From contig NZ_KB233222.1 in NCBI RefSeq assembly GCF_000314855.2, positions 1,460,559 to 1,524,558 on the forward strand: DNA of 64,000 bases, written 5' to 3'. Below the pieces are notes generated by a model. The model was not told the DNA's origin. It saw only the letters and a list, made by a program, of their open reading frames with translations, and did not search any database. This DNA comes from Providencia burhodogranariea DSM 19968 (GTDB lineage Bacteria; Pseudomonadota; Gammaproteobacteria; Enterobacterales; Enterobacteriaceae). Position 1 is the first letter of the stretch. Each line of letters begins with the position of its first letter. The translations under genes and the position numbers were made by a program. Positions 1 to 64,000 of this stretch are shown piece by piece.

Positions 1-10
1 TATACACAAA

Positions 11-38
11 AAAAGGCACTCGCCCCCGAGTGCCTTTT
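11..38. terminator. Intrinsic terminator below ahpF
   Basis: A perfect 12-bp stem, AAAAGGCACTCG paired with CGAGTGCCTTTT around a CCCC loop, lies 35 nt beyond the ahpF stop. The stem has A-rich and T-rich ends, so it could stop transcription from either side. Its likely job is to end the ahpCF transcript. Confidence 0.85.
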
Positions 39-72
39 GACTACAACTCACTGAATTTATAGTAAAATACTA

Positions 73-1647
73 TTATGCAGCGGTTCTGGTACTTGTGCGG
101 ATTAGGTAATCGAATGCGCTTAATGCAGCTTTCGCGCCTTCTCCGGCTGAAATAATAATTTGTTTATATGGCACAGTGGTACAGTCACCAGCAGCGAATA
201 CACCTTTCACACTAGTTTCACCGCGAGCATCCACTTCAATTTCACCCATACGGTTACGTGCTACTGTATCGCCTAACCAATTCGTGTTAGGTAACAGACC
301 TATCTGTACGAATGCACCAGCAACTTCTAATGAATGAATACTTTCGTCTGTGCGATTTTTGTATTCAAGGCTAGTCATTTTACTGCCATCACCTTTAACT
401 TCTAAGGTCTGAGCATTCACAATAATGTCGACATTTTTCAGGCTACGTGCTTTTTCTTGCAGCACTGAGTCTGCTTTCAGCTCAGGGGCAAATTCCAATA
501 CGGTAACATGTTCAACAATACCCGCTAAATCAATTGCGGCTTCAATACCAGAGTTACCGCCACCAATTACAGCAACGCGTTTACCTTTAAATAATGGACC
601 ATCACAGTGTGGACAGAATGTCACACCCTTGGTGCGATACTCTTGCTCACCCGGTACGCCCATATTACGCCAGCGTGCACCCGTTGCGATGATAATACTG
701 CGTGATTTCATCACACCGCCTGATGCGGTTTCGATTTGGTGTAATCCACCAAGCTCAGCAGCTGGAATTAACTTAGTTACCGATTGCCCATCAATCACAT
801 CAACACTGTAATCATCAACGTGATTTTTCAATGCACCCGCAAATATCGCCCCTTCTGTTTTAATCACAGAAATATAATTTTCGATATCAACGGTATCCAT
901 AACTTGACCACCAAAACGCTCACCGACAACACCAGTACGAATACCTTTACGTGCAGTGTAAATGGCAGCAGATGCACCCGCAGGACCACTACCAATAATC
1001 AATACTTCGTATGGATCACGTTCAGTCAATGCTTTAGCTGCACGCGCATCAGCATTGCTATCAACTTTATTGACGATCTCACTTAATGTCAGACGACCTT
1101 GACCAAACTCTTTTCCATTCAAGAAAACAGCGGGAACACCCATGATGTTGCGTTCTTCAATTTCGTTTTGATAGATAGCACCATCAATGGCTGTATGGCT
1201 GATATTTGGGTTCAAGACTGCCATTAAGTTAAGCGCCTGCACAACATCTGGGCAGTTATGGCAAGATAATGAATAATAAGTTTCGAAGTGAAATTCGCCA
1301 TCAAGGGCTTTCACTTGGTCTAATAATTCTTGTGCTTCTTTAGACGGATGTCCGCCAATTTGCAATAACGCAAGCACAAGAGACGTAAATTCATGTCCCA
1401 GTGGAGAACCCGCAAAACGCAGTCCGCTATCAACACCAGGGTTAGTGATCAAAAATGAAGGTATTCTTTCATTACTGTCATTTGTTTCACGAACAGTAAT
1501 TTTGTCGGATAGCGCGGCAATTTGATTTAGAAGTTGTTTGATTTCATTAGATTTATCACTGCCATCTAAATTAGCCACTAATTCAACAGGTTTTGTTAAT
1601 CTTTCTAAATAAGCTTTTAGTTGAGCTTGCATATTGTTATCGAGCAT
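73..1647 (-). CDS. ahpF: Alkyl hydroperoxide reductase subunit F
   Basis: AhpF is the cytosolic FAD-dependent NADH:peroxiredoxin reductase that recycles AhpC. The 524-aa product is close to the usual 521. The N-terminal thioredoxin-like half carries the CHNC redox pair (about residue 130). An FAD-binding GSGPAGA motif follows (about 220), then the CPHC pair (about 346) and an NADH-binding GGGNSG motif. The start was set at MLDNNMQ, which aligns with E. coli AhpF and has an AAGGGGAT ribosome site. An upstream in-frame codon would add 12 unaligned residues. It lies 82 nt below ahpC, with a hairpin between them that may lower its expression relative to ahpC. Confidence 0.97.
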
Positions 1648-1667
1648 ATGATCCCCTTGGTCATAAA

Positions 1668-1688
1668 ATCGGGTGCACAGCACCCGAT
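1668..1688 (-). terminator. Hairpin between ahpC and ahpF
   Basis: ATCGGGTGC pairs with GCACCCGAT across a 3-nt loop, and on the minus strand the stem is followed by TTTTATG. It looks like a leaky intercistronic terminator that would make more ahpC than ahpF mRNA. The short U tract argues against full termination. Confidence 0.6.
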
Positions 1689-1729
1689 AACATCAGTATG
1701 ATTTCGTACTATCGAGATTACGCTTCGAT

Positions 1730-2293
1730 TTAGATTTTGCCGACTAAGTCTAGTGAAGGAGACAGTGTTGCTTCACCTTCTTTCCATTTAGCAGGACAAA
1801 CTTCGCCTGGGTGGCTAGCAACATACTGTGCAGCTTTAACTTTACGTAACAGGTCAGAAGCATCACGACCAATACCTTCAGCGGTAACTTCGATAGCTTG
1901 GATGATACCTTGTGGATCAACGACGAATGTACCACGGTCAGCTAAGCCTTCTGCTTCACGCATGTTTTCAAAGTTACGAGTCAGTTGACCAGTTGGGTCA
2001 CCGATCATGGCATATTTGATTTTGCCGATAGTGTCTGAACTTGCATGCCATGCTTTATGAGTAAAGTGGGTGTCAGTTGAAACAGAGAAAATTTCAACGC
2101 CCATTTTTTGAAACTCTGCATAGTGGTCTGCAACATCACCAAGTTCAGTTGGGCATACAAATGTAAAATCTGCTGGATAGAAGAAAAATACACTCCATTT
2201 TCCTTCGACGTCTTTGTCGCTGACTTCGATGAATTTACCATCTTTAAATGCTTGGTTTTGGAATGGTTTGATTTTAGTATTAATTAAAGACAT
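1730..2293 (-). CDS. ahpC: Alkyl hydroperoxide reductase peroxiredoxin AhpC
   Basis: AhpC is a typical 2-Cys peroxiredoxin that reduces hydrogen peroxide, organic peroxides and peroxynitrite in the cytosol; AhpF re-reduces it. The 187-aa length is exactly that expected. The peroxidatic cysteine is in FTFVCPTEL (about residue 47) and the resolving cysteine in GEVCPAKW (about 166). The ribosome site is AGGAGA. An OxyR-like box lies about 60-95 bp upstream. It is the first gene of the ahpCF unit. Confidence 0.98.
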
Positions 2294-2350
2294 ATTGTTT
2301 TCTCCTGTTTGGTTGCTTATTAAGTTACTGGTTTACTCCCTTTTTAGCCA

Positions 2351-2387
2351 ATCAGTTGATACTATCAATTTGATAGGTACCACCTAA
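2351..2387 (-). promoter_or_regulatory. OxyR-type operator upstream of ahpC
   Basis: OxyR sites are four quarter-sites, ATAG-N7-CTAT-N7-ATAG-N7-CTAT. Here the spacing is kept exactly: ATCA (2351-2354), CTAT (2362-2365), ATAG (2373-2376), CTAA (2384-2387), each seven bases apart. The two inner quarters are perfect and the last is one base off. The position just upstream of ahpC, a classical OxyR target, supports activation by peroxide. Confidence 0.7.
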
Positions 2388-2473
2388 CAATAAGAATTAA
2401 TTGATAGGTTATATATTAAATCTTTTCCTCAACCACTCAGCAACTCTTTTTGCACTTATGCCATAGTGGTGAG

Positions 2474-3601
2474 CTATGCCATGGTTGCAATTGTTTTACG
2501 AAAACGAATTAATGCTAATAAAAAGAACACACTACCGATAATAAATAAGATAACAAATTGCGGCCAAACTATTTGAAAACCTGCTCCTCTATACAATATT
2601 GCTTGAGCAAGGCTAACAAAATGAGTTGTAGGCATGGTCAACATAATATCTTGCACTAATTGAGGCATACTTTCGCGCGCTGTCATTCCGCCTGAAAGCA
2701 TATTTAAAGGGAGTAACACTAAAATCATCAACAAACCAAATTGAGGCATTGATCGCGCAATCGTTCCCATAAAAATTCCGATTGAGGTCGTCGCAAAGAG
2801 ACTCAAGGCCACACCACTGATAAACAACATTATCGAGCCTTCAATAGGGACTTGAAGTAATGTTTTAACCACCAGCAATAACGAAACAACCGACGCAATG
2901 AGCACCACTAATCCCATTGACCAAATCTTGGAGAGCATGATTTCAAATGGCGTTAATGGCATCACCATTAGATGTTCAACGGTTCCGTGCTCTCTTTCGC
3001 GGATTAATGCAGCCCCTGTAAGCACTATTGATAGCATTGTGATATTGTTAATTATCGCCATAACTGACCCAAACCATGACTGATTAAGATTTGGGTTAAA
3101 TCGCATTCGCACTTCAAGATCAACAGGCAAGCTCGCATTACTGCGTGTTTTCGCTAGAAATTCATTCACTTCACCGAGCATAATATTTTGAATATAGCTA
3201 TTCCCTAAGAACGCTTGGCTCATTCGTGTGGCATCGATATTGACTTGAATTTCAGGATGACGCCCAGCAAGGACATCCTTTTGAAAATTAGGCGGAATAT
3301 CCAAGGCAAAAGTATAAGTACCTCGATCTAGTGCGCTATCAATTTGCGCATAAGAAATATCCGCGGGCGTATTAAAGTAAGGTGGATAAAAGCTATTAAT
3401 AATACGATTAGATAACTGTGATTTATCCTGATCAGCAATGGCTATTGGTGCATTATGCAAAGAGCCCGGTGTTACAGTCGCTGATGAATAAATCGATACA
3501 GTGAAAGCAAATACAATCAATGCTAGCATCGCCTTATCACGACCCAAGCTGCGTAATTCCTTAACTCCCAAGTTAAATATATTCTGTATCTTCCGTATCA
3601 T
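2474..3601 (-). CDS. yhhJ: ABC-2 type transporter permease YhhJ
   Basis: This 375-aa inner-membrane permease has an N-terminal membrane segment (about 20-42), a large periplasmic domain, then five or so C-terminal helices (about 180-370) with the ABC-2 motif region near IREREHGTVEHLMVMPLTP. It is the last gene of a yhiI-rbbA-yhhJ operon with the same order and sizes as in E. coli, and starts 3 nt after the rbbA stop. It probably forms the membrane channel of an exporter with RbbA. The substrate is not known and cannot be read from the sequence. Confidence 0.9.
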   Translation of the reverse strand: MIRKIQNIFNLGVKELRSLGRDKAMLALIVFAFTVSIYSSATVTPGSLHNAPIAIADQDKSQLSNRIINSFYPPYFNTPADISYAQIDSALDRGTYTFALDIPPNFQKDVLAGRHPEIQVNIDATRMSQAFLGNSYIQNIMLGEVNEFLAKTRSNASLPVDLEVRMRFNPNLNQSWFGSVMAIINNITMLSIVLTGAALIREREHGTVEHLMVMPLTPFEIMLSKIWSMGLVVLIASVVSLLLVVKTLLQVPIEGSIMLFISGVALSLFATTSIGIFMGTIARSMPQFGLLMILVLLPLNMLSGGMTARESMPQLVQDIMLTMPTTHFVSLAQAILYRGAGFQIVWPQFVILFIIGSVFFLLALIRFRKTIATMA

Positions 3602-3604
3602 TAG

Positions 3605-6361
3605 TTAGGACTCCTGTTTTTTCAGAAAAACAACACTGAGACCAATCACAATAGGGATCGTAATCAATAGTGGGATAAAAGAGGTTTGTAAATCAAACAA
3701 GTTTAATCCTTTAGAAAAGGTACCTCGAGTTATTGTCAGAAAGTGAGAAGTTGGATAAATCATCCCAACCCAACGTCCAACCCCTTCTAGTGAAGATACT
3801 GGGTCAATCATGCCTGAAAATTGGGTTGCTGGAATTAACGTGATGATAGCCGTACCAAATATTGCGGCGATTTGACTCTTCATAAAGCAAGATATTAGCA
3901 GCCCCATTCCCGTTGCGATGGTGATATATAGAAATGCCGCCAATGTCAGCGTTAAAAAACTGCCTTTAAAACTCACGCCAAACACAAACACACTAAGTAA
4001 ACAGAGCATCAAAAAGTTAAACATGCCTAACATGATGTAAGGCAGTTGTTTTCCCAACAAAAATTCTAATTTGGTGATCGGGGTAACATAGAGGTTAATC
4101 ATCGAGCCGAGTTCTTTTTCTCTCACCACGCTTAATGCACTTAGCATTGCTGGGATCATCATTAATAGCAGTGGAATAACCGCAGGAACTATCGCTGGTA
4201 AGCTTTTAACGTCAGGGTTATAGCGATAACGTGTTTGGATATCAATAACAGGGATTCCGGCAACTCCTGCTGGTTGTTTAGCCGCCATGGTACTTAACCA
4301 TGCTAGATGCATTGCTTGAATGTAACCTCTCACGGTTTCTGCACGGTTCGGCATCGCGCCATCAACCCACACGCCAATTTTTACGGAATGACCTCTGGCA
4401 ACATCGCGCGCAAAATTCGGGGGAATTTCTATTGCTACACTGACTTCACCACTGCGTAATGCTATCTCGAGCTCATCATAATCTTGCAGTGGGGGTTGTT
4501 CGATAAAGTAACGAGAACCTGCAAGATTTAGTGTATATCCTTGACTTAACCCTGTTTGGTCGCGATCTAGTACGGAAAAACGTAAATTTTCCACGTCCAT
4601 ACTGATACCGTAACCCATGATAAACATCAAGATCACCGTCCCTAATAATGCAAGTGTCGAACGTACGGGGTCTCGACGAAGCTCCATTCCTTCACGAATA
4701 CTGTAGCTAAATAATCGACGTAAACTAAAACGACTCTTTAGCGCTTCATCTGCTTGTTTTTTCAATTCAGGATCAACATGGAATTCTGGCGCAGTGTCTT
4801 TAGTTGTCCCCGCTTCACCCACTGCATCTTGCAAATAAGCAATAAAGGTTTCTTCAAGCGTCTCAAGGCCTCGCTTCTTGATCAGATTATTTGGTGTGTC
4901 GCAATCAAGTACTTTACCCGCATGCATCAATGAAATACGGTCACAACGCTCCGCTTCATTCATAAAGTGGGTTGAGATGAAAATAGTGACGCCGTCACGT
5001 CTGGAAAGGTCTACCATCAAATTCCAAAACATATCGCGCGCTACAGGGTCAACTCCTGATGTCGGCTCATCGAGTATCAACATTTCTGGGCGATGAATGA
5101 CTGCGACGGCTAAGGATAGTCGTTGACGAATGCCTAATGGCAAATCATCTGGCATGGTATCGCGAACATCTTCCAAATCAAATCGTTGGCACATTTCATT
5201 AATGCGCTCACTAATCTGGTTTTCAGGAATGTGAAACAACTTGGCATGTAACACTAAGTTTTGTTCAACTGTCAGCTCACTATAAAGTGAAAATGCTTGT
5301 GACATGTAGCCGACACGCTTTCGGGTTTCAATATCTTTCGGATCGATTTCTTGGCCAAATAACCAAGCTTGCCCTTCACTCGCCGGTAATAGCCCCGTTA
5401 ACATTTTCATGGTGGTGGATTTACCACAACCGTTAGATCCTAAAAAACCGAATATTTCACCTTTTGGAATTTTAAAATTGACATGATCGACGGCCACAAA
5501 TTGCCCAAAGCGCATGGTTAAATCTTGAGCTTCGATAGCAATAACATTATCATCAGAAGTATCACGAGGCGGAATAACGACTTTTTTATGTCCGCTACGC
5601 TTGTCTTCTGGTAATAATGCAATAAAAGCCGCTTCAAGATCATCGCATTGAGTTTGAGATTTCAGCTCGGATGCATGACCTGTTGCCATAACCTTCCCAT
5701 CATCCATTGCAACTAACCAATCGAAACGCTCAGCTTCTTCCATATAAGCCGTTGCCACCAACACACTCATATTGGTTTGCCGTTCACGGATACGGTCGAT
5801 CAAATCCCAAAACTGTGCGCGTGATAATGGATCAACACCCGTTGTCGGCTCATCAAGGATCAATAATTCAGGGTCATGGATTAATGCACAACAAAGACCC
5901 AGTTTCTGTTTCATCCCTCCCGAAAGCTTTCCAGCAGGTCTATCTTTAAATGGTGCTAATCCGGTACTTTTCAATAAATCTTGAATACGGTATTGACGCT
6001 CTTCTTTAGATTGACCAAATAAACGCCCAAAAAAGTCGACATTTTCATAAACAGACAGTGTGTGATACAAGTTTTTGCCTAACCCTTGAGGCATATAGGC
6101 AATTCTTGGACATACGGCGCGGCGATGTTCTTCACCAGCCATATCCCCATCTAGCACAATGACTTTGCCTTGCTGGATTTTTCTCGCACCTGCAATTAAT
6201 GAAATCAGGCTTGATTTACCAACACCGTCAGGGCCAATTAAGCCAACCATTTTTCTGGCTGGAATTGTTAACGTAATATCATCCAACGCACAATTATTAC
6301 CGTAATATTGGCTGACATGGTTTATATCAACTATCACATCATCCATCAATTTATAGGTCAT
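3605..6361 (-). CDS. rbbA: ABC transporter ATPase/permease RbbA
   Basis: The 918-aa fusion has two nucleotide-binding domains followed by an ABC-2 permease domain. NBD1 has Walker [10 protein letters not shown] (about 43) and signature LSGGMKQ; NBD2 has GSNGCGKST (about 300) and a degenerate signature LPLGIRQ, as in E. coli RbbA. From about residue 550 there is an N-terminal helix, a periplasmic loop and a cluster of C-terminal helices. E. coli RbbA (911 aa) was reported as a ribosome-associated ATPase, but the operon context suggests an exporter with the HlyD-type YhiI and YhhJ. Its ATG overlaps the yhiI stop by four bases, so the two are translationally coupled. Confidence 0.93.
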
Positions 6362-7428
6362 TGTGGTAATTTCACCTCAAGATCAGTTGGCCATTGCGCA
6401 CTAGGATCTAAACGGACATATGCTTTACCGGGTAAACCCGTTTTGACATATTCTAGGTGCTTTTCCAATAACTCAGGGGAAATACGGGCACGAACTCGGA
6501 ACATCAACTTCAAACGCTCATTCTGAGTTTCTACTGTTTTTGGTGTGAATTGTGCGACGCTAGCGACAAAAGTTGTTTTTGCTGGGATGACAATATTTGG
6601 TGCTGCATCTAATACGATATGAACCTGACCGCCTAATGCGACCTTTCCTGCCTCTTCAGTCGGCAAGAAAAACGTCATATAAACATCACTAAGATCGACC
6701 ATATTCAAGACACGCCCCCCTGCACCCAATACTTCACCGGGTTCAGCAACTCGATATTGGATACGCCCATCACGCGGTGCTTTCAGTACACTATCATCTA
6801 AATCCGCCGTAATACGTCGTTCAGTTGCTGTTGCCGCCTCAACACGTGTTTTGGCTTGAACAATACCTGCCTTGGCAGAATCAATTGCAGCAACAGAAGC
6901 GGCTACTTGTGCTTTTGCAGCTTCAAGCGCCGCTTTAGATCCTTGCATTTGAGCTGTATCATCATCAACTTGCTGTTGCGAAACTGCATTAGTTTTAACT
7001 AATGCGCGAGAACGATTAAGCCGTTTTTGTGTAGCATCAAGTTCAGCTTCGCGCTGATGAACAACTGCTTGCGCTGCAAGCTTTTCACTTTGACGCTGAG
7101 TTAAACTTGACTCAGCAGTGACAACAGAGCTGATAGCTTGACGTAATTGCGCTTGAACCTCATGAAGTTGTTCTTGTAGTGCCCGAGTATCCATTTTAGC
7201 AAGAACTTGCCCTTCCTTAACAAAATCGCCTTCCCTCACCGTAATAGCCTCTATTCTCCCAGCAGTTTTCGTCGCGATATCAATTTCAGTTGCTTCTATA
7301 CGGCCATTACTTTGCGCAAAACCGGCAGGTAAATTGCTAGCATTTACATTCCAATAATAAAAACCACCTGCAATAATAATTAAGATAATAGCGACATAAA
7401 AAACCATTTTTTGCTTATTTATTTTCAT
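6358..7428 (-). CDS. yhiI: HlyD-family membrane fusion protein YhiI
   Basis: This 356-aa periplasmic adaptor is close to the 355 aa of E. coli YhiI. It has one N-terminal transmembrane anchor (about 8-28), a biotinyl-lipoyl-like half ([20 protein letters not shown]), a long alanine- and glutamine-rich coiled-coil hairpin (about 75-205), the second lipoyl half ([18 protein letters not shown]) and a beta-barrel domain. It would bridge the RbbA/YhhJ pump to an outer-membrane channel. The start at MKINKQK has an AAGGGTGG ribosome site; 15 further in-frame residues upstream do not align. It is the first gene of the operon. Confidence 0.92.
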
Positions 7429-7779
7429 ACCACCCTTCTTTTTTCTCTTATGAAGAAAACAGTTAATTTCCAATTAAAATATAAAAATTCATTTTTTTAA
7501 TTTCGTCTAAAAACAATCAACTCAGTAAAATAAAAAATGATTTATTAAAAATCAAAATTAAATATCATTTTTTATGATGACATGCATGCGATTACTCTAT
7601 CTATTTAATTTTTCAGTATTTTAACTCATTTAACTTTAGGTTAAACAGCCTAGCATCACAAAAAATAATATTTTAAATATAAAATTACTTTTTAGTGTTT
7701 ATTGTTTTTTTAATGCAAGAAATAATGCTAACAAAGAATTTTGTTAGCATTATTATGTTATATATTATTAATTGTTTTT
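7429..7779. other. AT-rich promoter region of yhiI-rbbA-yhhJ
   Basis: About 350 bp without a gene. It should carry the yhiI promoter, but I see no clear promoter boxes in its A/T-rich sequence. The only distinct structure is the hairpin at 7721-7754. Confidence 0.4.
7721..7754. terminator. Perfect 15-bp hairpin after the GNAT gene
   Basis: AATAATGCTAACAAA and TTTGTTAGCATTATT pair perfectly around a GAAT loop, 25 nt beyond the stop of the acetyltransferase gene. It has no direct U tract on the minus strand, so it is only a candidate terminator or mRNA-stabilising structure. Confidence 0.5.
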
Positions 7780-8256
7780 TTAGTTAGCGAATTTAGCAAT
7801 AGTTTGCTCATCCATACGATAACGCACCCATTCATCTTGTGGTTGCGCACCAATACTTTTATAAAAGTCTATTGCGGGCTGATTCCAATCTAATACGCTC
7901 CACTCTAATCTCTGACACTTTCTTTCACAGGCAATTATTGCAATGTGTTTTAGTAATTTTTTACCTGCCCCTGCTCCACGATATTCTGGTGACACATACA
8001 AATCCTCTAAATAAATTCCATTGTTACCCAACCAAGTCGAGTAACTGGTAAAAAAGACCGCATAACCAGCAGGCTTATCATCTACATAACAAATTAATGC
8101 TTCAGTATTGGAGTTTTCACCAAATAGCGAGATTTCGATATCAGTAACTGAGGCTTTAACTTCATGACGCGCTTTCTCATAATCAGCTAATTCAATGATC
8201 ATCTCAAGAATGAGTTGAGCATCTTTAATGGTTGCTGGTTTTATTTCGACTTTCAT
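7780..8256 (-). CDS. GNAT-family N-acetyltransferase
   Basis: The 158-aa protein is a single GNAT domain. The acetyl-CoA-binding motif A is visible as LYVSPEYRGAGAGKKLL (about 92-108), followed by WSVLDWNQPAIDFYKSIGA, which is typical of the diamine/thialysine acetyltransferase (SSAT-like) branch. It probably transfers acetyl to an amine in the cytosol; the substrate cannot be fixed from the sequence. The ribosome site is AAGGGA and the gene appears to be monocistronic. Confidence 0.85.
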   Translation of the reverse strand: MKVEIKPATIKDAQLILEMIIELADYEKARHEVKASVTDIEISLFGENSNTEALICYVDDKPAGYAVFFTSYSTWLGNNGIYLEDLYVSPEYRGAGAGKKLLKHIAIIACERKCQRLEWSVLDWNQPAIDFYKSIGAQPQDEWVRYRMDEQTIAKFAN

Positions 8257-8459
8257 TTTCTATTCCCTTTTCGTTTAAGGCATAATTTTACGCTAATCGT
8301 TCTATGCCACACAGCAGCCAGCAATTTTATTCATAATATCATTACGATAATTAAAATAATTTATGCTTGTTATCGATAATTTTTAATTGATACTAATTGT
8401 TCTCATTTGCTATGATGCAAACATTGTTCAACAGTAGATAAAAAAGGAGGCTAATTATT

Positions 8460-8561
8460 ATGTTGTGTGTTCTTATTAAATACTCACACTTCTTTGGTGA
8501 TTGCCTGGCAGGGATTTCACAGTTATATACTGCGATAACCCTGCCAGAGAGAAGCTATTAA
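8460..8561 (+). CDS. 33-aa leader peptide upstream of ABC-F gene
   Basis: ATG at 8460 follows an ideal ribosome site, AAAAAGGAGG, with 9-nt spacing, much stronger than that of the downstream gene. The peptide begins MLCVLIKYSHFFGDC and ends ITLPERSY before TAA at 8559. Its coding sequence contains both arms of a strong hairpin and the AAGCT segment that can compete for the ABC-F start region. It looks like a regulatory upstream ORF. I do not recognise the peptide, and translation is inferred only from the ribosome site and position. Confidence 0.6.
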   Translation: MLCVLIKYSHFFGDCLAGISQLYTAITLPERSY

Positions 8562-8637
8562 AGAGATTTTTCTCAGCTTACTGGGTTGTCGTCCTGACGA
8601 ATCCTAGGTATTTCTATACCTAAAAATTGAGTAAGCT
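8505..8637 (+). promoter_or_regulatory. Structured leader with alternative hairpins (attenuator candidate)
   Basis: Hairpin 1: CTGGCAGGG (8505-8513) pairs with CCCTGCCAG (8539-8547), with an inner CAGT/ACTG stem. Hairpin 2: AAGCT (8552-8556) pairs with AGCTT (8575-8579), enclosing GAGA/TCTC. Hairpin 3: AGCTTACT (8575-8582) pairs with AGTAAGCT (8630-8637), enclosing TAGGTAT/ATACCTA (8605-8622). Hairpin 3 hides the weak GAG ribosome site and ends 2 nt before the ABC-F ATG. Hairpins 2 and 3 share AGCTT, so they exclude each other. This is the layout of translational attenuation controlled by ribosome position on the leader ORF. Confidence 0.6.
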
Positions 8638-8639
8638 CT

Positions 8640-10385
8640 ATGCGCACATTATTATCTGTAAAATCACTAAGCTATAACACCTCTACAAACATTCTATTCA
8701 ATGACATTACGTTCAGTCTACAAAGCGGCGATCGTATTGGCCTTATTGGTCATAATGGCAGTGGTAAAAGTACATTACTGAAACTTTTAACCCACCAATT
8801 AGCCCCCAATAGCGGTAACATCACTTATTCAAATCAGTGCGTCACGGCCTATATTGAGCAACATATCCCAATTGAGGTCGCAGACTTACCCTTAATCGAT
8901 GCCATTATGCAAAAAATCCCTTCGCAAGAGCGTCTTGCTGAGCGCTGGCGGGCAGAAGTTTTGCTCACAGATTTAGGCTTTATCGAAGATCAGTGGACAC
9001 AAAAAACTAATGAGATTAGTGGTGGTCAGCACACTAGATTACTTTTAGGGAGAGCATTAATTCAACAACCTGATTTAATGTTGTTAGATGAACCTAGCAA
9101 CCATCTAGATTTGCCTACTCTTATTTGGTTAGGTAATTTTTTGCGTCAGTGGAAAGGCAGTTTTGTATTAGTTTCTCATGATCAACAACTACTGGATAAT
9201 GTCACAAATTGCACGTGGATCTTGCGAGATAAAACGTTGCATTTCTTCCAACTTTCTTGTTCCGCAGCCCGACAAGCACTCAGTCAGAAAGATATTAGTG
9301 ATGAAAAACGATATCAAGCAGAACAAAAAGAGATTGATCGGGTTGCATCCAGTGCTAAGCGCTTAGCAATATGGGGTCATGTTTATGATAACGAGGGTCT
9401 CTCTCGTAAAGCTAAACAGATGGAAAAACATATTGATAGGCTTAAACAAGTCCAGACTGAGCTAACGGAAGGTTACCAATGGAAATTGGCGTTAAATGGT
9501 AAATTAATTCCTGCAGATAGAGTCTTTGAGTTAGATCATGCAACCGTAGCTACGCAAGATGGGAGAATGCTTTTTACCACTGGTTTTCATCAAGTTAAAA
9601 GTGGTGATCGTATAGCAATTATTGGTGCCAATGCTTGTGGAAAATCAACGTTACTACGGTTGTTGTGGCAGTGTTTTCAAGATGATATCCGCTATAACTC
9701 ACAATTGAAATTCCACCCATCTATCAGTACAGGCTATTATGACCAACAGCTTCAACAACTTAACGATAATGACAGTTTGTTAGAAGCGTTAAGGCCATTT
9801 GCCAGTTTAGTCGATGAACAACGAAAAATGGCATTAATAGGTGCCGGATTTGCTTACCTTCGTCATCAGCAAAAAGTGTCCACTCTGAGTGGTGGTGAAC
9901 GTGCAAGATTATTATTTATTGGTCTGAGTCTAGCTCAATATGAACTCATTTTGCTTGATGAACCCACTAACCACCTTGATCTTGAAGGCAAAGAAGCACT
10001 TAGTGAACAAATTTCGCAGTTTGAAGGCGCCTTGCTTGTCGTTAGTCATGATAAGTGGTTGATTGAAAATAGTTGCCAGCGCTTTTGGTATATCAACGAT
10101 AATAAATTGGAAGAGTATCTCGATGTTGACGATATTTATCAGAGAATTGAGCTGCAATCTCGATTCCAAAGTGATACGCCAGCGAGTGATACAACATATT
10201 TATCCAATCTTCATGAGGCTGAATCTCAGGCTATTCCTCATGAAGATGAATTATTGGAAACATTGCTATCACTTGAGGATAAATTACACGCTGATAGGCA
10301 ACGTAAATTGGCTCACCAAAAACCACAACTTCAACAACTGTGGATTGATAGAATAAAAAAAATAAAAGCGCAACTTAGCCTATAA
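8640..10385 (+). CDS. ABC-F subfamily ATPase, possible ribosome-protection factor
   Basis: This 581-aa soluble protein has two ABC domains and no membrane segments. ABC1 has Walker A GHNGSGKST (about 38), signature SGGQHTR and Walker B LMLLDEPSNHLD. The inter-domain linker (about 190-290) is charged and helical, the position of the tRNA-interacting arm in ABC-F factors. ABC2 has GANACGKST, LSGGERARL and LILLDEPTNHLD. A basic, glutamine-rich C-terminal tail (about 535-581) resembles a coiled coil. It does not look like EttA, YbiT, YheS or Uup. ABC-F proteins act on ribosomes, either housekeeping or resistance. The structured leader upstream suggests induction by translation stress; the resistance role is inference. 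Confidence 0.85.
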   Translation: MRTLLSVKSLSYNTSTNILFNDITFSLQSGDRIGLIGHNGSGKSTLLKLLTHQLAPNSGNITYSNQCVTAYIEQHIPIEVADLPLIDAIMQKIPSQERLAERWRAEVLLTDLGFIEDQWTQKTNEISGGQHTRLLLGRALIQQPDLMLLDEPSNHLDLPTLIWLGNFLRQWKGSFVLVSHDQQLLDNVTNCTWILRDKTLHFFQLSCSAARQALSQKDISDEKRYQAEQKEIDRVASSAKRLAIWGHVYDNEGLSRKAKQMEKHIDRLKQVQTELTEGYQWKLALNGKLIPADRVFELDHATVATQDGRMLFTTGFHQVKSGDRIAIIGANACGKSTLLRLLWQCFQDDIRYNSQLKFHPSISTGYYDQQLQQLNDNDSLLEALRPFASLVDEQRKMALIGAGFAYLRHQQKVSTLSGGERARLLFIGLSLAQYELILLDEPTNHLDLEGKEALSEQISQFEGALLVVSHDKWLIENSCQRFWYINDNKLEEYLDVDDIYQRIELQSRFQSDTPASDTTYLSNLHEAESQAIPHEDELLETLLSLEDKLHADRQRKLAHQKPQLQQLWIDRIKKIKAQLSL

Positions 10386-10389
10386 AAAA

Positions 10390-10437
10390 ATCCCTTGATG
10401 CAAATTTTATTTATCTCAATAAATTACATCAGGGGAT
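10390..10437 (-). terminator. Terminator, strongest on the minus strand
   Basis: ATCCCTTGATG (10390-10400) pairs with CATCAGGGGAT (10427-10437). On the minus strand the stem is followed by TTTTTTTATA, so it would end transcripts coming from yqjI and the small ORF at 10685-10843. It begins 4 nt after the ABC-F stop and may also serve that gene, but without a U tract. Confidence 0.65.
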
Positions 10438-10684
10438 CTATGTTCATTATGTTTAAGATGCTGGTTTGTTGCTGGCGCTATAGACTATTGATTAGCAATA
10501 AATTGATGAAATAAAATAATTTCATTGACTGGCAGTCATTAATCTCATCATGCCTACTCATACAAAATAGGGATGTTTTTTATTTTCATGGCCTTTTAAC
10601 GCGATAGTAAATAGGGATGACACCTATTTTGACTCACAAAAAAGTCATGCCATGAATAATAAATTTATAAATTATCCATCTAAT

Positions 10685-10843
10685 TTACTTAGTCCGTTGG
10701 CGCTTAGCTCTCTTAAAATATGAACTGGGCACATTAGGGCAAACAAGTTCTTTGAACGTTGTTTTTTTAATTAAAATTTCTTCCTTTTTGACGTCTGTCT
10801 CGTCAGTACTACCTTCAGATGTTTTTTTCACTGTATCGTTCAT
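10685..10843 (-). CDS. Hypothetical 52-aa charged protein below yqjI
   Basis: An open frame from ATG (10841-10843) to TAA encodes a lysine- and glutamate-rich peptide starting MNDTVKKTSEGSTDE and ending SYFKRAKRQRTK. It starts 46 nt after the YqjI stop on the same strand, and a minus-strand terminator lies further down, so the two could be cotranscribed. The ribosome site (AAAGAG) is weak. There is one Cys and no membrane segment. I recognise no family, and it could be a chance frame. Confidence 0.4.
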   Translation of the reverse strand: MNDTVKKTSEGSTDETDVKKEEILIKKTTFKELVCPNVPSSYFKRAKRQRTK

Positions 10844-10889
10844 ATAAAAAGACTCTTTCGCTTGAATAATATCGTTAGTATTAGCTATG

Positions 10890-11432
10890 TTAACGACCTT
10901 TAGCTGTCAATACCAAGTTAACCTGCTCAATCCGTTCTACTGCACTATTAATAATCTCAACAACTCGGGTTGATTGTTCTTTTGTCAGCTCTTGCAAAAC
11001 AATTTTATGCCGTAACAGCGACTTAAATTTATCAACCGCAAGTTCGACTTCTTTAGCAAATTGATTGCCCGCTTTAAGTTCTTGCGCATAGCTCAGTTTT
11101 AATTTTACTTCTGCGAGCATATCAGCTTGCAGCAGTAAACAACATTTACCTTCCGGTGTCAGTGAATAGCATTTACGCCCTTTTCCCTGCTCTTTTTGCG
11201 CAACAATAAAGCCTAACTCCTCCAACAAAGTCAGTGTTGGGTATATCACACCAGGGCTTGGGCAATAAAAACCTGCTGTTTCTAGCCCTATTTTTTTTAT
11301 CAGCTCATAGCCATAATTAGACCCATCGGCTAGCAAATAGAGAATATAGACACGCAATTGCTTTGGGTTAAACATGCGACTTAAGCTTTTGCCATCGCAG
11401 GTACATTGACCTGCCTGTTGTTCATTCGTCAT
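10890..11432 (-). CDS. yqjI: PadR-family metal-responsive regulator YqjI
   Basis: This 180-aa regulator has a Cys-containing N-terminal extension (GQCTCDG), a PadR winged-helix domain (about 25-100, including YGYELIKKIG and SPGVIYPTLTLLEE) and a helical C-terminal dimerisation part. This is the build of E. coli YqjI, a nickel/iron-sensing repressor of itself and of the ferric reductase gene yqjH. Upstream lie a 15-bp inverted repeat and a Fur-like box, as expected for such an intergenic region. However, no yqjH is present on the other side, so its target set here is unclear. Confidence 0.75.
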   Translation of the reverse strand: MTNEQQAGQCTCDGKSLSRMFNPKQLRVYILYLLADGSNYGYELIKKIGLETAGFYCPSPGVIYPTLTLLEELGFIVAQKEQGKGRKCYSLTPEGKCCLLLQADMLAEVKLKLSYAQELKAGNQFAKEVELAVDKFKSLLRHKIVLQELTKEQSTRVVEIINSAVERIEQVNLVLTAKGR

Positions 11433-11462
11433 TCCTGCTCTCAGTTATCTATTTAACTTCAA

Positions 11463-11524
11463 AACCGATATATCTAACATGATAGTAGATTTCGTAGAGA
11501 ATAACCAGTTTAGATATATCGGTT
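11463..11524. promoter_or_regulatory. Inverted-repeat operator, probably YqjI
   Basis: Two perfect 15-bp arms, AACCGATATATCTAA (11463-11477) and TTAGATATATCGGTT (11510-11524), are 32 bp apart and 31 bp upstream of yqjI. Each arm holds the smaller palindrome GATATATC. Two separated palindromes fit autoregulation by the dimeric PadR protein. Assignment to YqjI is by position. Confidence 0.65.
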
Positions 11525-11538
11525 CCTTTACATAAAAT

Positions 11539-11557
11539 GCTAATGATAATTATTATT
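11539..11557. promoter_or_regulatory. Fur box candidate
   Basis: GCTAATGATAATTATTATT matches the 19-bp Fur consensus GATAATGATAATCATTATC at 16 positions. It lies beside the YqjI operator, as in the E. coli yqjH-yqjI region. No iron-related gene follows on the plus strand, so it may be a relic or may act on yqjI. Confidence 0.6.
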
Positions 11558-11837
11558 ATATAAGTAACGTAAGCAACAGTTACTAAACCATGAATGTTTT
11601 CAACACGGCTGTTCTCATTGAAGTAAATCTTTTAAGAGATAGTAACTAAAATATGTTCACGTCAACACCTATCAATTCGATAGCAATGTCTCATACATTC
11701 AATTTCTTCAATAGATTGGTTCTATTATAAGCAATAGTTTTATATTATTTGCGGATAATCCTAATCTTTGTCAAAACTGCGTGATGGTTATCAACTGTTT
11801 AAATTAATAGGTTATTGCGTTTTGTTTTTATCGAAAA
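11558..11837. other. Gene-free stretch between yqjI and tyrP
   Basis: About 280 bp between the Fur-like box and the tyrP terminator. This is where a divergent yqjH would be expected, but the only plus-strand frame is a 19-codon ORF without a ribosome site. I see nothing else recognisable. Confidence 0.4.
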
Positions 11838-11868
11838 AAGCCAGTCTGTTGATAAACATGACTGGCTT
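11838..11868 (-). terminator. Terminator of tyrDC-tyrP
   Basis: AAGCCAGTC pairs with GACTGGCTT, and on the minus strand the stem is followed by TTTTTTCG. It is 25 nt below the tyrP stop and probably ends the tyrosine decarboxylase operon. Confidence 0.75.
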
Positions 11869-11893
11869 GGCTCAATTTAATGTAGCCTTGAAG

Positions 11894-13102
11894 TTAGCCA
11901 ATATTTGGCAGAATACTAAATGCAATTCCTAATTGAATACCGATGACGATGATACCGCACAGGAATACGATTAATAATGCAGGTACTCCACCTTTGACTT
12001 GGTATTTACGGTCATTCACCAATCTTGATTTAAATACCATTGCGCTCGGTAATAGTAGCGCGAGAATTGATAAAGCAATCGCTGCAAATCCTAACGCCAT
12101 GACAAAACCTCGTGGATAAAACAGAGCGAAAACAAGTGGAGGTAAAAATGTCAGTATTCCAGTTTGTAGGCGACCAGCGAAATTATCTTGCCGTTTGAAG
12201 AAATCCGCTAAGAAATCAAATAAACCTAAAGCTACACCAAGGAATGATGTCCCTAAAGCCAGGCTCATAAACATTTGAGCAATAAATTCCGTTCTACCTG
12301 ACATTACTACGTTACGAATGGCATCTAACAAGCCGTTTAATCCCGAATTTTCAGCCAAAATTCCGACAAAAGTTGTCGTGCTAATACTACCCAGTGTAGC
12401 GATTTGCCATAAAATATAAGCAAACAATGGAATAGCACTACCGATAATAAAGATGACCCGCAGTTTTTTTACATTGCCGCCCATATATTTCACGATACTT
12501 GGCACACTACCATGGAAGCCAAATGAGGTAAAAAATACGGGGATTGCAGATAATATCAATACTTTTTCAGTCGGCGCAGAGAGTAAGTTTTGCTGTTCAA
12601 CATGAGGCATCATCAGCGCCAAAATAATCACGAGAAAGACAATTTTAGCGGCAAATAAAATACGATTAATAAAATCGACAGATGAAGTACCAAAACAAAC
12701 GATACCACCACCAATAACTGTAAATAAAATAATTCCTATCCAATCTTCCATTTCAATCGCTAATGTACTTTTTAGATTAGAAGTAATAATTTCACCCGCA
12801 CCGCTAACATAAGCAGCTGTCAGTGCATACATTAAGAACATCATGCTAAAACCGGTGATATATTTACCACCAGAGCCTAAATATCGTTGAGCGACACTGC
12901 CTATACCCGTTTCTGAGGATTCATGTTGGTATACCTCAACTAATAATAGCGCGGTATAACACATCAATGCCCAAAGTACGAACAACATCACAATGCTCAC
13001 CCCAAAACCATTACCAGCAGCTGCTATAGGCATAGCAAGCATACCGGCACCAATAGTGGTACCTGCGACAATAAGAACACTACCTAGCGTGCGATTTTTC
13101 AT
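11894..13102 (-). CDS. tyrP: Tyrosine-specific permease TyrP
   Basis: This 402-aa inner-membrane protein has about eleven hydrophobic segments and belongs to the HAAAP aromatic amino-acid permease family. The start MKNRTLGSV and the [12 protein letters not shown] motif match E. coli TyrP (403 aa) almost exactly. It imports tyrosine with protons, or here perhaps exchanges tyrosine for tyramine. It starts 21 nt after the tyrosine decarboxylase gene with ribosome site AGGG, so the two form an operon supplying the decarboxylase. Confidence 0.92.
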
Positions 13103-13123
13103 ATTGAGACCCTAGCGACAGTT

Positions 13124-15064
13124 TTAAATAGTTATTTTTTGTTTGGAATGACTCTGTTTATTTTCTTCATCGATAAGCTGTTGCAGCTTGCCTGAAAAAA
13201 TATGTCTCAGTTCCGCCCAAAAATCAGCAAAATGCTGTTTATCGCGTAGGCAATGGGTCATGATTGCCGCTCTTAGAACATATAATGAATGTACTTTTTG
13301 CCATTCTTGATCGCTAAAACCTGCCTCACGGCAGAAATTTCTTGGATTATCGCCATATTCCTCAAAAGTTAATGAAGTTGACGACGTTAGAAAATCATTA
13401 GTATAAGAACGACCCGCAGCAAAAGAGCACAATTCATAAAGCCGTTTATTGAGCTGATTTTGCTTCTCTAAAGAAGTATTACCCGCTTCTTTAAACATAA
13501 AATTGACCATATGAAAATCAGGTGACGACATCGCACAAATTTCAAATCTTCGCCCATCAACCTCAAATGCTTCACTGGCATTCATCCCTTCAATCATCCA
13601 ATTTGCTGTCGTGACACCAGCGGCAATGACTTTGCCGTAACCTAAGATATTTAATGGTACCAAACGATGGGCGGCCCAAACGGCTGCGGCTGTAGCTCCC
13701 GCTTTAGACCCTTCCATGATTGAAGATCCCAATAAAACGTTTTGCTGTTTGTCTGTTTTATTGTTTTTTTCAGCGACTTCCTCAAAAACATATGCAGCAT
13801 GATAAGAAATAAGATCTACGATACGTTTGTCTTTCATACAAATGGCTCCCGCAGCATAAGGAATAAAGCCTACCTTATGCGGATCGACCGTAATTGAATC
13901 AACTTCCTGTAGTGCTTTAAAGCTTTGGTAAACATCCGGCTTTGGCCAAGTCACATCCTGAGGGAAAATGCCTTCAGTATGGTAACGTTTGATTAATGTT
14001 TCATATTCAATAAATTGGTTGTTTTCATCGCGGAACATTGCACAAGCATATCCAGCATAAGCGGCGTCGACGTGAATATAAAAAGAAACCCCAAAGCATA
14101 TTTCGCATTCTCGGCGCAATGTAACCAACTCAGCAACATTATCAATTGCACCTGTTTCCGTCGTACCTACAACGGCAACAACAGCCAAAATAGGTTCTCC
14201 CTTCTCAATCAATGAAAAAACTATCTGCCTCATCTGCGTAATATCAGTACGATAGCTTGCATTAACAGGCAATTGCACAATATTTTGTTGCCCCAATCCC
14301 AAAATATCCATCGCTTTCATCCATGAATAATGTTTTGATTGAGGAACCAATAACTTACCTAATTTACCTTGTTCTACCCCTTCACCACGGCAGGTCAAAT
14401 CACGCACTTCTTCAAATAGTTTTTGTTTTTTCAATTCATCGATAAGATCAAGAACAGCTGAAGTTTGCATATTCAATAATGCACTTTCTGATTTATCTTT
14501 GATTAATTTTTTCGCTTGAGGATGCTTCGCTATTGCTAATGGTAAGGTTTTAATATTACGAGCAACCCACAATCCTTCATAATTAGCGACTGTGCCGCCC
14601 GAAGTAATGTGCCCCCAAGATTGATGAACGTTATAACCAAACATGGCGCACAAATCTAATCCAGCTTCCAGTTCGAGTACCGTTGTTGTGGGTGATGACT
14701 CTTGAGCACAGTTGTTTGGGTTATACATCATAGCCATGACATAAGCGAGATTGGATATCATTAACGTATCCGCATTCATATGACCCATATAGCGAGGTGA
14801 AAACCAAGGAATTGATGTTGTTTTTAATTTAGAAGATAGTTGAGTTAAAATACCTTCGGTCCGATATAGCGTATCTCGGTATTCTGGCGCGTAACGATCT
14901 ACAGTTGTTAAATATTCCGGATCTTCAGGGTGGTATCCAGAACGCCAATGCATATGTTCTGTTACCGAATACTCCATCATTTCTTTGAAAAAAACTGCAT
15001 TTTCAGATTTTGGCCCAAGAAATAAAGCATCCACATTCATTTTCGAGTTATTAAAATTTGTCAT
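13124..15064 (-). CDS. tyrDC: Pyridoxal-dependent tyrosine decarboxylase
   Basis: The 646-aa protein is a group II PLP decarboxylase of the large bacterial tyrosine decarboxylase type (about 620-650 aa), which converts tyrosine to tyramine and CO2. The PLP-binding lysine is in SITVDPHKVGF (about 395); the substrate/cofactor region SWGHITSGGTVANYEG (about 150) and HVDAAYAGYA (about 335) are intact. ATG at 15064 has AAAGG ten bases upstream; a GTG two codons earlier lies too close to it. It is followed by tyrP. Providencia tyrosine decarboxylases are known to make tyramine in the animal gut and resemble enterococcal ones. The split between tyrosine and other aromatic substrates is not visible here. 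Confidence 0.88.
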   Translation of the reverse strand: MTNFNNSKMNVDALFLGPKSENAVFFKEMMEYSVTEHMHWRSGYHPEDPEYLTTVDRYAPEYRDTLYRTEGILTQLSSKLKTTSIPWFSPRYMGHMNADTLMISNLAYVMAMMYNPNNCAQESSPTTTVLELEAGLDLCAMFGYNVHQSWGHITSGGTVANYEGLWVARNIKTLPLAIAKHPQAKKLIKDKSESALLNMQTSAVLDLIDELKKQKLFEEVRDLTCRGEGVEQGKLGKLLVPQSKHYSWMKAMDILGLGQQNIVQLPVNASYRTDITQMRQIVFSLIEKGEPILAVVAVVGTTETGAIDNVAELVTLRRECEICFGVSFYIHVDAAYAGYACAMFRDENNQFIEYETLIKRYHTEGIFPQDVTWPKPDVYQSFKALQEVDSITVDPHKVGFIPYAAGAICMKDKRIVDLISYHAAYVFEEVAEKNNKTDKQQNVLLGSSIMEGSKAGATAAAVWAAHRLVPLNILGYGKVIAAGVTTANWMIEGMNASEAFEVDGRRFEICAMSSPDFHMVNFMFKEAGNTSLEKQNQLNKRLYELCSFAAGRSYTNDFLTSSTSLTFEEYGDNPRNFCREAGFSDQEWQKVHSLYVLRAAIMTHCLRDKQHFADFWAELRHIFSGKLQQLIDEENKQSHSKQKITI

Positions 15065-15472
15065 TATCACTACACCTTTAAATGATAGCTAACATGACTC
15101 TAGCTATATTTAAGTTAGTTAACTTATTATTATCATTGGAAAGTGATATAACGGAACACATGCCTTAAAAAGACAACAATATATTCATACTATTGTTATC
15201 TTTATCATTATTTAAATACTTAGGTAATAGACATGCCGTTAAAGAGCCAACTTGATTATAGGTATAATCCAAAATCATTAAAATATTAATAAACTCGTAT
15301 TTTTTTCAATCAGATTTGTGCGCGAGAACAAAATTCCGAAAAATTGTCTGTTGTAAAGAGATATTTACGCTAAAACAACTTGATAATGTAAAATATTTGT
15401 TATATTGAGGTTATTCTTTAAGCCATGTGAACTCACTTTTCAAATGGCTTAAAAACACCAAAAAATAATTAA
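15065..15472. other. tyrDC upstream region
   Basis: About 400 bp of AT-rich DNA that must hold the tyrDC promoter. I see no TyrR box of the TGTAAA-N6-TTTACA type. The one structure is TTTAAGCCAT (15417-15426) paired with ATGGCTTAAA (15444-15453), a likely but T-poor terminator of the quinone oxidoreductase gene. Confidence 0.45.
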
Positions 15473-16483
15473 CTAACTGTTCAATAAAACTATTTTACCA
15501 AATAAATCACCAGATTCCATATATCGATGCGCATCAGCAGCTTGGTCTAATGGATACACTTTGTTAATGAATGGTTTTATTTTACCGTTTTGTAACATAC
15601 CCCAAACTTGCTCTTTTAACTCTACTGCAATGTTAGCTTTTTCTGCTACAGAGCGTGAACGCATAGTTGAGCCCGTATGTACTAAGCGTTTTATCATTAG
15701 AGGCATTAAATTGAGATTGATTGGATTACCTTTCATCATCCCAATTTGAATAATACGACCAAATTTCGCAGCAACAAGGTAGTTTTTAGCAATATAGTCA
15801 CCGCCAATAATATCCACAACCATATCAACACCGCGTGAATCCGTATAATCCAGCGTATGCTGAACAAAATCCTCGTTTCGATAATTAATAACACAATCAG
15901 CACCGAGTGATTTTGCGATTTTCACTTTCTCGACCGACCCTACAGTCGTAATAACCGTCGCTCCAAATGATTTCGCAAGCATAATAGCGACAGAACCAAT
16001 CCCTGATGTTCCACCATGAATTAAAACAGTCTCATCTTTTTTTAACTTACCAATTTGAAACACATTGGCCCACACGGTAAAAAAATTCTCAGGTATTGCA
16101 GCTCCATCAACAAATGATAAATGGCCTAATGGTAATGCAATATCTTTGTGCACTAAGCAATATTCAGCATAACCACCACCCGCAACGAGTGCACAAACTT
16201 TATCTCCAACTTGCCACTGTTCAACATCATCTGCTTTCGCCACAACTGAGCCAGCAATTTCTAAGCCTAGAATAGGTGATGCATCGGCAGGCGGTGGATA
16301 ATCACCTTTACGTTGCAAAACATCTGGTCGATTAACCCCAGCAGCCTCGACTTTGACTAACAAGTATCCGGTCGATAGCACAGGTAACGGCTGTTCAATT
16401 ATTTGCAGTTTATCTGCTCCCCCAGGCTCAATTATATTTATAATTTTCATGGATGTCGGAATTATCAATTGTTTATTTTCCAT
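15473..16483 (-). CDS. NAD(P)H quinone oxidoreductase, PIG3-like MDR family
   Basis: This 336-aa medium-chain dehydrogenase/reductase has an N-terminal GroES-like domain (AAGVNRPDVLQRKGDYPPP, about 50-70) and a Rossmann domain with the NADPH motif HGGTSGIGSVA (about 155). It lacks the catalytic-zinc ligands of alcohol dehydrogenases, as expected for the PIG3/TP53I3-type quinone reductases, which reduce quinones or enones with NADPH. The start at MENKQL has AGGAG with good spacing; related proteins often begin at the internal MKII. It stands alone and divergent from fnr. Confidence 0.82.
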   Translation of the reverse strand: MENKQLIIPTSMKIINIIEPGGADKLQIIEQPLPVLSTGYLLVKVEAAGVNRPDVLQRKGDYPPPADASPILGLEIAGSVVAKADDVEQWQVGDKVCALVAGGGYAEYCLVHKDIALPLGHLSFVDGAAIPENFFTVWANVFQIGKLKKDETVLIHGGTSGIGSVAIMLAKSFGATVITTVGSVEKVKIAKSLGADCVINYRNEDFVQHTLDYTDSRGVDMVVDIIGGDYIAKNYLVAAKFGRIIQIGMMKGNPINLNLMPLMIKRLVHTGSTMRSRSVAEKANIAVELKEQVWGMLQNGKIKPFINKVYPLDQAADAHRYMESGDLFGKIVLLNS

Positions 16484-16826
16484 CTTCAGCTCCTATGAAA
16501 TTATCAATTTTAAAATTGAATATTGCATAATTGTTTAAATATTAAAAATATTGTTAATATTAAATGAAAGAAATATATATTTTAAATAGATATTTAAGAT
16601 ATAACCTCTTTGAACTATTATCCAACTCACTTACAATCTTTTAATCTGACTTAAGTAAAGGATATTGTTACATTATATTCTGCGTTGCTATATTTAGTCC
16701 TGACAATCTTATTTTGATGTGATTTTATATTCAGGCAACTCTGTTTCATATTTTTACTTACCAGTAGCATTATCTTATGTTAAAATTGACTCATATCAAT
16801 AATTCTAACTTGATTGAGCATTTAAT
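16484..16826. other. qor-fnr divergent promoter region
   Basis: About 340 bp without a gene, separating the divergent quinone oxidoreductase and fnr genes. Apart from the FNR box at 16786-16799 it is AT-rich without an obvious signal. Confidence 0.4.
16786..16799 (+). promoter_or_regulatory. FNR box at the fnr promoter
   Basis: TTGACTCATATCAA matches TTGAT-N4-ATCAA at 9 of 10 positions and lies 27 bp before the fnr ATG. E. coli fnr is negatively autoregulated through an almost identical site overlapping its transcription start. Confidence 0.8.
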
Positions 16827-17582
16827 ATGATCCCAGAAAAAAGAGTTGTTCGTCGCATCCAGTCTGGCGGTTGTGCTATTCATTGTCAGGACTGCAGTAT
16901 TAGCCAATTATGCATTCCATTCACGCTGAATGAACACGAACTGGATCAACTTGATAATATCATTGAACGTAAAAAACCGATTCAAAAAGGCCAAGCTTTG
17001 TTTAAAGCTGGTGATGAATTACGTTCTTTATATGCCATCCGCTCGGGAACAATCAAAAGCTATACCATCACTGAAGAAGGTGATGAGCAAATTACTGGTT
17101 TTCACCTTGCAGGTGACCTAGTCGGTTTTGATGCAATTTTAAATACACAGCATCCAAGTTTTGCACAAGCACTAGAAACATCTATGGTTTGTGAAATTCC
17201 ATTCGAAACACTAGACGATTTATCCGGCAAAATGCCAAATCTTCGCCAACAAATTATGCGTTTGATGAGTGGAGAAATAAAAGGCGATCAGGAAATGATC
17301 CTTTTATTATCGAAGAAAAATGCAGAAGAGCGTTTAGCCGCATTTATCCTTAATCTATCTCACCGCTTTGCTGAACGTGGTTTCTCGCCAAGAGAATTTC
17401 GTTTAACCATGACACGTGGTGATATCGGTAACTACTTAGGGCTTACTGTCGAAACAATTAGCCGGCTATTAGGACGTTTCCAAAAAAGCGGTATGTTAAG
17501 TGTCAAAGGTAAGTATATTACTATCGAAGACATGGAAAAAATCACTGAAATTTCGGGTAAAACGTCACCAATTTCTTGTTAA
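16827..17582 (+). CDS. fnr: Oxygen-sensing regulator FNR
   Basis: FNR is the CRP-family activator/repressor that controls the switch to anaerobic growth through an oxygen-labile 4Fe-4S cluster. The 251-aa protein keeps the cluster ligands at Cys20, Cys23 and Cys29 near the N terminus and the fourth in SMVCEIPFE (about 122). A cyclic-nucleotide-like beta-roll follows, then the helix-turn-helix with [18 protein letters not shown] (about 205-225), whose E-SR contacts recognise TTGAT. It is followed by uspE as in E. coli, and a candidate FNR box lies upstream. Confidence 0.98.
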
Positions 17583-17592
17583 TCCTATCCTG

Positions 17593-17632
17593 AATAGCGG
17601 AGCATAACATTTGTGAGCCGCTATTATTTTTG
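17593..17632 (+). terminator. Terminator after fnr
   Basis: AATAGCGG pairs with CCGCTATT and is followed by ATTTTT, 10 nt after the fnr stop. Confidence 0.7.
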
Positions 17633-17711
17633 ATCAATTCTTGCCTATTTTTTCTCAATACCTTAGTTTATCTTTAGTTACGACGTGTCCAGCCGTTATG
17701 AGGATATTAAT

Positions 17712-18656
17712 ATGGCAAGCTATAAAAATCTCCTAGTTGCAATTGACCCAAATCAGGATGATCAACCAGCATTACGACGTGCTGTCTACATAGTGCAACG
17801 TAATGGTGGCCGGATAAAAGCTTTCTTACCTATCTATGATGTCTCCTACGATATGACTACGTTGTTATCACCTGAAGAGCGTGATGCAATGAGAAAAGGT
17901 GTGATTAACCAAAAAGCAGCCTGGATAAAACAACAGGCTCATTTTTATCTCGAAGCGGGTATTGAGATAGAAATAAAAGTTATTTGGCATAACAAGCCTT
18001 ATGAAGCCATTATTCAGGAAGTGATAAGTGGTGAGCATGACCTACTTTTAAAGATGGCTCACCAAACTGATAACTTTGAATCCATTATTTTCACACCACT
18101 TGATTGGCATTTATTAAGAAAATGCCCTTCCCCAGTCTGGATGGTTAAAGATAAGGTTTGGCCAGATCATGGTTCTGTTGTTGTCGCTGTTAATCTGTCG
18201 AATGAAGAGTCTTACCATGATAATTTGAATATCAAATTAGTCGAAAAAACCAAAGATTTGGCAACTCGCATTGTCAAAGAACAAGACATTCACTTGGTCA
18301 GTGCCTATCCTATTGCGCCAATGAACATTGCAATCGAACTTCCGGATTTTGATCCAAACCTTTATAACAATGCATTGCGTGGGCAACACCTTATCGCCAT
18401 GAAAGAATTGCGCCAAAAATTTAGTATTGATGAAAAATATACTCATGTCCGTGAAGGTTTACCTGAAAAAATCATTCCTGACATGTGTGAAGAACTACAA
18501 GCAGGTGTTGTCGTGCTTGGAATTTTAGGCCGAACGGGTATTTCAGCCGCATTTCTTGGTAATACCGCAGAGCATGTTATTGATAAATTGAAGTGTGATT
18601 TATTAGTGATTAAACCAGATGGCTTTGTTTGCCCTATCACTGTTGATGACGATTAA
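17712..18656 (+). CDS. uspE: Universal stress protein UspE
   Basis: This 314-aa tandem Usp protein (E. coli 316 aa) has domain 1 beginning [20 protein letters not shown] and domain 2 ending with [20 protein letters not shown], the typical Usp nucleotide-loop-like segment. UspE is a cytosolic stress protein linked to motility, adhesion and DNA-damage survival. ATG at 17712 has AGGA eight bases upstream and aligns with E. coli. A GTG nine codons earlier is in frame but unaligned. It follows fnr in the conserved order, with its own terminator downstream. Confidence 0.95.
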
Positions 18657-18687
18657 TCGCAACAAAACCATTTAAATAACCTTATCT

Positions 18688-18720
18688 AGACCGATAGTTT
18701 TTAAAATTATCGGTCTTTTT
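18688..18720 (+). terminator. Terminator after uspE
   Basis: AGACCGATA pairs with TATCGGTCT and is followed by TTTT. The next 300 bp up to the pntB terminator are AT-rich with nothing recognisable. Confidence 0.85.
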
Positions 18721-19028
18721 ATGTATGTCATTGGTGATTTTTATATTTGGTCATGATATCTATCGAATTTTATTGATAGCGACAAGATAAATTTATTTTT
18801 TTGCAAAATAGGTGAAAATCATTTTAATTAATAATATCAAGAATAAATATATTTTGATTTAAACGCAGTTATTTACAAAAAACAATAATTTTATTCTGCC
18901 CCCAACTAGCTAATAAATAATGCCAAATTCGATACCATAAAACCCGCACTCAATGTCATTATTAATATTATATTAATCCGATATTCAGATATAGAAATAA
19001 CAAGAAAATACGATGTAGTAGATAGAAT

Positions 19029-19050
19029 AAAGCCCTGAAAACAGGGCTTT
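19029..19050. terminator. Terminator below pntB
   Basis: AAAGCCCTG-AAAA-CAGGGCTTT, a 9-bp perfect stem, lies 24 nt beyond the pntB stop. The U tract is short on both strands. Confidence 0.65.
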
Positions 19051-19073
19051 AAATAATCAGAAGTAATTAATAA

Positions 19074-20465
19074 TTACAGCGCTTTCAAAATTGCATCCAC
19101 ACTAGCTTTGGCATCACCAAATAACATCTGGGTATTTTCTTTGAAGAATAATGGGTTTTGAACACCTGCATATCCGGTATTCATCGAGCGTTTAAACACA
19201 ATGACATTGCTCGCTTTCCAAACTTCAAGAACTGGCATACCTGCAATTGGACTACCTGGATCTTCTTGTGCTGCTGGGTTAACTGTATCGTTAGCACCAA
19301 TAACCAGTACAGTATCTGTATCAGTGAAATCATCATTGATTTCATCCATTTCCAGTACGATGTCATAAGGTACTTTTGCTTCAGCTAATAGAACGTTCAT
19401 ATGACCCGGCAAACGACCTGCAACCGGATGAATACCAAAACGAACTTTGATACCACGTTCACGTAGCTTAGCCGTAATATCATGAACAGGATATTGTGCC
19501 TGAGCAACAGCCAAACCATAACCCGGAGTGATAATAACAGAAGTGGAATTTTTCAATAATTCAGCAACATCTTCCGCTGTTGTTTCACGATATTCACCCA
19601 TTTCTTCAGCATTGCCGGTAGATGTGCCATCTGTACCAAAGCCACCTGCGATAACACTGAAGAATGAACGGTTCATCGCCTTACACATAATATAAGACAG
19701 AATAGCACCTGAAGAACCGACTAATGCACCAGTAACAATTAACAGGTCATTGCTTAACATGAAACCAGCCGCCGCAGCGGCCCAACCTGAATAAGAGTTC
19801 AGCATCGAAACAACAACAGGCATATCAGCGCCACCAATTGAAGCGACTAAATGCCAACCAAACGCTAATGCAATTATTGTCATAATCAACATGGTGAAAA
19901 CTTGCAAGCCAACGCTTTCAGTTTTCACAAAAATGATTAATAAAATAAATGAAACAACTAACGCTGCTAAATTTAATTTATGACGATTTGGCAGCGCTAA
20001 TGGTTTTGATGACATTTTTCCTGATAGCTTACCATAGGCAACAATCGAACCAGTAAAGGTCACTGCGCCAATGAAAATACCAAGGAAAACTTCCGTTAAA
20101 TGAATATTCTCCATAACGGCATCAACATGGCCTTCACTCGCAATAAAGCTATTGAAACCAACTAATACTGCAGCTAAACCAACGAAACTATGTAAAATAG
20201 CAACCAGTTCCGGCATTTCAGTCATTTCAACTTTTTTTGCTAAACGGATACCAATCACTGCACCAATAACCATCGCGACTATCATCCAGCCAATATTCGC
20301 GCTATCTGGGCCAAGGATTGTTGCAATTAAAGCAATTGCCATCCCTGCTATACCATAGCTATTACCCCGTTGAGAGCTCTCATGGCGAGATAGTCCTGCT
20401 AGACTGAAAATAAATAGGATAGCAGCAACAATGTATGCTGCTGTCACAATTCCACTAGACAACAT
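19074..20465 (-). CDS. pntB: NAD(P) transhydrogenase subunit beta
   Basis: PntB is the membrane beta subunit of the proton-translocating transhydrogenase, which drives NADPH formation from NADH using the proton gradient. The 463-aa protein (usual 462) has about eight or nine membrane helices in the first 270 residues, then the NADP(H)-binding domain III with [18 protein letters not shown] (about 310) and the [15 protein letters not shown] motif. It starts 10 nt after pntA with AAGGGGT as ribosome site. Confidence 0.97.
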
Positions 20466-20475
20466 AAGTTACCCC

Positions 20476-22392
<1,917 letters not shown>

Positions 22393-23343
22393 ATGAAGCT
22401 GAAAACCACAGCCATCGCAGCCGCGGTGTTGTCATTAACGAGTATTACTGCGGTACAGGCAGCTGTTGAACTGACGCCAAAGCAGGCCGAAGAGTTAAAA
22501 CCTTATGAACGCATAACAGTTACCGGGCGCTTTAATGCCATTTACGAAGCATCAGATGCAGTCTCCCGTAAAGCTGACAAAGAAGGCGCTTACGCTTTTT
22601 ATATCCAAAGCCTTGATGATGTAGGTGATAGCGGTAATATGCGCGTTGTAGCAGACCTTTACCAAAAGGATGCTAAGCCTGCGGAAGAAAATAAACGTCG
22701 CGTATTTGGTGGCGTTGAGGAAATGACTAAAGAAGATGCAGCTCAATTTGAGCCATTTGATGCGGTTACTGTCAGTGGCTTCTACTCTTCTCAGCCTGAC
22801 CTTTATGAAGCTCTAGCGAAAAAAGCAAAAGAGAAAGATGCTGCCTCATTCTATATCGTTCGTAATATTGCACTGAACGATGGCGGCAATACTCTTGCAA
22901 CCGCATATGTTTATAAAAAAGATGCTCCTAAACGTAAAGTCCAACTTGAAGAAGCTGTTGTGCCAGCTGACTCGGACGCTGGTCGTGCATTGCTAGCTGA
23001 AGGTGGCGAAGCGGCTAAAAAAGTGCGTATTCCAGGTGTAGCTTCATCTGAAGAGCCTACTGTTGCTGTTGGACGTTTCTTTGAAACTTCAAGCAGTGCC
23101 CCAGGAAAAACTAGCGTCACGTTACCAAATGGTTATGTTATTGAAGAAATTAATAAAATGGCCGCAGCTCAAATGGTTCCATTTGATTCAGTGACATTTT
23201 CTGGTTATTACACCAACACACCAGAAGTTCGTTATCAAGTCGCGAAACGCGCTGAAGCAAAAGGTGCAAAATACTACCATATCACACGTGAATGGCAGTC
23301 TAATGGTGGTAGTGTTACTATCAGCGCCGACTTATTCAAATAA
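22393..23343 (+). CDS. ydgH: Periplasmic YdgH, three DUF1471 domains
   Basis: This secreted 316-aa protein starts with a signal peptide (MKLKTTAIAAAVLSLTS, cleavage probably after VQA). Three repeats of the YhcN/BhsA-like DUF1471 fold follow, each recognisable from EPFDAVTVSGFY-type and AxFYIVR-type segments (about 40-95, 120-175 and 255-316). E. coli YdgH is 314 aa. The family is tied to envelope stress, but the exact role is not settled. ATG at 22393 has GGAAGGA upstream. It is followed by a terminator and then ydgI. Confidence 0.93.
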   Translation: MKLKTTAIAAAVLSLTSITAVQAAVELTPKQAEELKPYERITVTGRFNAIYEASDAVSRKADKEGAYAFYIQSLDDVGDSGNMRVVADLYQKDAKPAEENKRRVFGGVEEMTKEDAAQFEPFDAVTVSGFYSSQPDLYEALAKKAKEKDAASFYIVRNIALNDGGNTLATAYVYKKDAPKRKVQLEEAVVPADSDAGRALLAEGGEAAKKVRIPGVASSEEPTVAVGRFFETSSSAPGKTSVTLPNGYVIEEINKMAAAQMVPFDSVTFSGYYTNTPEVRYQVAKRAEAKGAKYYHITREWQSNGGSVTISADLFK

Positions 23344-23393
23344 TGACAATCTACTAGCTGGTCTGAGCCTCAAAAGACTGGCTTAATTAAATG

Positions 23394-23430
23394 CCCTTGT
23401 AAGTTTTATGCTGACAAGGGTTTTTTCTTT
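23394..23430 (+). terminator. Terminator after ydgH
   Basis: CCCTTGT pairs with ACAAGGG and is followed directly by TTTTTTCTTTT, a textbook U tract. Confidence 0.85.
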
Positions 23431-23844
23431 TAGATAATGCCAAACGCTATATTAATCTCTGAGCAAAATTGATTATCAATGATGGGCATTTTAATGTTGC
23501 ACCACATCGAAAATTGGATTGATATAAATTCACGATTTTAACCGTGTTAACCCATGACTTTGGCCAAATTCTTAAGGCAATATATATAACGCAAAATCTC
23601 ATTTGTGATTATAATTGTTCGAATCAATCAAGCTTATTCAGCTGACGACATAACTGAATAAAAATCTCAACAAAGTGCATAGTTTCCCATTGCATATCCG
23701 CCGTTTCATTCGTAGAATTCACCCTCTTTTCTGAACTAACAGATGAACACTCTATAATTTGAAAATTAACTAGTTTAATTACACATAAAAATTTTAGATT
23801 TAACGTTAATTTAACCTATGATTGCAGAATAACCAGGATATACA
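23431..23844. other. ydgI upstream region
   Basis: About 410 bp without a gene before ydgI. TTATTCAG (23634-23641) and CTGAATAA (23654-23661) form an inverted repeat of unknown role. TTGATATAAATTCA near 23519 is a weak FNR-like match. No clear ArgR box is visible. Confidence 0.35.
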
Positions 23845-25233
23845 TTGAAACACACACTCAGTCTTACTGCACTCACTGCACTCGTACTTAGCTCAATGGT
23901 AGGAGCTGGTGTCTTTAGCCTCCCACAGAATATGGCTGAAGTAGCCAGCCCTTTAGCATTGATTATTGGCTGGTCGATTACGGGTGTTGGTATTCTATTC
24001 TTGGCATTTTCGTTGCTGCTACTATCACGAATTCGCCCCGACCTTGATGGCGGTATATTCACCTATGCAAAAGAAGGTTTTGGTGAACTGGTAGGATTTT
24101 GTTCTGCATGGGGATACTGGCTATGCGCTGTTATTGCTAACGTCTCTTACTTAGTGATTGTCTTTGCTGCGATCAGCTTTTTTACTGATACTTCCGACAA
24201 CGTTATTTTTGGTGATGGCAATACTTGGCAAGCTTTGATTGGTGAATCCATTTTACTATGGTTTGTTCATTATTTAGTTTTACGCGGTGTACAAACAGCG
24301 GCGGGTATCAACAAACTCGCAACGATGGCTAAATTAATTCCTCTCGGGTTATTTATCGTTCTGGCCTTTTTAGCTTTCAAACTTGATATTTTTGATGCTG
24401 ATTTTAGCGGTATTTCCCTTGAAGTACCGGTCTGGGAGCAAGTAAAAAATACCATGTTAATTACCTTATGGGTATTTATTGGCATCGAAGGTGCAGTTGT
24501 CGTTTCTGCTCGAGCTAGAAATCGCCGTGATGTTGGGCTTGCAACTATTTTCGCTGTCAGCTCAGCATTGATAATTTATATACTAGTTACGCTACTTTCA
24601 TTAGGTATTATGCCTAGAGCTGAGTTGGCTGAAATCAAAAACCCATCAATGGCCACTTTGATGGTCAGCTTGATTGGTTCAAGTGGTGAAATAATCATTG
24701 CTGCTGGTCTGATTATTTCGGTATGTGGTGCCTATCTCAGTTGGACGATTATGGCTGCGGAAGTTCCCTATATCGCAGCGCAGCATCAGTCGTTTCCAAA
24801 AATATTTAATAAGCTAAATAAGAATGATGCCCCCTCTTCATCTTTATGGTTGACTAACGCAGCTGTACAGCTCTCATTAGTACTAATCTGGTTAAGTGGC
24901 AGTAACTACAACACCTTGCTAACCATTGCTTCCGAGATGATACTTGTCCCTTACTTTTTAGTGGGCGCTTTTTTAATGAAGGTTGCGTTCGAACGGCATA
25001 ATAAACCATTACTTATGGTCGGTTTAGTTGCAAGTATTTACGGGTTATGGTTGCTTTATGCGTCAGGCATTCTTAATCTGCTGTTATCTGTTGTACTATA
25101 TGCTCCAGGTATTTTAGTATTCTTATACGCTCGTTCACAACAATCAAAACAAGTACCGTTAAAATTGTTCGAAAAAATTACTGCTTTTATTATTTTTGTT
25201 GGTGCTATCCCTGCAACCTATTATCTTATCTAG
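23845..25233 (+). CDS. ydgI: APA-family amino-acid antiporter YdgI
   Basis: This 462-aa integral membrane protein of the APC superfamily has about twelve helices. It matches E. coli YdgI (460 aa, annotated ArcD-like, putative arginine/ornithine antiporter) along its whole length, including SSMVGAGVFSLPQNMA, LDGGIFTYAKEGFGE and LWVFIGIEGAVVVSARA. The start codon is TTG with AGGA upstream, chosen by alignment. Gene order ydgH-ydgI is that of E. coli. Substrate exchange of arginine and ornithine is inferred from the family. Confidence 0.9.
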   Translation: MKHTLSLTALTALVLSSMVGAGVFSLPQNMAEVASPLALIIGWSITGVGILFLAFSLLLLSRIRPDLDGGIFTYAKEGFGELVGFCSAWGYWLCAVIANVSYLVIVFAAISFFTDTSDNVIFGDGNTWQALIGESILLWFVHYLVLRGVQTAAGINKLATMAKLIPLGLFIVLAFLAFKLDIFDADFSGISLEVPVWEQVKNTMLITLWVFIGIEGAVVVSARARNRRDVGLATIFAVSSALIIYILVTLLSLGIMPRAELAEIKNPSMATLMVSLIGSSGEIIIAAGLIISVCGAYLSWTIMAAEVPYIAAQHQSFPKIFNKLNKNDAPSSSLWLTNAAVQLSLVLIWLSGSNYNTLLTIASEMILVPYFLVGAFLMKVAFERHNKPLLMVGLVASIYGLWLLYASGILNLLLSVVLYAPGILVFLYARSQQSKQVPLKLFEKITAFIIFVGAIPATYYLI

Positions 25234-25242
25234 TGCGTTTTT

Positions 25243-25276
25243 CTTGGAGGGCGTTTAATATGTCCTGTCCTCCAAG
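25243..25276. terminator. Hairpin after ydgI
   Basis: CTTGGAGG pairs with CCTCCAAG 10 nt after the ydgI stop. There is no U tract on the plus strand, so termination strength is uncertain. Confidence 0.5.
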
Positions 25277-26157
25277 GCATTCAACATATACATTGGTTAT
25301 GAACTAAGGGCTACCCGAATCAATTCATTGTTTCAGTGATTGAAGCCGCTAATGCACAAATGAACTAGCAATATGACCAATTAAAAGTAATTATTTAACC
25401 TTAAATAAACTTAAGACATCAGCGAAAATATTATTAACATGAATTTAGTTAGTCGCCTGTAAACCCTCTCCCAATAAGATGAAGATATAATTCTATTTCC
25501 GTTATGGGCGTGAACGAGGCGATCGTAATAAGATGGTGAAAATGCGATTTTGTTGATAATTATGTTGTAGTGACATGTCACGTTTTTTGGTGGAAAATAT
25601 TTTTCATAGCGTGAGAATTCAAGAATAATTCTATTTTTTCAGTTGATTACATCTTTATCATGATACTCTTTTCAGTCACCATTATTTAAAATAATTATAG
25701 CATCATTCAAATCCCCATTATAAAAAAGTAAATAAACCCACTAGCTATCAAAAACTTTACTTTTCGCTCCCCCTTGTTATCTCGCATCCAAATTATTACG
25801 TTACCTCGCCATAAAAGCCAGCTCATTCATGGACGAACAGAAATTTCTTATTATTTATTATGCTTTACTTTTTATAGTTAATTAGGTTAATTATTAAATA
25901 AGTACTCAATTGTTCCCTTCATCAACTAGCGAGCTTGTTTTGAATTTGGCTATTGTATTTGACTCAGATGTTACATGAGTTTATATTTTTATAACATAGA
26001 TAGTATGTTGTAACTAAAACAAAGTGCGTGAATATATTAGAATCCATCGATAGAATTCATAAGTATGATTTGTCATAGACAATTAATTTATCTGACCGAT
26101 TGAAACATATTTATCGAATAAAACAGTTCACATTATATTTAAACTGTATTCATTAAT
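25277..26157. other. Long AT-rich gene-free stretch before hrpA
   Basis: About 880 bp without a supported gene. A 19-codon open stretch (about 25310-25366) reads GYPNQFIVSVIEAANAQMN before a TAG and has coding-like composition, so it may be the tail of a lost gene, but I cannot name it. GTGACATGTCAC (25570-25581) is a perfect 12-bp palindrome followed by GTTTTTT. Otherwise nothing is recognisable. Confidence 0.4.
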
Positions 26158-26200
26158 AAAAAACACCCCTAAGTTGAAAACAGCATTTGGGGTGTTTTTT
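26158..26200. terminator. Terminator below hrpA
   Basis: AAAAAACACCCC (26158-26169) pairs with GGGGTGTTTTTT (26189-26200), a perfect 12-bp stem with U tracts in both directions. It ends hrpA on the minus strand. Confidence 0.9.
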
Positions 26201-26231
26201 GATTGTGATCTTTATATTTTGCTCATAAACA

Positions 26232-29200
26232 TTAGAGTTTCTGAGCAAGGCTATCCATCGATTGAATGATCCGTTTATCTGAGATTGGATAAGGCGTTCC
26301 AAGCTGCTGTGCAAATAAGCTGATGCGCAACTCCTCAATCATCCAACGAATGTCTTGTACTTCTGGTAATAATTGTTGAGCAGGAGTCAGCTTTGCTTTC
26401 CATTGTTGCCACATATTAGTGACATGTTCTACTTTATTCATTTGAGCTCGGTCTTTATTCGGATCAATAGCCAGTTTTTCAAATCGGCGTTCAATACCAT
26501 TCAAATAGCGCAGCACATCAGGAAGACGTTTCCAGCTATGGGCCGTCACAAAGCCTTTGAATACTAAACCAGACAACTGTCCTTTAATGTCGGAAAGCGC
26601 CATTGCCATTGAAAAATCAACCCGCCCTTTCAAATGTTTATTGATTGCAAATACAGCTGTCAGTATCTGTTCAACTTGTTTAGCAATTTGTACAACAGCA
26701 TCATTGAGCTCAGCGCGTACGAAATCTTGTAACTTGCTAAAGCCTTCTTCATTCCAAACAGGCCCACCATATTTGGCAATAAGTTGATCTATACCGCAGG
26801 CAATACAATCATCAATTAACTCTAAAACCTTGCCATATGGATTGAAATACAACCCAAGCTTAGATTTATTGGGTAATTTCTCATGTAAATACTTAATCGG
26901 AGATGGAATATTTAATAATAATAGCCGACGTACTCCCCCCCACATGGCTTGCTGTTGTTCAAACTCGGTTTCAAAAACGCGTATCCCTACACTATTTTTT
27001 TCATCAACTAAGGCGGGGTAAGCTTTTACTGAATAACCGCCACGTTTTTGCTCATAGCGCTGAGGTAACTCACCGAAGCTCCAGATATGCAGACCATTTT
27101 GCTCGATACCATCGTCGACGACTTCAGAAAGTGTCTCTTGAACTTTCTCCTTTAAGCTATTTTTTAATGCATCAAGGTCTTGACCTTCAGCAATTGTTTT
27201 ATTCTTCTCATTAACAACACGGTAATTCATTCTTAAGTGGACTGGAAGCTGGTCTAGTTGCCAAGACTCGCGATCCACGGTGACACCGGTCATTCGACGC
27301 AATTCACGCTCAAGTTTATCCAGAATACTGCCATCAGGCGTGGCCACCCGCTCAAGGAATGCTGAAGCATAATTAGGTGCTGGCACAAAGTTACGGCGAA
27401 TAGGCTTAGGCAGTGATTTAATCAACGCGATCACAAGCTCTTGACGTAAACCCGGTACTTGCCAATCAAAGCCAGTATTTTGAACCTGATTGAGTATCGC
27501 AAGTGGAATATGAACTGTGACGCCATCTGCATCTGTCCCGGGTTCAAACTGATAGCTTAAACGGAACTTAAGCTCACCTTGATACCAATGGTTAGGGTAA
27601 TCAAGTAATGAAACATTCGCCGCATCTTCCTTAATCAGCATATTTTTTTCAAAATTAAGCAAATCAGGCTGTTGTTTCGAGGCGTTTTTCCACCAACTAT
27701 CAAAATGACGTGAGGAGATCACGTCATTTGGGATCCGTTGATCATAAAACACAAACAGCGTTTCATCGTCGACGAGAATATCTCTACGTCGGGATTTATG
27801 CTCTAAGTCTTCTATTTCGGCTAATAATTTACGGTTTTCCCTAAAGAAAGCATGCCTAGTAACCCAATCACCTTCAACCAAAGCATGGCGAATAAATAAT
27901 TCACGACATAATAGGGGATCTATTTCGCCATAATTAATTTGACGTGCCGCAACAATCGGTAACCCATATAAGGTCACCTTTTCAGATGCCATGACAGCAC
28001 CTTGCGACTTTGACCAATGTGGCTCGCTATAATGATGTTTAATAAGGTGTTGTGCTAACGGCTCAATCCATTCTGGCTCAATAGATGCTGCAACCCTTCC
28101 CCATAATTTCGATGTTTCAACAAGTTCAGCTACCATTGCCCATTTAGGTGGTTTTTTAAATAACCCAGAACCAGGGAAGATGGTAAATCTCGCATTTCTT
28201 GCCCCTGTGAACTCAGGCTTTTCGACATCTTTTTGCCCGATATGAGACAACAAACCTGCAAGCAATGAAACATGAATACCACGGAAATCTGCTTCTACAC
28301 TATTAACAGGGAAGCCTTGCTCTTTAACAACTTGTCGTAATTGAGTGTAGAGATCTTGCCATTCTCGAATACGTAAATAATTCAAAAAATCTTGCCGACA
28401 CATTTTCCTAAATTGAGCATTCGATAAAATGTCTTGCTGTTCTTTTAAGTAATTCCATAAATTAAGAAACGACAAAAAGTCTGATTGCTTATCGTGGAAC
28501 CGACGATGCTTCTCATCTGAGGCTTGCTGTTTATCTAACGGGCGTTCTCTTGGATCTTGAATGGATAGAGCTGCAACAATAACCATTGCTTCACGAACAG
28601 CGCCCTGTTTTCTCGCCTCTATCACCATACGGGCAAGACGTGGATCGACAGGTAATTGTGCTAATTGACGCCCAACATCAGTCAGAATATACCCACGCTC
28701 TGTTTCTTTATGGGATTTGATCGCACCTAACTCTTCGAGCAACTTCACCCCATCTTGGATATTCCGTTTATCTGGCGCTTCAACAAATGGGAATGCACCA
28801 ATATCTCCCAAACCAATTGAAGTCATTTGCAAGATAACAGAAGCAAGGTTGGTTCTTAAGATTTCAGGATCGGTAAATTCTGGACGTCCTAAAAAATCCT
28901 CCTCAGAATATAAACGGATGCAGATACCATCAGATACACGACCACAACGGCCTTTACGCTGATTTGCTGATGCTTGAGAAATAGCTTCGACCGGAAGACG
29001 CTGAACTTTGGTTCTAAAGCTATAACGACTTATCCTGGCGTATCCAGTATCAATAACATATTTAATACCCGGTACAGTCAACGAGGTTTCAGCAACGTTA
29101 GTCGCTAAAATAATACGTCGGCCACCATGAGGATGGAAAATTCGGTTTTGTTCGCTATTCGACAATCTTGCAAATAAAGGCAAGATCTCTGTGTGCCGTA

Positions 29201-30122
29201 ATTGCAATTTAGACAAGGCGTCTGCTGTATCTCGAATTTCACGTTCACCACTCATGAAAATAAGAATATCACCTTGGCTTTCATGCCCCAGTTCATTAAC
29301 CGCATCGATGATACCGTCTATTTGGTCCCTATCACTGTCATTATCAACGCCTATGATTGGGCGATATCGAACTTCAACTGGATAAGTACGACCTGATACT
29401 TCAACAATAGGTGCATGATTAAAATGGCGTGAAAAACGCTCAGGGTCGATGGTTGCCGAGGTAATAATAACTTTGAGATCGGGCCGCTTTATCAGTAATT
29501 GACGCAGATAACCCAATATAAAATCAATATTTAAACTACGTTCATGGGCTTCATCAATAATGATCGTATCGTACTGTAGTAGTAGTTTGTCATTTTGTAA
29601 TTCTGCGAGCAAAATACCATCAGTCATTAGTTTGACTTGTGTATTATCACCAACTTGGTCGCTAAAGCGCACTTTATAACCAACCGTCGTGCCTAATTCA
29701 CTTTCAAGCTCTTGCGCTAAACGTGTAGCAACAGCACGCGCTGCCAATCTTCTTGGCTGCGTATGACCAATAAGACCCTTTACACCTCGACCAAGCTCTA
29801 GGCATATTTTAGGGATTTGTGTCGTTTTCCCTGATCCCGTTTCTCCCGCAATAATAACGACTTGATGTTGTTTTATCGCATCATAGATTACCTGTCTTTT
29901 CTGGCTAACAGGGAGGTTTTCAGGATAAATGATTTTAGGTGGGTTAAGCAGTTTACTGGCAACTTTTTGCTTTGCAGTCTCAATATCTACTTTTATCGTA
30001 TTCAGCACAGCAACTCGAGATTTTTCATCACGAATTTTAGCTGCTCCTTGGAGACGTTTTTTCAGCAACCACTGGTCACGTAATGAAGTTTGTCCAATAT
30101 CCGCTTCTAAGGCCGTCAGCAT
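26232..30122 (-). CDS. hrpA: ATP-dependent RNA helicase HrpA
   Basis: HrpA is a DEAH-box RNA helicase that rescues stalled or collided ribosomes by splitting them. The 1296-aa product matches the E. coli length of 1300. Visible motifs are GETGSGKTT (about 95), DEAH in IIIDEAHERSLN (about 190), SATID, and QRKGRCGRV (motif VI, about 390). The long C-terminal DUF3418 part ends TPYPISDKRI. The start was set to ATG at 30122, preceded by AAAGAG; a GTG three codons earlier overlaps that site. It is divergent from the broken azoR, as in E. coli. Confidence 0.96.
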   Translation of the reverse strand: MLTALEADIGQTSLRDQWLLKKRLQGAAKIRDEKSRVAVLNTIKVDIETAKQKVASKLLNPPKIIYPENLPVSQKRQVIYDAIKQHQVVIIAGETGSGKTTQIPKICLELGRGVKGLIGHTQPRRLAARAVATRLAQELESELGTTVGYKVRFSDQVGDNTQVKLMTDGILLAELQNDKLLLQYDTIIIDEAHERSLNIDFILGYLRQLLIKRPDLKVIITSATIDPERFSRHFNHAPIVEVSGRTYPVEVRYRPIIGVDNDSDRDQIDGIIDAVNELGHESQGDILIFMSGEREIRDTADALSKLQLRHTEILPLFARLSNSEQNRIFHPHGGRRIILATNVAETSLTVPGIKYVIDTGYARISRYSFRTKVQRLPVEAISQASANQRKGRCGRVSDGICIRLYSEEDFLGRPEFTDPEILRTNLASVILQMTSIGLGDIGAFPFVEAPDKRNIQDGVKLLEELGAIKSHKETERGYILTDVGRQLAQLPVDPRLARMVIEARKQGAVREAMVIVAALSIQDPRERPLDKQQASDEKHRRFHDKQSDFLSFLNLWNYLKEQQDILSNAQFRKMCRQDFLNYLRIREWQDLYTQLRQVVKEQGFPVNSVEADFRGIHVSLLAGLLSHIGQKDVEKPEFTGARNARFTIFPGSGLFKKPPKWAMVAELVETSKLWGRVAASIEPEWIEPLAQHLIKHHYSEPHWSKSQGAVMASEKVTLYGLPIVAARQINYGEIDPLLCRELFIRHALVEGDWVTRHAFFRENRKLLAEIEDLEHKSRRRDILVDDETLFVFYDQRIPNDVISSRHFDSWWKNASKQQPDLLNFEKNMLIKEDAANVSLLDYPNHWYQGELKFRLSYQFEPGTDADGVTVHIPLAILNQVQNTGFDWQVPGLRQELVIALIKSLPKPIRRNFVPAPNYASAFLERVATPDGSILDKLERELRRMTGVTVDRESWQLDQLPVHLRMNYRVVNEKNKTIAEGQDLDALKNSLKEKVQETLSEVVDDGIEQNGLHIWSFGELPQRYEQKRGGYSVKAYPALVDEKNSVGIRVFETEFEQQQAMWGGVRRLLLLNIPSPIKYLHEKLPNKSKLGLYFNPYGKVLELIDDCIACGIDQLIAKYGGPVWNEEGFSKLQDFVRAELNDAVVQIAKQVEQILTAVFAINKHLKGRVDFSMAMALSDIKGQLSGLVFKGFVTAHSWKRLPDVLRYLNGIERRFEKLAIDPNKDRAQMNKVEHVTNMWQQWKAKLTPAQQLLPEVQDIRWMIEELRISLFAQQLGTPYPISDKRIIQSMDSLAQKL

Positions 30123-30351
30123 GGATTTCACTCTTTAAATCCTTATTATTTATACTATTTCATGCAATTTAATGGATCTAACCACGCTAAAATTGCAACG
30201 AGAATTAGGGCTAGTTTTTGTCTATTTTTAGAACAAAAAAGACTATCATCAGTTTCTTTGACTTAAGTTGTCTAATTTTCTTTATATCAATGATAATCAG
30301 TGGCTATATAATAATTAGCAATATGTTTTCAATCAGTTCTAAGGTTAAATA

Positions 30352-30949
30352 ATGAGTAAAGTATTATTGTTGAAATCAAGTATTCTGGCAGACTATTCTC
30401 ACAGCAATAAAATGGCAGACTACTTTATTGAACAGTGACAGGAAAAAAACCAGCGGACAGCATAACTGTACACGATTTAGTCAACAACCTAATTCCAGCA
30501 ATTGATGCCAAAATTCTAGCAGCTTTCGCGCCTGGGAGCAGCAAAACTCAGCAACAAGAAGCATATTTAGCACTATCAAATCAGCTTATCAACGAATTAA
30601 AACAACATGATGTTATTGTGATCACCAGCCCTATGTGCGATTTTTCGCTCCCCTCCCAGTTAAAAAATGACTTCGATTTTATCGCCAGATCAGGGGAAAC
30701 ATTTAAATATACTGAACAAGGTCCTGTTGGATTGATCGAAAACAAGCGTGCATTCGTGTTAACCAGCCGAGGTGGTATCCATAAAGATACCCCTATCGAT
30801 ACTATGGTACCGTATTCGACACTTTTTCTTAATTTTGTTGGTATCAACATATCGAGTTTATTTTTGCTGAAGGCACCGCATTAGGTGCAGAATTTGCAGA
30901 AAAAGCACAACTGCTTGCTCGTCAATCAATTGATACAGCAATCGCTTAA
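30352..30949 (+). pseudogene. azoR: Broken azoR (FMN-dependent NADH-azoreductase)
   Basis: The sequence starts MSKVLLLKSSILADYSHSN, matching E. coli AzoR, but is interrupted three times. TGA at 30436-30438 replaces the conserved Trp of EQW. One base is missing in or near the A7 run at 30443-30449, and another near 30846-30850 between VGIN and IEFIFAEG. Rejoined, it runs to the expected end (ARQSIDTAIA, TAA at 30947). The FMN-contacting MYNF motif has also become MCDF. Azoreductase/quinone reductase function is lost unless the interruptions are sequencing errors, which is unlikely given the nonsense codon. Confidence 0.88.
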
Positions 30950-30983
30950 ATCACAAAATCTTGCTTTGAATAGATACTCAATA

Positions 30984-31009
30984 GTACGCACGACTCTAAT
31001 TGTGCGTAC
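30984..31009. terminator. Hairpin between azoR and ydbL
   Basis: GTACGCAC (30984-30991) pairs with GTGCGTAC (31002-31009), between the convergent ends of the azoR relic and ydbL. The plus side has ATTACTTTTTC after the stem. Confidence 0.55.
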
Positions 31010-31010
31010 A

Positions 31011-31337
31011 TTACTTTTTCTTTAACCATTGACCATTAATACCACGTACATATTCGCCAGTCCTTGCTCGTTCAATCAGTTTTTGCCCTGCTATTCTTCC
31101 TACCTCACGAGTTTGTAGATTATTTTTTTTAGCAATTTCACCGTATTTTGCTTCTCGTTCGTGATTAATATCATTCACTAATTCGGTGGCAACCGCATTG
31201 TTGGTATTTACGATAGCCAAATACCCCGATAATGTTTCACCTACCAGTCCTTGGGTTTTCGCTTCATCCACTGTTAACGCGAATGCAGAAGAAATAGACA
31301 AACTCAATACTATGATAGCTTGATGAACGTATTTCAT
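31011..31337 (-). CDS. ydbL: Periplasmic YdbL (DUF1318)
   Basis: This 108-aa secreted protein (same length as in E. coli) has a signal peptide (MKYVHQAIIVLSLSISSAFA). The mature domain includes TVDEAKTQGLVGETLSGYL and ends GINGQWLKKK. YdbL modulates assembly of the YdbH-YnbE intermembrane bridge. Its ATG overlaps the ynbE stop by four bases, so it is translationally coupled and the last gene of the ydbH-ynbE-ydbL operon. Confidence 0.93.
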   Translation of the reverse strand: MKYVHQAIIVLSLSISSAFALTVDEAKTQGLVGETLSGYLAIVNTNNAVATELVNDINHEREAKYGEIAKKNNLQTREVGRIAGQKLIERARTGEYVRGINGQWLKKK

Positions 31338-31540
31338 TTAGCGTCTACCTTACCAAAAAGGTCACTATTTTCTTTCAACAAATCTTCGACCTGCCTGTCA
31401 GCTTTAATTTGTATTTCATGCTCAATTTTCACATTCATATTGATGTTAATTGGCTTATCCGGTGTTGCTACTTCAACTCTTAAACATCCCGTCAACATTA
31501 TAGCCATTAATGTGAATGTGCTCGTGGTTAGTATTTTCAC
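31334..31540 (-). CDS. ynbE: Outer-membrane lipoprotein YnbE
   Basis: YnbE is a small lipoprotein that polymerises by beta-strand stacking at the outer-membrane end of the AsmA-like YdbH, completing a phospholipid-conducting bridge. The 68-aa product has a lipobox (IMLTGC) and the conserved PININMNVKIEHEIQIK segment. The start is GTG at 31540 with AAGGA six bases upstream, giving a normal lipoprotein signal; 17 longer in-frame residues upstream do not fit one. It lies 10 nt after ydbH. Confidence 0.9.
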   Translation of the reverse strand: MKILTTSTFTLMAIMLTGCLRVEVATPDKPININMNVKIEHEIQIKADRQVEDLLKENSDLFGKVDAK

Positions 31541-31550
31541 TCTTATTCCT

Positions 31551-34139
31551 TTATAGATTTTTTTCCAGCCACTCTTCCAAATTGCTGCCAAAACGTAAAC
31601 TGCGCCATAATTGGAATATATTCTCTTCGTGCGTATAGTTCAGATGTACTTCTCGTTTTTTAGTTTCTTGAGAATTAAAACCTTCAAGAAGGGTCTTCAT
31701 CGTTAATAACCCTAAATTAGTTATATTGACATCTGTACGGCTTCGAGATATTTCCAAATACTGTAACCAACCTATCGCAGATCCGGCTGAAATATTATCT
31801 GCTTTAATAGATTCAACAAATTGAGGATCAAGGCGTAAAGCCAGCGGCCCACTATTTTCCATCCAACCATCTTTCACAATCGATTCGGGATTATCAAGAT
31901 AAAAAGGAAGCTCACCATCCACTTTGCCTGAAACAGCAAATTGACTCACCTTCAGTATGGTAAATAACTGACTCAAATCAATTTGGTGAAGTCTGATTGT
32001 CGCCGCCTGTTGTTGTGGCCAACGTAGTAAATCTAATTTCACTTCACCACCCAACAAATTAAAACCAACCTCACTAAGATTTAACGGCATCGATTCTGTT
32101 GGTGGGTAAGTACCTGACAAATCTGCTCGAATATCGGTTAATTCAAATAAGTTTGTCAACTGCTTGATGCGTAATTTAACTGGCGATTTGCCTCCTAAGG
32201 TCCACATGCTATTTTGCAGTTTCCACGGTAAAACAAAGTTGAGCCCTCTCACTTCACCATCTTCTAGCCATAAACGGGTATTTTCAACTCGCCAATGCCC
32301 TCCAGCAATAAACCCTGTTTTTGGAGCAATAGAAAATGCAGCTTGAGAAAAGAGTTTCCCTTCTCGTAGTGTAATCCCCAAATCAATAGGAATTAATGTC
32401 TGAAATGCATTAACTGATTGTTCCGGCCAACGCGCATTTCCTCTCAACCGTTCACCATCCCAGCGGCTGAAAATAACGATCGGCCCAACATCTTTGGTGC
32501 TGAGATCTGCTTTTAGTTGAAAATCGGTTGGCGATTTGCCTGTAACATCTGCATTTACTGTTATTTTAGGTAAATAGCTAGCTGCCCCAAATTGCATACG
32601 ATTACTGGTAAGCTGCAATGCGCCTTCAAAATTTTCTTTACTGGTATTTCGCTGCCACATTAATGGTTTAGTCAACACTAGCCGTGTCGTGGTCATTGAT
32701 AGCAAACCATATTTTATTTGATCAAACCCAGTATTTAGCGTGTTTAGCGTAATCAATGTATCCTGCCAGCTACCTCGTCCTTGAATATCCCAACGCGCCG
32801 CAAGTGATGGAAGTTGAGCATTACCCCAATAATTCCAAAACCATTTGCCTTTATCTTTAGAAAATTTGTTTGCTTGACCATCTAAATGAACGGCAAAGTT
32901 GCCCCAGTAGCGTTCCTTCACTTTTAAGATAGCTTGTAATCTTCCTGATATCCCTTCAGCACTCAATGATGTCCCAGCAAGAGGTAAACGCGCTTCTTCT
33001 AATAATAGCGTTGGAGAAACTCGACCATAAGCTCTCAAAAGTGATCCTGGTTGGAAAGTAACTGTCGGGGAAACTAATTGACTTGAGATTTGCGCCGGTA
33101 AATTGATATCCAGCACCATGTCATCATATTTAAGCAGCCCATTTAACCTAAAGCTAATATCGGCAAACAACAAATTAATTTTACTTGGTAGCAGCGTTAG
33201 CACGAGATTGGCTTTCCCTTTTCGAGCTTCGGTCACCATATTCATGCGTCCACTAATTATCATGTCAGCAAGACCAGTATTCCAATTGTCGACTTGCAGC
33301 GAAACACCGCCTTGTAAAGGAAGACCTTTTTCCTCCCAGTACCAGCGCCCATCGATAATATTGATTTTTTGCGGTGCAATTTGCCAAGGGAGATGCACAA
33401 TTTCCATTCCTGTGTGCGTATCAAAAACAGTAAATGTCCCTTTATCATGCTGCCATTCAAATTTTGCATTAAGTAACTTTTTCGACTGGGTCAATGCAAA
33501 CGCAGTCGTTATCACACCATTTTCAGGCAAGGTATCGGTCGTTAATGGTAAAGCCAGCTCGCCATTCAAATTTATTCGTTGTTCTTGCTGCGGTAATTGA
33601 GCCGAAAGGCTTTCGATGATGAGTTGATTATTCGCGGTAATATGGGCGGAAAGAGATAATTTATCGCCTCGATAATCTAAGGCAAGGGGCGTTTTATTAT
33701 TACGATGAAGCCAGAGACTACCTTGGTAATCTGACCAAGGTGATACCGTTATATCATCAATAACAAGTGAAAATGTCGGCAAATTACTGATTATATCTGA
33801 AACTGAAAGTGGCGAACTATCGTTTTGCCCCTGAGCAGGTAATTCATTTAAACAGCGATTATCTTCAGTAAATTGATGAATACTCAAATGTAGTGGAAAA
33901 AAAGAAAATCGGCTATTTTTAGCATCAAACCATAAACAATCACTCGCTTTCAACTGTATGGTATCAATGGTTAATTGGTTATGGCTAAATACTGGCTGAC
34001 TAAATGATAATGACACATTCTCAGGTAAATATGCTTTTGCAACAATAGGGATCCAACGGGTGAGCGTCACCCATAAAACACATAAGAGCACAAAACATCC
34101 CCCAATGCCTAAGAGTAATATTTTAAGTGCCCTTTTCAT
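31551..34139 (-). CDS. ydbH: AsmA-like intermembrane phospholipid transport protein YdbH
   Basis: The 862-aa protein (E. coli 879) has one N-terminal membrane anchor (about 5-25) and a long beta-rich periplasmic body typical of AsmA-like bridge proteins, with the YdbH C-terminal region (QFVESIKADNISAGSAIGWLQYLEISRSR). With TamB and YhdP it is thought to carry phospholipids to the outer membrane. It is the first gene of the ydbH-ynbE-ydbL operon and divergent from ldhA, as in E. coli. Confidence 0.92.
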   Translation of the reverse strand: MKRALKILLLGIGGCFVLLCVLWVTLTRWIPIVAKAYLPENVSLSFSQPVFSHNQLTIDTIQLKASDCLWFDAKNSRFSFFPLHLSIHQFTEDNRCLNELPAQGQNDSSPLSVSDIISNLPTFSLVIDDITVSPWSDYQGSLWLHRNNKTPLALDYRGDKLSLSAHITANNQLIIESLSAQLPQQEQRINLNGELALPLTTDTLPENGVITTAFALTQSKKLLNAKFEWQHDKGTFTVFDTHTGMEIVHLPWQIAPQKINIIDGRWYWEEKGLPLQGGVSLQVDNWNTGLADMIISGRMNMVTEARKGKANLVLTLLPSKINLLFADISFRLNGLLKYDDMVLDINLPAQISSQLVSPTVTFQPGSLLRAYGRVSPTLLLEEARLPLAGTSLSAEGISGRLQAILKVKERYWGNFAVHLDGQANKFSKDKGKWFWNYWGNAQLPSLAARWDIQGRGSWQDTLITLNTLNTGFDQIKYGLLSMTTTRLVLTKPLMWQRNTSKENFEGALQLTSNRMQFGAASYLPKITVNADVTGKSPTDFQLKADLSTKDVGPIVIFSRWDGERLRGNARWPEQSVNAFQTLIPIDLGITLREGKLFSQAAFSIAPKTGFIAGGHWRVENTRLWLEDGEVRGLNFVLPWKLQNSMWTLGGKSPVKLRIKQLTNLFELTDIRADLSGTYPPTESMPLNLSEVGFNLLGGEVKLDLLRWPQQQAATIRLHQIDLSQLFTILKVSQFAVSGKVDGELPFYLDNPESIVKDGWMENSGPLALRLDPQFVESIKADNISAGSAIGWLQYLEISRSRTDVNITNLGLLTMKTLLEGFNSQETKKREVHLNYTHEENIFQLWRSLRFGSNLEEWLEKNL

Positions 34140-34496
34140 TAAACCGCTTCCTTATTTGATCTATACTCAAAATAATTTAAGTTGAATATTAGCGCAAAAG
34201 ACATGAATTAGAGAAAAAACAGCTGCATTCTATCTATATTGCACGCCATATCACTTTAAGTCTGACGAGTATATACTAATTACTATTGTTGGTAGTTATT
34301 AATCAAAGCAATCTATCACTTGCCATTAACTGGCTATAATAAAGAACATCGCATCAACAAAGGTAATTTTCGTCATTTATTTAGTGATTTACAGTAATAA
34401 TTATCTTATTCTGACCTGAGTTCTTGGTAGCAACTTATTTGAACTACCAACTTATTTCAGGTTCCTAATTTCTAAATAGTACACGGAGTTTCTTAG
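34140..34496. other. ydbH-ldhA divergent promoter region
   Basis: About 360 bp without a gene. TATAAT at 34335-34340 is a possible ldhA -10, but its -35 is poor. Nothing else is recognisable. Confidence 0.35.
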
Positions 34497-35495
34497 ATGA
34501 AAATCGTTTCTTATAGTACTAAGCAGTATGATCGCAAACATATGGATCAAGTCAATCGAGGATCCGCATTTGATTTTGACATCGAATACTTTGATTTTCC
34601 ATTAACGGTACAAACAGCAAAAAATGCTGTTGGGGCTGATGCTGTTTGCATTTTTGTTAATGATGATGCAAGCCGTGAAGTCTTAGAAGAACTTGCAGCA
34701 CTCAATATCGGTATTCTTGCATTACGTTGTGCAGGGTTTAATAATGTCGATTTGGTTGCCGCCGAAGAACTTGGTATTCAAATCGTTCGCGTTCCCGCTT
34801 ATTCTCCAGAAGCTGTCGCCGAGCACGCTGTGGGTATGATGCTATGCCTTAATCGCAGGATCCATCGCGCATATCAACGCACTCGTGATGCGAATTTCTC
34901 ACTAGAAGGCTTAACTGGCTTTAATATGCATAACCGTACTGCCGGTATCATTGGTACTGGCAAGATTGGCCAAGCAACTCTTCGTATTCTCAAAGGCTTT
35001 GGTATGCGTTTATTAGCTCATGACCCATACCCAAACCAAGCTGTTCTTGATTTAGGCGCTGAATATGTCGATTTAGATACTCTATATGAGAATGCCGATA
35101 TTATTTCATTACACTGCCCACTCACTTCAGAGAATCACCATTTATTAAATGAAGTTGCCTTTAATAAAATGAAAAATGGTGTGATGATCATCAATACCAG
35201 TCGTGGCGCCCTTATCGATTCAGTTGCCGCAATTAATGCACTTAAAGCACAGAAGATTGGCTCATTAGGTATGGATGTTTATGAAAATGAACGTGAGCTT
35301 TTCTTTGAAGATAAATCTAACGATGTCATTCAAGATGATATTTTCCGCCGACTTTCATCATGTCATAATGTGCTGTTTACTGGGCACCAAGCCTTTTTAA
35401 CCGATGAAGCACTGACCAGTATCAGTGAAACGACTTTAGGAAATATCCGTCAACTCATCGATGGTGATGCTTGCCCTAATATAGTAAAAGCTTAA
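34497..35495 (+). CDS. ldhA: Fermentative D-lactate dehydrogenase
   Basis: LdhA reduces pyruvate to D-lactate with NADH in the cytosol during fermentation. The 332-aa protein is slightly longer than E. coli LdhA (329). The Rossmann motif GIIGTGKIGQA (about 152) and the three catalytic residues are visible: Arg in NTSRGALID, Glu in DVYENE and His in FTGHQAF. GGAG lies 8 nt before the ATG. hslJ follows after 12 nt, the same pair as in E. coli, so they are probably cotranscribed. Confidence 0.97.
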   Translation: MKIVSYSTKQYDRKHMDQVNRGSAFDFDIEYFDFPLTVQTAKNAVGADAVCIFVNDDASREVLEELAALNIGILALRCAGFNNVDLVAAEELGIQIVRVPAYSPEAVAEHAVGMMLCLNRRIHRAYQRTRDANFSLEGLTGFNMHNRTAGIIGTGKIGQATLRILKGFGMRLLAHDPYPNQAVLDLGAEYVDLDTLYENADIISLHCPLTSENHHLLNEVAFNKMKNGVMIINTSRGALIDSVAAINALKAQKIGSLGMDVYENERELFFEDKSNDVIQDDIFRRLSSCHNVLFTGHQAFLTDEALTSISETTLGNIRQLIDGDACPNIVKA

Positions 35496-35507
35496 TAGAG
35501 ACAAGTT

Positions 35508-35948
35508 ATGATGAAACGGGTAATTCCTTTAACACTGTTAGGGTTATTGTTAGCAGCTTGCCAAACACAGAATGTTAATGCGGACAACAATGATAATGTG
35601 ACTGAACAACAATTAATGCATCACAACTTTGTTTTAACCGAAATTGACGGGGAGCATATTATTGGTAAAGCAAGCACCCCAACAATATCATTTGGCGAAA
35701 AAATGTTTGTCTCCGCGACAATGTGTAATGATTTTAACGGTATGGGACGAATCAATAACGCAGCTTTGACGGTTAAGCATTTGTCAAAAACAGAACTAGA
35801 ATGTGTTGATGAAGATTTATCAAAATGGGATGGACTGATAAAACGCATGCTAACTGATGGCGCAGTTATTTCATATAATGACCAAAAGTTAACCTTATCA
35901 CAAGGTCGTTCTAAGCTTGTTTATACCTTAAAAGATTATGTAAATTAG
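35508..35948 (+). CDS. hslJ: Heat-inducible lipoprotein HslJ (META domain)
   Basis: This 146-aa secreted lipoprotein has a signal ending LLLAAC and one META domain. The domain is recognisable from HNFVLTEIDGEHI, ISFGEKMFVSATMCNDFNGMG and the closing LTLSQGRSKLVYTL. HslJ is an outer-membrane-linked protein associated with heat and novobiocin tolerance in E. coli. It is 12 nt behind ldhA and is followed by a terminator. Two adjacent ATGs make the exact start uncertain by one codon. Confidence 0.93.
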   Translation: MMKRVIPLTLLGLLLAACQTQNVNADNNDNVTEQQLMHHNFVLTEIDGEHIIGKASTPTISFGEKMFVSATMCNDFNGMGRINNAALTVKHLSKTELECVDEDLSKWDGLIKRMLTDGAVISYNDQKLTLSQGRSKLVYTLKDYVN

Positions 35949-36000
35949 CAAAATTGATTTATCAATAATCATTGACGCTACCATAATAACGCTCAAAATA

Positions 36001-36036
36001 AACCCCATTATTATCTATTAATAATGGGGTTTTGTT
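36001..36036 (+). terminator. Terminator after hslJ
   Basis: AACCCCATTATT (36001-36012) pairs with AATAATGGGGTT (36020-36031), followed by TTGTTG, 52 nt after the hslJ stop. Confidence 0.8.
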
Positions 36037-36156
36037 GTGTGCGCTAAATGATTTTGAATGAAGCTTTGATCACAAGACGTATCAGCGTATGACCCAACGA
36101 GGTAGTTTCAATGAGTCGCTATAAAAGCACCGTTAATAAACCTACACCCTTTTGTT

Positions 36157-36795
36157 TTATCGTGCTTGGTCGAATAATAAATTAACACCTGTTGTTTTAG
36201 AAATGTTTTCCATATATTTAAGTATTGTCGTACTGAAAGGTAAATCATTAACAATTGATAAGCTACGTAATACTGGAAAGATAATAAAATCATCAATATT
36301 AATAGTGTCTTCACGCTGATCTAACCATATATCTAAAGTATCCATATGTGGTTCAAGCTCAACAATTAAAGTATGTGTTTCTTTCAATAAAATACTCAGA
36401 TCACCAAACACTCGCTCTTCACGCGCAACATAAGCAGCTCTCGCTTCAGGTGTGTTTATTTCTGGGAAGTTTGCTTGAGTAAAACGTGGTACAACAAGCT
36501 GATAGATAGTATCTGAAACAGCGTTATACCATTTTTCAATTTCAGGTGAAACTGGATTTTCTGCAATTTTTGGTTCAGCTAAGCCGTCAACATAGTGCAC
36601 AATATCTAAACTTTCTGGTAAGTAACTCCCATCCTCTTTTTGTAAGATAGGCAGCATTTTACGACCAATCATCTTAGTGGGCGTTTCATTGTCATTATCC
36701 ATCAAAAATATCGACTCGACATCCAGATTTTTAAAACCAAAAATCATTCTAGCACGAACACAAAATGGACAATGATCATAAAGATAGAGTTTCAT
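36157..36795 (-). CDS. grxB: Glutaredoxin 2
   Basis: GrxB is a GST-like glutaredoxin that reduces mixed glutathione disulfides. The 212-aa protein (E. coli 215) begins MKLYLYDHCPFCVRARM, with the CPFC active site at about residues 9-12 (CPYC in E. coli). The thioredoxin-fold part includes KMLPILQKEDG and PESLDIVHYVD, and a helical GST-type C-terminal domain follows. The start was placed by alignment, with AGAGG upstream; 13 in-frame residues before it do not align. It stands alone. Confidence 0.92.
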   Translation of the reverse strand: MKLYLYDHCPFCVRARMIFGFKNLDVESIFLMDNDNETPTKMIGRKMLPILQKEDGSYLPESLDIVHYVDGLAEPKIAENPVSPEIEKWYNAVSDTIYQLVVPRFTQANFPEINTPEARAAYVAREERVFGDLSILLKETHTLIVELEPHMDTLDIWLDQREDTINIDDFIIFPVLRSLSIVNDLPFSTTILKYMENISKTTGVNLLFDQAR

Positions 36796-37043
36796 TATGG
36801 AAGCCTCTTTAGTGAAGTAAGTACAATTAAACATAGCCCTTATTATATGGACTGTAAATCTTTCATTAGATCAGTGCTGAAAAATAAACGTTAAGGTCAT
36901 AATATCTTAGGATTGTTGAACTTTACTGCTTATTTTACTGCACCGATTGATTGAGATGACAACAATATAATAATGTGCTCTTTTATGTAGCTAATTTAGT
37001 CATAAACCCAAATCCACTTACTTACCGATATATAAATATAGAC

Positions 37044-37451
37044 CTAGCTTGTTGTTGATGATTGTTTAATTGCAATGCATTTAATTTCAACGAGTAACCC
37101 TGAGTGAGCTAGTTCAGAAACTCCGATACATGTCCAAGCACAATGACCTCGAGGAAAAGTTGTATCTTTAACATCACGAAATATATCCATATGCTTTTTC
37201 ATATCAACATGATAAGTTGTCATTTCAACTACATCTTGAAAAGAGCATCCTGCCGCTTCGAGAACAATACGTAAATTCTCCCAACACGCAATAAACTGAG
37301 CTTTAGGATCTAAAATCACATTCAAATCTTCTGTACGCCCAACTTGCCCTGCACAGTAAACCGTATTACCAACCATAACAGCTGGTGCGTAACCCGCTCG
37401 TTTAGCTAAATTTTGCATGGACGATGGGATAATAATTTTCCTATCAGACAA
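37044..37451 (-). CDS. RidA/YjgF/UK114 family protein
   Basis: This 135-aa single-domain protein has the RidA family pattern (GNTVYCAGQVGRTEDLNV, about 29-46; a C-terminal CAWTCIGVSELAHSGLLVEIKCIA). RidA relatives hydrolyse reactive enamines/imines. The usual catalytic Arg near the C terminus appears replaced by Cys (CAWTCIGV), so it may not be a canonical RidA deaminase. The start is TTG with AAGGA 8 nt upstream. It is distinct from the yoaB copy at 58859. Confidence 0.82.
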   Translation of the reverse strand: MSDRKIIIPSSMQNLAKRAGYAPAVMVGNTVYCAGQVGRTEDLNVILDPKAQFIACWENLRIVLEAAGCSFQDVVEMTTYHVDMKKHMDIFRDVKDTTFPRGHCAWTCIGVSELAHSGLLVEIKCIAIKQSSTTS

Positions 37452-37570
37452 ATTTAATATCCTTTTTAATAATTCTTATATTACAGATAGTTAAGTTTAA
37501 TATTATCCATTTCAGAGAGTGCACTACTGATTGCAATGCTAATGGTAATCATTTTTGTCACCCTCATAAA

Positions 37571-37723
37571 CTATTTAGATTCTTTTGAAGACCCACTTTC
37601 ATTACTTGGTGCTGCAAACGCTAGCTCTTTAAGCCACTCTGAAAGGATTGGTTTTGTTTTTTTTGCATCTAACTCAGCTCTTTCTTGCTTGGTTAAACGT
37701 ATAACGATAACTTCAGTCTTCAT
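37571..37723 (-). CDS. 50-aa ribbon-helix-helix-like small protein
   Basis: ATG at 37721-37723 to TAG at 37571 encodes a small charged protein starting MKTEVIVIRLTKQERAELD, followed by ILSEWLKELAF and a Ser/Glu tail. The beta-strand plus two-helix pattern resembles ribbon-helix-helix or relaxosome accessory (MobC/Arc-like) proteins. An AGGT ribosome-site-like sequence lies about 9 nt upstream. It is 119 bp above the RidA-family gene on the same strand. If real, it is probably DNA-binding. It may also be a relic of a mobile element. Confidence 0.6.
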   Translation of the reverse strand: MKTEVIVIRLTKQERAELDAKKTKPILSEWLKELAFAAPSNESGSSKESK

Positions 37724-38193
37724 TTTATATTACCTATCTTTTTTGAAGTGTAAACCATGCCATATTCATTAAAAGGACAGGTCTTAATTACTTATTTTTA
37801 CAAAATGATACATAAAGAAACAAATAGTCATCTAAGAAAGAAATTAATAGGTAACATAAAAATCTGGCAATTTACCCAAAATAATTCGCGTTGCATATCA
37901 GTATCGAATGGATACTATTAACTTATCTGAGAATTGAAAGCATGGATTATATGAGGAGCTAATATATACCTTGCATACCTTACGATTTAACGTATGGCGC
38001 CATATTGGGGTTACTTATGGTAAACATAAAAATGTAATACGATGATTAATGAAAATCATAAAGAATTTACGCAAATATAATAATGAAAAAATAAACCTAA
38101 ATTGGCATATTGACAAAAACATTAAATTTGAGGCTGGATGAATTAATAGAATTTAAGGTACTATTATAGTTAACACAAGCAATCGGGTTAATT
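37724..38193. other. chaA upstream region
   Basis: About 470 bp without a gene. TATGGCGCCATA (37993-38004) is a perfect 12-bp palindrome of unknown use. The chaA ribosome site is weak. No other element is recognisable. Confidence 0.35.
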
Positions 38194-39288
38194 ATGAAAA
38201 TATCAATGCCAAAAACACGACATAAAGAATATTCGCTATTACTCCCTGTAATTATTATAATTTATCTTTATTTGAATAGCACACCAGAGTCATTAACACT
38301 ATCAATTGCTATTAATTTAATATCATTAGTTGCCATCCTTTCCAGTGCATTTAGCGTAGTAAGACATGCAGATGTTCTTGCTCATCGATTGGGCGAACCT
38401 TACGGATCATTAATTCTCAGCCTATCTGTCGTTATTCTTGAAGTGGGTTTAATTTCCGCATTAATGGCAACAGGCAGTTCCGAGCCTGAGTTAATGAGAG
38501 ATACGCTATATTCCATCATGATGATTGTAATGACCGGGTTAGTCGGTTTTTCTCTTCTATTAGGTGGATATAAATTTGCGACACAGTATGTCAATTTGGC
38601 TGGAATTAAGCAGTACTTAATTGCGATTATTCCTTTAGCAATACTGATACTTGTATTCCCAAGCTCCTTACTTGACAACGGCGTTGATAAATCTTTATCT
38701 ATCATTTTAGCTTGTATATCTGCTTTAATGTACTTTGTGTTTTTAATAATACAAACAAGGACACATAAACAATTATTTGTCTATGAATATGAAGATGACA
38801 GTGATGACGGTGACCCTCATCATGGAAAGCCATCTAGTCATAGCAATTGGCGTCACGCATTCTGGTTAATAATACACTTAGTTGCAGTTATTGCTGTCAC
38901 AAAACTCAATGCAGATAACCTCGATTTCTTATTAACAACTGTTGAAGCACCAAAACAATTCACAGGTTTTCTGATTGCCTTATTAATTCTATCACCAGAA
39001 GGACTCGGCGCGATCAAAGCTGTTTTACTAAACCAAGTACAGCGCGCTATGAATATCTTTTTCGGTTCTATACTAGCGACTATCTCATTAACTGTTCCCG
39101 CTGTTGTTTTAATTTCAGTACTAACAGATCAGGAAATAGTTTTTGGTCTTGAATTACCACAAATAGTGATTCTAAGTACCACCCTCATTTTATGCCATAT
39201 TTCATTCTCTTCTGGCAGAACAAATAGCCTGAATGGTGCTTCCCTACTCGCATTATTCGTTGGTTATATATTAACCATTATGTATTAA
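38194..39288 (+). CDS. chaA: Calcium/proton antiporter ChaA
   Basis: This 364-aa inner-membrane CaCA-family antiporter (E. coli 366) exports Ca2+, Na+ or K+ for protons. It has about eleven helices and two copies of the cation-binding alpha repeat (HRLGEPYGSLILSLSVVILEVGLI near 70; LLILSPEGLGAIKAVLLNQVQ near 265). An acidic, His-rich cytoplasmic loop EDDSDDGDPHHGKPSSHS lies between them. The match to E. coli ChaA covers the whole length. It is monocistronic with its own terminator. Confidence 0.95.
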   Translation: MKISMPKTRHKEYSLLLPVIIIIYLYLNSTPESLTLSIAINLISLVAILSSAFSVVRHADVLAHRLGEPYGSLILSLSVVILEVGLISALMATGSSEPELMRDTLYSIMMIVMTGLVGFSLLLGGYKFATQYVNLAGIKQYLIAIIPLAILILVFPSSLLDNGVDKSLSIILACISALMYFVFLIIQTRTHKQLFVYEYEDDSDDGDPHHGKPSSHSNWRHAFWLIIHLVAVIAVTKLNADNLDFLLTTVEAPKQFTGFLIALLILSPEGLGAIKAVLLNQVQRAMNIFFGSILATISLTVPAVVLISVLTDQEIVFGLELPQIVILSTTLILCHISFSSGRTNSLNGASLLALFVGYILTIMY

Positions 39289-39299
39289 AACATTTAATT

Positions 39300-39325
39300 G
39301 AAGCCGTTCATCATTGAACGGCTTC
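39300..39325 (+). terminator. Terminator after chaA
   Basis: GAAGCCGTTCA and TGAACGGCTTC form a perfect 11-bp stem with a TCAT loop, 11 nt after the chaA stop. The U tract is poor. Confidence 0.7.
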
Positions 39326-39449
39326 TAATTCCACGTCGCCTTCTGTATCTACTTTACTTTTGAAGCCCTATTTATACCAATTTCGCCTCTTTTATTTTTC
39401 TGTCCTAACGATCAATAATCCTTCTGGTGTTTGGGCAATTTAGCTAGAA

Positions 39450-39584
39450 TTATTTTTTCCTACATTCTGTCCATTGTTCCGTCAGTTGTTTATTGCTATC
39501 AGATATAGCAAAATCATTTTTGGTATCTGCCATCACAAAAGCGATTTCACCTTCAAACTCAATATATAAATTTAGTTTAATCAT
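39450..39584 (-). CDS. Hypothetical 44-aa ORF
   Basis: ATG at 39582-39584 to TAA at 39450 encodes MIKLNLYIEFEGEIAFVMAD followed by a polar C-terminal half ending ECRKK. The hydrophilic, coding-like composition suggests a small protein or the surviving C terminus of a larger one. No good ribosome site is visible. It follows the lipoprotein gene on the same strand. I recognise no family. Confidence 0.3.
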   Translation of the reverse strand: MIKLNLYIEFEGEIAFVMADTKNDFAISDSNKQLTEQWTECRKK

Positions 39585-39669
39585 AAAAATTCAGCAATGT
39601 CAGTTAGATAAGGTTATTATCAAAAGTAGTATACCCCTACCGAATGGCAGGGATAATTCAGTCTTGTAA

Positions 39670-40182
39670 TTAGTTTAAATTATTTTTTGAGATTGTGACT
39701 ATACCTACTGGGGTTGCACTTGATGGAAACGTTGTGAGCCATATATTAGCCTCGCCAACATTTGTTTGCCCCATTTCACTAGTTCCATCGCAAGATGCTT
39801 CTTCTTCACATCTCTGTTCTATTTTTGCGATTGATTCCTTGTTAAATCCATTTTCGGACAAAAACTTGAGTTCATCATGTAAATTATCCTTAAAATTATC
39901 AAAACTTGGAGAGTAACCATCTGTACCCACTATCGATATCTTGATTTGCGCTAACCCATTACGGTCAAACTGTAATTCATTTGACCAAGACCACGGATTA
40001 AATGGCTCTTGGTTAGTAAACTTACACGTCATCACATCCGCTTCTTTCTGGCAATCATCTTGTTTAATAAAACTGATGCTATCCACTGGTTGACCCCACT
40101 TTAAACCGAATGGAGCATCGGATTTGTTATCACATCCAGTAACTACAAATGCAAATACAATTGCTATTAATGTTCTTTTCAT
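39670..40182 (-). CDS. Hypothetical lipoprotein
   Basis: This 170-aa secreted protein has a lipoprotein signal (MKRTLIAIVFAFVVTGC). The mature part starts DNKSDAPFGLKWGQPVDSI, a pattern seen in small periplasmic or outer-membrane proteins of unknown role. Four further cysteines (in DDCQ, MTCKF, QRCEE, ASCDG) could form two disulfides. ATG at 40182 is preceded by AAAAGG; the longer TTG start sits on top of that site. I do not recognise a named family. Confidence 0.7.
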   Translation of the reverse strand: MKRTLIAIVFAFVVTGCDNKSDAPFGLKWGQPVDSISFIKQDDCQKEADVMTCKFTNQEPFNPWSWSNELQFDRNGLAQIKISIVGTDGYSPSFDNFKDNLHDELKFLSENGFNKESIAKIEQRCEEEASCDGTSEMGQTNVGEANIWLTTFPSSATPVGIVTISKNNLN

Positions 40183-40442
40183 CACCAATACCTTTTATTG
40201 ACATCATCTCCTACTCTAAATTGTGGAGACTTAAGACGCTAGGCGACAATGCCTCGTTTTGATTTTGTTAACCTTTTTTCTTTATCTAATCACAAGAATA
40301 GTTAATAGCATAATAACCGCAGTTAAACGAACCATATGCTCTATATTTACAATGCCATTTTTGAACTATCAATGACCACGTAAAAAGCGAGCAATTAAAA
40401 ATAACCAATTGAATAACAATATCAACATTAAGTTAATTCAGG

Positions 40443-40774
40443 ATCGAGTAGGAGACGGGATCACTCCCGTCGTCCTCTCACACCACCGTACGTACGGTTC
40501 CGTATACGGCGGTTCATGTTAACTCTGGAACTGCCGTTGCTGTTCCAACAATGATAGTAAGCCAGCCCTACGTAACATCGCGACTTTTATCGCTTGGTTC
40601 ATATGGCTGGCTCCCGAGTTCCACCACGCTCCTCGTTGGTTGCATGCTGAACTCCCTGCGCGCTCCTCGCTTAGATCCGCTAACATTAACTTCTTTGCGC
40701 GCGTATAGAGGACTTTTACCTCCAAGTCATCTGTTAACCTCCACAGTCAACAGACAGCACCAATCAAGGCGCAC
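40443..40774 (-). mobile_element. Group II (IIC-type) intron relic, 332 nt
   Basis: Read on the minus strand, the element starts GTGCGCC (40774 downward), the group II 5' signature, and ends CTACTCGAT (at 40443), the usual AY end. Near the 3' end ACCGCCGTA and TACGGTGGT form domain V, with a TACG-GAAC-CGTA upper stem and a CG bulge, very like class IIC domain V. A domain-VI-like hairpin GACGGGA/TCCCGTC follows. At 332 nt it cannot hold a reverse transcriptase gene, so it is an ORF-less or deleted copy. It sits 8 nt after the terminator hairpin at 40783-40803, exactly where IIC introns insert. Confidence 0.8.
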
Positions 40775-40781
40775 CATAAAA

Positions 40782-40804
40782 AAGCCCTCACTATTTGAGG
40801 GCTA
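40782..40804. repeat. Left 23-bp target duplication = terminator hairpin
   Basis: This copy contains AGCCCTCA-CTATT-TGAGGGCT and is identical over 23 bp to 42381-42403. On the minus strand it is followed by TTTTTATG, so this copy retains the U tract of the original terminator. Confidence 0.85.
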
Positions 40805-42380
40805 CAGATTGCTGACGAACCCCATGTTTTTAGCATGGGGTTTATTGTTTGAGCGACCGAAGGTCGCGAGCGCGATATTTTTCTAAATATCCCATCATCA
40901 ATAACTTTCTCAAGCTATATTCCGTTCTATATGCCTTTAATTGCCTTTGCATTAACCTAAAAAAGTAAAAAAGTAGCGCCATCTTCTTGATATTTTGCGC
41001 CGTTGCCGCTAATAAGCATTGCATCTGAACTTTACTTAGCCCACGGAACCGCGCATAGCGGTGACCATGATGTTGTTTAGCATCGGCAAAGCTTCTTTCT
41101 ACTGTCTCTTTTCGCCTTGCATACACTTTTTTACCCCATTTCGTCAGCCTTAACGCATTTGACCATTCTTTGGCCTCTTCCCATACATGCCGGGTGATGG
41201 TTTTTTCGTTGAGTACAGGATGAACGATGTTCACAGAGCTGGCATTGCTGGCGGTTTGATTTGTAATGCTTATAACCATTGCGATCGGTTGTACTGTAAG
41301 TAAGTAGTTCTCCCGCTGGGCACACATAGACATCGCGCTGTGCATCATACTGGAAGTGTTTCTTTTGATAATCATTTTTCCCTTTATTTGGTCGTCGATA
41401 ACCAGGAACAAGCGCGATACTCATTTCTTTTGCAAGGTGACAAACAGGGGCGGTAAAGTAGCCTGCATCCACACCTGCGGCCACTGTATTGAGGTTGAAG
41501 CGAGTAATTTGTCGTTGTAATCGACCAATGTAAGGTTGACTATCATGGACATTGCCGGCCGTGACATGCGTATCCATGATGATGCCATGTTTGCCATCAA
41601 CTGTACGATGGTCAAGATAAAAGAAGCCTTTCGGTTTATTGTCCCGATGCATAAAACCACTTTCAGGGTCAGTTGTACTTACTTTAGTGTTTTTGACGGC
41701 GCTGTTTTCGTTGGGTTTTTTTACGTCGGGTAAGGGCTTTTTTGCATGGTTTTTCCGGTCTTTTTCAACGGCAGCATTGAGTTGTTCGATATATTCACTT
41801 GGTGCAATGGGACGCTCTTCGTTAATGGCTTTACGCGGGTTAGCATCTGCTTTTAAGTGAGTACTGTCGGTGTAAAGAACGCGCCCATTCGCCATGCCAC
41901 CACTGATGGCCTGCTCTACGACATGGTCAAATATCTGTTGGAAAATATCACTGTCATTGAAGCGACGGATACGATTTTGGCTAAGGGTAGATGCATCTGG
42001 CACTTTTTCCGTTAATCCCATGCGTAAAACCAGCGATAAGCCATATTGACTTGGATTTCTTTAACCAGTTTGCGCTCTGATGGGATACCAAACAGATAGC
42101 CTAATAACATCATTTTAATCAATCGAACAGGGTCAACCGCAGGTCGCCCGTTATTGGGACAATAAAGGTGAGCAACGGCATCGCGAATAAATTCGAAATC
42201 CATAATGGCATCGACTTTACGAACAAGATGGTCTTCAGGAACGAGTTCATCAAGTGTGACGGTTTCGAATTGATATTGTTGGGGAGAAGGTTCTTTTAAT
42301 ATATCGGTTAGCTCATTATTTGTACTAACCTTATTAGATCAAAGTCCTAACTAAAAAGCTAGGACTTTGTCAGCAGTCTG
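40805..42380 (-). mobile_element. IS1182-family insertion sequence, 1576 bp
   Basis: The ends are inverted repeats: CAGATTGCTGACGAA at the left, and CAGACTGCTGACAAA read inward from the right (13 of 15 matching). Each end is followed inside by a hairpin with a T-rich loop: AACCCCATG/CATGGGGTT (40818-40842) and AAAGTCCTA/TAGGACTTT (42341-42368). The transposase is on the minus strand and fits the IS1182 family, as does the length. The element is flanked by a 23-bp direct repeat that is a terminator palindrome. The transposase is frameshifted twice. Confidence 0.88.
40842..42330 (-). pseudogene. IS1182-family transposase, two frameshifts
   Basis: The N-terminal piece (PSPQQYQFETVTLDELVPED, then RPAVDPVRLIKMMLLGYLFG) runs to about 42026. 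There a missing base in an A4 run (T5 expected on the coding strand) ends it after RWFYAW; adding one base gives RWFLRMGLTEKVPDAS. The central DDE part (VLYTDSTHLKADAN, TVAAGVDAGYFTAPV) continues to the T6 run at 41201-41206. One extra base there breaks TQRK-TITRHVW. The C-terminal part (RRKETVERSFADAKQHHGHR) ends at 40842. The exact start is unclear because no ATG is in frame at the expected place. Unless errors or frameshifting apply, it makes no full transposase. Confidence 0.85.
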
Positions 42381-42403
42381 AAGCCCTCACTATTTGAGGG
42401 CTA
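42381..42403. repeat. Right 23-bp target duplication = terminator hairpin
   Basis: Identical to 40782-40804. It lies 42 nt below the deaminase stop. On the minus strand the hairpin is now followed by the IS end instead of a U tract, so the IS has separated the stem from its terminator tail. Confidence 0.85.
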
Positions 42404-42445
42404 TTAATTATATCGATAATGAAATTAAAACTGTTTTTAAAAATA

Positions 42446-43864
42446 TTAGCTAAATCTTGAAAGACTAAAAGGTTTTACATCTAAAGATGGCTCTTTACCA
42501 AGTAATAAATCTGCCGTCAATTCTGATGAAACAGGGCTTTCAGTCATGCCCCAACCTGTTGCTGTATTGATAACCAGTCCAGGGTATTCTTTAACTGTTG
42601 AAATTATCGGGTGTTCATCAGGTGCTATCGCCATAGCACCACTCCATTGATCAATTAACTTAGAGTCATTAAATGCTGGGAACTCAGTTTTTAATTTTTC
42701 AAATGAAGAATTTAGTTCAGGAAGATCAGGCAATGCAGTCATATCCCTATTTTTCTCAAACGGTGAAATCTCATCTAAATTCCAATGTGTCGGCTGTGTA
42801 AATGAATTAATCAGCTGCTCATTCAAAGAAATATGGACTGGGAAATCAGGCATAGACAGCAGTGGGATATATTTATATCCATAGACGAAGGAATCTTTCA
42901 CTACTGGAGCAACAATAACTCGAGGTGATGTTGCGTAGGTTCCATCCGCTTGTTCACGGAAGAAAATATTACCTGGTAAAGCAACGTTACCACCTGGCGC
43001 ATTAGGAGAACCGCTAATAAGTTGTTGAGATTGGTATGCTGGCAATGTTGGAATATCAACATTAAGATTTTGCATGAACAGTCTAGACCATACTCCTCCT
43101 GCAACAACAACTCGCGAAGTCTTGATAGCTCCTTTCTCTGTAACGACATCAGAGATAACACCAGCTTGAGTTTCTAAACCTCTTGCTGCACAATTTGTGT
43201 AAATCTTAACGCCCATTCTTTTTGCATAATCTGCCATTACAAAAGTGGCAATTTCAGCATCTAGACTACCAGAATCTTCTTCAAAACCAGCAATTGTCCA
43301 GTTTGATTTTGCACCACGAAGACGTTGGTCTAGCTCTGCACCTTCAATGATTCTGGTTTTGAATGGAATATCCGAGCCTACATTCTTACTTCTTTCATCA
43401 ATCCAGCTTCTGACACTAACTAAATCTTCTTCATCCAGAGGAACTTCCACTCGACCTTGTGTACGATAGCTAGTATCTGCACCAACTTTAGCATTCATTT
43501 CTCGCCAACGTTCTTTTCCAAGATGATGAAGCATAAATGTTTCATCTGGCATTTTATATGTCATTACTTGACCATAAAACCGTGAAGATTGTTCGCCTGC
43601 AATGTTACCTTTTTCAACAATAACGACGGATAAACCGCGTTCTACTAGGTTAATTGCTGTCATTAATCCTAAAATTCCAGCACCAATAACAACTACATCT
43701 GCCTGTTGTGGCAGAGCTCCTTCAGTTCCTTCCACGAAACCATGTCTCGGTGAACCGGGAACGAACCTACCTTCACGAGTTAACATTGGTGTTAAAATTC
43801 CCGCACCAGCAGCGACAGCAACGACTGTCCCACCGATAAGAAATTTTCGTCTAGTAATAGCCAT
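42446..43864 (-). CDS. Membrane-bound L-amino acid deaminase
   Basis: The 472-aa flavoprotein is nearly identical in layout to Proteus mirabilis L-amino acid deaminase (473 aa). That enzyme oxidatively deaminates amino acids such as phenylalanine to keto acids and ammonia and passes electrons to the respiratory chain. It has an RRKF twin-arginine-like N terminus with one membrane segment (about 8-28), the FAD motif DVVVIGAGILGLMTAINL (about 56), the substrate-side SSRFYGQVMTYKMPDETF and a C-terminal GWGMTESPVSSELTADLL FAD contact. This activity is diagnostic of Proteus, Providencia and Morganella. Its terminator is split by an IS. Confidence 0.93.
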   Translation of the reverse strand: MAITRRKFLIGGTVVAVAAGAGILTPMLTREGRFVPGSPRHGFVEGTEGALPQQADVVVIGAGILGLMTAINLVERGLSVVIVEKGNIAGEQSSRFYGQVMTYKMPDETFMLHHLGKERWREMNAKVGADTSYRTQGRVEVPLDEEDLVSVRSWIDERSKNVGSDIPFKTRIIEGAELDQRLRGAKSNWTIAGFEEDSGSLDAEIATFVMADYAKRMGVKIYTNCAARGLETQAGVISDVVTEKGAIKTSRVVVAGGVWSRLFMQNLNVDIPTLPAYQSQQLISGSPNAPGGNVALPGNIFFREQADGTYATSPRVIVAPVVKDSFVYGYKYIPLLSMPDFPVHISLNEQLINSFTQPTHWNLDEISPFEKNRDMTALPDLPELNSSFEKLKTEFPAFNDSKLIDQWSGAMAIAPDEHPIISTVKEYPGLVINTATGWGMTESPVSSELTADLLLGKEPSLDVKPFSLSRFS

Positions 43865-44645
43865 TATTGATAGTTCCTTATATTGAATAGATTTATAACA
43901 ATTGTTTCTATAGTTATTATATTTTTTATTATAATTGTAAATTCAATGTAAACCAACATCAATTTAATTTAAAAAATTTCAACAAGATATTAAAAATAAT
44001 TGAAATTCATTGATAGATTTAACATAGGAGTCTAAAGCCCATTGCATAAACATATAAAAACCGAACTAAATTAGACTACACCCAACCTAAATGAACTGAT
44101 AAGATCTTAGGGTAAGCACTTGATATTAATAAACTAAATAGAGTTAACAGCGAACATCGGGTGTGTTGATATGCAAGCTATAGTAGAAAGTTTCATTTTT
44201 TAAAAAAATCGCAATAACTAATTATCTATTTCTTCAAACATGTAACATGTTCAATCAATAATATATATGGATTAAAGTGACATTCTTGGAGTTATTAAAT
44301 AAAGAGAGGAGTGAGAATCGATACTACTTGTATCTGCTACTTTAAGTATATTTAAATTTACATAGCTAAATGCTTGGGGCCGCTGATCTTGGCGACTTAT
44401 TCAATTTTTTATAGGTTTCGGTATATCAAATAATCGATTTAAACTATTTAGTCTGACAAAAACCATTAAAACATTAGGCTACAAGCCTGTTGATAACGCT
44501 TTTGAACTTTATGATTTATCTCTAATACATAAATAGAAACGATAATGTCCACGCCCCATTAACTAAGACATTCCAATTGAGAGCGTTCTCGTGATTTTCG
44601 ATATCCCTTTAAAGGGACAGAATTCAAACTTTTATCCCAATAAAA
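43865..44645. other. Long AT-rich gene-free stretch upstream of the deaminase
   Basis: About 780 bp without a supported gene between the deaminase and the ASCH gene. It must contain the deaminase promoter. I see no coding fragment, repeat or operator that I would defend; composition is strongly AT-rich. Confidence 0.4.
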
Positions 44646-44667
44646 AACCCGCACTTTTTAGCGGGTT
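44646..44667 (-). terminator. Terminator after ASCH gene
   Basis: AACCCGC (44646-44652) pairs with GCGGGTT (44661-44667); on the minus strand the stem is followed by TTTTTTATTGGG. Confidence 0.8.
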
Positions 44668-44691
44668 ATTATGGCTTTTGTTTTTATGTCG

Positions 44692-45096
44692 TTAAGTAAT
44701 CTCTATCAGCTCAAATTCTTCAGCAACTAATTCCATGTCATCAGAAAAACTGCCCTCACGAGAGAAAAAATCCTTATGTCCCTCTCGCCAGTTTTCAAAA
44801 CTCAAATCACCTTCTTTTTTGGCGAACTCCTCTGTTACATCATTAAACCTAACAAGTTTTAGTGATGTAGTTCGAATAACACATACTGGCTGTTGATTGC
44901 CATTAAGAATGATATTCAAACCGCCAATTTTGATTATCGCGCCTTCGGATAAGTAAGATTTCAATGAGCAACATGATGCAGTTTTACGACCACTTATTAC
45001 AAGGCTAACTAGCTCATCCGCTAACTCAGAGCTATCTCCAAACGACCATACTAAAGCGTCGGGATATTTGCCTTTTAATTTACCTAAAACACTCAT
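44692..45096 (-). CDS. ASCH-domain protein
   Basis: This 134-aa protein is one ASCH domain, a PUA-like RNA- or nucleotide-binding fold. It is seen in WSFGDSSELADELVSLVISGRKTAS, followed by SEGAIIKIGG, PVCVIRTTSLKLVRFNDV and the late GDLSFENWREGHKDFF. Some ASCH proteins are nucleosidases or amidohydrolases; which applies here is open. The start MSVLGK was preferred because it matches family N termini and has GAG upstream; 13 hydrophobic in-frame residues precede it. It lies 10 nt below a small membrane protein gene. Confidence 0.8.
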   Translation of the reverse strand: MSVLGKLKGKYPDALVWSFGDSSELADELVSLVISGRKTASCCSLKSYLSEGAIIKIGGLNIILNGNQQPVCVIRTTSLKLVRFNDVTEEFAKKEGDLSFENWREGHKDFFSREGSFSDDMELVAEEFELIEIT

Positions 45097-45106
45097 AATC
45101 CATCTC

Positions 45107-45478
45107 TTAATATTTTTCAATAGTAATAATAGCATTGATACTCCAAGCTATACCTGTGATAACAAAGAAAGTAATAATTAACATACAAATAATGTAAAAC
45201 GCACAGTGATTTTGCTGATCAGGTGTTCTTGTTTTTCTTTTAAGACATGGATTATTTAATCTTGCTGTTTGCTTCCAGAAATAAAAAATATACCCAAGGA
45301 CATAAATAGACATAATACATATCGAATAAATTGTTAATGTGCTTCCATTTAAAATATACGGTAATACTGGGATAATAAAGAAAATGATCAAAGCAATATA
45401 ATCTATTCTTATCATTTTTCGAATTGATATTTCATCTATTCTACTTGATTCAGACTTATTCAAGTATTTCATAACCAT
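45107..45478 (-). CDS. Hypothetical small membrane protein
   Basis: The product of up to 123 aa has three hydrophobic segments (about 27-44, 48-68 and 95-117) and a basic loop ARLNNPCLKRKTRT between the second and third. A second ATG two codons in gives a better ribosome-site spacing. It is just upstream of the ASCH gene on the same strand and next to a decayed prophage end, so it may have arrived with it. No family is recognised. Confidence 0.6.
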   Translation of the reverse strand: MVMKYLNKSESSRIDEISIRKMIRIDYIALIIFFIIPVLPYILNGSTLTIYSICIMSIYVLGYIFYFWKQTARLNNPCLKRKTRTPDQQNHCAFYIICMLIITFFVITGIAWSINAIITIEKY

Positions 45479-45538
45479 AAATCCATTTATTTAAATTGAA
45501 TGGGTTATATCAGTATTTGAGTTAATAACGGAGGGTGT

Positions 45539-45718
45539 ATGGCAATAACACTGAAAGTATATAAAAACTCGCCAGAGTGCGAAGAATATAGCAACGAAAA
45601 ATCCCTCAAAACAAGACCGTAAACAGTTGGTACTTCTGTAACTTTCGAGTTCAAAAGCCATCGCTGGAAGTATGAAGTAACGGGCATTGATGATGTCAGT
45701 GATTATGACTTGCTGTAA
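45539..45718 (+). pseudogene. Decayed small prophage-type gene
   Basis: ATG at 45539 follows GGAGGGTG. The frame reads MAITLKVYKNSPECEEYSNE, is cut by TAA at 45620-45622, and continues in frame with TVGTSVTFEFKSHRWKYEVT and GIDDVSDYDLL to TAA at 45716. One premature stop in an otherwise clean frame with a strong ribosome site suggests a small phage gene that has been broken. The family assignment is a guess. Confidence 0.5.
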
Positions 45719-45745
45719 CGTCATGATGATAAAGAATCTGAGTTA

Positions 45746-45953
45746 ATGGCGAGCGCGTGATGAATTCGCTAAAGCGGCGATGAATGCAATTATTATCACT
45801 TCTGCGTTACCACTATTGACGTCGCTAACAGGGATGGAGAGTTACATTGCTAAAACAGTGTACGAGATAGCAGATACAATGTTAAAGATTAGGGGGATGT
45901 GGAATTTAATTTATATGTACATTTATATTCCCTCCCATATTATCTCGCAATAA
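45746..45953 (+). pseudogene. Decayed small prophage gene
   Basis: After MASA one base is missing near 45757-45760. Restored, the frame reads DEFAKAAMNAIIITSALPLL and MESYIAKTVYEIADTMLKIRG to TAA at 45951. This is the layout of small phage-encoded proteins with a helical 'DYFAAKAMQ...SYEMADAMLKAR' pattern that are common near lambdoid and P22-like regulatory regions. The resemblance is from memory of the family pattern. Confidence 0.5.
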
Positions 45954-45980
45954 CAATACTGGCGGAGCCTATTACTCAGC

Positions 45981-46259
45981 AGGGTCGATAACTGCAACGT
46001 GACATGCTGCAATAAAAAGCTGGGATTAGACACCTAAATTATGAATCACAGCATACAGATGCATACTAGGCTCTTTATTCGGATGCAAATCCCAGTTTTA
46101 TAACAAATCAAATGGAGTACACTTCAGCACAGATGATTTATAACACTTATGAAAATGGATATCGGATAAAATGACAGCCATCCTGTATTATTAAACCAAA
46201 GTTTTGAAGATAATGCCCCAGTCATGCCTCAAGTAACAAACAAGCAACTAATTAACTAA
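45981..46259 (+). pseudogene. Remnant of phage tyrosine integrase C terminus
   Basis: Three frames together spell an integrase tail: KAGIRHLNYESQHTDAY, stop, ALYSDANPSFITNQMEYTSA QMIYNTYEN, then WISDK, then NDSHPVLLNQSFEDNAPVMP. Known integrases have NPYQTRHTYACWALSAGANP, FIANQMGHTSAQMVYKVYG and a WMSDNN-type end, with the RH pair and catalytic Tyr. Here Arg has become Gln, Trp a TAG, and two frameshifts and two stops interrupt it. It is a dead integrase at the end of a lost prophage, 14 bp from ycgN. Confidence 0.75.
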
Positions 46260-46273
46260 GTAAAATCAATAGA

Positions 46274-46717
46274 TTAGCCCCTGCCCTTGGGCTTGTTCAA
46301 AATGTGGTCTTCCCACTCGACAACATCGGCTTCTCTGACAGCGATATGGCGAACAGAAATTCGTTCACCATGCATCGCAGCCTTTGATCCCGTCTTCAAC
46401 GGATGCCATGCTGGCAATGTTTTACCTTCAAGTAGCAAACGATAAGCACATGTATGTGGTAACCACTCAAACGTTTCTAAATTGTGTCGATTAAGCTTGA
46501 TGCAATCTTCTTCGTAATCAAAACGATTTTCGTAGTGTTTACACTGGCAGGACTTGATATTTAACAAGTTACAAGCCACGTTAGTAAAATAAATTTCATC
46601 AGTGTCTTCATCGATCAATTTATGTAAACAACACTGACCACAACCGTCACACAGAGATTCCCACTCATTGTCGGTCATTTCATCTAACGTTTTTACCTGC
46701 CAGAAAGGCTGAGACAT
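46274..46717 (-). CDS. ycgN: YcgN family cysteine-cluster protein (UPF0260)
   Basis: This 147-aa protein (E. coli 153) has a conserved cysteine pattern, [13 protein letters not shown] (about 23-35), [11 protein letters not shown] and EEDCIKL, which suggests metal or Fe-S binding. The tail [30 protein letters not shown] is invariant in the family. Its function is not established. It follows ycgM after 20 nt in the conserved ycgL-ycgM-ycgN neighbourhood next to minC. Confidence 0.92.
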
Positions 46718-46737
46718 AATACTCTTTAATCCTATAC

Positions 46738-47394
46738 TTAAATCACGCGAGTCGTCAGCGAGTGATCGTTAATCGATAGCTTTAACATATCACCAGAAGT
46801 CAACGGTCCGACGCCTTCTGGTGTTCCCGTCAAAATAATATCCCCTGCACGCAGGGTAAAGAAGCGGGACATATAGCTAATAAGAGGCAAAATTGGTGTG
46901 ATCATATCATGGGTCGAACCGGACTGGCGAATCTCACCATTAATTTCCAAGGAAAGCTGAGCACTTTGAGGATCACCAAAACTATTTACAGGAATAAAAC
47001 CTGATATTGGGCATGAGCCATCAAATGATTTACTTTTTTCCCAAGGCTGTCCTGCCTTCTTAAATTTTGCTTGTAGGTCTCTTAGCGTTAAATCTAATGC
47101 AACAGCAAAACCTGCAATTGAACGAGAAACTCTATCTTCATCAGCATTTTTTAAAGGCATGCCAATCAGTATCGCTAATTCAACTTCGTGATGAACTAAA
47201 CCTAAATCTTTAGGAATGACGATAGGCTGATTAGCATCACACAATGCCGTTTCAGGTTTAATAAAAATAACAGGTTCCTCAGGATGTGCTGAACCCATTT
47301 CTTTAATATGTTTGGCATAGTTACTACCGACACAAACAACTTTGTTTGCAGGAAAATCAAGTAAAGCACCTTGCCAGTCACGATGTTGGTACAT
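46738..47394 (-). CDS. ycgM: Fumarylacetoacetate hydrolase family protein YcgM
   Basis: This 218-aa enzyme of the FAH superfamily (E. coli YcgM 219 aa) has the N-terminal [17 protein letters not shown], the metal-binding [11 protein letters not shown] (Glu ligands about 70) and the C-terminal [12 protein letters not shown] motif. Relatives hydrolyse acylpyruvates or decarboxylate oxaloacetate; the closest activity is acylpyruvase/oxaloacetate decarboxylase. AGGAG lies upstream of the ATG. It lies 20 nt after the lytic transglycosylase gene, and ycgN follows. Confidence 0.92.
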
Positions 47395-47414
47395 AGTTGT
47401 AACTCCTATTATCG

Positions 47415-48503
47415 TTATTGTATTTTTTGAGCAACGCCATCAGCCATTAAACAAACACTCAAAGCGAAATAATATGAGCGATTCCAATGCATAATGGTAC
47501 GGAAGTTCTCAGTAACTAAATAAGTGCGCCCCTGAGGATCATCAGGGATAACAACCCATGTTTTCACATCAGGCGATAATTGGATAAATGCAGGTAATTT
47601 CACACCCAGTTGTTCCCACTGTGCAACTGTTTTACCCTGTTCTGCTTTGACGCCTTCAAGTTGTTTATCAAAATTAGTAGGTAAATTGACCTGATAACCC
47701 CAAGGTAGCGACGATTGCCACCCTTCAGTAGAAAGGTAGTTCGCTATCGACGCAAACACGTCCGCTTTGTTATTCCAGATATCCATTTTACCATCACCGT
47801 CACCATCTGCGGCATAGGCTAAGTAAGATGTAGGCATAAATTGGCTCTGCCCCATTGCGCCCGCCCAAGAACCTTTTAATTGCTGTTCCTCTGGGATATA
47901 GCCTTTATCCATAATTTCTAAAGCTGCAAGTATCTGCTTGCTAAATAATGCTTCGCGGCGCCCTTCAAATGACAGCGTCGCTAATGCTGAAATAACGTCT
48001 TCTTTACCTTGAGAACGACCAAAGCCACTTTCTAGCCCCCACAAAGAAACGATATATTGCGGTGGAACGCCATAACGTTTGCTCATCGCATTTAATAGGG
48101 CTTCATTTTCCCGATATTTTTCTGCACCCGCATTAATCCGAGAAGCGGGTAACACATTTTTTAAGTAGCTATCTAGCGTGACGGTCGCTCTTTTTTCTGG
48201 TTGACCTTTGTCAGCTTTAACTACTCTCTCAATAAAATGAATATTCGCAAACCCGCGTTCAATAGTGGATGGTTTGATACCTTGAGCTAAAGCATGTTCT
48301 TTCAATAACTCAACATAAGCAGGAAATTGTGACGGTTCGCGATTTTCAATTGGAAAAGCTTTATCTAAAGCCTCAACCTCTTTAACAATAGCGGCATCCT
48401 GTTGAGCCGTTAGGGTTTTCGGAGCAGCTGATACCGGTGGTTTTGCCGAGCAGCTAGCTAAAAAAATACTACCTAATAAGGTAAATAATAAAGTTGGTTT
48501 CAT
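47415..48503 (-). CDS. MltB-like lytic murein transglycosylase lipoprotein
   Basis: This 362-aa lipoprotein (signal ending IFLASC) has an SLT_2/MltB-type catalytic domain. The catalytic Glu lies in SLWGLESGFGRSQG (about 155-160), followed by GSWAGAMGQSQFMPTSYLAYA and the EF-hand-like DGDGDGKMDIW. It cleaves peptidoglycan glycan strands in the periplasm with formation of 1,6-anhydro-muramic acid. It is smaller than a canonical MltB neighbour set in E. coli, where this locus lacks such a gene, but the arrangement ycgL-transglycosylase-ycgM occurs in other enterobacteria. Confidence 0.88.
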   Translation of the reverse strand: MKPTLLFTLLGSIFLASCSAKPPVSAAPKTLTAQQDAAIVKEVEALDKAFPIENREPSQFPAYVELLKEHALAQGIKPSTIERGFANIHFIERVVKADKGQPEKRATVTLDSYLKNVLPASRINAGAEKYRENEALLNAMSKRYGVPPQYIVSLWGLESGFGRSQGKEDVISALATLSFEGRREALFSKQILAALEIMDKGYIPEEQQLKGSWAGAMGQSQFMPTSYLAYAADGDGDGKMDIWNNKADVFASIANYLSTEGWQSSLPWGYQVNLPTNFDKQLEGVKAEQGKTVAQWEQLGVKLPAFIQLSPDVKTWVVIPDDPQGRTYLVTENFRTIMHWNRSYYFALSVCLMADGVAQKIQ

Positions 48504-48549
48504 ATAATCTTTCCCACCTGTTAGTTTTTATTTAAGGATTTTCCTAATT

Positions 48550-48822
48550 TTACTCGTTATATAATTCTCTATATTCTGAGAGTAAATTTTCAACGGGAGG
48601 TGGGAATTGAAGATAATAACCAACCTCAGAGAGATCAGCTTTTACTTTTTCAATATCTGCGTTTGCCAGCTTATCGCGCTTTGATAGCGATAACATCATA
48701 GCAAACTGAGGAACACCAAATTGTTTCATCAGCTCCTCTGGAATTCGAGAAAAATCATCTTTCTTCTCAATATAAAGATATGTTTGTTCACGGGTAGGAC
48801 TACGATATATTGCACAAATCAT
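48550..48822 (-). CDS. ycgL: YcgL domain protein
   Basis: This 90-aa single YcgL domain (UPF0745) has [20 protein letters not shown] at the start and [15 protein letters not shown] near the end. Its function is unsettled; it is a small alpha/beta protein conserved beside the min genes and has been linked to RNA metabolism. It is divergent from minC across 129 bp. Confidence 0.92.
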
Positions 48823-48951
48823 TATATTTAACTCTTTTTCTTAGTTCATTGGCTTGCTTGACGAATACAGTAACTATAACATGCTATTGTTTTACAGAAT
48901 ATCGTCACCCGAAGTTTGTTTCGGATATTTTAATTTGCTGAGCCAGGATAG

Positions 48952-49671
48952 ATGTCACAGTCGCCAATAGAACTCAAAGGCAGTAGTTTTACTCTTTCTG
49001 TTCTTCACCTACGAAGTGAAGAGCCCAAACTCATCAAAAAAGCGCTACAAGATAAAGTAAGTCAAGCTCCAGACTTCCTTAAAAATGCGCCAGTCGTTAT
49101 TAATATTGCTGATTTAACGGCAAAAGCTGATTTATACAGTATTCATAAGGCAATTGTTTCTGTTGGCCTGAGAATAGTCGGAGTAAGCGGTTGCACCGAC
49201 CCTTTATTACGTAAAAAAGTCAATGATGCGGGCTTACCTGTTCTGAATGAAGGTAAAAGCCACAAACCCGCTGAAATTCAATCTGAACCAGTTCGAGTTA
49301 TTACTGAATCAGTTACAACATCGGAACCTGAATTTAATTATCGCAAAACTCGTATTATTAATACGCCAGTTCGTTCAGGCCAACGAATTTATGCGCCAAA
49401 TAGCGATCTCATTGTAACAAACAATGTTAGCGCAGGTGCAGAATTACTCGCAGATGGTAATATTCATATATATGGTGTTATGCGAGGTCGTGCATTAGCT
49501 GGCGCATCAGGCGATACTGAAAGTCGAATTTATTGTATCCATTTGCAAGCCGAATTGGTGTCTATTGCAGGTGAATACTGGCTGAGTGATCAGATCCCTT
49601 CTGAATTTCTTGGCAAAGCAGCGAAACTTCGTCTCGTTGATAACAGATTAAATATTGAAAACTTAATTTAG
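48952..49671 (+). CDS. minC: Septum site-determining protein MinC
   Basis: MinC blocks FtsZ polymerisation away from midcell. The 239-aa protein (E. coli 231) has the N-terminal FtsZ-inhibiting domain ([15 protein letters not shown]), a variable linker (about 105-135, longer than in E. coli) and the C-terminal beta-helix that binds MinD ([20 protein letters not shown] and [10 protein letters not shown]). AGGA precedes the ATG. It is the first gene of minCDE. Confidence 0.97.
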
Positions 49672-49694
49672 ACCTTATTTACAAGGAATTATTC

Positions 49695-50510
49695 ATGGCA
49701 CGCATAATTGTTGTTACATCTGGTAAAGGTGGCGTTGGTAAAACCACTTCAAGCGCGGCCATTGCTACAGGCCTAGCACAAAGAGGGAAAAAAACCGTTG
49801 TGATCGATTTTGATATCGGTCTACGTAACCTCGACCTAATTATGGGGTGTGAACGCCGAGTAGTGTATGACTTCGTTAACGTCATTCAAGGTGATGCCAC
49901 ATTAAACCAAGCATTAATTAAAGATAAACGCACAGATAATCTTTTTATTCTTCCTGCATCACAAACACGTGACAAGGATGCCCTTACCCGTGAAGGTGTT
50001 GAAAAAATACTGGATGAATTAAGTAACGATCTAGCGTTTGATTTTGTTGTCTGTGACTCTCCTGCAGGTATTGAAAGTGGCGCATTGATGGCACTTTACT
50101 TTGCTGATGAAGCAATTATTACTACCAACCCGGAAGTGTCTTCTGTTCGTGACTCTGACCGTGTTTTAGGTATCCTTGCATCAAAATCACGCCGTGCAGA
50201 AAAAGGGCAAGACCCAATTAAAGAGCACTTACTTCTAACTCGCTATAACCCTGGGCGTGTAACCCGCGGTGATATGTTAAGTATGGAAGATGTTCTGGAA
50301 ATATTGTGTATTCCATTAATTGGCGTGATCCCTGAAGATCAGTCTGTTTTACGTTCATCTAACCAAGGTGAACCGGTTATTCTAGACGCAGAGTCTGATG
50401 CAGGTCAGGCATACAGTGATTGTGTTGACCGTATTTTAGGTGAAGATCGCCCTATCCGATTCATTGAAGAAGAGAAGAAAGGCTTCTTAAAACGCCTATT
50501 TGGGGGGTAA
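49695..50510 (+). CDS. minD: Septum site-determining ATPase MinD
   Basis: This 271-aa ParA/MinD-family ATPase (E. coli 270) recruits MinC to the membrane and oscillates with MinE. It has the deviant Walker A GKGGVGKTTSS (about 10-20), FVVCDSPAGIE for Walker B, and the C-terminal amphipathic membrane-targeting helix ending KKGFLKRLFGG. It lies 23 nt after minC and 3 nt before minE. Confidence 0.98.
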   Translation: MARIIVVTSGKGGVGKTTSSAAIATGLAQRGKKTVVIDFDIGLRNLDLIMGCERRVVYDFVNVIQGDATLNQALIKDKRTDNLFILPASQTRDKDALTREGVEKILDELSNDLAFDFVVCDSPAGIESGALMALYFADEAIITTNPEVSSVRDSDRVLGILASKSRRAEKGQDPIKEHLLLTRYNPGRVTRGDMLSMEDVLEILCIPLIGVIPEDQSVLRSSNQGEPVILDAESDAGQAYSDCVDRILGEDRPIRFIEEEKKGFLKRLFGG

Positions 50511-50513
50511 ATA

Positions 50514-50792
50514 ATGGCTTTATTGGATTTCTTTCTGTCGAGAAAAAAGCCGACAGCGAATATCGCAAAAGAGCGATTGCAAATCATTGTCGCAGAACGA
50601 CGCCGTGGAGATAGTGAACCACCATATCTTGCTGATATGAAAAGAGATATTTTGCAAGTTATTTGTAAATATGTTCAAGTTGATCCAGAAATGCTTTCTG
50701 TGCAATTTGAACAAAAAGGCGATGATATCTCTGTACTTGAACTAAATGTGACATTGCCTGAAGGTGATGACATTAAGGTTCCAGAAAAATAA
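50514..50792 (+). CDS. minE: Cell division topological specificity factor MinE
   Basis: MinE stimulates the MinD ATPase and so drives pole-to-pole oscillation. The 92-aa protein (E. coli 88) has the N-terminal membrane and MinD-binding segment ([20 protein letters not shown]) and the dimerising topological domain ([17 protein letters not shown]). Its ATG comes 3 nt after the minD stop. Confidence 0.97.
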
Positions 50793-51397
50793 TCATTGCA
50801 AAGTAGCCGCTGTTACTGAGTTATAAATGGCGGCTTGCTTTTGTTATTTTTCACACAACAAAATTTTATTTTGTCATTTTATAGAAATGAATTATCATTT
50901 TTCTATTTTATGGCTAAGGTTTCTTATTCTCTAAAATTGTATTTCTGGTCAAATTTTGTGATGAATATCATAAAAAATAACGCTGAAGTTTCATCTTAAA
51001 ATAACAACAAACTAGTCGTATATAAATGTCACTATTTATATAGCTCTTTTCTTATCATGATATTTCTCGATTATTTATACTCTTTTACTTTATATCTTTT
51101 TGAACATCTTAATATGAAAATAACCAATAACACATTTATCGCATTCATCTATTAAAAGCTATATGTGATAAATAGATTAAGACACTTAGCTGCTCGAATT
51201 AAATAGATATGATATAAGAAAAAGTGGGTTTAATTATCCAATTATGATTTTTTACCAACTTAGCCGGGCGAGATTTTTTGTTTCCTAGACGGTAATCTAT
51301 TTGCACAAATTCGATAAGAAATGGCTTTAAATTCTTTTAGAGCTCAAGCTAATTCTATACTTTTATATGATATATGCGATTTTAAATTCAAAGATTT
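50793..51397. other. AT-rich gap between minE and rnd
   Basis: About 600 bp without a gene, very AT-rich. I see no coding fragment and no clear terminator directly after minE. The perfect inverted repeat at 51398-51454 is the only striking structure in the gap. Confidence 0.4.
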
Positions 51398-51454
51398 GAG
51401 CTATCTTGCCGTAACCGCTAATCTCATTGGATAGGGATTACGGCAAGATAGCTC
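51398..51454. repeat. 17-bp perfect inverted repeat between convergent minE and rnd
   Basis: GAGCTATCTTGCCGTAA (51398-51414) and TTACGGCAAGATAGCTC (51438-51454) pair perfectly around a 23-nt loop. It lies 31 nt below the rnd stop. No U tract follows on either strand. It could be a factor-assisted terminator, an mRNA 3'-end stabiliser or a small palindromic repeat element. Confidence 0.7.
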
Positions 51455-51485
51455 AGAATGATACTCAACATTGGACTAAATAAAA

Positions 51486-52610
51486 TTAGTGAGCCGGGCT
51501 CAATAATTTTGAAATTGGCTCTGCGAGTAATCTTCCACGCCAACCGTCGATTAGCTCTGGAGGGTTAGATATTGCTTTAATCCCCCAATGTACTGAGAGT
51601 AATTGATTGATTTGTCTTCTTGATGCAAGTAATTCAGCATTAAATTTCTCGTTTTCAGCAATATCTTTGACAATTGCCTTAATCTCTTTAAACAACGTTT
51701 TATACTGAGGCTGTTCATTAAGATTAGCAATGGGCTGAGGATACTCACTCTCATCCATCTTTTGAGCTTGTTCCACAATGCTTAATAACCGCCTACCATG
51801 ACAACGTATTTCTTGCCCCGTCAGCCCTAACGCATCTAGCTCCCCTAATGAGCCTGGTAGATAACGAGCAACTTTCCATAGATGTTCTTCTTTGACTACA
51901 AAGTTAATTGCCATATCGCGCGCTTTAGCTTGATTTAATCGCCACTCAGCTAATATCTGTAGGCAAGCCAATTGCTCATCTTTTAATTGCGAAGCATTAG
52001 TAATACTGCGATATGCAAGTGCAGGATCAACAACCTTTTGCCTGCGAGACACCATTCTTTGGCATTCTTCCTTCGCATCATCATGGTAACCAGCTTCTTC
52101 GACTTTTTGCATTAGCATTTTTGCTAGGGGCAACAAATATAGAACATCTGCTGTAGCATAATCACACTGTTTTTCACTCAGTGGTCGTGCTAACCAATCG
52201 GTGCGAGATTCACTTTTATCTAATTCTATTCCTAGATGCTCTAAAACTAAGGTGGCGAAACCACAAGAGATTGGATAGCCTAAAAATGCGGCAAGAACTT
52301 GCGTATCAATCATAGGGTCTGGAACGCATTCAAAGTCATGCAAAAAAACTTCAAGATCCTCACTTCCTGCATGTAAAAATTTAACGACGCTCTTATTCAT
52401 CAACAAAGCTTTAAATGGCGAAAAATCGCTTATAGATAAAGGATCAATCAATGAAACTTGTTTTCCATCATAAAGCTGTAGCAAACCTAATTGAGGGTAA
52501 TAAGTTCGAGTACGGACAAATTCGGTATCTAATGCTATCCATTTGGTTTCACTTGCCTGCAAGCAGACTTGTGCAAGTTCGCTATCAGTTGTTACTAAAC
52601 GATAATTCAA
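51486..52610 (-). CDS. rnd: Ribonuclease D
   Basis: RNase D is a 3'-5' exonuclease that trims tRNA 3' ends. The 374-aa protein (E. coli 375) has the DEDDy catalytic motifs: LDTEFVR (about 28-34), IDTQVLAAFLGYP (about 84) and the Tyr/Asp motif in CDYATADVLYLLPL (about 150). Two HRDC domains follow. The start codon is TTG; the E. coli gene also starts with UUG, a known translational brake. It is downstream of fadD on the same strand, as in E. coli. Confidence 0.96.
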   Translation of the reverse strand: MNYRLVTTDSELAQVCLQASETKWIALDTEFVRTRTYYPQLGLLQLYDGKQVSLIDPLSISDFSPFKALLMNKSVVKFLHAGSEDLEVFLHDFECVPDPMIDTQVLAAFLGYPISCGFATLVLEHLGIELDKSESRTDWLARPLSEKQCDYATADVLYLLPLAKMLMQKVEEAGYHDDAKEECQRMVSRRQKVVDPALAYRSITNASQLKDEQLACLQILAEWRLNQAKARDMAINFVVKEEHLWKVARYLPGSLGELDALGLTGQEIRCHGRRLLSIVEQAQKMDESEYPQPIANLNEQPQYKTLFKEIKAIVKDIAENEKFNAELLASRRQINQLLSVHWGIKAISNPPELIDGWRGRLLAEPISKLLSPAH

Positions 52611-52697
52611 AACAAATTTCTCTTCTTATATTCTTCATCACAGTAACGCCGGTAAAAACCGGCGTTACTCACAGGGGGATAAAACAACAAATCGAAA

Positions 52698-54386
52698 TTA
52701 ACTCATTGATTTATCCTTTTTATTCATTTCTTCATCGCGTAGTTCTCTACGCAATATTTTACCAACATTAGACTTAGGTAATTCGTCACGAAATTCAAAA
52801 ATTTTCGGTACTTTATACGCAGTCAGTGAACGGCGACAAAAGGTTTTTAAATCATCCGAAGTTAAGCTTGGGTTTTTAGTTACCGCAAATACCTTAACCA
52901 CTTCCCCTGTGCTATCGCTGGGCACGCCAATAGCTGCACATTCAATCACATCAGGATGAGCTGAGACTACATCTTCGACTTCGTTGGGATACACATTAAA
53001 ACCAGAAACAATAATCATATCTTTTTTACGATCAACAATGCGTATATACCCTTCATCATCAATCTCAGCGATATCACCCGTTGCTAACCAGCCATCTTGC
53101 AAGATCTCAGCAGTAGAATCAGGACGGTTCCAATATCCCTTCATTACCTGCGGGCCTTTAACCCACATTTCACCGGGTTGCCCCAATGCGACTTCATTGC
53201 CATCATCGTCGACCAGTTTAATATCTGTTGAAGGAACAGGCAAACCGATACTACCACTATAAGTCGATAGATTATACGGATTTCCAGTGACCAGCGGTGA
53301 ACATTCTGTTAGCCCATAACCCTCTAATAAATGCTTACCTGTCAGTTTTTGCCATTTCTCAGCAACTGCTTTTTGAACCGGCATTCCCCCACCGACAGAA
53401 AGCCTTAGCTTAGAAAAATCTAATTTTTGAAATTCTGCATTATGCAACCATGCATTGAATAAAGTGTTCACACCCGTTATTGATGTGATTGGATAACGAG
53501 CTAACTCTTTGATCGTACCAGCTACATCCCGTGGATTAGTGATTAATAAGTTAACTCCGCCCACATTAATAAATAACAAGCAATTAATCATTAAAGCAAA
53601 AACATGATACAGCGGTAACGCAGTGACAACAAATTCTGCACCAGTTTTCAATACAGGGCCATAAGCTGCTCGCGCCTGCTCTATGTTAGCCAGCATGTTA
53701 CGATGAGTCAGCATAGCACCTTTTGCTACGCCAGTAGTTCCCCCCGTGTATTGAAGAAAGGCAAGATCATCACCTGATATATTAGGCTTTATATACTGCA
53801 TACGGTAGCCATAATGCATGGCACGGCGAAATGAAATAGCATCAGGCAAATTGTACTTTGGTACTAAACGCTTAACGTATTTGACAACGAAATCGACCAA
53901 TGTCGCTTTCGGACGAGGAAGTTGGTCACCCATCCGCGTCAAAATCACATGCTTAACTTTCGTATTGAAAACAATTTTTTCAAGAGTATGTGCAAAGTTG
54001 GAGACAATAACAATGGCAGTGGCACCACTATCGTTTAATTGATGCTCTAACTCCCTTGGTGTATAAAGTGGATTAACATTAACAACCACCATACCGGCAC
54101 GTAATACACCAAATAATGCGATAGGATATTGCAGAAGATTTGGCATCATTAATGCGACCCTATCGCCTTTTTTTAATCCTAAACCATTTTGTAGATAAGC
54201 AGCAAAAGCACGACTTCGTTCTTCTAATTTACGGTATGTCATCACTGCGCCCATATTAATGAACGCAGGTTGATCTGCATATTGCGAAACCGAATTTTCA
54301 AGTAGCTCCGCCAAAGAAGCAAAGCGATCAGGATCGATCTCTTCCGGCACATCGCTTGGGTAATTTTTTAGCCAGATTTTTTCCAA
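52698..54386 (-). CDS. fadD: Long-chain fatty acid-CoA ligase
   Basis: FadD activates fatty acids to acyl-CoA during uptake, using ATP through an acyl-adenylate. The 562-aa protein (E. coli 561) has the ATP/AMP motif [14 protein letters not shown] (about 213) and the fatty acyl-CoA synthetase signature NGW-like [16 protein letters not shown] followed by [19 protein letters not shown] (about 440-465). The start was set to TTG at 54386 ([12 protein letters not shown] aligns with the E. coli N terminus) with AGGAG seven bases upstream; a longer frame exists but is unaligned. A FadR-like half-site lies upstream. Confidence 0.95.
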
Positions 54387-54446
54387 AGTATGACTCCTGA
54401 ATTTTAAAATAGTAATATTCCCCAAACATCAATTTAACAAATTATT

Positions 54447-54463
54447 AACTCAGCGTACCAGTT
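54447..54463 (-). promoter_or_regulatory. FadR-like operator upstream of fadD
   Basis: AACTCAGCGTACCAGTT fits the FadR palindrome AACTGGTCNGACCAGTT at 11 to 12 positions, with one half-site (ACCAGTT) perfect. It lies about 60 bp above the fadD start. E. coli fadD is repressed by FadR at similar sites. The second half-site is poor. Confidence 0.4.
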
Positions 54464-54521
54464 TGAAAAATACCCTGTGCTAAGGTTGAGAGGTCTATCA
54501 CTAAATAAATTCCATTCATTT

Positions 54522-54562
54522 AAAACAGCAGTAGACGATCAATACCGACTACTGCTGTTTTT
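54522..54562. terminator. Strong bidirectional terminator between yeaY and fadD
   Basis: AAAACAGCAGTAG (54522-54534) pairs with CTACTGCTGTTTT (54549-54561), with T-rich tails on both strands. It is about 300 bp below the yeaY stop, unusually far, and the 300 bp between (54563-54858) contain no gene I can support. Confidence 0.75.
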
Positions 54563-54858
54563 AGTACATTATTCCAGATTGATATCTGGCTTGAATATCT
54601 TAATGATACACATTTTTCAACGAGTTTTGGAGAAATTCACGCAATATCAACGAATAAACTTGATAGTCTGTGTTGTCATAAAAGATGTATAAAAACTGGA
54701 AGTCATAAATTTGCCATCAGCAAATCTTTCTCAATATAGAGAATAAATATATAGTGAATAAAGTGATCTTAATGATTGAGTGATATAAGCAAATATCATT
54801 TAGGATGGGTAAAAAAGATAAGAGGAGAGCAATCGCCCCCCTTCTTAGAGAACAAAAT

Positions 54859-55455
54859 CTATTCCGTCAGATAAGTTTGAACGGGCGCAACCCCGCCAGG
54901 GTAGCCATATCCATAGCCATAACCCCAATTATGATAATAAGGGTCATTATAATAACCGTATCCCCAAGGACCCGCAGGTGGTAAAACAACACTTTGCGTT
55001 AAATTCCAGCGTTGATAGCCTGTTACATTCAAGGTAATATATTTGTACGGTATTTCACCAATTTTACCTATTTGTTCGCCAGAAATAGTCCCTACTACCG
55101 TGACATAACGCCCCTTAAAATCAACAGGCTCTAAGAAACGATTTACATAGGCATAAATACGGCCTGTAGAGGCAGTATTAAGTTCAGGGGCTGCATCATA
55201 TTTGCTTAGTGGCATAACTGCGATTTCTAAGCGGGTTTTATTAGGTTCATTAAATACAGAAATAACCTTTCCACCAAAACGACCTTCTTGCCCAATATAC
55301 ATTTCTGGTGCATTTTGGACTGATTCTAAACTAACAGCTGGGTCTGCTGATCCCCCCTGAATTGATGAAGGTATCGATACACAACCTGTTAGCGCTAATA
55401 CACCTACAAATAAAACTGCTTTAAGTGCAGAGCGGCAGTTAATTTTCATTTCCAT
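54859..55455 (-). CDS. yeaY: Slp-family outer-membrane lipoprotein YeaY
   Basis: This 198-aa lipoprotein of the Slp (starvation-inducible) family has the lipobox VLALTGC (about 19-25) and a beta-rich Slp domain (YIGQEGRFGGKVISVFN; FLEPVDFKGRYVTVVGTISG). A Gly/Tyr-rich C-terminal tail (GPWGYGYYNDPYYHNWGYGY) looks low-complexity. The start has GGAGGTGG. Gene order fadD-yeaY-tsaB-yoaA is that of E. coli. Confidence 0.92.
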   Translation of the reverse strand: MEMKINCRSALKAVLFVGVLALTGCVSIPSSIQGGSADPAVSLESVQNAPEMYIGQEGRFGGKVISVFNEPNKTRLEIAVMPLSKYDAAPELNTASTGRIYAYVNRFLEPVDFKGRYVTVVGTISGEQIGKIGEIPYKYITLNVTGYQRWNLTQSVVLPPAGPWGYGYYNDPYYHNWGYGYGYGYPGGVAPVQTYLTE

Positions 55456-55806
55456 ATACCACCTCCGTTTAGCTTTATTATAAATTCATACGTTAAATAT
55501 TAACATTAATATCATTTACGATAACACGATATGTTCAATAAAAGTAATAATTAACCCATGATTAAATCAATACTAGACTCATTAGATTTTCTTTGAGTGA
55601 CTGCAATGACCATTTTAATCATCTGATAAAACTCGTTAATTGATGTGGAATCACAGATGCCCCATTTTTTGAAGAATGAAATTCATTTATGGGTATATCA
55701 GATACCTATAGATAACAAGTTTCGCTATCCTAAATCAATAAATTTAGGATTATTAGGCTTAATCAATAGGAAAATATTTAGATATGATAGATATATATAA
55801 AAAATC
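55456..55806. other. yeaY upstream region
   Basis: About 350 bp without a gene between yeaY and the tsaB terminator. ATCCTAAAT (55727-55735) and ATTTAGGAT (55742-55750) form a short hairpin of unknown role. The yeaY promoter must be here; E. coli yeaY uses sigma-E, but I cannot point to such a promoter. Confidence 0.35.
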
Positions 55807-55842
55807 GGCTATATTTCACTCAAATTTAAAATAAATATAGCC
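55807..55842 (-). terminator. Terminator after tsaB
   Basis: GGCTATATTT (55807-55816) pairs with AAATATAGCC (55833-55842), and on the minus strand GATTTTTTATA follows. It lies 31 nt below the tsaB stop. Confidence 0.75.
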
Positions 55843-55872
55843 AATGTAAAAGTTATTTTATAACAATAGATA

Positions 55873-56568
55873 TTAACGACCTGGTAATTTTTTCCACGTC
55901 ACTTCATTGCGTAAATAAGTAGGTTCTACATTTTCAACGGATTGCACTGTGCCTGCGAGCCATAAACGCTCGGCAATAGGTAACATATCTTGTGCGGCTG
56001 GAAGTTCTACTGTGCTATCAATTAATGTTAGGTTGCTATCTTGAAGTTGTGGATAAGCCTGCCATCCAGTACCTGCATGACCCCACAGACCTTCTAAGCT
56101 GGTCATTTTATCTCGAAAGACATCAGGGCTCATGACAGCTTCGCTTTCCTCACCCAACCATATCCCACTTTCTGTACGCTGGTATTTTGCACAATATACT
56201 TCTGACATTCGAGCATCAATAGCAGTTAATATGTTTGACTGACCACTGATGCGGTAGGCTCCCTCCGCCAATGTCATCAGTGATGAGATTCCAATCATAG
56301 GTAAATTGGCTCCCAATGCTAACCCCTGTGCAATACCGACACCAATACGCACGCCCGTAAAACTACCAGGACCACGACCAAATGCCAACGCATCAAGTTG
56401 ATTCAATGTAACTCCAGCCTGCAATAGTACTTCCTCAACCATCGGCAATACTTTTTGAGTATGCTCACGAGGTGAGATTGCAAAACGAGAAATAATTTCT
56501 CCGTCGCATAATAGTGCGACTGAACATGCTTCTGTTGCTGTATCGACAGCAAGAATACGGCTCGACAT
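55873..56568 (-). CDS. tsaB: tRNA t6A synthesis scaffold TsaB
   Basis: TsaB works with TsaC, TsaD and TsaE to make N6-threonylcarbamoyladenosine at position 37 of ANN-decoding tRNAs; it is an ASKHA-fold partner of TsaD. The 231-aa length equals that of E. coli. Visible features are [20 protein letters not shown] at the start and [20 protein letters not shown] (about 65-85). The ATG at 56568 has GGAG; 13 in-frame residues before it are unaligned. The gene is essential in E. coli. Confidence 0.96.
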
Positions 56569-56691
56569 GCCACAACTCCGGCAAATGATTAAATTTGATG
56601 TCACCACGCTCTCATGGCAACCTGAAAATGGGTGTTTATAGTAGCATAAACCAATAGCTAAACAGCATAAAAACGATTCTACTGCTTTGGT

Positions 56692-58617
56692 TTAACTATT
56701 GTTATTAACTTCAGATCTTTTTTTCTCAAGAAACTCAATTGCTTTTGTTAAACTCCGAGTTCTTGGTGACGGTGGCAAACTACCCAAAAAAGTTTCACCA
56801 TAAGGGCGCGTCACTAAACGGTTATCACAAATAACAATTACACCATAATCACTGGTATCACGAATAAGCCGTCCAACTCCCTGCTTCAATGTGATCACAG
56901 CATCAGGAAGCTGGACATCCGCAAAAGGATCTCCGCCTCGTAATTGGCAATCCTCAATACGCGCACGTAATAGAGGGTCATCAGGCGAAGTAAAAGGTAG
57001 TTTATCGATGATCACACATGTAAGCTCATCCCCTCGCACATCAACACCTTCCCAAAAGCTACTGGTTGCCACTAGCACCGCGTTTCCCGCCGCAATAAAT
57101 TGGGATAATAATTTATTCTTGCTACTTTCGCCTTGCATGAAGACGGGTAAGGTCAGCGTTGATTTAAATTCTTCAGCTAATTCACGCATCATCATGTGGG
57201 ACGTGCACAGGAAAAAGCAACGCCCTTGGTTTTTGATAATTAAAGGCCTTAACATTGCTGCTAGCTTCTGAGCTATTCCTTTCTGATTTGTTTCTGGTAG
57301 AAAGCGTGGCACACAAAGTAACGTTTGGCTTTGATAATCAAATGGGCTTGCTAATAACAGTGTTTTTGCTGATGCTAACCCAAGTCTGTCAGTAAAATAA
57401 TTGAGTTGATCATTAACAGACAGTGTTGCAGAGGTAAAAATCCAACTAGCAGGCGTATTTGCTATCATTTCACCAAATTTATCTGCAACTGTTAGCGGAG
57501 TTAAAGCTAATAAGAAATGACGTCCATAACTTTCAAACCAATAACTGTAGCCTGGAATAGTCACATCTTTAAGCCTATTCAAGCGATTACGGTACATGGT
57601 TACACGTTCAAAAATAGAGTCTAAGCTCTGAGAGCGCCCTAATGATGCTTTGACCACCTCGTAGCAGAGCTCAAGTGAATCATCAAGTAACGTAAGCGCT
57701 CGTTGTACTGTAGGCATTTTTAATAAATCACGTAAATTACCGCGAAAACTGTTGTCACCTAAATTAAGACGAAAATCTAGCGTACTTTGGCTGAGCCTAT
57801 CCGCACTTTTTTGTAATTGAACCTGATCTTTTAATTCAGTACGGTAGGTCATCACCATATCACGCGCGAGATCCAGTAATTGGCGGCTACTGAGCTGTTG
57901 ACCAAAATATTGACTCGCAATATCTGGTATTTGGTGAGCTTCATCGAAAATCATTACATCAGCTTGCGGCATTAACTCGCCAAAACCCGTATCTTTGACA
58001 ACACGGTCGGCCATAAATAAATGGTGGTTTACGACGATAACATCTGCATCCAAAGCCTTGCGGCGTGCTTTAAGTACAAAACACTCTTGGTAACGCGGGC
58101 AATCACTCCCTAAGCAATTGTCATTCGTACTCGTCACTAGTGGCCAAACTGTATGATCTTCCGCTATATCATGACAGGTACTGACATCACCTGATTCAGA
58201 CTCAATTGACCAGCCACGTAAGCGAACAACAGCAGATAAAATTTCAGGCTCTAGGCTTCCACCCCCTAGTGACTGCTGATCCAACCGTTCTAAACAAAGA
58301 TAATTTGAACGGCCTTTCAATAAAGCAGTACGACCTTTGTATTGCATTGCATCAATAATCGTAGGTAAATCACGATGATAGAGTTGATCTTGTAATGCTT
58401 TCGACCCTGTCGAGACAATCACTTTTTTCCCCGAACGTAATGCAGGAACTAAATACGCATAGGTTTTACCAGTTCCTGTTCCTGCTTCAGCCACCAGCAC
58501 TTGCTTTGATTCAATCGCATCAGTGACCGCACTGGACATAGTGACCTGTGCTGCTCGAGGTTGAAAACCTGAAATTGTTCTAGCAAGAAAGCCATCGGAG
58601 GAAAAATCGTCGTGCAC
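56692..58617 (-). CDS. yoaA: DinG-family ATP-dependent helicase YoaA
   Basis: This 641-aa XPD/DinG-like 5'-3' helicase (E. coli 636) associates with the DNA polymerase III chi subunit and helps repair stalled forks. It has Walker A EAGTGTGKTYAYL (about 44), four Fe-S cysteines (CLERL, CHDIAED, CLGSDCPRYQECF region about 105-175), DEAH in MIFDEAHQIPD (about 220) and the motif VI region GVGRLIRDTSDYG near 590. The start is GTG. It is divergent from yoaB, as in E. coli. Confidence 0.94.
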   Translation of the reverse strand: MHDDFSSDGFLARTISGFQPRAAQVTMSSAVTDAIESKQVLVAEAGTGTGKTYAYLVPALRSGKKVIVSTGSKALQDQLYHRDLPTIIDAMQYKGRTALLKGRSNYLCLERLDQQSLGGGSLEPEILSAVVRLRGWSIESESGDVSTCHDIAEDHTVWPLVTSTNDNCLGSDCPRYQECFVLKARRKALDADVIVVNHHLFMADRVVKDTGFGELMPQADVMIFDEAHQIPDIASQYFGQQLSSRQLLDLARDMVMTYRTELKDQVQLQKSADRLSQSTLDFRLNLGDNSFRGNLRDLLKMPTVQRALTLLDDSLELCYEVVKASLGRSQSLDSIFERVTMYRNRLNRLKDVTIPGYSYWFESYGRHFLLALTPLTVADKFGEMIANTPASWIFTSATLSVNDQLNYFTDRLGLASAKTLLLASPFDYQSQTLLCVPRFLPETNQKGIAQKLAAMLRPLIIKNQGRCFFLCTSHMMMRELAEEFKSTLTLPVFMQGESSKNKLLSQFIAAGNAVLVATSSFWEGVDVRGDELTCVIIDKLPFTSPDDPLLRARIEDCQLRGGDPFADVQLPDAVITLKQGVGRLIRDTSDYGVIVICDNRLVTRPYGETFLGSLPPSPRTRSLTKAIEFLEKKRSEVNNNS

Positions 58618-58858
58618 CGCAAACCTATCTATTATCTAATTAGAAGGTAGATATTTTATCATGCCTTGCCTACTGTTGCTGAGCTAATTCTTATCGTGAT
58701 TAATTACTACTGCTCTCTTTGCCTACAATTTAAATAATTTGTAGCAGTAAATTTTTAATGCGATACCCCAAATAATCCGGATTAAACCTAATCCACAAAC
58801 GATGCAACTTATATATCTAAATGTTATTCTTACAAAAACACACTAATAAGGAACAATT

Positions 58859-59206
58859 ATGGCTATTGAACGAATTGACCCCGATAACCGTTGGTCTGAA
58901 GCTGTGATTCACAACAATGTCGTCTACTACACTAGTGTCCCTGAAAATTTAGATGGGGATATCATCGAACAAACGACTGACACGCTCTCAGCTATTGATA
59001 TTTTGTTACAACGTGTAGGCTCAGACAAAAGCAAAATCTTAGATGCGACCATATTCCTCGCTGATAAGGCTGATTTTGCAGGAATGAATCAAGCATGGGA
59101 TGCATGGGTCGTTGCAGGTAGCGCTCCCGTTCGTTGTACCGTCCAAGCGGCTCTGATGAAACCTGACTATAAAGTTGAAATCAAAATCGTTGCAGCGATT
59201 GACTAA
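58859..59206 (+). CDS. yoaB: RidA-family protein YoaB
   Basis: This 115-aa protein (E. coli 114) has the RidA fold: VIHNNVVYYTSVPENLDGDI, ILDATIFLADKADFAGMN and the C-terminal APVRCTVQAALMKPDYKVEI, which keeps the catalytic Arg. It probably removes reactive 2-aminoacrylate-like enamines. The ribosome site is AAGGAAC. It is divergent from yoaA and followed by a terminator. Confidence 0.94.
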   Translation: MAIERIDPDNRWSEAVIHNNVVYYTSVPENLDGDIIEQTTDTLSAIDILLQRVGSDKSKILDATIFLADKADFAGMNQAWDAWVVAGSAPVRCTVQAALMKPDYKVEIKIVAAID

Positions 59207-59270
59207 TTAAAACTGCAAGTTATTGACTAAGATGACTCTAATTATTTACGGTAGAATAGAATAAAAAAGC

Positions 59271-59305
59271 AAAGAGCTGACCACACGTAGTGACCAGCTC
59301 TTTTT
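59271..59305. terminator. Terminator between yoaB and mdtI
   Basis: AAAGAGCTG pairs with CAGCTCTTT, followed by TT on the plus strand and T-rich sequence on the minus strand. It serves the convergent yoaB and mdtJI ends. Confidence 0.85.
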
Positions 59306-59307
59306 AA

Positions 59308-59646
59308 TTATGACATTTTGATGAGGACCATTCCTAACAATAATAGAACAATACCGCCCCATCCTTTATAGTTCAGCCGCTGATTAAACAGTATCCAACC
59401 TGCCGCTACTGTGGCGATAATCCCAAAAGCTCCCCACAAAGCATAAGCAATTGATAATTCAATACCTTTAACCGCCTGAGCAAGCGCACTAAATGCACCT
59501 AATACCGCAATTAGTGATAAAATACCTAACCAATAGCGTTTAAAACCATTCGACATTTTCAAAAAAATATTGGCAAGGATTTCAAGTACTACGGCAACCA
59601 CAAGAAATGCAGCATGCCACCATTCAAATTGACCGTCCATAATCAA
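59308..59646 (-). CDS. mdtI: Spermidine export protein MdtI
   Basis: This 112-aa SMR-family protein has four membrane helices and matches E. coli MdtI (109 aa): [20 protein letters not shown] with the essential membrane Glu, [20 protein letters not shown] and [14 protein letters not shown]. It works as a heteromer with MdtJ to export spermidine. Its ATG overlaps the mdtJ stop by four bases. Confidence 0.94.
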
Positions 59647-60059
59647 GCCTCTGTTTTAGCCAAACCACTTGATTTTACAGCTGATACAGCACGCCCTGCT
59701 GCTGCTTTTACTTTTTGAGCAGACTCACTCACGGTCGTTTTCTTGGTTCCTGACTTTATCAGCCCAATACCTACAATTAATAATACTAGACCACCTATTT
59801 TCATAGGGGAAAGTGATTCACCGAACCACATTACGCTGAAGGTTGTAATAAATAAAATGCCAATACCTTCCCAAAGTGCGTATGCAACGCCTAATGCAAC
59901 TTTTTTGACAGCAATAGCCAATAAAATGTAGGAAGATGCAATCATTACATACATAACTGCCATTCCAGTAAAATCACCACTAACACTGGCATGCTTCATA
60001 GATAAAGTACCAATCACTTCGGTAACAATAGCTAAAGCTAAAAATATCCAATATATCAT
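59643..60059 (-). CDS. mdtJ: Spermidine export protein MdtJ
   Basis: This 138-aa SMR-family partner of MdtI has four helices and the conserved [17 protein letters not shown] with the functional Glu (about residue 13), [16 protein letters not shown] and [13 protein letters not shown]. The C-terminal cytoplasmic tail (about 108-138) is Ala/Lys-rich and longer than in E. coli (121 aa). It is the first gene of mdtJI. Confidence 0.94.
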
Positions 60060-60214
60060 TATAAAATCTCTCTATAGATAATTGCACGCCTGCTTGTTTT
60101 TCATACAAAAAAAACAAAGTTTTTGGCTAAAAATAATTATGCAATTGAAAAAAAACAATAAATAACAAAGTTATGCTGATTTTATTCAGCAAAGTGAATA
60201 TAAGAGAGAGACGC

Positions 60215-60220
60215 TATAAT
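60215..60220 (+). promoter_or_regulatory. Possible -10 box for the short ORF at 60271
   Basis: A perfect TATAAT with no convincing -35 at 16-18 bp upstream. A small hairpin CCAGT/ACTGG (60229-60245) would lie at the start of the transcript. Confidence 0.4.
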
Positions 60221-60270
60221 GCACCGCACCAGTAGTGTTCACTGGAAAGGATAGCTGAAAGGAAAAGCCG

Positions 60271-60384
60271 ATGTGTTGTTCTTTTTTGGGTCTTACTGAA
60301 TTTAATGCTATTCACGCTAAGCATGATATCTCATTCATTTCATCAGATGGACATCCATCCAAGTTACTCCGAATCCTCATATAA
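60271..60384 (+). CDS. Hypothetical 37-aa ORF in a gene-free region
   Basis: ATG at 60271 has AAAGGA seven bases upstream, and a TATAAT box lies 50 bp before it. The product starts MCCSFLGLTEFNAIHAKHD and ends GHPSKLLRILI. No gene follows on this strand for 700 bp, so it is either a small protein, a leader left behind by a lost gene, or chance. I recognise no family. Confidence 0.35.
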   Translation: MCCSFLGLTEFNAIHAKHDISFISSDGHPSKLLRILI

Positions 60385-60458
60385 TTGATATTAACAAGCT
60401 ACTTTTACCACGCTAAAATTATTAAGTCAATGAATACAAAGATATTTCCCGAACGTGC

Positions 60459-60484
60459 ATTTTATGCATAATTATGCATAAAAT
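60459..60484. promoter_or_regulatory. Perfect 26-bp palindrome, ArgR-like operator candidate
   Basis: The half-site ATTTTATGCATAA is followed directly by its exact complement. The core TATGCATAATTATGCATA differs from the ArgR box TNTGAATWWWWATTCANW at one symmetric pair, and ArgR sites with ATGCAT halves exist in E. coli. It is 87 bp below the 60271 ORF and about 600 bp above pdxK, so its target is not obvious. Confidence 0.5.
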
Positions 60485-60910
60485 ATATTGTAACCCCTTA
60501 TGCTTTCAGAAATAAGCGAATAATCAACCATAAAACACTTACTAAAAAACCGCACTTTTTATCGATAAAAATAAATTTTCCCCTGTTTTATTTTGTTAAG
60601 CCACCTTCATTACTCCGATAGCGCGTGTCGATTATTTAATGGTTCACTTAAGCATGATATTTTGAATTAGTACCGATATAGTTAGAAATGGCAAAGCTTG
60701 ATACATTTTTCTAGGAGAGGTTAATCTTTAAAGCTTGGTAACCCTTCTGAGCTGTTGAACTTTGCAGCTTTTACCTTAATTAAATACGTTTAATTCGAAT
60801 AATATTGACCGACAAAGATCTATCGCTCCTAATAAACCGATTAAAGCGATGAAAAAATAAGAATCAATACATAATAATTTCTAGCATCAATATTTATCAA
60901 CAGTTTAGCG

Positions 60911-60940
60911 TTGACATCGAATGTGAACAGGCATCTTATA
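60911..60940 (+). promoter_or_regulatory. Probable pdxK promoter
   Basis: TTGACA at 60911-60916 is a consensus -35; CTTATA at 60935-60940 (or overlapping TTATAT) at 18-19 bp serves as -10. This gives a 5' leader of about 145 nt before pdxK. Confidence 0.5.
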
Positions 60941-61090
60941 TGAGTAATATGTTTCATCGATATCATCATCGTTCTAGATGCTATTGATTATTCTGACAGG
61001 CAAATCTGACTACCTTAGCCTCAGGATTAGCTTTGTTTGTCGCCTACATGAAACTCGAATTATTTTGGATATATGCTTAAAGAGAGATAA

Positions 61091-61939
61091 ATGGATACCT
61101 TTAACCTCACTTCAAATAGTTTTCAAAACGATACAAACGCCACTCCTCTACCTTATGATGTGATATCTATACAATCACAAGTTGTTTACGGTAGCGTTGG
61201 TAATAGCATTGCAGTTCCTGCACTAATGAAACAAGGATTAAGAGTCGCTGCAGTTCCTACTGTAATTTTAAGTAATACACCGCATTACTCGACCTGTTAT
61301 GGCGGGGAATTACCTGGGGAATGGTTTCGTGGTTATTTAAATGGGCTGATCGAACGTGATTGTCTCAATAGTATACGTGCCATACTGACGGGTTATTTAG
61401 GATCTAAAGATAAAGCCCATGATCTTGCTCAATGGTTATCTGTAATACGTAATCTACGCCCTTCTATACCAATTATTGTTGATCCAGTCATGGGGGATGA
61501 AGATAGTGGATTTTATATTCCGCCAGAAATAGCGACTGTTTACCGTGATGATGTTATTCCTTTAGCTACTGGTATCATTCCCAACAAATTTGAATTATCA
61601 ATACTTAGTGGACAAGAGATAAATACGCTGGAGGATGCAACTATCTCCGCTCGCTTATTATTAAAAGGTAACACTAAATGGGTTATTATCACGAGTGCAT
61701 TTCAACCCGATGAAGATAATATTGAAGTTGTTTGTGTCACAAAGGATGATACTACTGTTATTCGCCACAAACGTTACCCTGTAACACCAAAGGGTACTGG
61801 GGATTTATTTGGTGCAGAATTAACAGCGCAGCTATTAGCCGGGCTGTCTGTCCCTGATGCAGCTAAGATGGCATGCTTACGCATAGAGCAAGGTATTATT
61901 CATATGGCAGCTACTGGCCGTAGTGAATTGGTCCTTTAG
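61091..61939 (+). CDS. pdxK: Pyridoxal/pyridoxine/pyridoxamine kinase PdxK
   Basis: This 282-aa ribokinase-fold kinase phosphorylates B6 vitamers in the salvage of pyridoxal phosphate. SIQSQVVYGSVGNSIAVPAL and VILSNTPHYSTCYGGELPGEW match PdxK rather than PdxY. The anion-hole/catalytic motif is KGTGDLFGAELTAQLL (about 237-252). The length matches E. coli PdxK (283 aa). In E. coli pdxK lies next to crr, so its place beside zwf here is a local rearrangement. Confidence 0.92.
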   Translation: MDTFNLTSNSFQNDTNATPLPYDVISIQSQVVYGSVGNSIAVPALMKQGLRVAAVPTVILSNTPHYSTCYGGELPGEWFRGYLNGLIERDCLNSIRAILTGYLGSKDKAHDLAQWLSVIRNLRPSIPIIVDPVMGDEDSGFYIPPEIATVYRDDVIPLATGIIPNKFELSILSGQEINTLEDATISARLLLKGNTKWVIITSAFQPDEDNIEVVCVTKDDTTVIRHKRYPVTPKGTGDLFGAELTAQLLAGLSVPDAAKMACLRIEQGIIHMAATGRSELVL

Positions 61940-62082
61940 CCATAAAAATCTATGGTAACCCCCCGTTTTTGCAACACAAATTTTGATGTATGATGGGCTT
62001 GCTTAAACCTATTCGGCATCTAATGAGCATATTGCCCGTGCCACGATGAGTTCCGCACCTGTTGAGCCTTGAAAAAGCCATC

Positions 62083-62103
62083 GGCTTTATAAAGCCATTT
62101 TTT
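62083..62103 (+). terminator. Terminator after pdxK
   Basis: GGCTT-TATA-AAGCC is followed by ATTTTTT, 140 nt below the pdxK stop. The stem is short, so termination may be partial. Confidence 0.55.
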
Positions 62104-62193
62104 ATGTCTGGTTCAACATTTACCTAAATCAATACCGATTAAAGTGACATTATTCATTGACGTTATTCATAATGGCCTCTTCCCAAAGAAAAA

Positions 62194-62222
62194 CACCCTG
62201 TCAGTTTACCGCTCACAGGGTG
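62194..62222 (-). terminator. Terminator of zwf
   Basis: CACCCTGT (62194-62201) pairs with ACAGGGTG (62215-62222), and on the minus strand TTTTTCTTTGGG follows. It lies about 70 nt below the zwf stop. Confidence 0.8.
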
Positions 62223-62292
62223 GGGGTGACCATCTCATTAAGCCAGTTGACTGACTCAGACAACTGACTTTTCCATTTTATGATATTAAAGA

Positions 62293-63768
62293 TTACTCAA
62301 ATTCATTCCATGAACGGCCATCACGTGTAATCATCGCAACAGAAGCAATAGGCCCCCAAGTTCCGGCTTGATATGGCTTAGGTGATTCATTATCCATCGC
62401 CCATGCATCCATGATCGAATCAACAAATTTCCATGCTTCTTCAACTTCATCTCTGCGTACAAACAGCGCTTGAATTCCGCGCATCGCTTCAAGCAATAAG
62501 CGCTCATAAGCATCCGCTAAGTGAGTTTGATTAAAAGTTTCAGAAAAACTTAAGTCTAATTTAGTCGTTTGCAAACGATGCTTATGATCCAAGCCCGGAG
62601 CCTTGTTCATAATCTCAATATCAATCCCTTCATCTGGTTGCAAACGAATGGTTAATTTATTTTGCGGTAATTCTTGATAACTTTCAGAGAAAATATTCAA
62701 TGCAGGTTTTTTAAAGTAAACGACTATCTCTGAACATTTAGCGGGTAAGCGTTTACCTGTTCGTAAGTAAAAAGGAACCCCAGCCCATCGCCAATCATCA
62801 ATATCCACGCGAAGCGCAACGAATGTTTCTGTTGAGCTTTGTTTATTCGCACCTTCTTCTTCCAGATAGCCTGGAACTTTATTCCCTTGTACAAACCCAG
62901 CGTTATATTGACCTCGAACTGCTTTTTCACGAACGTTCGTATGATCGATTCGACGTAATGAACGTAAGACTTTCACTTTTTCATCACGAATACGGTCTGA
63001 GGTTAAATCTGCTGGCGGCGACATCGCAATCATGGTTAAGATTTGTAATAGATGGTTTTGCACCATATCACGCATCTGACCTGCTTGATCAAAATACCCC
63101 CAACGTCCTTCAATCCCAACTTCTTCAGCAACAGTAATTTGGACATGATCGATAGTTCGATTATCCCAATTATTGATGAATAGTGAGTTTGCAAAGCGTA
63201 ATGCTAGAAGATTTAAAACTGTCTCTTTACCTAAATAATGGTCGATACGGTAAACTTGGGTTTCATCAAAATATTTTGCAACTTCATTATTAATCTCTTG
63301 TGAAGATGCTAAGTCTGTCCCTAATGGTTTTTCCATAACAACACGGTTTGGTTGTTTGTTAAGACCTGCATGAGCAAGCCCTTGACACACTGAACCAAAC
63401 GTACTTGGTGGCATAGCAAAATAATGAATAGCAGGTTGACCATCCTGTTTAATCATTTCAGCTAAAAGGTCGAAACTTTCAGTTTGATTAACGTCTAGGT
63501 TACAAAAATCTAAACGTGCGCTCAGCTTTTCCCAAAGTGCAGGATCAAGGTCTTCTTTCAAAAATTCGTTGAATGCTTGCTGAACAAACTCAATGTAATC
63601 ACTCTGACTCCACTGTGCACGACCGACACCGATAATTCGGGAGTCTGGGTGAAGGTAACCTGCTTTCTCTAATTGATAAAGGGATGGAAGCAGCTTACGA
63701 CGTGCGAGGTCTCCTTTGGTGCCGAAAATAATCAAGTCACAGGCTTGAGCAGCATTATTTACCGCCAT
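62293..63768 (-). CDS. zwf: Glucose-6-phosphate 1-dehydrogenase
   Basis: Zwf makes 6-phosphogluconolactone and NADPH, the entry to the oxidative pentose phosphate and Entner-Doudoroff routes. The 491-aa length equals that of E. coli. The nucleotide motif IIFGTKGDLARRKLLPSLY (about 15) and the active-site RIDHYLGKE (about 178-186) are intact. The start MAVNNAAQ has AGGAG seven bases upstream; five further in-frame residues are unaligned. The upstream region has HexR-type operators, so the gene is probably repressed by HexR until ketodeoxyphosphogluconate accumulates. Confidence 0.97.
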   Translation of the reverse strand: MAVNNAAQACDLIIFGTKGDLARRKLLPSLYQLEKAGYLHPDSRIIGVGRAQWSQSDYIEFVQQAFNEFLKEDLDPALWEKLSARLDFCNLDVNQTESFDLLAEMIKQDGQPAIHYFAMPPSTFGSVCQGLAHAGLNKQPNRVVMEKPLGTDLASSQEINNEVAKYFDETQVYRIDHYLGKETVLNLLALRFANSLFINNWDNRTIDHVQITVAEEVGIEGRWGYFDQAGQMRDMVQNHLLQILTMIAMSPPADLTSDRIRDEKVKVLRSLRRIDHTNVREKAVRGQYNAGFVQGNKVPGYLEEEGANKQSSTETFVALRVDIDDWRWAGVPFYLRTGKRLPAKCSEIVVYFKKPALNIFSESYQELPQNKLTIRLQPDEGIDIEIMNKAPGLDHKHRLQTTKLDLSFSETFNQTHLADAYERLLLEAMRGIQALFVRRDEVEEAWKFVDSIMDAWAMDNESPKPYQAGTWGPIASVAMITRDGRSWNEFE

Positions 63769-63797
63769 ATTGGTTCTCCTCAATTTGCGGAATTTAT

Positions 63798-63812
63798 TGT
63801 AATTTTGTTACA
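63798..63812. promoter_or_regulatory. HexR-type operator near zwf start
   Basis: TGTAATTTTGTTACA has perfect TGTAA/TTACA arms with five bases between them. It lies 30 bp above the zwf ATG. Confidence 0.65.
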
Positions 63813-63946
63813 AAATTAGCCAGATGTCCCGTTAATGTACTCTTTTGAATGTATTCAGTAAATATTGATGACACTAACTGCCATCTTTATGGTTAAAAAA
63901 TCATCAGCCGCTCGTTCTTAAACCTTGACTGAATGGAGACAGCCCT

Positions 63947-63961
63947 TGTAATTAAATTACA
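63947..63961. promoter_or_regulatory. HexR operator between zwf and the expected hexR
   Basis: TGTAATTAAATTACA is a perfect 15-bp palindrome and the consensus HexR (YebK) site. A weaker copy (GTAAATGAAATTAC) follows at 63967-63980. In E. coli hexR is divergent from zwf; here it should begin just past the right edge. Confidence 0.8.
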
Positions 63962-64000
63962 AAACCGTAAATGAAATTACTGAACTGAAAATTAGATACA

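Follow-up and report, generated by a model that had tools for sequence, protein, structure and literature searches.

A conserved leader ORF with alternative RNA pairings upstream of a chromosomal ABC-F gene in Gammaproteobacteria suggests a translational attenuator

An ABC-F ATPase gene in the 64,000-nucleotide stretch of DNA analyzed here (the window) is preceded by a short leader ORF. The leader, its spacing and its helices are conserved among relatives, and in most of them the modelled folding responds to the position of a ribosome as proposed below. The region probably works in cis as an ermC-like translational attenuator that has been kept together with a chromosomal ABC-F gene across the order. 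The ermC layout combines a leader ORF behind a strong ribosome site with four RNA segments, the pairings 1:2 and 3:4 giving the off state and 2:3 the on state.

In the mechanism that we propose the leader would be translated from its strong ribosome site, as its conservation suggests. When a ribosome finished the leader, segment 3 would pair with segment 4 and the ABC-F start would be hidden. A ribosome stalled or slowed with its P site at about codons 15 to 21 would cover segment 1; segment 2, made up of the last leader codon, the stop codon and the following bases, could then pair with segment 3, leaving segment 4 free and allowing the ABC-F protein to be made. The usual cause of real stalling would be drugs acting on the 50S subunit, and the protein would then rescue or protect ribosomes.

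The leader and its segments in the window

All the features described here are on the + strand. The earlier note had called attention to a 33-codon ORF with a strong ribosome site ahead of an ABC-F gene whose own site is a weak GAG, and the sequence and its ORFs agree with that description. The leader ORF (8460-8561; 33 codons) is predicted to be translated from an ATG behind the sequence AAGGAGG (8444-8450), and the ABC-F gene (8640-10385) is an intact ORF of 581 aa, probably of the PAF1 subfamily, with its GAG at 8629-8631. Upstream, a consensus scan identified a candidate promoter, TTGATA-18-TATGAT with a TG ahead of the second hexamer (8387-8416; 10/12 matches). It is a weak candidate, since the scan of 8250-8700 gave 4 sites for 2.4 expected in shuffles; the same scan gave no site in the corresponding region of Klebsiella pneumoniae. 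A simple pattern scan for intrinsic terminators found none in the two leaders scanned (window 8250-8700 and the K. pneumoniae region), and transcription attenuation was rejected on the absence of a terminator-like site from both. At the gathering score, Rfam matched nothing in the leader region, the sole match in the window being a group II intron elsewhere.

Based on the pairing seen in relatives, GTGTG and CACAC form a hairpin, P1, within the leader ORF (8465-8489). It is followed by segment 1, CTGGCAGGG (8505-8513), the 5' arm of the 1:2 hairpin, and by segment 2 (8533-8547), which consists of two overlapping stretches: CGATAACCC (8533-8541), able to pair with segment 3, and CCCTGCCAG (8539-8547), the partner of segment 1. 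Segment 3 (8567-8591) comprises TTTTTCTC (8567-8574), AGCTTACT (8575-8582) and GGGTTGTCG (8583-8591). Between segments 3 and 4 there is a hairpin AGGTAT/ATACCT (8606-8621) with a counterpart in 39 relatives. Segment 4, AGTAAGCT (8630-8637), hides the start site of the ABC-F gene by pairing with 8575-8582.

For the RNA of 8440-8660 the predicted folding energy was -67.5 kcal/mol (z = -4.82), and 0 of 200 shuffles folded as well. Two pairings proposed in the earlier note dominate the free RNA: the 9-bp hairpin inside the leader ORF, CTGGCAGGG/CCCTGCCAG (8505-8513 with 8539-8547), at a probability of 0.91, and AGCTTACT/AGTAAGCT (8575-8582 with 8630-8637), which buries the GAG and ends 2 nt short of the ATG, at 0.90. 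The competing pairing named there, AAGCT/AGCTT, found no such support; its probability was 0.06 in the free RNA and at most 0.094 with a ribosome at codons 10 to 33, and a switch built on it was rejected for the window RNA.

Conservation of the leader among relatives

The ABC-F gene was found in 22 of the 24 genomes of the window's genus (73-100% identity), and the leader was found in all 22. Twenty-one of these leaders have 27 codons and approximate M[LMT]LCDLI[ED]YSHFFGNRQxSGFHSxxLR, the window being the exception. In a sample of the family, searched for the gene at a threshold of E <= 1e-120, 78 of 295 genomes (37 of 154 genera) held the gene and 77 of the 78 the leader; the only genome with the gene and no leader encodes an ABC-F protein 46% identical. 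When genus and family are taken together, with three shared genomes counted once, the leader is present in 96 of 97 gene-holding genomes.

The set of leaders collected for comparison comprised 102, including six added named records. Locus L104 (46% identity, no leader) and locus L042, cut by the start of its contig, were left out; the upstream region of L042 was fetched as L105, which was excluded from folding. Identical leaders were counted once, giving 98 distinct leaders, of which 97 were folded. Exactly 27 codons were found in 98 of the 102, and 94 end in CGA-TAA and 6 in CGT-TAA. An AAGGAGG-type site precedes all 102, a conservation that is partly by construction because leader finding always required an AAGGAG/AGGAGG-type site ahead of an ATG. 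Only the window and one Phytobacter leader are frame-shifted; all other length differences in the set are of whole codons.

A covariance model built from 39 leaders gave one match per genome in 30 of 394 genomes of the order, all 30 located directly 5' of the ABC-F gene and none before any other gene. Twelve of these matches lie outside the family and have leaders of 25-26 codons. With the same model no second leader copy was identified in the window's own genome at E <= 1. A protein search found the ABC-F gene in 46 of the 394 genomes, and the leader accompanies it in 44: among the 16 genomes without a model match, ORF scans showed a 28-codon leader in 14 (44-47% identity) and none before the two more distant genes (38-40% identity). 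Among named loci, the leader is present in each of the 80 best out of 123 relatives, with 27 codons in 75, 26 in three, 30 in one and 35 in one. The named carriers include K. pneumoniae ATCC 13883, K. oxytoca, Enterobacter hormaechei and E. cloacae, as well as Citrobacter, Serratia, Yersinia aldovae, Hafnia and Morganella. The leader recurs in five families, which supports the earlier note. Only one Vibrio was found by name. The Prodigiosinella gene had no DNA match in 20,395 records of E. coli; three Escherichia plasmid records were counted with a protein match to the ABC-F.

A leader that is found only with the ABC-F gene in the model-searched genomes, and that the two more distant genes lack, could also be an autogenous gauge. 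According to this explanation a stretch of the leader would stall ribosomes unless the ABC-F protein resolved them, so that the gene would be on whenever its product was short, drug or not. The sections of PMC10314930 that bear on this point report that the action of MsrD suppresses its own leader-driven induction, yet the same sections describe VmlR as lacking feedback on its own induction. The leader peptide also differs between families, which argues against this explanation, and we consider it unlikely.

Pairing segments and covariation

In most of the family segment 1 reads GCTCAAGC-GTTATCG, spans leader codons 18 to 23 and has segment 2 as its partner. Segment 2 reads CGATAAC-nnnn-GCTTGAGC, its CGA and TAA being the final codon and the stop of the leader. 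Segment 3, CTTCnCTCGGGC-TTACCGG-GTTATCG, resembles segment 1 and can capture segment 2; its alternative partner is at the ABC-F start, where GTAAGC can pair with its GCTTAC.

Alignment A2, like the covariance model, took 39 of the 98 distinct leaders. In these 39 relatives the outer 1:2 helix was 99.4% paired and the inner one 73.6%; in the outer helix both bases had changed in 2 of 8 pairs. The 3:4 core was 98.3% paired and nearly invariant. It encloses two hairpins, one 76.4% paired and the other 97.4%, and in the latter both bases had changed in 4 of 5 pairs. The 2:3 pairing was kept at 98.2% in its main helix, which is almost invariant, and at 83.7% in the rest. It showed no covariation excess in the 39 sequences, its score lying below those of its shuffles (496 of 500 as high). 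The covariation that the earlier note had proposed to look for is thus present in 1:2, but 2:3 has none in excess. As for P1, 90.6% of its cells were paired in 98 sequences and two of its pairs had changed on both sides (in 4 sequences and in 1), and slid versions of it gave similar or higher covariation scores.

Between clades the 3:4 core has been rewritten with its pairing kept, as AGCTTACT/AGTAAGCT, GCTTAC/GTAAGC, GTTTAC/GTAAAC and CTCAAG/CTTGAG. The last pair belongs to the main Vibrio-like clade, and 3:4 is weak in the Aeromonas-like clade. Clades were labelled by kinship in the searches and by similarity of the leaders, without a tree, and the names "Vibrio-like" and "Aeromonas-like" are guesses. 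In a cross-clade duplex test of 132 leaders, a clade's own pairing was favoured in 5 of 5 clades for 1:2 and in 4 of 5 for each of 2:3C (the exception being the first Vibrio-like clade), 2:3D/E (exception, the Morganellaceae-like clade) and 3:4 (a tie in the Aeromonas-like clade). We take this test as suggestive because its 1:4 control was mixed too, three clades favouring their own pairing and one the reverse.

Folding as a function of ribosome position

The 97 leaders were folded downstream of a ribosome whose leading edge was set 15 nt downstream of the P codon's first base. Accessibility averaged over the ribosome site and start codon was too blunt a measure and was replaced by helix probabilities. 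The mean probability of the main 2:3 helix was 0.46 in the empty leader, rose to 0.75-0.87 with the P site at codons 15 to 21 and was 0 from codon 24 on. That of 3:4 was 0.41 in the empty leader, 0.09-0.19 at codons 15 to 21 and 0.76-0.79 at codons 26 to 27. Without a ribosome 1:2 had a mean probability of 0.51 in the 97 leaders. Since the free RNA is split about evenly between 1:2 and 2:3, and 3:4 reaches only 0.41, the empty leader is not clearly off; in these models the clearest off state is that with a ribosome near the leader end.

By a difference of more than 0.1 relative to both the finished and the empty leader, the start site opened in 64 of the 97 leaders, compared with 27 of 582 shuffled leaders. 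The 33 leaders without a clear opening include those of the window, P. mirabilis and K. pneumoniae. The P. mirabilis leader behaves like that of the window, whereas K. pneumoniae fails because its empty leader is already open: it opens relative to the finished leader but not to the empty one. Of the idea that ribosome position chooses the hairpin, one part stands, as burying of the start depends on position in the folding of most relatives. The other part has to be changed, since the competitor in relatives is segment 2 with segment 3 and not AAGCT/AGCTT.

Selection on the leader as peptide and as RNA

Codon changes were analyzed in 89 distinct 27-codon ORFs, a set without the window. In Enterobacteriaceae outside the window's clade, pN/pS was 0.77 at codons 2 to 8, 0.68 at codons 9 to 17, 2.4 at codons 18 to 22 and 2.3 at codons 23 to 27. 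The corresponding values in the window's clade were 0.34, 0.08, 1.35 and 1.17. Judged by these ratios, the 3' part of the leader outside the window's clade is kept as RNA rather than as peptide, and the values of 0.34 and 0.08 indicate that in the window's clade the peptide matters in codons 2 to 17.

A constraint on nucleotides that exceeds the one on the peptide in the 3' half, together with a free RNA that is not clearly off, would be compatible with RNA control independent of leader translation, exerted by Rho, a protein or RNA regulator or temperature, with the ORF being incidental. However, the ribosome site and ORF length are kept, lengths vary by whole codons in all but the two frame-shifted copies, and pN/pS is below 1 in codons 2 to 17. 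These features make such control quite improbable.

The peptide itself could be the sensor. The leader peptides ErmCL and MsrDL themselves sense a 50S drug, and the leader described here might likewise undergo nascent-peptide arrest by one class of 50S drug, with the RNA switch acting as a relay. Codons 9 to 17 are under strong peptide-level selection in the window's clade (pN/pS 0.08), and residues 13 to 16, [FL]-[GS]-[DN]-R, rank with the better conserved positions that belong to no paired segment; they are situated at the border of the stretch of codons where a ribosome opens the switch. All 89 of 89 ORFs encode Ser19, and chloramphenicol stalling is strongest directly after Ala, Ser or Thr according to the relevant passages of PMC12121999. 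Yet Ser19 lies in segment 1, where 88 of the 89 ORFs use TCA for it, and RNA pairing would be enough to preserve it; the peptide is also weakly constrained in other Enterobacteriaceae (0.68-0.77 over codons 2 to 17) and varies between families. Drug-specific arrest is therefore a tentative possibility, on balance doubtful. Amino-acid attenuation was discarded, as the leaders show no run of one codon.

A broader version of the attenuator, which we offer as speculation with the odds well against it, is that the leader works as a stall meter. In well over a hundred Gammaproteobacteria it would sense any slow ribosome over seven codons by the geometry of the RNA, with no need of a fixed peptide, and would call up a dedicated ABC-F rescue factor. 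This factor would clear those ribosomes and end its own induction.

The ABC-F protein

The protein scored 339.4 bits with the NCBIfam model NF000355 (ribosomal protection-like ABC-F), below its cut-off of 380, and Pfam ABC_tran matched two stretches of it. Its scores with the EttA, Uup, PRK10636 and PRK15064 models, the last two of which we take to be YheS and YbiT, were far below their cut-offs, so the earlier view that it differs from all four E. coli ABC-F factors holds. At most, other ABC proteins of its own genome share about 35-45% identity with it, in partial alignments. An AlphaFold model (mean pLDDT 81.9) shows two ABC domains and a helical-hairpin linker at residues 207-271 (helices 207-248 and 252-271). 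The nearest solved structures were VgaL, human ABCF1, VgaA, VmlR2, EttA and PoxtA, with Z of 30.6-32.8; because these six scores are so similar, the structure search cannot separate resistance from housekeeping ABC-F proteins.

In a protein tree, subject to a caution about long branches, the group formed one clade (100/99), and Vga/Msr, OptrA and three further ABC-F proteins encoded by the same genome fell outside it. A motif filter had dropped Lsa(E) and one ABC-F of this genome (524 aa) from the protein set, and another of its own ABC proteins was dropped as well. The protein probably represents a separate subfamily, PAF1, a name assigned from matching genus distribution and not from sequence comparison. 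The relevant part of Murina 2019 (PMC6723617) places PAF1 among Proteobacteria in Vibrio, Enterobacter, Klebsiella, Serratia and Citrobacter, not in Escherichia, and predicted in 2019 a role in resistance; the word "leader" has 0 hits in the main text of PMC6723617. No later work on PAF1 was found in the literature searched.

Comparison with known systems

Compared with ermC, whose layout was taken by description only, the region shares a strong leader site, four pairing segments and a buried downstream start. It differs in that the gene controlled encodes an ABC-F protein and not an rRNA methylase, that the leader peptide varies, and that the leader has 27 codons with the stop codon placed between the two arms of the 1:2 hairpin. 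Also comparable are vmlR, cplR, msrD and lsa(A), which, in the portions of the reports available (PMC9226507, PMC10201436, PMC10314930), are ABC-F genes behind a short ORF where stalled ribosomes decide the RNA structure. In those portions the uORFs of resistance ABC-F genes are very short (MRI, MIN, MK[LQ], MAGN), whereas the leaders described here have about 27 codons. Likewise, the leaders of vmlR, cplR and msrD type are presented there as relying largely on intrinsic termination and as belonging to Gram-positives, in contrast to the present leader of Gammaproteobacteria, in which no terminator appeared in the two cases scanned. In E. coli, toiL-topAI is also a uORF system of an enterobacterium and, in the sections of PMC12121999 concerned, senses several ribosome-targeting drugs. 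Those sections show it, however, controlling a toxin-antitoxin gene with Rho termination, unlike the ABC-F leader, to which we liken it by description.

The literature searched, with most subscription papers and all preprints outside it, held no earlier description of a leader before this ABC-F gene, and the text available of the uORF4u and Pseudomonas translation-control papers makes no mention of one. A conserved leader offers a handle on the protein, as whatever stalls ribosomes on the leader would point to the job of the ABC-F. If the attenuator is real, and judging by the portions of the literature available, leader-controlled ABC-F genes would extend from Gram-positives to the chromosomes of common Gram-negatives.

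The window copy as an outlier

The leader of the window departs from those of its relatives by a 2-nt deletion after SHFFG, which shifts the frame and extends the ORF to 33 codons. In its folding, 3:4 kept a probability of 0.61-0.98 at every ribosome position tried, the opening of the start site was only 0.02 and the main 2:3 helix reached up to 0.35, at one codon. Folded in this way, the switch may be a weakened, frame-shifted form that is nearly always off.

The moved frame, the persistence of 3:4 at all positions and the opening of 0.02 are what would be seen had the switch decayed in this genome, leaving the ABC-F nearly always off and a working system in the relatives only. The chances of such decay appear close to even, if slightly short of it, as several features weigh on the other side: segments 2 and 3 can still form a duplex of -21.2 kcal/mol, the main helix does form with a probability of 0.35 at one codon and the ABC-F ORF is intact. 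Relative to its relatives, the 1:2 hairpin of the window has also been rebuilt through changes on both arms, so some selection on it may remain.

Leader variants among relatives

In the leader loci L142-L155, from genomes that we call Aeromonas-like on the basis of search kinship and leader similarity, GCTCTTGC in the leader is the complement of GCAAGAGC, which lies where the ABC-F gene starts. This complementarity points to a possible direct pairing of segments 1 and 4 of the proposed switch, which would represent a differing switch layout in the Aeromonas-like family. Elsewhere, a frame shift gives the Phytobacter loci L089 and L201 a leader of 35 codons, and that of L226, from a Rahnella, has 30 codons; these loci are natural variants with a leader extended beyond the usual stop, as in the window. 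In Morganella morganii (locus L109), the leader and the ABC-F gene, adjoined by ada and alkB, lie on a 50.6-kb record labelled as a plasmid (p48659_1), which is possibly either a plasmid-borne chromosomal stretch or a misassembly.

Other features of the window

A second ribosome-linked ATPase gene is found about 2 kb away from the ABC-F gene: that of the ribosome-associated ATPase RbbA (3605-6361, minus strand; NF033858, 1583.6 bits), alongside an HlyD-like gene (6358-7473). A PadR-type regulator gene (10890-11432) is located near the tyrosine transporter gene tyrP and an adjoining tyrosine decarboxylase-like gene (11894-15070, minus strand), the latter scoring 651 bits, under the model cut-off of 905 bits. 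On the minus strand, 40443-40514 matches the Rfam group II intron model RF00029 with 48 bits.
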